From Cyanobacteria bacterium QS_4_48_99 (GTDB lineage Bacteria > Cyanobacteriota > Cyanobacteriia > Cyanobacteriales > Rubidibacteraceae), in contig PXPT01000138.1 in assembly GCA_003021505.1 (NCBI GenBank), forward strand, positions 1-33,463: a stretch of DNA of 33,463 nucleotides, read 5' to 3'. Shown piece after piece: positions 1 through 33,463 of this stretch. The notes beneath the pieces were generated by a model. The model saw only the letters and a program-made list of their open reading frames with translations. It was not told the origin of the DNA and made no database searches. The number at the start of each line of letters is the position of its first letter. The first letter of the stretch is position 1. The translations under genes were made by a program, and so were the position numbers.

Positions 1-138
1 ACCTTATTTTCTCGGTCTTGCACAAACTGCCTGCTGCAGTCAAGGGCACTTCAAGTTCTGCTTACCATGGTCGATTTTGCCGTTTTTCACGAGTTGGTCT
101 GAGCCGCAGCTAGGGCAAGGAGGCAAATTCACCGACAT
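1..138 (-). pseudogene. IS1-family InsA-like transposase, 5' part, frameshifted, runs off window
   Basis: Reading leftwards from an ATG at 138 gives MSVNLPPCPSCGSDQLVKNG and then KIDHGKQNLKCP. This is the zinc-ribbon start typical of IS1 InsA, with a CPSC pair and then CP. A stop follows at once, but skipping one base near position 47 restores DCSRQFVQDRENK, the expected continuation with the second half of the zinc ribbon. The gene therefore carries a single-base frameshift and continues beyond the left edge of the window. It lies on the same strand as the IS1 InsB wreck near 4.1-4.5 kb. Identification rests on motif recognition. The frameshift could in principle be programmed, since IS1 uses frameshifting, but in IS1 that occurs at the insA/insB junction and not inside the zinc ribbon. 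Confidence 0.75.
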
Positions 139-182
139 CAGCTTACTAATGAGAACCTACTTTTCCTATCCTTACCTTTTTA

Positions 183-353
183 GGACTACCGCGGCGGAGA
201 AGGTTCAACCGGGGTTTGTATGGGGAGCGTAACCGAGTCGAGCGTTTAATCAATCGATTGAAGCAGTATAGACGCATTGCTGTCCGCTACGAAAAGTACG
301 CCGTGAACTATTTGGCGATGCTGATGATTGGTGCTATTCGTCTTTGGTTTTGA
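183..353 (+). pseudogene. IS5-like transposase, C-terminal remnant
   Basis: Codons from 183 to the TGA at 351-353 read GLPRRRRFNRGLYGERNRVE and then RLINRLKQYRRIAVRYEKYA, ending in a short hydrophobic tail (VNYLAMLMIGAIRLWF). The block with R-x-x-IERxxxxLKxxRRIAxRYEK followed by a final YLA(M/A)xxxxxxxxL is the conserved C-terminus of IS5-family DDE transposases, in which the E of the DDE triad lies upstream of RLKxxRRIAxRYEK. No N-terminal part exists upstream. The remnant abuts the 5' flank of the IS1-like fragment, so two element types have eroded into each other here. No target duplication or terminal repeat could be defined. Confidence 0.75.
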
Positions 354-457
354 GTTCGCAGATACGCCCTACCCTTTCCCCGATTTCGCGCCAAGGCGTA
401 ACTGATGGAGCCAGAAACTGCTATATCTGTGAAACAGCCCCTGGCAGTTAGAAAAGC

Positions 458-1639
458 TTATCCTTGGAAGAACTCGATGGTTTTGGCAAGCGCATCTGAC
501 TTCTGTTGAGCCAGTTCCATGTCTCGGTAATTTGCCTTAAACTGCATGAGCTTGGGTTGAATCTCTTCTGCCACGGGACAAGATTGCGTTCCATATCCGA
601 GCTTGTCTAAAGCTGGCTCTTGATAGGGAAGGCTCCAAGCCGCGTAAAAGCCGTCACCGCCCATATTTTTGTAGGTTTGATAAAAATCCTTCCAGGGAAC
701 TCCCAGTGCAGCCATGCCCTCGTACTTCACAGCGTAACTCCAATAGGTATTCGTGTAGCCTTGGGGTACTTGCTGCGGAATTAGCCAATCGCATCCATCA
801 ATCACTTCAGTGTAGAGTTGCGCCACCTGCTGATGCCGCTTGACAATTTCGTCTATTCGCTCCATCTGTGCCACCCCGACAGCGGCACAAAGTTCTGTCA
901 TCCGATAGTTCCATCCCAGACAGTCATGCCTTTTGTAATTGGGATCTTGAAAGGGATCTTCGTTTAGTTTGACTCTTCCCCCATCTGCTGTCAGATTTTT
1001 GTAGCCAATTCCGGCATTTTTGCGAACCTCCAGCGCGAGTTCCTCATCGTTGCTTATCACCATACCGCCCTCTCCAATTCCAATATGCTTGGAATTTTCA
1101 AAGCTAAACATAGACATATGCCCAATCGTGCCAGCCAGACGTCCCTTGTACGTTCCCAAAAGGCATTGAGCGTTGTCCTCAATCACGGTGAGATTGTGTT
1201 CGGCGGCGATTTCCATAATCGCATCCATATCTGGTGGTAAGCCATACAGAGACACGGGCATAATCGCTTTCGTCCGAGGGGTTATGCGCTTACGCAAGTC
1301 TTCCGGGTTAATATTGAACGTGTCGGGATCGATATCAGCGAACACTGGCACTGCACCTTGATAAAGCGTGGCAAAGGAATTCATAACCACTGTTAATGCG
1401 GGCGAGATAACCTCATCCCCGGGACCGACACCAGCAGCACGCAGGCAAGTGTGTAGCCCAGATGTGCCAGAATTGTGGGCGATCGCATAATTGATCCCAA
1501 AACGCTCAACAAACTGTTGCTCCAAGCTTTGCGTCCAACTGCCACTAGTGGCAGAGGGCTTTTCAGAATCTAGTACCTGCTTGACGTATTCGAGTTCGTT
1601 GCCAATATATTTACTGAGTTGCTTTTGTTTTACTACCAT
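458..1639 (-). CDS. DegT/DnrJ/EryC1/StrS-type PLP-dependent sugar aminotransferase
   Basis: This 393-residue protein is a fold-type I PLP enzyme of the family that aminates keto-sugars bound to nucleotides. Visible landmarks are SGTSGLH at 57-63 (phosphate-binding loop), VIEDNAQC at 152-159 (D155 expected to contact the pyridine nitrogen, Q158) and SFENSKHIGIGEGGM at 179-193, where K184 is the expected Schiff-base lysine. The length is normal for the family. Its start lies 27 bp after the stop of the nucleotidyltransferase gene on the same strand, so the two are probably cotranscribed. With a dehydrogenase, nucleotidyltransferase and NeuB-like synthase nearby, the likely role is installing an amino group on a precursor of a nonulosonic or other amino sugar for surface glycan. 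The exact substrate cannot be read from sequence. Confidence 0.9.
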   Translation of the reverse strand: MVVKQKQLSKYIGNELEYVKQVLDSEKPSATSGSWTQSLEQQFVERFGINYAIAHNSGTSGLHTCLRAAGVGPGDEVISPALTVVMNSFATLYQGAVPVFADIDPDTFNINPEDLRKRITPRTKAIMPVSLYGLPPDMDAIMEIAAEHNLTVIEDNAQCLLGTYKGRLAGTIGHMSMFSFENSKHIGIGEGGMVISNDEELALEVRKNAGIGYKNLTADGGRVKLNEDPFQDPNYKRHDCLGWNYRMTELCAAVGVAQMERIDEIVKRHQQVAQLYTEVIDGCDWLIPQQVPQGYTNTYWSYAVKYEGMAALGVPWKDFYQTYKNMGGDGFYAAWSLPYQEPALDKLGYGTQSCPVAEEIQPKLMQFKANYRDMELAQQKSDALAKTIEFFQG

Positions 1640-1666
1640 ATTCCTTTCCTTGTTTAAACTGGGAAA

Positions 1667-2434
1667 TTACTGTTGAGATGATTCAGGTTTCACCCGAATA
1701 TCAAAGCTCGCATGTTTGTTCTTCCATTCCTGGGAGCGTTTTTGGCTGAGTTGGGCAATTTCTGGCTGAGAATCAACTAGCTCGATCACATCTCGAAGGG
1801 AAAGATTTTTTCGGTAAGGATACAGCTTTTCCAATACCGTCTTAAAAAACTCGAAATCTTCGGTGTAATCAAGTGTCATCCGCAATTCGGGACGACGCAG
1901 AGACTCATCTTGAACTGGTATTTGCTCTAGCTGGAAGCGGTTGGTTTCTAGAAAATATCGTTCCCAACCATCTGTGCCTCCCTCTTTGATTTCGCTCAAT
2001 TGTTTGAGGGCTTCTGTTTTAACGCCATAGGGTGTAATGCCCAAGGGGAGATCGTTAAATAGAATAAAATCTGCCTTAGTTTGCCAGAACCTTTCGATAG
2101 CTAGATCGACAAGTTCGGGATCGCACAGAAGATCATCACCACCAATAGAAATAATGAAGTCAACTTGATACTCATACGCTGCCTGAAGCATGCGTTCAAC
2201 CACATCTTCAGTGTTTCCTCGAAAATTGGCAATTTCGTGGCGCGAAGCTAATTCAATTAAGGCATCATCCTCGGCTAATTGGGTAGTACATAAAACTAAT
2301 CCATTAGGACGTTGGGCAGTTTGGAGGCGTTCAATCTGATAGTCCAAAATTGGTCGCCCCATCACCGGGTGCAATAGCTTCCCTGGTAGTCGCGTTGAGC
2401 CTGTACGAGCCAATAGTAATATACTAGTTTTCAC
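1667..2434 (-). CDS. SpsF/NeuA-like cytidylyltransferase-family nucleotidyltransferase
   Basis: This 255-residue protein has an N-terminal nucleotide-binding signature, LLARTGSTRLPGKLL at 7-21, which matches the R-x-x-S-x-R-L-P-x-K pattern of CMP-sialate and CMP-KDO synthetases and of SpsF-type proteins. A later IISIGGDDLLCDPELVD segment supplies the metal-binding acidic region (usual form x-x-GDxPL-x-DP). It is predicted to be cytoplasmic and to activate a sugar acid or related sugar as an NMP/NDP derivative. It lies between the dehydrogenase and the aminotransferase on the same strand. The arrangement, opposite a NeuB-like synthase, fits the CMP-activation step of a nonulosonic-acid pathway. 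However, SpsF homologues are poorly characterised, so the nucleotide and sugar remain inferred. Confidence 0.85.
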   Translation of the reverse strand: MKTSILLLARTGSTRLPGKLLHPVMGRPILDYQIERLQTAQRPNGLVLCTTQLAEDDALIELASRHEIANFRGNTEDVVERMLQAAYEYQVDFIISIGGDDLLCDPELVDLAIERFWQTKADFILFNDLPLGITPYGVKTEALKQLSEIKEGGTDGWERYFLETNRFQLEQIPVQDESLRRPELRMTLDYTEDFEFFKTVLEKLYPYRKNLSLRDVIELVDSQPEIAQLSQKRSQEWKNKHASFDIRVKPESSQQ

Positions 2435-2504
2435 TGTCTAGTTTCCACTCCTGAATTGAAAACATTGTTCTTTCATTCAGTTCAAATTAGGGCGTGTTTG
2501 CAAA

Positions 2505-2550
2505 CTCTAAAAACCGCAAAGGCACAAAGAAAAGAGCACCAAGGTGAACA
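2505..2550. repeat. purine-rich dispersed repeat of the AACCGCAAAGGCACAAAG type
   Basis: The spacer between the dehydrogenase and the nucleotidyltransferase contains a purine-rich run beginning AAAAACCGCAAAGGCACAAAG and continuing with AGAGCACCAAGG. It resembles the low-complexity 'AACCGCAGAGGCGCAGAG' strings often scattered in cyanobacterial intergenic DNA. The 166-bp gap that holds it makes a single transcript across all three minus-strand genes less certain. Confidence 0.5.
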
Positions 2551-2600
2551 GAAGAAGCAATCGAGGGGTTAAAAAGTAAGCAGACAGACTATAGAAAAAA

Positions 2601-3446
2601 CTACCAAGCTGTCCATCCCCCATCGGCAATCAGATTAGCACCTGTCATATAAGATGATGCCTCAGAAGCAAGAAAGAGGATAGCGCCGCGATATTCTGTT
2701 TTATTCGCCATGCGTCCCATCGGCGTTCGGTAAGAATAGTTTTTAACAAACTCTTCACCATGATCATCGTATACGCCACCAGGAGTAAGGGCGTTAACGC
2801 GAATATTTTTGCCCGCCCAGTAAGTTGCTAAATAGCGAGTTAAGGAAATAATTGCTCCTTTAGTAACAGAGTAGGAAGCAGGGGTATTAAAAGTGATTGT
2901 GGGATCGTATGGACTGCGAACATTTTCGTATATCCGCTGATCGGGAGCAACAACACCATAAGTAGAACTGATATTAATGATAATACCAGAGTTCTGCTGA
3001 ACCATCTGTTTGCCGACAGCTTGTGAGCACAGGAAGGTTCCGGTTAAATTAACATCAAGCGCTTGTTGCCAAATATCGAGAGGATAGTCTTCAAAATCGG
3101 AAAAATAGCCTTTTACTTGTTCGGAACCCCCTTTCACTGTAAGAGCGGCGTTATTGATCAATATATCTATCTGACCGAACTTTTCCCGAACCCGTTGAAC
3201 CATCCGCTCAACTGATGTTTTGTCAGAAACATTGACTTCTACAGGGAATGCTTCCACACCCCATTGATTAGTAATGTCTTGAGCGAAACTTTGGCTTTTT
3301 TCTAGTTGCAGGTCAGCCAACACTACGTTAGCACCCGCTTCTGCAAGCACATGGGCATGTTCCTGCCCTAAAAGTCCGCAAGCTCCTGTCAAAATCGCTA
3401 TTTTTCCAGATAGGTCGAACAGTGCTGATGCTGAATTCACTTCCAT
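2601..3446 (-). CDS. short-chain dehydrogenase/reductase (SDR), classical type
   Basis: This 281-residue Rossmann-fold oxidoreductase carries the classical SDR landmarks: the TGACGLLG cofactor loop at 20-27, DLQ at 45-47 after the second strand (an acidic residue suggests NAD preference), NNAA at 98-101, the catalytic serine in NISST near 160, and YSVTK with Y192 and K196. A C-terminal SYMTGANLIADGGWTAW closes the fold in the usual way. The segment between the serine and the tyrosine is longer than usual (about 30 residues, including YENVRSPYDP), so the substrate pocket is probably specialised. It is the first gene of the minus-strand trio and is read away from the NeuB-like operon. It is most likely a sugar oxidoreductase in surface-glycan synthesis. 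Similar SDRs adjoin NeuB-like genes in legionaminic-type clusters. Confidence 0.88.
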   Translation of the reverse strand: MEVNSASALFDLSGKIAILTGACGLLGQEHAHVLAEAGANVVLADLQLEKSQSFAQDITNQWGVEAFPVEVNVSDKTSVERMVQRVREKFGQIDILINNAALTVKGGSEQVKGYFSDFEDYPLDIWQQALDVNLTGTFLCSQAVGKQMVQQNSGIIINISSTYGVVAPDQRIYENVRSPYDPTITFNTPASYSVTKGAIISLTRYLATYWAGKNIRVNALTPGGVYDDHGEEFVKNYSYRTPMGRMANKTEYRGAILFLASEASSYMTGANLIADGGWTAW

Positions 3447-4129
3447 TTCCTTCCCAAATCACCTTCATTAGCCCTACAAGAGTTGACCCGTTTTTGCCTT
3501 GCTTTTCTCTCACGAAGCATCAATTAACTGCTCTCTCTTTTATTTTCTCTGACATTGCATACTTTATCTGGTCTGGTTAGTTAATTTCGCTATTGCGTAA
3601 GTTCTATCCCTAGTTGAACGCGCTCCGATATGGTTCGACTAGAGCGGTAAAGTCTTTAAATACTCAAGTTATGCTCTATACATTAGAACTTAAACAAGTC
3701 ACCACTTTGACTCGAATCAAACCACAAATTTAAGTTTATATATAACAAAGCTTTAATTCTATTGTCAAGTATTGTCAAGGTACACCATTACAAAATTGAG
3801 CTAAAAATGCAAACATTGTTAATTTTTTTAAAAGAACAAAAAAATAAGTCGACTAAATGCTATTATTTTGAAATAATTCGCCATATTCAGGTACAGTATA
3901 GCGCTTGCCGCATAGGTAGAAGCCATTTTCAATTAACTACATCACCACTCCATCCTTTCCTTATACAAGGGAGTATCAAGAATTCGTGATTGATCACGCC
4001 TTAGTGTGGGTAAAGTATTTTGCCCGACACTGGATACAGCGTTACCTGTAATTATCGCTCTACCACTTCAAGTGTGGAGTCATCGATATCACGTGTAGTG
4101 GTAGTGTTATTTATGTAGTGAAAGTTGAT
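3447..4129. other. AT-rich intergenic stretch between divergent glycan genes; inverted repeat at 4060-4104
   Basis: No convincing gene is seen. The DNA is markedly AT-rich between about 3720 and 3900. A perfect 8-bp inverted repeat, CTACCACT at 4060-4067 and AGTGGTAG at 4097-4104, lies just beyond the stop of the IS1-like InsB wreck. It could be an element end or a simple hairpin. Promoters for the minus-strand trio should lie here, but I could not identify convincing -35/-10 boxes. Confidence 0.5.
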
Positions 4130-4535
4130 CTAGTTCAATAGTAACTCCCTATTATAATGGTGGACAAAATAGAGTATGGCTCCTTCATGATTGAAAAAGT
4201 TTTTAGAAAATGAAAGATCTTTTCTCACCAAACGAGAATATCTTTGTCTGAGGGTATTATTAAATCTTTCTATTTGAGAAGACACGGGCGCAAAATTATT
4301 TCCGCGCCGTTATATTTCCGTAGTTGTTTGACCACTTTTTTGGTACTTGGATAATGCCTATTCGATGGAATAAATTGTTGATATGACTCCCATGAATTAG
4401 TATCTACTTGAGCATTATTCTGATACACTCGAGGAAGCGATACGCGCGGAGCGCGTCATGCTTCGCATATCGCCAAATTCTTGGGCACTTTCCCGACTTC
4501 TATTTCCGAAATATAAGCAACTCTAGTTTAGAATC
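4130..4535 (-). pseudogene. IS1-family InsB-like transposase remnant, frameshifted and interrupted
   Basis: Read leftwards, the region gives AYISEIE, SRESAQEFG, then (after an interruption) LPRVYQNNAQVDTNSWESY and QQFIPSNRHYPSTKK. A frameshift follows, and then SSQIERFNNTLRQRYSRLVR, KDLSFSKNFFNHEGA, ILYFVHHYN and a TAG at 4130-4132. The IERFNNTLRQRxSRLVRKxLSFSK...HHYN ending is diagnostic of IS1-type InsB. At least two lesions are present: a frameshift near 4280, and a palindrome of about 36 bp inserted at 4437-4473. The InsA half is not recognisable. It lies on the same strand as the InsA fragment at the left edge, so the two flank the three minus-strand glycan genes in direct orientation. 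Confidence 0.8.
4437..4473. repeat. palindromic repeat inserted in IS1 remnant
   Basis: The 37-bp segment starts GCGATA and ends TATCGC. It contains an inner GC-rich arm (CGCGCGGAGCGCG) and a second hairpin ATGCTTCGCAT. Deleting it brings the transposase reading SRESAQEFG next to LPRVYQNNA, so it looks like an insertion into the transposase gene. It resembles the HIP1-related palindromes that are dispersed in cyanobacterial genomes. Confidence 0.65.
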
Positions 4536-4579
4536 GCAAATTATTTGATCGTGGTTTCAAGAACTACTGTAGCTACATT

Positions 4580-6832
4580 ATGATTTTTGAAAAACATATT
4601 GGCGATTATATTGTTTTTGCCGAAGACAGTATTATTAATGCCCTCAGAAAAATTAGTGACAATAAAAGTCGGATTGTCTTCTCAGTTACAGAGAAGGGGA
4701 TTCTCGAAGGTGTCCTAACTGATGGTGACTTCCGCCGCTGGTTGGTGAATCAGCAGACAATCGACCTGAACCAGCCAGTGAAAACAATCTCCAATAAAAA
4801 CTTTAAATCTGCTTCTGTAGATGAGGAGCAAAGCAAGCTCGAAACCTACTTTTCCTCTGAAATTGAGTTTGTTCCTCTACTGGATCATAGGGGACATTTA
4901 GTTGCGATCGCTTCTCAAAAACCCGCGACAATTCAAATTGGCAATTTCACCATCGATGAAACTTCTCCCACTTTCGTCATTGCCGAAATTGGCATGAACC
5001 ATAATGGCAGCCTAGAACTTGCCAAAAAGTTAATCGACCAGGCAATAGAATCAGGAGCGAATTGTGCCAAGTTCCAGATGCGAAGTCTGGAATCTTTATA
5101 CCGAAATGCGGGTAATGCCCATGATGCCAGCGAAGACTTGGGTTCGCAGTACAATCTAGATTTGCTTTCCCGCTTTCAACTCACTCCCGAGGAGATGTTT
5201 ACAGCCTTTGATTACTGCCAACAACAGGGAATTTTACCCCTCTGTACACCGTGGGATCTACAGAGTTTGGCATGGCTAGAGGAATACGGAATGCCAGCTT
5301 ACAAAGTTGGCTCGGCTGACCTCACCAACCACGATTTACTTGCAGCAGTAGCCAAGACAGGCAAGCCTTTAATTTGCTCCACAGGCATGTCCACTGAGGC
5401 AGAAATTGAGGAATCGGTCACTCTTTTGAAACGATTGGGAGCAATGTACGTATTACTGCATTGTAATTCTACCTATCCCGCTCCCTTTAAGGACGTGAAT
5501 CTCAACTACCTAGAACGACTGAACGAAATTGGCGACTGTCCGGTGGGGTACTCAGGGCACGAACGGGGTTTCCACGTAGCAGTTGGTGCAGTTGCCAAGG
5601 GTGCCAAGGTAATTGAAAAACACTTCACTCTCGATAAATTTATGGAGGGTAGGGATCACAAAGTGAGCTTGCTACCAGAAGAATTCCGGGCGATGGTGGA
5701 AGGGATTCGGCAAGTCGAGCAAGGCTTGGGAAACACCACAGAACGCCAAATTAGTCAGGGGGAACTGATGAACCGGGAAACCCTGGCTAAAAGCTTAGTG
5801 ATAGACCGCGAACTCGCACCAGGAGAGGTGATTACAGCGGAGATGATTGATATCAAAAGTCCTGGGCGCGGTTTACAACCCAACCGCAAAGCGGAATTAA
5901 TCGGGCATAGAGCCAATCGACATTTCCAAGCGGGTGATTTTTTCTTCCCCAGCGATCTCTTAGAAGCACAGGTTCAGGCACGAAACTACAAGTTTAACCG
6001 ACCTTGGGGACTGCCTGTGCGCTACCACGACTTCGAGGCGCTTTTAGGAATGTCCAATCCTGATTTTCTAGAGTTTCATCTGAGCTACAAAGACCTAGAA
6101 GAGGAGATTGGCCGCATTTTTGAGCGCAGTTATGATTTAGGGCTAGTGGTGCATAGCCCAGAACTTTTTTCAGGAGACCATATCCTCGACCTCTGCTCGC
6201 TAGATTGGGAGTATCGCCAGCACTCCATTCAGGAACTTCAGCGCGTGATTGAAGTGACGCGATCACTCCAGCCTTACTTCCATAAAGCAACTAGACCTTA
6301 CATCGTCACCAATGTGGGTGGTTTTACCACGGATACCCCCCTACCACTATCCCAACGACGACAACGCTATGACCTTCTCCTCGATAGTCTCTCCCGCCTT
6401 GATAGCTTAGAGGAAGTAGAAATCCTTCCCCAAACCATGCCCCCCTTCCCCTGGCAGTTCGGTGGTCAACGCTACCACAACCTGTTTGTTAACCCGACCG
6501 AAATTGTCGAGTTTTGTCAAGACAATGGCTACCGCATTTGCCTAGATCTTTCCCACTCCAAGCTTGCTTGCAACCAGCAGAAGCTATCTTTCCAGGACTT
6601 TGTCGATCAAGTCGGAGCTTACACGGCTCATCTACACATTGCTGATTCGGAAGGGGTAGATGGAGAAGGTTTACAAGTTGGGGAAGGAGAGATTGATTTC
6701 CCAGCCTTGTTAGAGAATTTGGACAAAGCAGCCCCCCCAGCCTCATTTATTCCCGAAATTTGGCAGGGACACAAAAATGAAGGTGAAGGGTTCTGGATCG
6801 CCCTAGAGCGATTAGAGCAAGATTGGGAATAG
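4580..6832 (+). CDS. four-domain NeuB-type nonulosonic acid synthase (CBS-NeuB-SAF-TIM barrel fusion)
   Basis: This 750-residue fusion protein has four parts. Residues 1-115 resemble a CBS pair (ITD-like VLTDGDFRRWL at 45-55 and VPLLDHRGHLVAI at 98-110). Residues 130-390 are a NeuB/PseI/LegI-type TIM barrel, with AEIGMNHNG at 135-143, KFQ at 164-166, GSAD at 244-247, CSTGM at 266-270, HCNSTYP at 294-300, GYSGH at 323-327 and EKHFTLD at 346-352. This class condenses phosphoenolpyruvate with an N-acyl hexosamine. Residues 400-465 are an antifreeze-like SAF domain. Residues 475-750 look like an AP-endonuclease-2/sugar isomerase barrel (VHSPE 524-528, DLSH 656-659, HIAD 686-689, PEIW 725-728), with potential metal ligands retained. 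The extra barrel might epimerise or isomerise the substrate, and CBS might bind a nucleotide. Both are inferences. There is no obvious Shine-Dalgarno sequence before the ATG at 4580, and the glycosyltransferase gene follows within 3 bp. Confidence 0.9.
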   Translation: MIFEKHIGDYIVFAEDSIINALRKISDNKSRIVFSVTEKGILEGVLTDGDFRRWLVNQQTIDLNQPVKTISNKNFKSASVDEEQSKLETYFSSEIEFVPLLDHRGHLVAIASQKPATIQIGNFTIDETSPTFVIAEIGMNHNGSLELAKKLIDQAIESGANCAKFQMRSLESLYRNAGNAHDASEDLGSQYNLDLLSRFQLTPEEMFTAFDYCQQQGILPLCTPWDLQSLAWLEEYGMPAYKVGSADLTNHDLLAAVAKTGKPLICSTGMSTEAEIEESVTLLKRLGAMYVLLHCNSTYPAPFKDVNLNYLERLNEIGDCPVGYSGHERGFHVAVGAVAKGAKVIEKHFTLDKFMEGRDHKVSLLPEEFRAMVEGIRQVEQGLGNTTERQISQGELMNRETLAKSLVIDRELAPGEVITAEMIDIKSPGRGLQPNRKAELIGHRANRHFQAGDFFFPSDLLEAQVQARNYKFNRPWGLPVRYHDFEALLGMSNPDFLEFHLSYKDLEEEIGRIFERSYDLGLVVHSPELFSGDHILDLCSLDWEYRQHSIQELQRVIEVTRSLQPYFHKATRPYIVTNVGGFTTDTPLPLSQRRQRYDLLLDSLSRLDSLEEVEILPQTMPPFPWQFGGQRYHNLFVNPTEIVEFCQDNGYRICLDLSHSKLACNQQKLSFQDFVDQVGAYTAHLHIADSEGVDGEGLQVGEGEIDFPALLENLDKAAPPASFIPEIWQGHKNEGEGFWIALERLEQDWE

Positions 6833-6834
6833 TT

Positions 6835-8379
6835 ATGAATCGCCCAGCAAACCAAGATTTGCGCTTCGAGTATATCCAGGCATTATGCCAAGCGATTGAA
6901 ACGTTTACCGGCAACGCAGAGGCACAAGACCCCAATGCTTTCAAGTACCGGGGGGTGAATTTGAAATTTGCTGTCGAGCGTTTCCTGTATTTATCGTTTG
7001 TGGATGATGAGCAACTCTACGATTTATTTTGCCAAGACCAACAAGGGAACCCTCCCGAAATAGTCAAGTTCAACCAAAAATTAGAAAAAGAATTAGCATT
7101 ATATTTATGTGGGGAGAGTGTTGCCCAAAATCGCCTGGAAGTTCGCCAAAAAATTAGTTTGCTTGCACCGCTGCGGCATTTAAAAAAGTGGGCAAAATCT
7201 TGGGCACGTTTTTTGCTGAGGCAACTTAACCCGACCACGGAACTCGAACCAGTGCAGGCAACTGTTCTCATTTGGGTCGATCACCCCAAATTTGTCCGCT
7301 ACATGCGTCCCATAACAGATGCTCTACCAGTCTCTTATGCATACCTGCTCTTGAGGAAACCAGAGCGTCGAGAAATCAAGCCTTTTCTAGTCGAACAAGA
7401 AATGCCGTTTGTAGACCTTGCAGAGTTAAATGTTTCCTCGAAAGGGAAACCCCCAAAAGGAGCGCTGGCTAGCTTTCGGTCTTTTGTCACACTCTGCGAT
7501 CGCCTAATTGCCAGTCTGAAGCAATTGAACCCCCAATCTTTGGTAGTGGTGGAAGGGAATCATCCTCCCGATGAAGTAATCAATCAAGTCGGTAAGCAAC
7601 TGTCTATCCCGACTGTGTGCCTCCAGCAAGGTTGGTCGCCGATTGTTCATAATGGGTTTCGCAACATGTCTTACACCAAGATGTTGGTGTGGGGAGAGGG
7701 CTTCGCAGAGCTACTACAACCCTATAATCCTAACCAGAGATTTGTTGCAACTGGTAGCCATATTGTTAATACGGAAAGGTTTGCGGGTGAATTAAGCGAG
7801 GCGCTTCCCCGCCGGGGAATCAGTTTTTTCCTCCAGTCACCCCGGAAGCTGGGTAGTCAGTCCTCCTGGGAAGAATTGCTGAAATTGATTAACTACACTG
7901 CCATAGAATTTCGGGAAGTCCCCATTTTGGTGCGCGAACATCCCAGCTATCCCTTACCAGAGCAAGAACGCAATGATCTACTAAATGCAGAGAACGTCCA
8001 GCTAGTGCCTCCTGGTAGCTATTCCTTAGCAGAGATTTTGAACGCTAGTTGCCTTGCCGTTACTATCTTCTCGACAACTATCCTAGAGAGCATCGCTGCT
8101 GGCGTCTTTCCCCTTATCTTTAATGTTACTTCCATGCCGTCATACTATCCCGATGTGGCAGCAACAGGGGCAGCGGTAGAAGTAAAAAGCATTGATGAAG
8201 CAATGCCAGTCATCCGCAGCGTTCTTACCGATGTGGAATATTGCCAGAAAGTCCAAACTGCTGCTACTCAGTTTAAGGCGAAATACTTCTACCAGGATTC
8301 TCAAAAACCAGTAGAGCATATCGTCAAGGAAATTACCGAGTTGTGCGATCGCCAAGGAAAAAGTAAATTAGCTAACTAA
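6835..8379 (+). CDS. putative GT-B-like glycosyltransferase (capsule/sialyltransferase-like)
   Basis: This is a protein of about 514 residues. I chose the ATG at 6835, two bases after the upstream stop. An in-frame TTG at 6823 would overlap the upstream gene and is less likely. No transmembrane segment is evident. The C-terminal half has the layout of GT-B capsule or sialyltransferase-like enzymes: VVVEGNHPPDE, then CLQQGWSPIVHNGF, MLVWGEGFAELL, an FVATGSH strand, ILVREHPSYPLPEQERNDL, and a nucleotide-sugar-site-like stretch, SYSLAEILNASCLAVTIFST followed by TILESIAAGVFPLIFN. The basic central segment (about residues 105-125) could bind membrane or polymer. Coupling to the NeuB-like synthase suggests it transfers the activated nonulosonic sugar. 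I could not assign a named family with certainty, and a role in export or modification is possible. Confidence 0.65.
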   Translation: MNRPANQDLRFEYIQALCQAIETFTGNAEAQDPNAFKYRGVNLKFAVERFLYLSFVDDEQLYDLFCQDQQGNPPEIVKFNQKLEKELALYLCGESVAQNRLEVRQKISLLAPLRHLKKWAKSWARFLLRQLNPTTELEPVQATVLIWVDHPKFVRYMRPITDALPVSYAYLLLRKPERREIKPFLVEQEMPFVDLAELNVSSKGKPPKGALASFRSFVTLCDRLIASLKQLNPQSLVVVEGNHPPDEVINQVGKQLSIPTVCLQQGWSPIVHNGFRNMSYTKMLVWGEGFAELLQPYNPNQRFVATGSHIVNTERFAGELSEALPRRGISFFLQSPRKLGSQSSWEELLKLINYTAIEFREVPILVREHPSYPLPEQERNDLLNAENVQLVPPGSYSLAEILNASCLAVTIFSTTILESIAAGVFPLIFNVTSMPSYYPDVAATGAAVEVKSIDEAMPVIRSVLTDVEYCQKVQTAATQFKAKYFYQDSQKPVEHIVKEITELCDRQGKSKLAN

Positions 8380-8385
8380 ATTCTA

Positions 8386-10326
8386 ATGTGCGGAATAACC
8401 GGCTTCCTTTCCTATCCTGGTCAAGTTACAACCGAGGAACTCCAGACTAGGATTAGGCAGATGAGCGATACCTTAACCCATCGTGGTCCTGATGATGGGG
8501 GAATCTGGACAGATGCTGAGGTGGGATAGCTTTAGGGCATCGGCGACTCTCTATTGTTGACCTCTCCCCAGAGGGACACCAACCCATGCATTCTGCTTGT
8601 GGTCGCTATATTATCTCCTTCAATGGAGAGATTTACAACTTTCTGGAACTCCGGCGAGAGTTAGAAGCTCTAGGACATCAGTTTCGGGGTCATTCGGATA
8701 CGAGGTCATGCTGGCTGCCTTTAGTCAGTGGGGACTCAAGCAAGCCGTGGAGCGGTTTAATGGTATGTTTGTTTGCCTTTGCCCTTTGGGACAGGCAACA
8801 GAGACGCTTATACCTAGGGCGCGATCGCCTCGGAGAAAAGCCCCTCTACTACGGCTGGAGGGGTAAAACCTTTTTCTTTGCCTCGGAGTTGAAAGCGATT
8901 AAAGCCCATCCCCACTTCCAAGCGGAAATCAATCAGGATGCCTTAGCCCTCTACCTGCGGCATAGTTACATCCCCGCCCCCTACTCCATCTATCAAGGCA
9001 TCTATAAGCTACCACCAGCCCATCTATTACCCATCAAACCAGACTCAGCAACGGCGGAACCCGTGTCCTATTGGTCTGCCCAGTTAGCGGCTGAATCGGG
9101 CATTGCTAACCCCTTTACTGGCTCAGAAACAGAGGTGATCGCTGCTCTAGACGCGCTCTTGCGGGAGGCGGTGGGCTTACGCATGGTGGCAGATGTTCCC
9201 TTAGGAGCCTTTCTATCCGGTGGGATAGACTCATCCACCATAGTAGCGCTGATGCAGGCTCAAAGTCGCCAACCTGTCAAAACCTTTAGCATTGGTTTCT
9301 ATGAGGAAAGCTACAACGAAGCCCAACACGCTAAGGCTGTAGCTCAACACCTGGGCACAGATCACACTGAACTCTATGTTACGTCGCAAGAAGCAATGGG
9401 AGTGATTCCCCGACTCCCCCATCTCTACGATGAACCCTTTTCTGATTCTTCTCAGATTCCCACCTTTCTGGTTTCCCAGCTTGCGAGACAGCACGTGACA
9501 GTGAGTCTTTCTGGTAATGGTGGGGATGAACTATTCGGCGGCTATAACCGCTACTTTCGAGGCGATCACATTTGGCGGCAGAAGCATAAGGGCAAAATGC
9601 CTGCAACAATGCGTCAGGTGGCGGCACGTGGCTTGAGTGCGATCGCGCCCCAGAGTGGAATCGTGGTTTTTCTAGGTTGAGTCCTGTTTTGCCAAACAAA
9701 CTGAAAAAACCTGAGGAGAAATTACACGCACTCGCGCAAAGATTATCCACTAACCCCGAAACCTTATACAGGGATTTAGTTTCCCACTGGAAGGAGCCAG
9801 AAACGGTAGTTCGGAATAGTTCTGAACCCCCCACAGCATTTAGCGATCCGCGATATTCGGGCAGAGTTGCCAGATTTCATCCAGGAAGTGATGTGCCTAG
9901 ATGCGATCGCCTATCTTCCCGATGACATTCTCGCTAAAGTAGACAGAGTCAGTATGGGCGTTAGCCTGGAATCTCGCATTCCCCTTTTAGATCCCCGTGC
10001 TGTAGAATTTGCTTGGCAGATTCCTCAAACTATGAAAGTTCGCAACCAACAAGGCAAGTGGATTCTGCGGCAAGTTCTTTATCAATATGTGCCTCAATCA
10101 TTAATCGAAAGACCCAAAACCGGGGTTCCGATTGGCAACTGGTTACGGGAACCCTTGCGAGATTGGGCAGAATCCTTGCTCTACGAGAGACGGCTGCAAA
10201 AGGAAGTTTTTTTTCAATCCCCAGCCGATTCGCCAAAAGTGGAAAGAGCATCTAGCAGGCAAGCAAAATTGGCAGGACGAGCTTTGGGATTTCCTCATGT
10301 TTCAGGCTTGGCAAGAGTCAGCTTGA
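8386..10326 (+). pseudogene. asnB: asparagine synthetase (glutamine-hydrolysing), multiply frameshifted
   Basis: The gene opens with MCGITGFLSYPG (Cys2 is the glutaminase nucleophile), has SGGIDSS as the ATP-pyrophosphatase loop, and ends ELWDFLMFQAWQESA. Six reading-frame breaks are seen: near 8526 (one G missing in the GTGGGA run), near 8702 (one base lost), 8764-8775 (TTTG duplicated, +4, restoring the frame), near 9650, near 9842, and in the T8 run at 10207-10214. Splicing across them gives a continuous AsnB of normal length, so the gene was once intact. It begins 6 bp after the glycosyltransferase stop and was part of the same operon. Surface-glycan clusters often carry AsnB paralogues that amidate sugar acids, so its loss would change the glycan. 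Sequencing error could explain single homopolymer shifts but less readily the 4-bp duplication. Confidence 0.85.
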
Positions 10327-11093
10327 AAACCGATTTTGGAATGCCCTTTTGATGGCACTTGAGGCAGGAAACTGCTTTTTAATTGCCCCTTTTATTTTTC
10401 TTGTATTCCTTTTTATTTCTCTTGATGTTGCCATTTCCAGTAATTCCAATTCATCAGGTATTACTCGGTGATATTCTCGTGATATAGATAGCTCGGAAAG
10501 TTTATTTGGCGCGATGTAGAAATAGATATTTTGCCTTAAAAAGGGTCTAATATTGTTATTAAAAAGAAAGTGACATATTACCGCATCCACTCCACCATTT
10601 GAAAGCCTCTGTCTTCAAACAGCTTTCTCCAAAAATCTGGTCTCTGCTCGTTAATATGTCCTATACCTCCCTGTCTAGGAATGGCTGCGGAAAATAGGAC
10701 AACCGAAGATGAACGAGTAAGAAAATTTACAACTGCCTCACTGCGATGAAGCGGCACGTGTTCGGCAAACTAAATACTCATTGCTAGATCGCATGTGCGT
10801 ACTGGTGGAAATTCTTTGTCTAAGTTGCATCGGACACAGTTATCTTCCGAGATTAGTAAATCTTCTGAGCGAACAGAGGGATTATCAATGGAAGTCACTT
10901 GCTTAACTCCCATGTCCTCAAATACTTTAAATGCTTTGCACCAATTACCAGCCCCTCCTCCTAAATCGACTACTGAGTTAGGAAAACCAACAATTTCCGC
11001 CACAACCGGGACGATTCTTTTAGCTGCTGCATGGTTGCGTTCTATAGAAGACTTAAATTGATATTGTTGTTGTTTTATAAAACCAGTTATCAA
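10318..11093 (-). pseudogene. class I SAM-dependent methyltransferase, inactivated
   Basis: Read leftwards from an ATG at 11093, the protein shows an N-terminal basic helix and VVDLGGGAGNWCKAF, which is the SAM-binding G-loop. It continues with SIDNPSV, VRCNLDKEFPP and CDLAMSI. A TAG interrupts where the family has a glutamate (DLAMSI-stop-FAEHVP, expected 'SLEVAEHLP'). Translation then continues in frame through EAVVNFLTRSSSVVLFSAAI, GGIGHINEQRPDFWRK and LFEDRGFQMV. There a GTGGA unit is tandemly duplicated (+5), shifting the frame before VICHFLFNNNIRPFLRQN and a basic tail. It has two independent lesions and its 3' end overlaps that of asnB (convergent). It probably once methylated a sugar or lipid-linked glycan. 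Confidence 0.75.
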
Positions 11094-11590
11094 AAGTAGC
11101 TAGAGATATACAGCAGTGAATTTCCAAGGATACAGCCAAGGAACAATCAAAGTTTCACCGTTCCATCCCGCTCTAAGAGAAGAAGGATAAGTCTCCAGTC
11201 ACTTTTGAGAAACGGTATAAAGTTACTTGAAGTAGAGTAGATAAGTTTTGTAGATTACAATTATAAGGTTGCTCGTTTATTTCGTTTACAACAATTGTTT
11301 CGCTTTTCGTTAATTTTTTGCTGTACCCTAATTAAAAGTGGCGCGTTTATAAAAAACTAGGATAACGGAATTGTTTCTAACAACTGCTTTTGAAAAATAC
11401 CAGCGTTCATGAGGCGATAACAACTCAAGTGATCCTTAGAGATAGCTAGTGACTATACAGAATTATAGTTTGCCTTTAGTTTAAGCTTACACCACACAGG
11501 CACAGTCGTCGAGAACCAAAAAATCCCCATCTGGAGTAGGATAAGTTAGGGTAGTGGTTAAACTAGCGACGAGTGTGTAGGCGGGTAGCC
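11094..11590. other. intergenic region before the protease gene
   Basis: No gene or repeat of note is seen in these 497 bases. The stretch around 11280-11380 is AT-rich and could hold the protease promoter, but no convincing promoter boxes were found. Confidence 0.4.
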
Positions 11591-13360
11591 ATGAGAAAGT
11601 TAGTTTTATTAAGTTTAGTGGTATTGGGGCTAGGGCTTGCCCTGTTTAATTTTAAAGGTCTGGCTAACCAAGGCGAGTTTGACTCGATAGTGCTGGACTT
11701 TCGCGAGGATATCCCGGCAGCCGAGATTAGTGAGGAACTAGAGGCGATCGCAGGTCAGTATAATATTGAACCTCGCCTCAACAGCGAATTCTCTACAAGT
11801 GATCATGTCTATACACTAAGAGGCGATCGCCAATTACTCCGCGCCCTGAAAAAATCCGGGCTAAAGCAGGAAACTGAGTTTATCGAACCCAACTATATTT
11901 ACCAGCAGTTTGAAGTTCCCAACGATCCCGACTACGCCAAGCAGTGGAATTTACGCAGCATTAACCTAGAGCAGGCGTGGGACGATACCAAAGGAAGTGG
12001 AATTACGGTAGCAGTAATCGACACAGGCATTACCCAAGTCCCGGATTTAAAACAGACGAAGTTTGTCAAAGGCTACAACTTCGTAAATGATGGCATTGAT
12101 GCTACTGATGATGTGGGGCACGGAACCCACGTCGCTGGAACCATTGCCCAATCGACGAATAATAACTATGGTGTTGCAGGCATTGCCTACGAAGCCAACC
12201 TGATGCCCATTAAGGTATTAGGTGCTGGTGGTGGCGGGACAGTGGCAGATATTGCCGAAGCCATCCGCTTTGCTGCTAACCATGATGCCGACGTCATCAA
12301 CATGAGTCTAGGCGGTGCAGGGGAAAGCAAGCTGATGAAAGAAGCGATTGACTATGCCAACAACAAAGGGGTAGTTGTCATAGCCGCAGCGGGAAACGCT
12401 AATCGCAATGCCGCCGCTTATCCGGCACGCTATCCCCGCGTTATCGGTGTCTCTGCCCTCGACCCGGCTGATGGAAAAGCTCCCTATTCCAATTTTGGCG
12501 CAGGAGTTGATATTTCTGCCCCTGGTGGCTCTCAAGCCGGAAAAATCTTACAAAACACGATTAACTCACCAACTAAGCAACCTACCTTCGCTGGGTATCA
12601 GGGCACGAGTATGGCAGCCCCTCACGTTGCCGGCGTTGCTGCTTTGGTGAAATCCGCTGGTATCTCGGAACCAGAGGAAGTCTTGAAAGTCCTCAAACAG
12701 TCGGTACGCAAAGTTGCTGAAGACCCCCTCAACCACTTTGGTGCGGGTCATTTGAATGCAACTGGCGCAGTTAAGTTAGCGATGCGCGGGCAAATTAGTT
12801 TCCGGGACTTCTTCCGTTGGGTGCGCGATAATGGTTATCTGAATCCACGCTTCTGGATTGATGGGGGAGTTGTCACCTTGCCGCTGAAGCTTGCAATGGT
12901 GGTGGGAGGTTACATCCTCGCTTGGTTGCTACGCAATTACTTTCCTTTCGGCTGGAGTTGGTCTCTTGCCAGTGGAGTGATTGCTGGCAGTTCTGGACTG
13001 TTCTTTCTGCGGGGCATTTACATCTTTGATCTTCCCCAGTGGCCTTTCCGGGCGATGGGAAGTTCCATTCCCGAATTGGGGAATGCGGTGGCTGGAACCA
13101 CATCGTTGAATCCCATTTTTGCAAGTGCGCTGATTCCGATTGTTCTGGTGGCGTTGCTATTGGGACACCCGCAGTGGAAATGGTTCGCTGTTGGTTCCGC
13201 ACTGGGAGTCGCCGCTTGTCTGGGCGTGAATGCAGTGGTTTCACCAGCCGTTTCGGGATTAGGCAGTGGCGCAGTTGCTCGCCTTTTTCTAGTTACCAAT
13301 GCCTTCCTCTGTTTCGGACTAGCTTATCTGGCAAGTAAAGGGGAGAAGCAAGCCGCATGA
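11591..13360 (+). CDS. membrane-anchored S8 family subtilisin-like serine protease
   Basis: I take the ATG at 11591, which places a signal-like hydrophobic helix (KLVLLSLVVLGLGLALFNF) right at the N-terminus. A GTG 18 bp upstream is also open. The protein (589 aa) has an I9-like propeptide region up to about residue 110. A complete subtilase domain follows, with catalytic Asp in AVIDTG (D144), His in GHGTHVAG (H177), oxyanion Asn in AAAGN (N269) and Ser in GTSMAAPHVAG (S340). The last 165 residues contain about five hydrophobic segments (roughly 430-446, 456-476, 509-525, 531-551 and 561-582), so it is a polytopic membrane protein, unlike secreted subtilases. The short protein gene that follows overlaps it by four bases (ATGA), implying translational coupling. 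The substrate is unknown. Confidence 0.92.
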   Translation: MRKLVLLSLVVLGLGLALFNFKGLANQGEFDSIVLDFREDIPAAEISEELEAIAGQYNIEPRLNSEFSTSDHVYTLRGDRQLLRALKKSGLKQETEFIEPNYIYQQFEVPNDPDYAKQWNLRSINLEQAWDDTKGSGITVAVIDTGITQVPDLKQTKFVKGYNFVNDGIDATDDVGHGTHVAGTIAQSTNNNYGVAGIAYEANLMPIKVLGAGGGGTVADIAEAIRFAANHDADVINMSLGGAGESKLMKEAIDYANNKGVVVIAAAGNANRNAAAYPARYPRVIGVSALDPADGKAPYSNFGAGVDISAPGGSQAGKILQNTINSPTKQPTFAGYQGTSMAAPHVAGVAALVKSAGISEPEEVLKVLKQSVRKVAEDPLNHFGAGHLNATGAVKLAMRGQISFRDFFRWVRDNGYLNPRFWIDGGVVTLPLKLAMVVGGYILAWLLRNYFPFGWSWSLASGVIAGSSGLFFLRGIYIFDLPQWPFRAMGSSIPELGNAVAGTTSLNPIFASALIPIVLVALLLGHPQWKWFAVGSALGVAACLGVNAVVSPAVSGLGSGAVARLFLVTNAFLCFGLAYLASKGEKQAA

Positions 13361-13584
13361 GTGTCACGGTTACTGGTACTGTCGAACATCGGGAGTTAGG
13401 TCCTGGAACTTGGGCACTTGTGACTGAGCAGGGGGAAACCTACGAATTGAAGGATGCCCCCCAACAGCTATGCCAACCTCAACAGCAAGTCCGAGTGGAA
13501 GGGGAAGTCCGCGAGGATGTGATGACCTTTGCCATGATTGGTCCCGTACTGGAGGTCAAGTCTTTTTCAATTGTTAATGGCTAA
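13357..13584 (+). CDS. small OB-like protein (DUF5818-like), coupled to the protease
   Basis: This 75-residue soluble protein starts in an ATGA overlap with the protease stop. Alternating beta-strand character (VTGTVEHRELGPGTWALVT, then YELKD, VRVEGEVRED and MIGPVLEVKSFSI) suggests a small five-stranded OB-type barrel, like the DUF5818 proteins. No catalytic motif is present. The gene overlap argues for co-expression with, and perhaps binding to or regulation of, the membrane protease. The family assignment is tentative. Confidence 0.7.
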   Translation: MSVTVTGTVEHRELGPGTWALVTEQGETYELKDAPQQLCQPQQQVRVEGEVREDVMTFAMIGPVLEVKSFSIVNG

Positions 13585-13625
13585 TCGCTAATCGACAATG
13601 AGCAGGCGGACAATTAGCAATTAGC
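13580..13625. repeat. inverted repeat between the small ORF and speA
   Basis: GCTAATCGCTAAT at 13580-13592 pairs with ATTAGCAATTAGC at 13613-13625 (12 of 13 positions). The element overlaps the stop codon of the small gene. It could fold into a hairpin of 12 pairs and a 20-nt loop, possibly slowing transcription before speA. No T tract follows. The units also resemble the ATTAGCAATTAGC-type dispersed strings of cyanobacteria. Confidence 0.55.
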
Positions 13626-13641
13626 AGTGAAAAATTAGGAA

Positions 13642-15666
13642 ATGACTAAAAAGTCTTGGACAATTGAAGACAGCAAGAAGCTGTACGGAATTCAAGAATG
13701 GGGCGAACCTTACTTTTCGATTAATGCTGCGGGCCATATTACGGTTTCGCCTCAAGGGAGTCACGGCAGTTCTCTAGATTTATGGGAACTAGTAGAAGCC
13801 CTACAAAAGCGCAATCTGGGACTGCCGCTGTTAATTCGCTTTACCGATATTTTGGCTGACCGTATCGAGCGGTTAAATACTTGTTTCGCTAAAGCGATCG
13901 CTCGCTATCAATATTCTGGCAGCTACCAGGGGGTTTTTCCCATCAAGTGCAACCAGCATCGCCATCTGGTAGAAGCGTTAGTCGCATCTGGCAAGCCTCA
14001 TCAATTAGGTTTAGAAGTGGGTTCTAAGCCAGAGCTGATGATTGCCTTAGCGACTCTAGAGCCTGCCTCAGACGCCCTCCTAATTTGCAATGGCTACAAA
14101 GACCGCGAATATATCGAAACAGCCCTATTAGCAACGCGGTTGGGACAAACGCCCATAATCGCAATTGAGCAGCTCGAAGAATTGCCCCTGGCTATCGAGA
14201 TTAGCCAGCAATTAGGGATTTCCCCCGTGTTAGGAGTGCGGGCAAAGCTCACTACCAAAGGCTCAGGGGGTTGGGAAAATTCGAGTGGCGTAAGTACTAA
14301 GTTTGGTTTGACCATTCCCCAGATTCTAGAAGCCACAAACCGGCTCCAAGCCGCTGGGATGTTGCACTGTTTGCAACTGCTGCATTTTCACATCGGCTCG
14401 CAGATTTCGGCGATTGGCACGGTTAAAAATGCCATCCGTGAAGCCAGCCAGATTTACGTGGAACTGAGACGATTGGGAGCCAATATGCAATATCTCGATG
14501 TTGGGGGCGGTTTAGCAGTGGATTACGACGGCTCTAAAACCAGAAGCCACGCCTCGAAAAATTACAACATGCAGAACTATGCCAACGACATTGTGGCAGA
14601 AGTGAAAGAAGCTTGCGAAGCTGGGGAAATTCCTGCGCCAATGCTGGTGAGTGAAAGTGGGCGAGCGATCGCTTCCCATCATTCTATCCTCATTTTCGAC
14701 GTTTTGGGCAGCAGCGACACTGCCTCTACCCCTCCTCCCCCTGTAGAGCAGAAAGAACACCTCATCATCCGCAACCTCTGGGAAACCTACGAATCAATTA
14801 GCGCCGAAAATTACCAAGAAGCCTACCACGATGCCATTCAGTTCCAACAAGAGGCAGTCAGTCTGTTTAGTTTTGGCTATCTCAGCCTCACCGAACGAGC
14901 CAGAGCAGAGCAACTTTACTGGGCTTGCTGTGAAAAGATTCTCCCCATCGTCCGCTATCAGGACTCGGTGAGCGATGACCTCAAAGACTTGGAAAACATT
15001 ATGGTGTCAAATTATGATGTCAACCTCTCAGTTTTCCGCTCTGCACCAGATTCCTGGGCAATCAATCAACTATTTCCCATCCTGCCCATCCACCGCCTCG
15101 ATGAAAAACCTACCCAGCGGGGAATTCTGGCAGACCTCACTTGCGATAGCGATGGTAAAATCGACCGATTTATCGACCCCCAGACTGGTCAATCCAAGCG
15201 AGTCTTAGAACTCCATTCTCTTCGGGAGGAGGACAAGGGGACAAGGGGATGCGGGGACACGGAGACAGATTGCTGGGCAAAAGGAGTACGGGCGACTCGG
15301 CGAGTCGCCCCTTCCGCGTCTTCCGAAACCGCATCTTCTTCCCGAGTGAAACAACCCTACTACTTAGGAATGTTTTTGGTGGGTGCATACCAAGAAATTA
15401 TGGGGAATTTACACAACCTCTTTGGTAACACCAACGTGGTTCACGTCCAGATGACCCCCAAGGGGGATCAGATTGAACAGGTTGTCAAAGGGGATACAGT
15501 CTCCGAAGTTCTCGGCTCTGTGCAATACGATGCCGAGGATTTGGTAGAGAGCATTCGCCGTCGCGCAGAGCACGCTTTACAAGAGGAGCGCATTACCTTA
15601 GAAGAGCAAGCGCGGTTGCTGCAAAACTATGAGCGCGGTCTCAATAGCTACACCTACCTCAGTTAG
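13642..15666 (+). CDS. speA: biosynthetic arginine decarboxylase, with an in-frame repeat insertion
   Basis: SpeA converts arginine to agmatine and CO2 in polyamine synthesis and arginine catabolism. It is PLP-dependent and cytoplasmic. Landmarks are PLP lysine K102 in GVFPIKCNQ, HFHIGSQ at 248-254, DVGGGLAVDYDGS at 286-298 and a C-terminal PYYLGMFLVGAYQEIMGN region from 572. The ORF is 674 aa. Residues about 529-569 (EDKGTRGCGDTETDCWAKGV and on) are not family-like: they break the normally continuous 'LHSLREG(E/Q)PYYLG' and are encoded by GC-rich repeat DNA with a perfect palindrome. The insertion adds about 120 nt and keeps the frame, so the enzyme may still work, with a roughly 40-residue loop near the active-site end. 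It stands alone with no clear operon partner. Confidence 0.95.
   Translation: MTKKSWTIEDSKKLYGIQEWGEPYFSINAAGHITVSPQGSHGSSLDLWELVEALQKRNLGLPLLIRFTDILADRIERLNTCFAKAIARYQYSGSYQGVFPIKCNQHRHLVEALVASGKPHQLGLEVGSKPELMIALATLEPASDALLICNGYKDREYIETALLATRLGQTPIIAIEQLEELPLAIEISQQLGISPVLGVRAKLTTKGSGGWENSSGVSTKFGLTIPQILEATNRLQAAGMLHCLQLLHFHIGSQISAIGTVKNAIREASQIYVELRRLGANMQYLDVGGGLAVDYDGSKTRSHASKNYNMQNYANDIVAEVKEACEAGEIPAPMLVSESGRAIASHHSILIFDVLGSSDTASTPPPPVEQKEHLIIRNLWETYESISAENYQEAYHDAIQFQQEAVSLFSFGYLSLTERARAEQLYWACCEKILPIVRYQDSVSDDLKDLENIMVSNYDVNLSVFRSAPDSWAINQLFPILPIHRLDEKPTQRGILADLTCDSDGKIDRFIDPQTGQSKRVLELHSLREEDKGTRGCGDTETDCWAKGVRATRRVAPSASSETASSSRVKQPYYLGMFLVGAYQEIMGNLHNLFGNTNVVHVQMTPKGDQIEQVVKGDTVSEVLGSVQYDAEDLVESIRRRAEHALQEERITLEEQARLLQNYERGLNSYTYLS
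15226..15348 (+). repeat. GC-rich repeat inserted in frame within speA
   Basis: The segment contains a tandem ACAAGGGG motif (15230-15250) followed by a perfect stem, GGGCGACTCG at 15290-15299 and CGAGTCGCCC at 15301-15310 with a one-base loop. Both types occur in cyanobacterial intergenic DNA. The length is a multiple of three and there is no stop in frame. The borders are approximate, set by where family-like residues stop and resume. Confidence 0.7.
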
Positions 15667-15671
15667 TAAAT

Positions 15672-15870
15672 GAGGTGAGGGGTGAGGAGTGAGAGAGTGA
15701 GGAGGTAGATGGGCTGGTTTGATAGAAAAATTTATTTCTATTTCCAACACTCTCACGCACTCACAGCTTTCACGCTTTCACTCCTTTCCCGCGTCTGCGC
15801 GTCCGCGCGTACCCATGTCCTTTTCTGTCACTCTCTCACGCGCTCACGCTCTCACGCTCTTACACCTCGC
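15672..15870. repeat. low-complexity dispersed element, copy 1
   Basis: Purine-rich GTGAGG-type units (15675-15705) lead into a core (15710-15747: TGGGCTGGTTTGATAGAAAA, then TTTATTTCTATTTCCAAC). The core is followed by CTCTCAC/GCTCAC pyrimidine units. The core matches, on the opposite strand, the copy at 17885-17955 at roughly 47 of 55 positions by eye. The right end reaches the msrA 3' end. Confidence 0.7.
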
Positions 15871-16314
15871 CTCCCAGTATTGTTGATGGCTCTCATCGGC
15901 TAAGTAGTAGGTAGAAGCTGGCTGAATCTGGGTGACAATTTCGCATGCGAACTTTCCCGAATTGGCAAGCTTGCGCTTTGACTTCCTGGCTGCTTCCTCC
16001 TGTTGCTGAGTGTGGAAAAAGATGACAGAGCGATATTGTTCCCCTCTATCAGGACCTTGGCGGTTAAGCTGTGTAGGGTCGTGAATCGACCAAAACACCT
16101 CCAGCAGCTCCTCATAACTCACTTGTTCCGGGTCGTACTCTACTTGTACAACCTCTGCGTGTCCCGTAATCCTAGATAGAACATCGAGATAACATGGGTT
16201 CGGAAAATGCCCACCCATGTATCCCACGGACGTCGATTTCACGCCCTCGAGTTTGCGAAACGCTGCTTCTATTCCCCAGAAACAGCCAGCACCAAAGGTA
16301 GCTTTTTGCATCAT
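15844..16314 (-). CDS. msrA: peptide methionine-S-sulfoxide reductase MsrA
   Basis: MsrA repairs oxidised methionine (S-sulfoxide) in proteins. The start at 16314 gives [16 protein letters not shown], with the catalytic cysteine in GCFWG. The further upstream codons (from 16335) are not family-like. The body shows the expected [32 protein letters not shown] (conserved aspartate and glutamine region) and YRSVIFFHT. Length is about 156 aa, slightly short. After ESHQQYWEA the C-terminus (RCKSVRA and stop) is encoded by the dispersed pyrimidine-rich element, suggesting the original end was replaced. The gene is convergent with speA and lies downstream of ispH on the same strand with an intergenic gap of about 80 bp. 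Confidence 0.93.
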
Positions 16315-16392
16315 CCCAACAACCCAAAATGGCAAAACAAACTAATTCAGAACTCTGAACTCGTGTGACCAACAATTAACAACTGGCTTGGC

Positions 16393-17601
16393 TTACCCCA
16401 CGACTGCTGGTGCTTTTAGCTCAAAAATCTTTTCAATCGCCTCTTCCACCACTCGATCCGGGGTTGAAGCACCAGAGGTCACGCCGATGACAGTTGACCC
16501 TTCGGGAAGCCAGTTTTCGCTCACTTCTAAATCTTTGCCAAGTGGCTTATGTTCAATGCGATTTCCCAAACCAATCCGTTCGGCGCTATCAATGTGATAA
16601 GAAGGAATGCCACGCTTGATCGCAATCTCTTGCAGGTGAGTTGTATTTGAGGAATTAAAGCCGCCAATAACCACCATAAGGGAGAGGTCTTCTTTGACTA
16701 AATCAAACATGGCATCTTGGCGCTCTTGCGTGGCATCGCAGATGGTGTTGAAGCTCATGAAATGGTTATTTCCCTTGGTAGGACCATATTTTTTGAGCAT
16801 GGTGCGCTCAAACAGCTTCCCAATCTGTTCTGTTTCGCTTTTGAGCATGGTGGTTTGGTTGGCAACGCCGACGTAGTCTAAATCTTTGTCGGGGTCAAAT
16901 CCAGCCGAGCTTGCCTCCCCAAATTTGCTCATAAATTCTTCTTTGTCCCCACCGTGGAGAATGTAGTCGGCAACGTATTCTGCCTCTTCTAGATTGAGTA
17001 CAACCAGATATTTATCGGCAAAGGAACTGGTGGCAACTGTTTCTTCGTGATGGTATTTGCCGTGGATAATGGAGGTATAGCGGCGTTTTTTATGCTTCTC
17101 CACCGAACTCCAAACCTTGGATACCCAAGGGCAAGTGGTATCGACAATTGTGCAACCCTTGTCATTGAGAAGTCGCATTTCGCTGACGCTAGCGCCAAAG
17201 GCTGGTAGGATAACTACGTCGCCATTACCGACAACAGAGAAGTCTTTCTCTCCGTATTCGACTGGAATGAAGCCCACTTCCATTTCCCGCAAGTGCTGAT
17301 TCACCGAAGGGTTATGGATAATTTCGTTAGTAATCCAGATTTGCTGATTGGGGAAGTGCTGGCGGGTTTCGTAAGCCATTGCCACCGAGCGTTCCACTCC
17401 CCAACAAAAACCAAATGCTTCTGCTAGGCAAATGGTGACATCGCCTTGTTGCAGTCGATAGTTGTTGTTGCGAATTTTGGTGATGAGACTGCTTTGATAC
17501 TCTGACTTAAGAGTTTCACTAACTTCGGCTTCATGACCAAAGCCCTTGCGGTGATAATTTTCAGATTTGTGAAGCGATCGCTTAAAAGCTTTTGTATCCA
17601 T
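16393..17601 (-). CDS. ispH: 4-hydroxy-3-methylbut-2-enyl diphosphate reductase
   Basis: IspH makes IPP and DMAPP, the last step of the MEP isoprenoid pathway, in the cytoplasm, using a [4Fe-4S] cluster ligated by three cysteines. The ligands are visible as C66 in [13 protein letters not shown]157 in [10 protein letters not shown] and C288 in [10 protein letters not shown]. The acid pair E186-E187 in [10 protein letters not shown] is at the expected proton-donor site. At 402 aa it is the longer cyanobacterial/plastid form, with an N-terminal extension before residue 50. The ATG at 17601 fits this. No Shine-Dalgarno sequence is obvious. msrA follows on the same strand after roughly 80 bp. Confidence 0.96.
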
Positions 17602-17746
17602 TTGCGATTAATTTTGTGCTAACAATGTACAGTTAATCGGATTCTCTTCAATGATAGGATGCCAGCGCCAAATTATCGAAGGTGAAGCACCACTTCTCCA
17701 TATCCGGTAATTTTCTAGAAGCTGCTTATTAAAATAACTTTTTAGC

Positions 17747-17782
17747 CAAAAAATGCCCGCCCTCGACTAAGATCAGGCGGGC
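17747..17782 (-). terminator. intrinsic terminator downstream of amt
   Basis: On the minus strand GCCCGCC pairs with GGCGGGC (7 bp, 14-nt loop; plus-strand positions 17755-17761 and 17776-17782). It is followed after one A by six Ts. It lies about 260 bp past the amt stop, so it would end an amt transcript that runs through the repeat element. Confidence 0.75.
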
Positions 17783-17799
17783 TTGTCTCGAGGCAACTC

Positions 17800-17990
17800 C
17801 CGAAAGAAGTGAGAGGGTGAGGCGTGAGCGCGTGAGGGCGTGCAAAAAAGCAGAGGGGCAGGGGAGCAGGGGAGAAAGAAGTGAGAGCGTGAGGGCGTGA
17901 GAGAGTTGGAAATAGGAAGAAATTTTTCGAGCAAACAAGCCCACTTTCTCCCTCATTCGCTCATCCCTCACTCCTCACTTGCCTCCTCCG
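17800..17990. repeat. low-complexity dispersed element, copy 2 (inverted relative to copy 1)
   Basis: It contains GTGAGAGGGTGAGGCGTGAG units, a GGGGCAGGGGAGCAGGGG run and GTGAGAGCGTGAGGGCGTGA. On the minus strand a core beginning TGGGCTTGTTTGCTCGAAAA corresponds to copy 1 at 15710-15747. CTCACTCCTCAC units follow on the right. Together with copy 1 it brackets msrA-ispH as an inverted pair. Confidence 0.7.
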
Positions 17991-18045
17991 CACCTCTTTC
18001 TTTACCTAGAGTCGAAACCTGCTGTCAACCCAGTTAGAAGAACCT

Positions 18046-19596
18046 TTAGGTTTCTGAGCTACGAGTAACGTCACTGCTGCTGCTACCGATGCTACTTACA
18101 CTGCTGCCACTGAAAATATCAGTTTCCTTGACAAATCCACTGTAGGATTCCATGGCGTGTTCGCCAATGTCCAAGCCTTGAATTTCTTCTTCGGTTCCCA
18201 CACGAATTCCTCCCAATACTTTCAGCGCCATCCAGAAAATGCTGCTGGCAATCACAGTGAAAAGACCAATTGAGCCAATACCGAGGAGTTGGATTAAAAG
18301 TTGCTCGAAACCTCGATACTCTGGGGCAAAGATAGCCACAGCAATGGTTCCCCACATGCCACAAATGAGGTGGACTGAAATCGCGCCCACTGGGTCGTCA
18401 ATTTTAATTGCATCAAAAAAGGCGACGGCAAAAACAACGATGATGCCGGCAATTGCACCAATTACCACTGCACCCCATAAAGTAACTGAGGCACAGCCCG
18501 CTGTAATTCCGACCAAACCAGCGAGTACGCCGTTGACAATCATGGAAAGGTCTGGCTTCCCATCTTTTGCCCAGGAAGTGACCGTCGCAAGGATTGCACC
18601 TGCTGCTGCTGACAAGTTTGTGGTCAAAGCAATGTAGGGCACATTCGCCGTAGCTGCTAGCTCCGAGCCTGGGTTGAAGCCGAACCAGCCAATCCAGAGA
18701 ATCAAGCACCCCAGGGTAGCAAGGCTCATATTGTGACCGGGAATGGCCTTCGTTCTGCCGTCTTCCCTGTATTTGCCCTCGCGCGGTCCTAACAATGCTG
18801 CTCCCATCAAGGCAGCCCAGCCACCGACAGAGTGAACGACTGTGGAGCCTGCAAAATCTTGGAAGCCGTTCTCACCAACATTTCCTAGCCAGCCACTGCC
18901 GCTCCAAACCCAGTGTCCAGTAATGGGGTAGGAGATGGCTACAAGTAGCACACTGAAGATGATAAAGTCCACAAATTTAATTCTCTCTGCCACAGCACCA
19001 GAAACAATCGTTGCTGCGGTTCCGGCGAAGGCAACCTGGAACAGGAAAGATACAGCGACGGGGACGTTAGCCGGATATGGCTCTTGCCCATAGGCAGTTG
19101 GGTCGCCAGCTAAGAAAGGAGCTGCCCAGCCAATCCAGCTATTTCCATTGGCCCCATACATTAAGGCATACCCGATGATCCAATAGGAAATTGTTGCCAA
19201 ACCGAATACAATTAGGTTCTTGGAGAGGATGTTAACAGCATTTTTTTGGCGACAGAAACCTGTTTCTAGCATCCCAAACCCGGCGTTCATGAAAATTACC
19301 AAAACGGCTGCGATGGTAAGAAAGATGGCATCGAGAGTTGTGCTTAATTCTTCCACACTTCCCGGCGACTCGAAGCCGGGTGGCGCTCCCTGAGCTGAGG
19401 CAGCCTGATTCCAAACAATGACTATAATGGCGGTTAGAGGAATGCAGGCAATCCAGTAGGGAGAAAACAGTCGCCCCATTGTTTTCAAAGGCTCGACATA
19501 CGAAGTATCCCGACTCGGTGAGGAGCGTACTCGCGAACTAGGTTGCTGACTTTCGGTAGTCAGTTTCTTTTTTTTTTGTGTTGACTTAGACATCAT
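18046..19596 (-). CDS. amt: ammonium transporter (Amt family)
   Basis: This inner-membrane channel imports ammonium or ammonia. The protein is 516 aa from the ATG at 19596 (a GTG sits one codon upstream). A charged N-terminus is followed by a hydrophobic segment and ASAQG near residue 70, like a signal peptide. About eleven transmembrane helices follow. The Amt signature reads [17 protein letters not shown], and the twin pore histidines are expected in [12 protein letters not shown] and [12 protein letters not shown]. The C-terminal cytoplasmic tail after [20 protein letters not shown] is the region that in other cyanobacteria meets PII (GlnB), and [12 protein letters not shown] is family-typical. 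Expression is normally NtcA-controlled, but I found no clean GTA-N8-TAC in the upstream 140 bases. Confidence 0.96.
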
Positions 19597-19908
19597 CACT
19601 GGTTATATCGGAGTGGTCACTACATAGTTACTAGGTTCATTTGTTAGTGGAACTCAACAGAACTCGCTGCTCGGGTTGACAGTGGAGCTTTACTTGAATT
19701 TGTGCCCAAAGTTAAGTAGCGATCGCACAAAATAGAGAATTTGAAAAAACTCACAGTCCTGTTGACCAACGGTCGCGTGCTGTGCTCCGCCGTATTACGG
19801 CGAAGTAATCTGCGACTCCCTCAATCGTTACAAATTTTGTATTTCTGCGTTCCGATTTTCTGTATCAAGGTATACATTTTGCCTGATAACCCCATGCAGA
19901 TGATGGAT
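19597..19908. other. intergenic region between amt and purE
   Basis: This holds one HIP1 octamer near 19720 and a perfect hairpin, CGCCGTA at 19788-19794 with TACGGCG at 19796-19802. The palindromic core resembles cyanobacterial dispersed palindromes. A 69-residue open frame starting at a TTG overlaps purE antisense and is not credible. Confidence 0.5.
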
Positions 19909-20442
19909 TTAGTCGTCATTGTTGTTGGCGAGATACTGCTTAACGCCTAAATTTTCAATGCGGGATTGCTTTTCTAATACCGACTGCGCTGAATCTTGGC
20001 GATACTGCTGAACCTGTTGTAGTAATTCAGGTTGGCTAGAGGCGAGGATTTGTACTGCTAACAAGCCCGCGTTTTTCGCATTACCAATGGCGACGGTGGC
20101 GACCGGAATTCCCCGTGGCATTTGTACGATGGAATAGAGAGAATCGATTCCTTGTAAGTGGCGGGTTGAGATGGGCACTCCAATCACTGGTAAAGGGGTG
20201 AGAGATGCCACCATACCGGGGAGATGGGCAGCTCCACCAGCAGCAGCAATAATTACTTTTATCCCTCGCTGGTGGGCAGTTTTAGCGTAGTCCACCATGC
20301 GTTCTGGGGTGCGGTGGGCAGAAATGATCGCCACTTCATACTCAACGCTGAATTCTTCACAGATAGCGATCGCGCCTTGCATGGTGGGCAAATCGGAATC
20401 GCTGCCCATAATAATGCCAATCGATGGTGTATTACTACTCAT
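19909..20442 (-). CDS. purE: N5-carboxyaminoimidazole ribonucleotide mutase
   Basis: PurE interconverts N5-CAIR and CAIR in purine synthesis, and the class I enzyme acts as an octamer. Landmarks are [13 protein letters not shown] at 9-21, [10 protein letters not shown] at 40-49 with the catalytic histidine, [12 protein letters not shown] near 66-77 and the [12 protein letters not shown] segment ([12 protein letters not shown]). The length of 177 aa includes a slightly longer C-terminal tail with repeated NN and DD. The gene is divergent from the NFACT-family gene, with 160 bp between them containing a short dispersed repeat. Confidence 0.97.
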
Positions 20443-20449
20443 AACAGAA

Positions 20450-20495
20450 GAACTTCGGATTTGGGATTTTAGATTTGGGATTAAAAAGAATTACC
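20450..20495. repeat. GATTTGGGATT-type dispersed repeat
   Basis: CGGATTTGGGATTTTAGATT and a following TTGGGATT repeat lie between the purE and NFACT starts. A variant, GATTTGGGATTGCGGATTTT, occurs at 29361-29381 after sdhB. Both are intergenic. Confidence 0.5.
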
Positions 20496-20602
20496 ACAAT
20501 TCCATGATCGAGAGGCAATCCACCTCCCTTGATTATCGCAATGAGTTGGCTCGGGAGAATTAGCGCTAAACTAACAGCCGTAGCGATCGCCAAAAATCTT
20601 AC

Positions 20603-22354
20603 ATGCAACCGGTTGACTTGACCACTTTAAATGCTACTTGTGCGGAACTGTGCCGTGAGTGGATTCCGGCACGAACCGAACAAGTGTATCAACGCGATCG
20701 CTACACCATTGCCCTCGCCTTACGCACTCTCAAACAGCGGGGCTGGCTAACAATTTCCTGGCATCCTGAAGCCGCCCGGATTTGCATAGGCGATTCACCA
20801 CCGCGCGTCCCGGATACCTTTACCTTTAGTGACCAATTGCGACATCAGTTGCGCGGATTGGCACTGATTGCGATCGAAGCGATCGCTCCCTGGGAGCGAG
20901 TACTAGACCTTCAATTCGCCTCCCGTCCAGGCGAGCCAGCCCTCTGGCATCTCTATGCCGAAATAATGGGGAAATATAGCAATCTTATTCTCACGGATGC
21001 CGACAACCAGATTGTCACCGCTGCTCACCAAGTCAGCCCAGCACAATCTAGCATCCGCCCAGTACAAACCGGGCAGCCCTATGAGCCTCCTCCCCCACTC
21101 ACCGAAACAACGCCCAGCTTGAGCGAACCCCAACCACACTGGCAAGAGCGCGTTAGCCTGGTTCCAGGAGCGATCAAACGTCAGCTTCTCAAGAGTTATC
21201 GGGGATTAAGTCCCGCGCTAGTGGACTCCCTTGTCAAAGTCGCTGGCATTGACCCCAACCAATCTACCGAAAGCTTAACCGCCTCAGATTGGCAAAGACT
21301 ATTTCAACGCTGGCAAGAATGGTTGCAGGCGCTAGAAACCGCCCAGTTTCAACCAGGCTGGACTGAGAAGACTTACACTGTCCTCGGTTGGGGGATCACC
21401 GAGCCAGCCAAGGATGTACAAATCCTACTCCATCGCTACTACACAGATGCCCTCAATCAACAAACTTTCAAACAACTGCGCCACCAGCTTGTGCAGAAAG
21501 TCAGCAGCTTGCGAGAAAAATTGCGTCAAAAAGCACGCACCTTTGCTGAACGCTTGCAGCAATCGGACGAGGCGGAAGCGTATCGCCAAAAAGCCGACTT
21601 ATTAATGGCTCACTTGCAATACTGCCAACCGGGGCAAACCTCCATCACTCTCTCAGATTTTGAAACCGGAGAACCGATTAAAATTTCCCTAAATCCAGAA
21701 AATAACGCCGTGCAGAATGCCCAAGCCCTTTACAAGCGCCACCAAAAACTCAAACGCGCTCGCACTGCCGTTAAACCGCTACTCAAAGAAACTAAAGAAG
21801 AGATCGAGTATCTTGACCGGGTAGAGGCTGCCCTGAGCCAGATGGAGCAATACAGTCGCCCAGAAGACTTAAAGGCATTAGAAGAAATCCGCGAGGAACT
21901 CATTCAGCAAAGGTATCTCACTCCCCCGAAAGAGCGCAGCCGTAGCAGTAGCGATGAATCTCAACCCGATTGCTATCGCACACCTAGCGGATGGGAATTG
22001 TTGATTGGGCGCAACAATCGCCAAAATGACCAGCTCAGTTTTAGGACGGCTAGTGATTACGACCTCTGGTTTCATACGCAAGAGATTCCAGGAAGTCACG
22101 TGCTGCTGCGTTTACAGCCGGGGGCTGTGCCAGAGGAAGCAGATTTACAGTTTGTTGCTAACTTAGCAGCTTACTACAGTCGAGCGCGTCAGAGTGACCA
22201 AGTTCCTGTTGTCTACGCCGAACCTAAATACGTTTCCAAACCCAAAGGAGCAAAGCCTGGTATGGTGATTTATGAGCAAGAGCGCGTCCTCTGGGGTCGT
22301 CCGCAAGAAGCTAGCTCTTACCGAATGGAAAATGAATCGTCCAGAAAAAATTAA
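20603..22354 (+). CDS. NFACT-family protein (RqcH/Rqc2-like, FbpA/Tae2)
   Basis: This 583-residue protein starts with MQPVDLTTLNATCAELC, the family-typical N-terminus (the fold shares features with Fpg DNA glycosylase but is used for tRNA binding). A long charged coiled-coil region spans about residues 290-460, with LREKLRQKARTFAERLQQSD and KTRTAVKPLLKE-like helices. The NFACT-R domain lies near 470-570: GWELLIGRNNRQNDQLSFRT, YDLWFHTQEIPGSHVLLR, VYAEPKYVSKPKGAKPG and RVLWGRP. In bacteria such proteins can sense stalled 50S subunits and add C-terminal alanine tails. Older annotations call them fibronectin-binding. Whether this cyanobacterial form tails peptides is unproven. Confidence 0.93.
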   Translation: MQPVDLTTLNATCAELCREWIPARTEQVYQRDRYTIALALRTLKQRGWLTISWHPEAARICIGDSPPRVPDTFTFSDQLRHQLRGLALIAIEAIAPWERVLDLQFASRPGEPALWHLYAEIMGKYSNLILTDADNQIVTAAHQVSPAQSSIRPVQTGQPYEPPPPLTETTPSLSEPQPHWQERVSLVPGAIKRQLLKSYRGLSPALVDSLVKVAGIDPNQSTESLTASDWQRLFQRWQEWLQALETAQFQPGWTEKTYTVLGWGITEPAKDVQILLHRYYTDALNQQTFKQLRHQLVQKVSSLREKLRQKARTFAERLQQSDEAEAYRQKADLLMAHLQYCQPGQTSITLSDFETGEPIKISLNPENNAVQNAQALYKRHQKLKRARTAVKPLLKETKEEIEYLDRVEAALSQMEQYSRPEDLKALEEIREELIQQRYLTPPKERSRSSSDESQPDCYRTPSGWELLIGRNNRQNDQLSFRTASDYDLWFHTQEIPGSHVLLRLQPGAVPEEADLQFVANLAAYYSRARQSDQVPVVYAEPKYVSKPKGAKPGMVIYEQERVLWGRPQEASSYRMENESSRKN

Positions 22355-22383
22355 GTTTGTTCACAACAATCCGTGTTTCCTGT

Positions 22384-22522
22384 TACAGTACAGTTTGGGC
22401 AAAGAAATTTAAACGAAGTGCTGTGCTGAGATGGGATCGCGCAGCGCAAATTTCTTTCGAGCATAACGACAACGAAAACGAAGATACTAACCAACTGCGG
22501 CACAGTTGGTTCTTTTTTTTTC
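22384..22522 (+). ncRNA. candidate structured RNA or 3' UTR downstream of the NFACT gene
   Basis: AAAGAAATTT (22401-22410) pairs perfectly with AAATTTCTTT (22448-22457). Inside, GTGCTGTGC (22418-22426) pairs with GCGCAGCGC (22439-22447) with two G-U pairs, stacking directly on the outer stem. A terminator hairpin follows at 22491. A weak promoter may lie upstream: TTCACA (22360-22365), 18 bp, TACAGT (22384-22389). It may be an independent small RNA or a 3' UTR; I cannot tell which. Confidence 0.4.
22491..22522 (+). terminator. intrinsic terminator after the NFACT gene
   Basis: CCAACTG (22491-22497), a CGGCA loop, CAGTTGG (22503-22509), then a T-rich tract TTCTTTTTTTTTCT. A strong, classical rho-independent structure. 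Confidence 0.85.
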
Positions 22523-22544
22523 TTTATGTCTCTGTTGGGTAGGA

Positions 22545-22690
22545 AATCGGGGAAAGGTGAGGAGTTAGGAGTGAAGGTTGCAGGTTAAAGGTTAAAGGTT
22601 AAAGTTTTTTCCCCTGCTCCCCCTGCTTTTCCTGCCTCCTCTACTCCCCTGCCTCCTCTGCTCACGCCCTCGCGCCTCACTACTACACTA
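22545..22690. repeat. low-complexity intergenic repeat with GGTTAAA heptamers
   Basis: GTGAGGAGTTAGGAGTGAAG is followed by AGGTTGCAGGTTAAAGG and further GGTTAAA units (three in tandem near 22583-22604), then CCCCTGCTCCCCCTGC runs and CTCACGCCCTCGCGCCTCAC. The purine-left, pyrimidine-right layout resembles copies 1 and 2 near msrA-ispH but lacks their core. The heptamer recurs at 31688-31716. Confidence 0.6.
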
Positions 22691-22713
22691 CAGATGCAAA
22701 GCGCTGTAATTAC

Positions 22714-24417
22714 CTAGAAAGTAAAAGTGGTTCGGACAACACCAATTACAAGGTCATCGTTGTCATTGTCATGATTGGGATCCGTCACCCATATCACTCC
22801 AGGCGTAACTGCGATATTGTCCGTAAAATGATACTCGTAGAATGCCTCCAGGTGCAGCGAACTATCCTCATCTTCGTCCCTGAGGTTGGGCAAATTGATG
22901 CTGGAGTCAGTCACCCGAGGCTCCATACCAACAACGATGCCGCCCAGACTGCCTTCCTTACCCAAATCGGGGAAAGCTAGAGTAACCGCCCAGTTCCAAA
23001 TATAGAGATTGCCACGCTCAATGGTTCCGCCTAGGGTAGAGAGTGTGGTGGCATTCCTATAGCTAGCCCAACCTCCCAGAACAAAGTGATCGCTCAACTG
23101 CCAAGATAGTTCTACACCATAGGAATTACTGGAAGTAGGAACCGCTCCTACACCAAACTGCTCATCCGTAAACGAGCGGAAGTTAGAAAGATCACTCCCA
23201 GTGCCAGTGTCCTGTTGACTATAGGAGTGAACGTAGGTTAAGCCCAGGTTAAAGGAGTCGCTCGGTGTAAATACTAGTTGAGCTAAAGCACTATAGGGAC
23301 CATTAAACAAACCATTTCCAGGTGATGGCTCATTCGCCTCACTCGTCACGTATCCTAGACTCAACTCCAAGTTGTCTCCCAATTCGTTTCTGAGGGCAAT
23401 CCCGGTATCTCCCACCCCGTAATAAATCGAGTTGCGAGTTCCAAACACCGAAACAGCACCACTGCCACCGTCTCCGTCTAAGAAATTGACAGTATCAGCA
23501 AAATCATCGGCAGCGCCCCCATTGGCAAGCAGCCAAACTTCACTGCTGTCAGTAATAGGGAAGCTATACAACAGAACTTCAAGACCAATATCATTACCTT
23601 CGCCTTGTGCAAAAGTAACCTGACCCTCTGCAAAAGCAATTTCACCCTGAGGAGTGCCAGTAACTCCACCAAATTGAGGAAAGTTACCAGCCGAGAGTCG
23701 CGTAAACAGCAAATCTTCACCAGTGAAGCTTGTTTCTAACTCTAGGCGCGTTCGGTGTCCCAAAACTGGCACTTCATCGAGTTCCTCACCCTCATCAACA
23801 TCTTCTCCTGCCAGGACACTTCCCAATCCAAAAACAACTTCCCCAATGAGCTGGGTTGTAGTGGAAAACTGATTTTCCTCTAAGACAGAGGCGCGCTCTT
23901 CGAGATTATCCACTTGCGTGCCCAGGGTGGCCAGTTCCGCTTGGAATTCCTGAACTAGCCTCTCCAAGGTTTCCAAGTCCTCGGGGGCAACCTGCTGCTG
24001 TTTTCCTTCTTCCTCGTCGGCACTGGCAGCAATCAGACCCTCTATCTCCTGCAAGCAAGCATTCAAACCAGCGGCAAATTCATATCGAGTTATTGCTCGG
24101 TTGCCTCGGAAAGTACCATTGGGGTAGCCTTCAATACAGCCGTAGCGTTCGACGAGATTGCGTAGCGCCTCGTAAGCCCAGTCACTAGGGGAAACGTCCC
24201 GCAGTTGAGAGGCACTGTTAACTTGCCCGATGTCGTTATTGCTATAGCGGCGTATTTTTTCTAAGACATTAGCCTTTTCCTTTCTGCCTTCTGCAAGAGT
24301 TTCCGGGGTTGTCTCGGTGGCGATCGCACTACCCGAAACGATATACGTCACTCCCACAAATACTGGGCTGAAAAGCAGAGTATTCCAGAATATTTTTCCT
24401 ATCATTATGTAGCTCAC
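22714..24417 (-). CDS. iron-uptake-type outer-membrane porin (SLH plus OprB-like barrel)
   Basis: This 567-residue protein has an N-terminal hydrophobic signal-like segment (residues 8-33, cleavage likely near SGSAIATE). An SLH domain follows at 73-122 (DVSPSDWAYEALRNLVERYG, then GYPNGTFRGNRAITRYEFAA), then a coiled coil at 145-182 (LETLERLVQEFQAELATLG, QVDNLEERASVLEEN). A barrel of about 380 residues with alternating strands ends VVRTTFTF, the final aromatic that outer-membrane porins use for assembly. This is the standard SLH-coil-barrel layout of cyanobacterial porins, in which the SLH domain contacts the peptidoglycan-linked polymer. Related proteins take up inorganic ions or iron, but the solute here is not readable. 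The upstream region has an AAGTAA-CA-TTACTT inverted repeat. Confidence 0.93.
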   Translation of the reverse strand: MSYIMIGKIFWNTLLFSPVFVGVTYIVSGSAIATETTPETLAEGRKEKANVLEKIRRYSNNDIGQVNSASQLRDVSPSDWAYEALRNLVERYGCIEGYPNGTFRGNRAITRYEFAAGLNACLQEIEGLIAASADEEEGKQQQVAPEDLETLERLVQEFQAELATLGTQVDNLEERASVLEENQFSTTTQLIGEVVFGLGSVLAGEDVDEGEELDEVPVLGHRTRLELETSFTGEDLLFTRLSAGNFPQFGGVTGTPQGEIAFAEGQVTFAQGEGNDIGLEVLLYSFPITDSSEVWLLANGGAADDFADTVNFLDGDGGSGAVSVFGTRNSIYYGVGDTGIALRNELGDNLELSLGYVTSEANEPSPGNGLFNGPYSALAQLVFTPSDSFNLGLTYVHSYSQQDTGTGSDLSNFRSFTDEQFGVGAVPTSSNSYGVELSWQLSDHFVLGGWASYRNATTLSTLGGTIERGNLYIWNWAVTLAFPDLGKEGSLGGIVVGMEPRVTDSSINLPNLRDEDEDSSLHLEAFYEYHFTDNIAVTPGVIWVTDPNHDNDNDDLVIGVVRTTFTF

Positions 24418-24737
24418 ACCCGTTCAACACTTTCGCAAAACGTAGGATTGCTCAATTCTGATTCATTCAGACGTAGTTGCAATTACTACAGCAAACCAGT
24501 TTTCTCAGAACTAGACAATCCTCTCCTAGGGCATGCAGTGAGGGCTTTTCATTTCGGTAGGTACACTAGCCGTTGCTGGTAGATGCATTAGGGAATAAGT
24601 AACATTACTTCATCCCTACATCCCCCTAAAGGGGAAATTAAGTGTTGCGGTAAATGTCGCTTCAAACTTGCCAAGCCCCGTTAATTTTGTTAGCTTAGTA
24701 AAGCACAAAAATTAAAAGAGCGCTGAAACGCGCAGTT
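24418..24737. other. intergenic region between the porin gene and tRNA-Phe
   Basis: A perfect AAGTAA / TTACTT inverted repeat with a 2-bp spacer lies at 24597-24610, about 180 bp before the porin start. It might be a regulator site. A CCCCCTAAAGGGG palindrome follows near 24622. No gene is seen. Confidence 0.4.
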
Positions 24738-24810
24738 GCCGGGATAGCTCAGTCGGTAGAGCAGTGGACTGAAAATCCTCGTGTCGGCGGTTCAAATCCG
24801 CCTCCTGGCA
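24738..24810 (+). tRNA. trnF: tRNA-Phe (anticodon GAA)
   Basis: A 73-nt cloverleaf is visible. Acceptor GCCGGGA pairs with TCCTGGC (one wobble pair), with discriminator A. The D arm is TAGCTCAGTCGGTAGAGCA, the anticodon stem-loop GGACTGAAAATCC (GAA at 24771-24773) and the T arm GGCGGTTCAAATCCGCC. CCA is not encoded, as is usual in cyanobacteria. Confidence 0.97.
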
Positions 24811-25010
24811 TTTTCAATGCGGCTTAATCTCATCTTGTGTGGCAGTGTTTCAGTATGTTTAGAAACTGAATAAAACTGTCTTGCCTCTGCCCAATCGGTG
24901 TCACCTTGAGTGGTATACTAGCCTGCATAAATAAATTGAGCGCCTGCGAAAGTTTTCCCGGAGATGGAGCTAGTTGCTCAGTGGGAAACTAGGCGAGGAA
25001 GGAAGGAAGT

Positions 25011-25792
25011 TTGATTGAGACACTGGCAAGATTGGGCTACGCCGCGAATGGAGTAGTTTATGTGGTAATTGGCGTGCTAGCAGTACAGGCAGCGTTTGGT
25101 TCGGGAGGGAAAACCACTGGTAGCAGTGGGGCTATCCAGACAATAGCAGGGCAGCCATTCGGAAAGTTTTTATTAGCTTTACTCTCGATTGGTCTGATCG
25201 GGTACATCATTTGGTGCTTTGTACAGGCAATAATGGAACCCGGAAATAGAGGCACAGATGTCAAGGGAATTTTATCCCGCCTGGGCTATACAGCCAGCGG
25301 CTTAATTTATGTTGGTTTAGCGGTTACTGCCGTTCGACTGGCAATGGGTTCTGGCAGTGGTGGTGGCGGTGGCCGTACCCAACAGAAGACGGCAAGCTTA
25401 CTTCAACAGCCCTTTGGTCCTTGGTTAGTCGGAATCATAGGGGCACTCATTATTGTCGTCGCCATCTATCAGCTTTATAAATCCTACAGTATGAAATTCC
25501 TTGAAGAACTCAATTTGGATAGGATGAGCCTCAAGCAACAACCAGGGCAATTCGCATCTGCCGATTTGGTTGAGCAGCAAGGGCTGTGGTTTTGGCAATC
25601 ATTGGCTTTTTCTTGATTCAGGCGGCTCGCCAGTCCAATCCTCAGCAAGCACGAGGACTAGATGGAGCATTACAACCCCTCGCACAGCAGCCTTACGGTA
25701 AGTTTCTTCTCGCGTTAGTGGCACTTGGTTTAGTAGCTTTTGCAATTTATATGTTGTTACTGGCGAAATATGCTCGAATTCAGACACTTTGA
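25011..25792 (+). pseudogene. DUF1206-family membrane protein, frameshifted
   Basis: The gene begins at a TTG directly after a GGAAGGAAG Shine-Dalgarno-like run. It encodes DUF1206 repeats, each a pair of membrane helices: ETLARLGYAANGVVYVVIGV, then ILSRLGYTASGLIYVGLAVT. The first frame runs to 25616 but leaves the family near 25535. The third repeat is read in the next frame as RAIRICRFG, stop, AARAVVLAIIGFFLIQAARQ and on to 25792, with the TGA at 25571-25573 where the family has an aliphatic residue. Joining them gives a normal three-repeat, six-helix protein of roughly 260 residues. At least one indel and one nonsense change are seen, so it is very probably non-functional. DUF1206 has no established function. 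Confidence 0.85.
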
Positions 25793-25840
25793 AAAAGAAG
25801 GCAAAAGGAAAAGGGCAAAAGGCAAAAGTAAGAAAAACAA
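25793..25840. repeat. AAAAGGCAAAAG-type tandem repeat
   Basis: AGGCAAAAGGAAAAGGGCAA, AAGGCAAAAGTAAG and AAGAAAAG runs follow the DUF1206 gene. This purine-only low-complexity string type is frequent in cyanobacterial intergenic DNA. Confidence 0.5.
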
Positions 25841-25956
25841 GAAAAGAAAGTATGCTTGCCTTTGTAAAGGCATGATTTTTTTTACCTACGCGTGTGCCGT
25901 TGACAGACTTTCCTCGTTTACAATTTGTAATAGGAAGTTAATTCAACTGTCGCCTT

Positions 25957-26736
25957 ATGCAGTTAACCTATTTTGGAGCCAATAGCTGGCTGCTCGAACT
26001 CGGAAGGCAACGGATACTGGTAGACCCCTGGTTAGTGGGTTCGTTAGTTTTTGGCAATCTTCAGTGGTTTTTCAAAGGGGAGCGCCGTCAGCCCATCGGT
26101 TTAGGTTCCTTCCCTGACAACATTGACCTCATTCTGCTTTCTCAAGGGTTGGAAGACCATGCCCACCAACCCACCCTGAAGCAACTCGACAAAACCATTC
26201 CCGTGGTGGGCTCTGCTAATGCTGCCCAAGTGGCAGAAGAGTTGGGCTACACTCAAGTAACGAAGTTAACTCCTGGTCAAACTTTTACCCTTGCCAACCA
26301 AGTCGAAATCCGTGCCTTGCCAGGAGCGCCGATTGGATTGCAAAAAGAAAATGCCTATCTTCTCAAAGAATGGGAGAGCAAGGCGACGCTCTACTACGAA
26401 CCCCACGGGTTTCCCCCCTCAGAGATTAAAAATTACGCTCCCGTAGATGTGGTGATTAATCCGGTGGTGAATCTGGAACTACCAGTGGCGGGAGCAATTA
26501 TCAAAGGCAAAGCGAGTGCCTTACAGCTCGCCCAGTCGCTAAAACCGCAAGTGATGCTTCCTACGGCAGCAGGTGGGGATGTGGAATACGAGGGATTGGT
26601 GATGTCTCTACTACGCACAGAGGGTAGCGCAGCGGAATTGCGATCGCAACTGAGCAAGCACAACCTTTCTACCCAACTAATCGAGCCTCAGCCAGGAGAA
26701 CCGATTTCACTTCCCCTAGGTAGTCGCGTTGCTTAA
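25957..26736 (+). CDS. metallo-beta-lactamase-fold protein (COG2220-like)
   Basis: This 259-residue protein opens MQLTYFGANSWLLEL, with WLLEL and ILVDPWL as the first strands of the fold. The region that normally reads HxHxDH is LSQGLEDHAHQPTL at 61-74: Q63 replaces the first histidine and L65 the second, while D67 and H68 remain. Residues in EPHGFPPSE (about 148-156) and ALPGAP match the UlaG/COG2220 group. It may be a one-metal or non-hydrolytic member. It converges with the CPBP protease gene, overlapping it tail-to-tail by four bases. Confidence 0.85.
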   Translation: MQLTYFGANSWLLELGRQRILVDPWLVGSLVFGNLQWFFKGERRQPIGLGSFPDNIDLILLSQGLEDHAHQPTLKQLDKTIPVVGSANAAQVAEELGYTQVTKLTPGQTFTLANQVEIRALPGAPIGLQKENAYLLKEWESKATLYYEPHGFPPSEIKNYAPVDVVINPVVNLELPVAGAIIKGKASALQLAQSLKPQVMLPTAAGGDVEYEGLVMSLLRTEGSAAELRSQLSKHNLSTQLIEPQPGEPISLPLGSRVA

Positions 26737-27551
26737 CCCCATAAAACCCATAGAAAAGCGCCAGTTCCTAACAAACAGAGCATACCCGCTCCCCCTGCCA
26801 AAGGTTGACCTCCCCAACCCGTAATCCAGGTTGCTCCCTTGCCTGTATAGGAAATTAATCCAGTTGTGTCTAGGCAAGATATACCCCAAACCCAGCCTGC
26901 GTGGAGTCCCCAGGCTAAACCTAAACTGCCATCATCGACCCACCGTGCCAAAACCAGCACCACTCCCATCAAAAACAGTCCTGGCAGTTGAGGAACAACC
27001 TCTTTTTGCTCCCAAACCAGATGTAGAAGGGCAAAGATAGCACTAGAAATTGCCGTTGCTAACCAGATGGAATAGTCTTGGCTGAGTTCGTTGAGTAAAA
27101 AACCACGAAAAATTAATTCTTCGGTAATTCCAATCCAAAGCCCTAACCCCAGTAGGGGCAGCCAAACTGACGCTAGAGGCTGCTGATTGTTGGGGTTCCA
27201 CTCAATCCAGCCCAGTAACCACTCCACAGCAAACACGCATGCTATCCCGAAAACACTTAAGCCCCATCCCAGTGCTAAAGATATTAAAATAGACGGTTGC
27301 CAACTTAAGCCATAATCGGAAAAAGAGGTTCCCTCTACCCAGCTAGCTCCCCCAACAATAAGAGGAGCAACTAGGTAAAGGGAAGAAATTATGGGCAGTT
27401 TTTGTTTGACTGTTAAGGGATTTGCCACCCGCCCATTAAGCAGGATTGTTAAGGGGATTGCCACAGGCAACCAAAAAATTGTCCAGGCAGCAAAAAAAGC
27501 GATTACTTTTACAATCGCAGCAGGTGGTGGATTAAAAATCGCCATCAACAA
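26733..27551 (-). CDS. CPBP-family intramembrane metalloprotease
   Basis: This 272-residue polytopic membrane protein has the CPBP (CAAX/Abi) motifs: E144-E145-x-x-x-R149 in GITEELIFRGFL, H177 in FALLHLVW and H217 in WGLHAGW. These supply the metal ligands in Rce1-like enzymes. There are about eight hydrophobic segments. Bacterial members are linked to processing of membrane or signal peptides, but no substrate is indicated here. M1 or M3 may be the start. Confidence 0.9.
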   Translation of the reverse strand: MLMAIFNPPPAAIVKVIAFFAAWTIFWLPVAIPLTILLNGRVANPLTVKQKLPIISSLYLVAPLIVGGASWVEGTSFSDYGLSWQPSILISLALGWGLSVFGIACVFAVEWLLGWIEWNPNNQQPLASVWLPLLGLGLWIGITEELIFRGFLLNELSQDYSIWLATAISSAIFALLHLVWEQKEVVPQLPGLFLMGVVLVLARWVDDGSLGLAWGLHAGWVWGISCLDTTGLISYTGKGATWITGWGGQPLAGGAGMLCLLGTGAFLWVLWG

Positions 27552-27615
27552 TTGAAGCTGCTGCCTTCAAGGAAGCATCAATAGAGCAGAGCAACAAAAA
27601 GACTGTTTCCATCTT

Positions 27616-28011
27616 TTAAGCTTCCTGCCCATTCTCCTCCTCCTCCTCATCTAACTGTTTAAGGTGAATGTGCTTATAGCCCAACTTGATTTCAAATTCA
27701 TCGCCAGGCTCTAATCCCATTGCCTCTGTGTAAGTAGAACCAATAACAATTTGACCGTTTCTGTGAACGCTTACCCGATAGGTCGGTTCCCGACCTCGTC
27801 CGTCTCTGCTTCCCTCTGGGTCTAGGGGAATGCCTTTGGCAGCAAGGACGGCATTATAAAAATCCGTTAAATTAACGCGAGTCTGATTGTTTTTGGTGGT
27901 CGCGTAATACCCACATTGCATCGCTGTTTCGCGCCGGGGTAGGTGGGATAGCTCTTTTACTTTTTGAAGCAGCGCTTTTCCGGTTAAGGGAGCAGTTTGG
28001 GTTTCACTCAT
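27616..28011 (-). CDS. cyAbrB-type transcriptional regulator
   Basis: This 131-residue cyanobacterial AbrB has its DNA-binding swapped-hairpin fold at the C-terminus (YRVSVHRNGQIVIGSTYTEA, then MGLEPGDEFEIKLGYKHIHL) and a conserved N-terminal half (LTGKALLQKVKELSHLPRRE, then TRVNLTDFYNAVLAAKGIPL). This inverts the order found in Bacillus AbrB and is typical of cyAbrB. It ends in an acidic tail. Its divergence from sdhB matches the neighbourhood I recall for Synechocystis sll0822 (cyAbrB2, next to an sdhB), so it is more likely cyAbrB2 than cyAbrB1. It controls carbon and nitrogen genes in Synechocystis. The gene may be autoregulated through the IR at 28076-28114. Confidence 0.9.
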   Translation of the reverse strand: MSETQTAPLTGKALLQKVKELSHLPRRETAMQCGYYATTKNNQTRVNLTDFYNAVLAAKGIPLDPEGSRDGRGREPTYRVSVHRNGQIVIGSTYTEAMGLEPGDEFEIKLGYKHIHLKQLDEEEEENGQEA

Positions 28012-28357
28012 ATTTTACAGAAATATCTTGCAATTGTTCTTGATTGTGGAAGCAGTTTTTTGCTTCTTGTTTGTTCTGTTAACAATATATCGTTAAATAC
28101 CGCTTAGTTAACAGTATTTTTTCGGTGAAATTTGTGAAATTCAAACCTAAGCTGACCAGGATAAGTTAATCTCTTCGTTGTTAATCTGTACTTAGCGACT
28201 TGGCTTTTTTTAGACCGACAAGACAAGCTGGTAAGATTCGGCAGTGACATCTAATTGTCTTAGACTGGTAAGGGCGAGGGAAATTTAGACCACTTCACTC
28301 TGTCTGGGTGGAGTGATTGGCAGCTCTATCTAAGTTGGAAATGACAGCTCGTATAAC
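28012..28357. promoter_or_regulatory. divergent promoter region with 8-bp inverted repeat
   Basis: CTGTTAAC (28076-28083) and GTTAACAG (28107-28114) form a perfect inverted repeat with a 23-bp spacer and GTTAA-rich half-sites. It lies 65-103 bp upstream of the cyAbrB start and about 245 bp before sdhB. It may be an operator, but I cannot name a regulator. Confidence 0.45.
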
Positions 28358-29356
28358 ATGCAAGTCCTTTTTAAAGTAATCCGACAGAAGCAGAATACAG
28401 CCCCTAGCGTTCAGACTTATCCCTTGGATGTTGATCCTGAGAATACAGTTCTCCAAGGTTTGAATCGGATTAAGTGGGAACTAGATGGGAGCCTTGCTTT
28501 TCGCAAGAATTGCCGCAATACAATTTGTGGTAGCTGCGCGATGAGAATTAATGGTCGTTCGGCTTTGGCTTGTAAGGAAAAAGTCAAGAATGAACTGATG
28601 AACGAGCTGGCAATATCGGCGGCGAAACTTCCAGAAATCACCGTTGCTCCCATGGGAAATATGCCTGTAATCAAGGATTTAGTGGTTGATATGAGCCGTT
28701 TCTGGGAACACCTAGAAGCAGTAGAACCCTACGTCAGCACCCAGGCTCGCGCAGTCCCAGAGCGGGAATTTTTACAGACCCCCGAGCAGCGATCGCGCCT
28801 CAACCAAAGTGGTAATTGTATCATGTGCGGCGCTTGTTATTCTGAATGCAATGCCCGCGAGGTAAATCCCGATTTTGTTGGTCCTCACGCCCTTGCCAAG
28901 GCACAGCGGATGGTGGAAGACTCCAGGGATACTGATACCGAAGCCCGCCTGGAAGAGTATAACAAAGGAACTCAGGGGGTTTGGGGATGTACCCGTTGCT
29001 ATCTTTGCAATGCCGTCTGTCCAATGGGCGTTGAGCCCATGGATAGAATTGGCGAGGTTAAACAGCAAATTTTAGAGCGAAAAGATGCCCAGGATAGTCG
29101 CCCTGTTCGCCATCGGAAAGTGTTTATAGACTTAGTTAAACAGGGAGGTTGGCTCGATGAGCGCAAGTTTGCTCTTTTGGTAGTCAGCAACACGCTTCGA
29201 GACTTACGCGGTTTAGTTAGTCTTGCTCCGCTGGGATTGAGGATGTTAGCGAGCGGGAAATTTCCCCTACGCTTTGAGCCTTCCCAGGGAACGAAAGAAG
29301 TGCGATCGCTGATTGAAGCAGTGCAACGCCAAAACTCCCAAACCTCTGACAAATAA
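28358..29356 (+). CDS. sdhB: succinate dehydrogenase/fumarate reductase iron-sulfur subunit
   Basis: SdhB carries electrons from the flavoprotein to quinone at the membrane. Three cluster motifs are visible: C52, C57, C60 and C72 for [2Fe-2S] (CRNTICGSCAMRINGRS then ALAC); C154-x2-C157-x2-C160-x3-C164; and C211-x2-C214-x2-C217-x3-C221-P. Classical SdhB has three cysteines for a [3Fe-4S] in the last motif. Here four adjacent ones suggest two [4Fe-4S] clusters, as in the SQR type E class. The length of 332 aa exceeds the usual 240. No SdhA is adjacent, which is common in cyanobacteria. The CDS starts at ATG 28358, with no strong Shine-Dalgarno sequence. Confidence 0.93.
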   Translation: MQVLFKVIRQKQNTAPSVQTYPLDVDPENTVLQGLNRIKWELDGSLAFRKNCRNTICGSCAMRINGRSALACKEKVKNELMNELAISAAKLPEITVAPMGNMPVIKDLVVDMSRFWEHLEAVEPYVSTQARAVPEREFLQTPEQRSRLNQSGNCIMCGACYSECNAREVNPDFVGPHALAKAQRMVEDSRDTDTEARLEEYNKGTQGVWGCTRCYLCNAVCPMGVEPMDRIGEVKQQILERKDAQDSRPVRHRKVFIDLVKQGGWLDERKFALLVVSNTLRDLRGLVSLAPLGLRMLASGKFPLRFEPSQGTKEVRSLIEAVQRQNSQTSDK

Positions 29357-29481
29357 TTTTAGATTTGGGATTGCGGATTTTATTTGGGGCTTATGCCTAT
29401 TCCCTAATCCAGAATCGATTGACTCCCCATCCCATCTGATGCGGAGTAAGCAGAGAGTATAAATGGAGAACACAAAAAGTC

Positions 29482-29670
29482 ATGAATTCCGAAGAACAAG
29501 TAGCTTCCGAGGATCAATCTTTGATTCCCCAAATCGAAGAACCTGCTTTCGGATGGACACCTTATGCGGAACGCATCAACGGGCGCTTTGCCATGATTGG
29601 TTTTGTCGCTTTGTTATCAATTGAGCTAATCACTGGTGTCGACTTTTTTACCTGGCTAGGAGTGCGCTAG
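29482..29670 (+). CDS. high light-inducible protein (HLIP/SCP, one-helix)
   Basis: This 62-residue single-helix protein has the chlorophyll-binding motif E30-R-I-N33-G-R-F-A-M-I-G-F followed by a hydrophobic helix ([15 protein letters not shown]). HLIPs bind chlorophyll and carotenoid and protect photosystem II assembly intermediates in thylakoids. An AATGGAG Shine-Dalgarno-like sequence lies about 12 nt upstream of the ATG. The gene is monocistronic between sdhB and ycf66. Which member (hliA to hliD) it is cannot be told from sequence alone. Confidence 0.92.
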
Positions 29671-29738
29671 TAGGAATTTCCACCCACGTGTTCGTAGCTC
29701 CAGGGCATATAGCAGCGGAAATAATTGCTCCACAAATC

Positions 29739-30545
29739 TCAATACTCGGAATCCCCTAAATCATCGCTGGCGTCATCGTAATAGGCATTACCTACGGGTT
29801 GATAATCGACATAATCCCCAGTAGCTCTCCTAGATTCCCTTCTTGGGGATGCCATTCTCTCATCCGAGGGACGCGGACGTGAGCGTTTTGGTCTTGGGGG
29901 AGCATCAGAGGTATAACTTTCTGGACGAGAGCGGCGAGGAGAACGAGAACGCCTGGAAGGATAGGGACGCTCCTCAAAATCATCCCGAGACTCTCTTTCA
30001 TTTTCATACCATTCACTTGAAGAGGGGCGGGGACGACGCTTACGAGGCTGTTCTCCGGAATCATATCGCTCAGAACGGCTTCGAGTCGGCATACGGCGCG
30101 TTTCCGTATCATATTCGTACCCTTCTGTGCGTTTGGAACGAGAGTCTCGCGTTCCTCGCAGCCTTGGGCTAATCTCTTCCTCTTCTTCCTCAGGTTCGAG
30201 TTCATCCAATTCCGCCCGATACACCTTGCTAGTAGGACGTTCGTCATCCACGATGGGGGTGTCACGTTTGGCTTGTTCAGTAGCAACACCACGCAAGCGA
30301 ATGGTTTCCACAGCAAAAGCAACCGATACGGCAGTCAGCAGAAACTGACCAAATTGCAGAATGGGGTCAAGCCGCCATCCCTGAAACAGAAGGATGAAGC
30401 CGCAGAGTAGCCCCACTGCGGCAAAAAAGATGTCTTGGTCTCTCGATAACTCGGGACGCATCGAGCGCATGAAGTAGAGCGAAGCTCCTGCTACTGCCAA
30501 AAAAATGCCCAGAACACTGGCTGAGTTCAGCCCAAAATTTACCAT
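29739..30545 (-). CDS. ycf66: Ycf66-family protein
   Basis: This 268-residue protein has three N-terminal membrane helices (about 8-26, 38-56 and 66-84: SVLGIFLAVAGASLYFM, DIFFAAVGLLCGFILLF, QFLLTAVSVAFAVETI), then a long hydrophilic, Arg/Ser/Pro/Glu-rich tail that ends DDLGDSEY. The tail's length and composition are low-complexity and probably disordered. Ycf66 is conserved in cyanobacteria and some algal plastids, and its function is unknown. On this strand the psbX gene lies upstream, suggesting possible readthrough. It faces the HLIP gene convergently. Confidence 0.9.
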   Translation of the reverse strand: MVNFGLNSASVLGIFLAVAGASLYFMRSMRPELSRDQDIFFAAVGLLCGFILLFQGWRLDPILQFGQFLLTAVSVAFAVETIRLRGVATEQAKRDTPIVDDERPTSKVYRAELDELEPEEEEEEISPRLRGTRDSRSKRTEGYEYDTETRRMPTRSRSERYDSGEQPRKRRPRPSSSEWYENERESRDDFEERPYPSRRSRSPRRSRPESYTSDAPPRPKRSRPRPSDERMASPRRESRRATGDYVDYQPVGNAYYDDASDDLGDSEY

Positions 30546-30915
30546 TGCTACTCTCCTTAGTCAGTTCTATGGTAGCGAGTTTAGTTGTAGTATGCCGCCG
30601 TTAGATCAATTTTTTTAAACCACTCTGATGATGAGATAGTAACCTATGCTGACCTAGGAGCGCTAGGAGATGCTGTAATTAATATCGTTACGAAACTATT
30701 CTGAGTTTGTTAAGAGAGCTTATTCCTTACTAGAGAAGCCATCACTCCTTATGGGAGTTGGCTGAATTCCTACCTAGCCAAGGGTAAACCGCTACCAGTT
30801 TATCGCAGTTCAATTAGCTCACCAGCCGCTCGCAACCACGCCATTCTTACCCAAATTTTACTAGACCTCAGTTTCCCCATGAGCGAGAAACTGAGGTTGT
30901 TATCTCAAACAGGCA
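30546..30915. other. ycf66-psbX spacer with two hairpins
   Basis: AGCCA-TC-ACTCC pairs with GGAGT-TGGCT (30737-30763, loop TTATG, 2-nt bulge). The 11-bp hairpin at 30865-30897 is annotated separately. No open reading frame is convincing. The spacer may hold the ycf66 promoter and the psbX 3' UTR. Confidence 0.45.
30865..30897 (-). terminator. hairpin after psbX, weak terminator
   Basis: ACCTCAGTTTC (30865-30875) pairs perfectly with GAAACTGAGGT (30887-30897), an 11-bp stem with an 11-nt loop, 18 bp past the psbX stop. The following minus-strand bases are CTAGTAAAATTT, so the U tract is poor. It may be an mRNA-stabilising or partial terminator structure. Confidence 0.4.
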
Positions 30916-31035
30916 TTAAGAACGCGTGACTTTATCTTTTTGGCTGATAAAGATTAGTCCTACCACAACTGGGACAACGACAACCACTACACCAGCCAAA
31001 AGACTGTAGAAAAAATTCACTAAAGACGGAGTCAT
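30916..31035 (-). CDS. psbX: photosystem II reaction centre protein X
   Basis: This 39-residue single-helix PSII subunit starts at ATG 31035 (MTPSLVNFFYSLLAGVVVVV). It continues with a hydrophobic PVVVGLIFIS and ends in QKDKVTRS. The N-terminal MTPSLxNFxxSL and the helix ending VGLIFISQKDK match cyanobacterial PsbX. A second ATG two codons upstream (31041) would add MS; the shorter start agrees with known PsbX. It sits in the thylakoid membrane near the Q(B) side of PSII. It is divergent from yggT, with the CAG tract between them. Confidence 0.92.
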   Translation of the reverse strand: MTPSLVNFFYSLLAGVVVVVVPVVVGLIFISQKDKVTRS

Positions 31036-31389
<354 letters not shown>

Positions 31390-31680
31390 ATGAGTGCCGC
31401 TAACCTAGCAATTTTGCTTTTAAGTATCTTCTTGGGAGTGATGACCTTCCTGTTTATCTTTCGGATTGTCTTAACGTGGTATCCCAAGCTAGATTTGAAT
31501 CGCCTCCCCTTTAATTTAATCGCGTGGCCCACAGAACCCTTTCTTGTGCCCTTGCGTAAAATCGTACCGCCCATTGGCGGAGTGGACATTACTCCCATTA
31601 TCTGGGTAGGGATTTTTACGCTACTACGGGAACTCCTCTTGGGGCAGCAGGGATTACTTAAGATGGCGCTTCAGATGTAA
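31390..31680 (+). CDS. YggT-family membrane protein (Ycf19-like)
   Basis: From the ATG at 31390 the protein is 96 aa with two hydrophobic helices (NLAILLLSIFLGVMTFLFIF and ITPIIWVGIFTLLRELLL) separated by the family loop LTWYPKLDLNRLPF, EPFLVPLRKIVPPIGGVD. An upstream TTG at 31366 is also open but less likely. YggT/Ycf19 proteins occur in cyanobacteria and plastids, and have been implicated in cell division/nucleoid distribution or membrane-complex biogenesis (reported, not deduced here). The gene ends close to the convergent accC. Confidence 0.9.
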   Translation: MSAANLAILLLSIFLGVMTFLFIFRIVLTWYPKLDLNRLPFNLIAWPTEPFLVPLRKIVPPIGGVDITPIIWVGIFTLLRELLLGQQGLLKMALQM

Positions 31681-31760
31681 TAGGTTCGGGTTACAGGTTA
31701 AAGGTTACAGGTTATGAGCAACCTTCAACATGCAACTTTTAACCTTCAACGTTGCATGAG
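31681..31760. repeat. GGTTAAA-type repeats and hairpin between yggT and accC
   Basis: GGTTACAGGTTAAAGGTTAC and further units are followed by CATGCAAC (31729-31736) and GTTGCATG (31751-31758), a perfect 8-bp inverted repeat that overlaps the accC stop. Similar heptamers occur at 22575-22605. The hairpin could act for both convergent genes, but no long T tract is present. Confidence 0.55.
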
Positions 31761-33095
31761 ATGCTGTTCTACGAAATTAGTATAGACCTCGCCTGCTAAA
31801 AAGGCTGGGGTCTCCAGAATATTTTGATGAAAGCCAATTGTAGTGTGTACTCCTGTAATCGCACACTGTCGTAAGGCTCGTCTCATTCGCATAATCGCTG
31901 CTTCGCGTTCTGGTCCCCAGACGATTAATTTGCCAATCAGAGAGTCGTAATAGGGCGGAATTTCGTAATCAGTGTAGACATGGGAATCCATGCGTACTCC
32001 CGGACCGCCTGGGGGTAGGTAGCCGCTGATTTGTCCTGGATGGGGGCGAAAATCGTGGTCAGGGTCTTCGGCATTAATGCGACACTCAATCGCGTGACCT
32101 CTAAAGTCCACCTGCTCTTGCGTAAGCTGGAGTTTTTCTCCCTGGGCAATGCGAATTTGCTCCGCAATCAGGTCAATTCCGGTAATCATCTCGGTGATAG
32201 GGTGCTCCACTTGAATGCGGGTATTCATCTCCATAAAGTAGAAATTCCCGGAATCGTCAACGAGAAACTCCACCGTTCCCGCACCAACGTAGTTAATGGA
32301 GCGAGCCGCCCGAACCGCCGCAGCGCCCATTTTTTCCCGCAATAGGGGATCAAGAACTGGACTAGGGGCTTCTTCAAGTAATTTTTGATGACGCCGCTGG
32401 ATGGAGCAATCTCGTTCCCCCAAATGAATCGCGTTGCCGAAGCTGTCGGCTAAGATTTGAAATTCGATGTGGCGGGGACGCTCGACAAATTTTTCGAGAT
32501 ATACCCCCGCATTTCCAAAAGCCGCCTCCGATTCTCCTTGGGCAGCCTGGAACAACTTGCTCAACTCCTCGTCCTGGCGTACTAGGCGCATCCCACGACC
32601 ACCACCACCCGCAGTCGCTTTGAGCATGACCGGATAGCCCATATCGGCAGCAGTTGCTCGTGCTTCTCGCTCATTCTCTAGCAGCCCTTCACTCCCTGGT
32701 ACAATTGGGACTCCCGCCTTTTGAATCGTTTCTCTAGCAGTGGATTTATCTCCCATGGTTCGGATTGCTTCGGGAGAAGGACCAATGAAGGTAATGCGAT
32801 GGTCAGCGCAAATTTCGGCAAAGCGGGCATTTTCCGCTAGAAATCCATAGCCGGGATGAATGGCTGTGACGTTGCGGGTGAGAGCAGCAGCCATGAGATT
32901 GGGAATATTTAAATAACTCTTGCTAGTGGGGGAAGGTCCAATGCATACGCTTTCGTCGGCGAGCTGAACGTGGAGGGCATTGCGGTCAATGGTGGAGTGA
33001 ACTGCAACCGTGGCAATCCCCATTTCCTCGCAGCCGTGCAGAATCCGCAGGGCAATCTCCCCTCGGTTAGCAATTAAAATTTTTGAAAATTGCAT
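31746..33095 (-). CDS. accC: acetyl-CoA carboxylase biotin carboxylase subunit
   Basis: AccC carboxylates biotin on AccB with bicarbonate and ATP in the first step of fatty acid synthesis. From the ATG at 33095 it is 449 aa, the normal length, starting [20 protein letters not shown]. The open frame extends upstream to 33164, but those residues are not conserved. ATP-grasp landmarks are [12 protein letters not shown] at 78-89, the glycine-rich loop GGGGRGMR at 163-170 with K159 before it, and a [16 protein letters not shown] segment with the catalytic glutamate and arginine. A dimeric cytoplasmic enzyme. accB is not nearby, consistent with the scattered acc genes of cyanobacteria. Confidence 0.97.
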
Positions 33096-33463
33096 TTTGA
33101 GCGTATATAAGTCGATATTCAGTAGGATAGTTTTTTCTAGACTCCAGGAAAATTGCCCTAGCAAGCAGAGTTATGGCTAGAGCAGGAATGGATAGATTCT
33201 GCATCCATGCTTTCCTCGCCTATACCCAGCTAACCTGATGGTACAGCACATCTTAAAGTGAAAAGCCAAAATAGCAAAAGTTAAAACGATTCCAAGCCTT
33301 GATTTGATGCGAAACTAGTGAGCGATCGCATATGACTCATGACGAATGGTGGCGTAGCAACACCTATAGTAGTCCTAAATGAGATTAGAGAAAGCATGAG
33401 AGGTACTCCAATCAGGAACTGTAAACAATCGGTACTCAATAAACAGTTCCAATAGTTTCTTGG
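33096..33463. other. region upstream of accC to window end
   Basis: One HIP1 octamer (GCGATCGC near 33323) is visible. There is no credible reading frame. The accC promoter should be here, but no clear boxes are seen. Confidence 0.4.

Follow-up and report, generated by a model that had tools for sequence, protein, structure and literature searches.

An in-frame insert in the speA gene of a cyanobacterium, probably composed of the genome's own dispersed repeats

The arginine decarboxylase gene speA of Cyanobacteria bacterium QS_4_48_99 contains a repeat-rich insert, which is read in frame and lengthens a turn of the enzyme that comprises only seven residues in relatives of the same family. We consider it very probable (roughly 85%) that this insert is a composite of dispersed repeats of the host genome, in which an octamer array is joined by a REP-like palindrome and by a C-rich array in inverted orientation, and that it entered the turn after the split from the family relatives. 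All coordinates refer to the window, i.e., the whole analyzed stretch of 33,463 nucleotides (contig PXPT01000138.1).

The speA insert and its empty site in family relatives

Comparison of SpeA with PDB entries yielded 3nzq (E=3.2e-146), with 3n2o and 3nzp as further relatives; the match to the structure from E. coli was interrupted between query residues 513 and 570. The gene is the sole full-length speA copy of the genome, and its product has kept TCDSDG as well as the invariant columns of a 45-sequence alignment. The frame is intact, with conserved motifs on both sides of the insert (Table 1).

Table 1. Features of the speA region
Feature	Position	Strand	Remarks or basis
speA, biosynthetic arginine decarboxylase, 674 aa	13642..15666	+	open frame, insert within
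Composite repeat insert, about 40 added residues between LELH and YYLG	15226..15348	+	all six frames open
G-rich octamer array (GGGGACAA/GGGGATGC/GGGGACAC/GGAGACA), encodes EDKGTRGCGDTETD	15231..15267	+	period 8, 4.6 copies
Perfect palindrome GGGCGACTCGGCGAGTCGCCC, 21 bp, dispersed REP-like element	15290..15310	.	direct inverted-repeat scan
C-rich remnant, octamers inverted (CTTCCGCGTCTTCCG...CCGCATCTTCTTCC)	15312..15342	-	sequence; predicted fold
Spacer directly 3' of speA: G-rich GTGAGGA array, then C-rich TCACGC/CGCGTCCG arrays	15675..15860	.

The initial annotation had described a GC-rich repeat at this place, with tandem units and a perfect palindrome, which keeps the frame, gives no stop and adds some 40 residues, and all of this was borne out. 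The GC content of the insert (123 nt) is 62.6% versus 49.3% in the remaining speA gene. Copies of the octamer array match each other by 79%; the array is degenerate, ACAAGGGG occurring twice in clean form, followed by ATGCGGGG, ACACGGAG and other variants. The residues added to SpeA include a EEDKGTRGCGDTETDCWAK stretch. The palindrome consists of two 10-bp arms separated by a single nucleotide (GGGCGACTCG-G-CGAGTCGCCC); no other inverted repeat of the 33-kb window combines arms of 10 bp or more with a gap of 6 bp or less. In the predicted RNA fold of the insert (-53.2 kcal/mol; z -3.06 relative to dinucleotide-shuffled sequences), the C-rich remnant base-pairs with the 5' octamer array. The same architecture was seen in the spacer directly downstream of speA, whose RNA fold gave a z of -5.2. 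No Rfam family was found in the region 13600-16400.

All seven relatives of the same family that possess a complete speA gene lack the insert, which establishes the polarity of the event. In five of them the turn between LELH and YYLG has seven residues (PLEKKQP, PLETHHP, PLDNNQP, PLENNQP and PLTENQP) compared to 47 in the SpeA protein of the window, while in two family relatives, G002 and G003, the aligned blocks are just 15 and 6 nt apart. In a tree of 101 SpeA proteins calculated without the loop, the window protein joined the short-looped family relatives (SH-aLRT 96). Relatives carrying a conserved segment of the same length without repeats, which would have contradicted an insertion, did not emerge within the family; outside it the segment shows no conservation, varies in length between 6 and 85 residues and is itself tandem-repeat DNA in several lineages. 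The view that a conserved block (LHSLRE/PYYLG) had been split must be modified accordingly: both sides are conserved, but the site itself is an already length-variable turn, which was lengthened. The insertion is dated against family relatives, and its bracketing is not close, the genus being represented in the comparison by this genome. We infer that the insert site is probably an exposed turn; the assignment is based on the length variability because, when SpeA was modelled by AF2 together with 45 relatives, the C-terminal domain was poorly predicted (most of residues 456-629 had a pLDDT of about 30).

The insert DNA matched 46 places in its own genome. With up to one mismatch, the octamer 18-mer GGGGACAAGGGGACAAGG gave 34 matches here versus zero to two per family relative; a further genome of the same order, more distantly related, gave 14. 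The palindrome (up to two mismatches) was detected at nine genomic places versus none for its reversed control. As a scan with a degenerate octamer 16-mer allowing two mismatches hardly exceeded its reversed control, octamer arrays were counted by TRF instead. The repeats were mostly intergenic in this genome and also lay in frame in many genes, in agreement with the earlier notion that intergenic repeats have invaded a gene.

As an alternative, a Y1/HUH transposase of the RAYT type might act in trans on the palindrome, perhaps even on the whole composite, and move it as a REP-like element, an explanation we regard as unlikely. The genome contains six places with PF01797 (L176-L181), three of them without internal stops, and GTAG or CTAC lies beside several copies of the palindrome, which recalls the GTAG-tagged REPs (PMC3733652). 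However, the speA copy has GTAC instead of GTAG beside its hairpin, the frames with PF01797 have just 57-149 aa, like TnpA of IS200/IS605, and the copies of the palindrome are few (9). The PF01797 places would thus be no more than candidate mobilisers of the palindrome.

Repeat arrays in other genes and in a sister genome

Insertion of the genome's own repeats is not confined to speA. Repeats of the same type lie in frame within the genes for SMC, MenD, MutS2, an acyl-CoA synthetase, Mfd, a CrtI/CrtD-like protein, PriA and a GH15 protein; in UbiH-like and TrmJ-like proteins they form an extension of the C-terminus. More short arrays were found within MurD, MenE, AmiC-type amidases and DnaG. 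These names rest on visual inspection of conserved sequence and not on a family search. When set against their orthologues in two family relatives, MurD, MutS2 at its first site, Mfd, DnaG, PriA, AmiC and the CrtI/CrtD-like protein are longer exactly at the repeat, in a comparison that also took in MenD, the acyl-CoA synthetase and the second site of MutS2, but not SMC. MenD is not clearly longer than the family orthologues, and at the acyl-CoA synthetase site and the second site of MutS2 the relatives carry non-repeat sequence of near-equal length. To judge by these lengths, some repeats may have replaced variable sequence rather than inserted.

In MurD (L156 9564-11114; G000:C86:49564-51114, minus strand) about 48 repeat residues (GVRGAEEQRSRGVEGQ...HLGTWAPKPPHASRLTPHSAHS) are absent from the family orthologue. 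MutS2 (L088 3-1796) has two in-frame repeat segments, one of which resides in the ATPase domain between SRIIEA and SLVLLDEVGAG. The UbiH-like (L084 1500-1541) and TrmJ-like (L093 1500-1539) genes end within an octamer array that supplies the last C-terminal residues. As called mechanically, a photolyase-like gene (L159 8027-9796; G000:C166:48027-49796) begins with a long N-terminal extension derived from repeats; its true start may lie further downstream.

To quantify the arrays, those with a period of 7-9 and at least three copies were counted in this genome on contigs picked by number, not by matches. In 449 kb, 19 arrays were internal to genes and 38 intergenic, compared to 2 internal and 73 intergenic arrays in 400 kb of the sister genome G004 (p=1.5e-6); a few of the internal ones may sit in over-long 5' ends, the gene calls being mechanical. 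An array was present in 12 of the 281 genes of at least 150 aa in this unbiased sample. The counts are conservative, since the speA array itself (score 39) fell below the cut-off of 40 and was not included. Over 866 kb of the 3.62-Mb genome, octamers were about equally distributed (25 internal, 24 intergenic) versus 10 internal and 62 intergenic heptamers (p=1.4e-5); octamers drive the in-gene excess of this genome. The content of stop-free units was rejected as the cause of the difference between the two genomes because arrays open in all six frames were nearly equally frequent in both (42% here, 37% in the sister genome).

The octamer unit is free of stops on both strands, and every sense frame was computed to give the peptide GDKGTRGQ in rotation. 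That the three sense frames agree follows from the period, 8 not being divisible by 3. Peptides of this type were seen in SMC, MutS2, the acyl-CoA synthetase, UbiH, TrmJ and SpeA. On this basis we tentatively put forward, with somewhat less than even confidence, that the octamer family is lineage-specific and blind to the reading frame, that it enters genes almost as readily as spacers and that several per cent of the genes, among them those for MurD, DnaG and SMC, have gained flexible linkers from it. MurD is a cell-wall enzyme that is essential in most bacteria, as are DnaG and SMC.

The most likely course of events would begin with repeats spreading widely across the genome, perhaps by slippage plus recombination or by transposase-assisted copying of hairpins, with survival then filtering the copies. 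Those breaking the frame, carrying stops or striking the core of a protein would be purged, while those in exposed turns would persist as flexible linkers, provided that hydrophilic stop-free inserts are tolerated as we suppose. The octamer would pass such a filter well because it yields the same stop-free, hydrophilic (GDKGTRGQ)n in all three sense frames.

Adjacent arrays not more than 150 bp apart followed a fixed order. A G-rich array preceded a C-rich one in 23:0 cases in this genome (866 kb) and in 8:0 cases in the sister genome (400 kb), and both the speA insert and the downstream spacer obey this order, which is identical on both strands, like an inverted arrangement. True inverted-repeat pairing of these array pairs found no support, as their own arms were no more complementary than permuted ones (P=0.59); the polarity is strict, and simple arm pairing did not account for it. 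The G-rich strand was the coding one in 31 in-gene arrays and the C-rich strand in 13 (p=0.0096), many of the latter being C-rich partners of G-rich arrays. The window contains two more places with adjoining G-rich and then C-rich arrays, at 22574-22663 and 31689-31750 (AAGGTTA; GGTTACA/CAACCTT). Furthermore, 17 CAG units in a run are located at 31193-31245, outside the larger ORFs.

The SpeA turn in other cyanobacteria

The SpeA turn is a recurrent hot spot, with arrays in at least four other cyanobacterial lineages. At the same turn, Symploca carries arrays of GACGCGGG, GGAGATGG, AACAACC and TTCCCAA, Moorena an AATCCCA array, the Stenomitos/Leptolyngbya group ACTCCCC, CTCATCC and GAAGTCA arrays, and Xenococcus a TTCAAAA array; turns filled in this way reach 85 residues. 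The array of Symploca SIO2E6 belongs to the octamer family of the window's insert and has 48 other matches in the SIO2E6 genome. When the presence of an array was mapped on the SpeA tree, at least four changes were required, three of which are forced by well-supported branches. Separate gains appear to be the simplest reading of this distribution; inside clades, loss and replacement from an older array would be an alternative to separate gain. The units differ among neighbouring lineages, even within the Stenomitos/Leptolyngbya clade, indicating that turnover is fast.

This variability bears on the question whether the speA array grew in situ, replication slippage having expanded a low-complexity linker that was long from the outset, and without insertion of a dispersed element. 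The hypervariable length of the site across cyanobacteria, the fast unit turnover even inside the Stenomitos/Leptolyngbya clade and the fact that some repeat sites in other genes retain the length of the relatives would all be compatible with slippage. Local slippage, however, cannot make a palindrome with eight further copies far away in the genome, nor octamers distributed genome-wide, and the starting turn in the family relatives has only seven residues. We judge growth in situ to be quite unlikely, slightly more so than mobilisation by a RAYT-type transposase.

A function of the insert as a regulatory mRNA hairpin, as a G-quadruplex or as a selected interaction loop of SpeA seems improbable to us. 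It would fit with the recurrence of arrays at the turn, with the G-quadruplexes formed by G-rich heptamers of Nostoc (PMC4692102) and with the folding of the insert, which is better than that of shuffles (z -3.06). Array-bearing SpeA loops of other lineages (L072, L034, L007 and L013), on the other hand, showed little or no excess of folding over shuffles (z -1.26 to -0.17), their sequences are unconserved, and many relatives manage with seven residues only. That the insert is an assembly or sequencing artefact is hardly credible: although the assembly is a repeat-rich draft of 196 contigs, its rated completeness is 99.9% and its contamination 0, the frame is exact to the base between two conserved flanks, and many independent genes show the same pattern. 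An intein or intron was dismissed, as 40 residues without conserved sequence are too short, and a programmed bypass over the hairpin is unneeded in a frame that is open throughout.

Relation to known repeat systems

In-frame invasion of genes by repeats is already known as a kind, from the palindromic elements of Rickettsia (RPEs) and from the G-rich repeats of Nostoc. For the octamer, its frame blindness, the contrast to the sister genome and the recurrent use of the SpeA turn, we found no description in the literature searched, as far as our searches show. The reduced genomes of Rickettsia are the best-known case of short repeats invading core genes in frame; the present data reveal a high rate in a cyanobacterium. 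The sister genome, with equally many arrays but almost none in genes, offers a natural comparison for what admits repeats into proteins, and the SpeA turn with its unrelated arrays provides a ready test of neutral insertions against new enzyme surfaces.

In terms of behaviour, RPEs are the closest known system. PMC10969869 and PMC3733652 describe them, with reference to Ogata et al. (2000, 2002), as in-frame palindromic repeats in many genes. In both cases dispersed palindromic repeats of one lineage occupy intergenic regions and also sit in frame inside numerous unrelated genes that are likely functional, and conserved genes have received in-frame insertions whose sites are empty in relatives (here SpeA, MurD, Mfd, DnaG, PriA, the first site of MutS2, and AmiC). 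RPEs, however, form defined families of about 150 bp, whereas the speA insert is a loose composite of an octamer array, a 21-bp palindrome and a C-rich array. It further differs by its cyanobacterial host and by the octamer peptide, which is equal in every sense frame due to the 8-base period. Compared to the RPE hairpin of about 100-150 bp, the insert folds with a z of -3.06, but across the composites of the genome the two arms of one are no more complementary than arms taken from two of them (P=0.59), and array-bearing SpeA loops of other lineages showed little excess folding.

Cyanobacterial genomes with dispersed tandem arrays of short G-rich units are also known from the STRR and the Nostoc heptamers. 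For heterocyst formers, the title of Vioque (1997), cited in PMC4748335, places STRR in the gene for RNase P RNA; the GGGGA(C/T)T heptamers of Nostoc PCC 7120 are 68% intergenic and about one-third intragenic (PMC4692102). The speA array has a period of 8 and thus lacks the 7-base unit of STRR. Unlike in Nostoc, it is octamers that lie in genes here (25/24), the heptamers of this genome being mostly outside (10/62), and the in-frame fusion to core enzymes has been compared with orthologues.

A further likeness exists to other small dispersed palindromes. Very small mobile repeated elements of cyanobacteria, reportedly described by Elhai et al. in 2008, are similar in kind. Some GTAG-tagged REPs are located wholly within ORFs (PMC3733652). 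The speA palindrome differs from these in having no GTAG tag, GTAC preceding its hairpin, and in being fused to octamer arrays; the GTAG tag was present beside some other copies of the palindrome in the genome.
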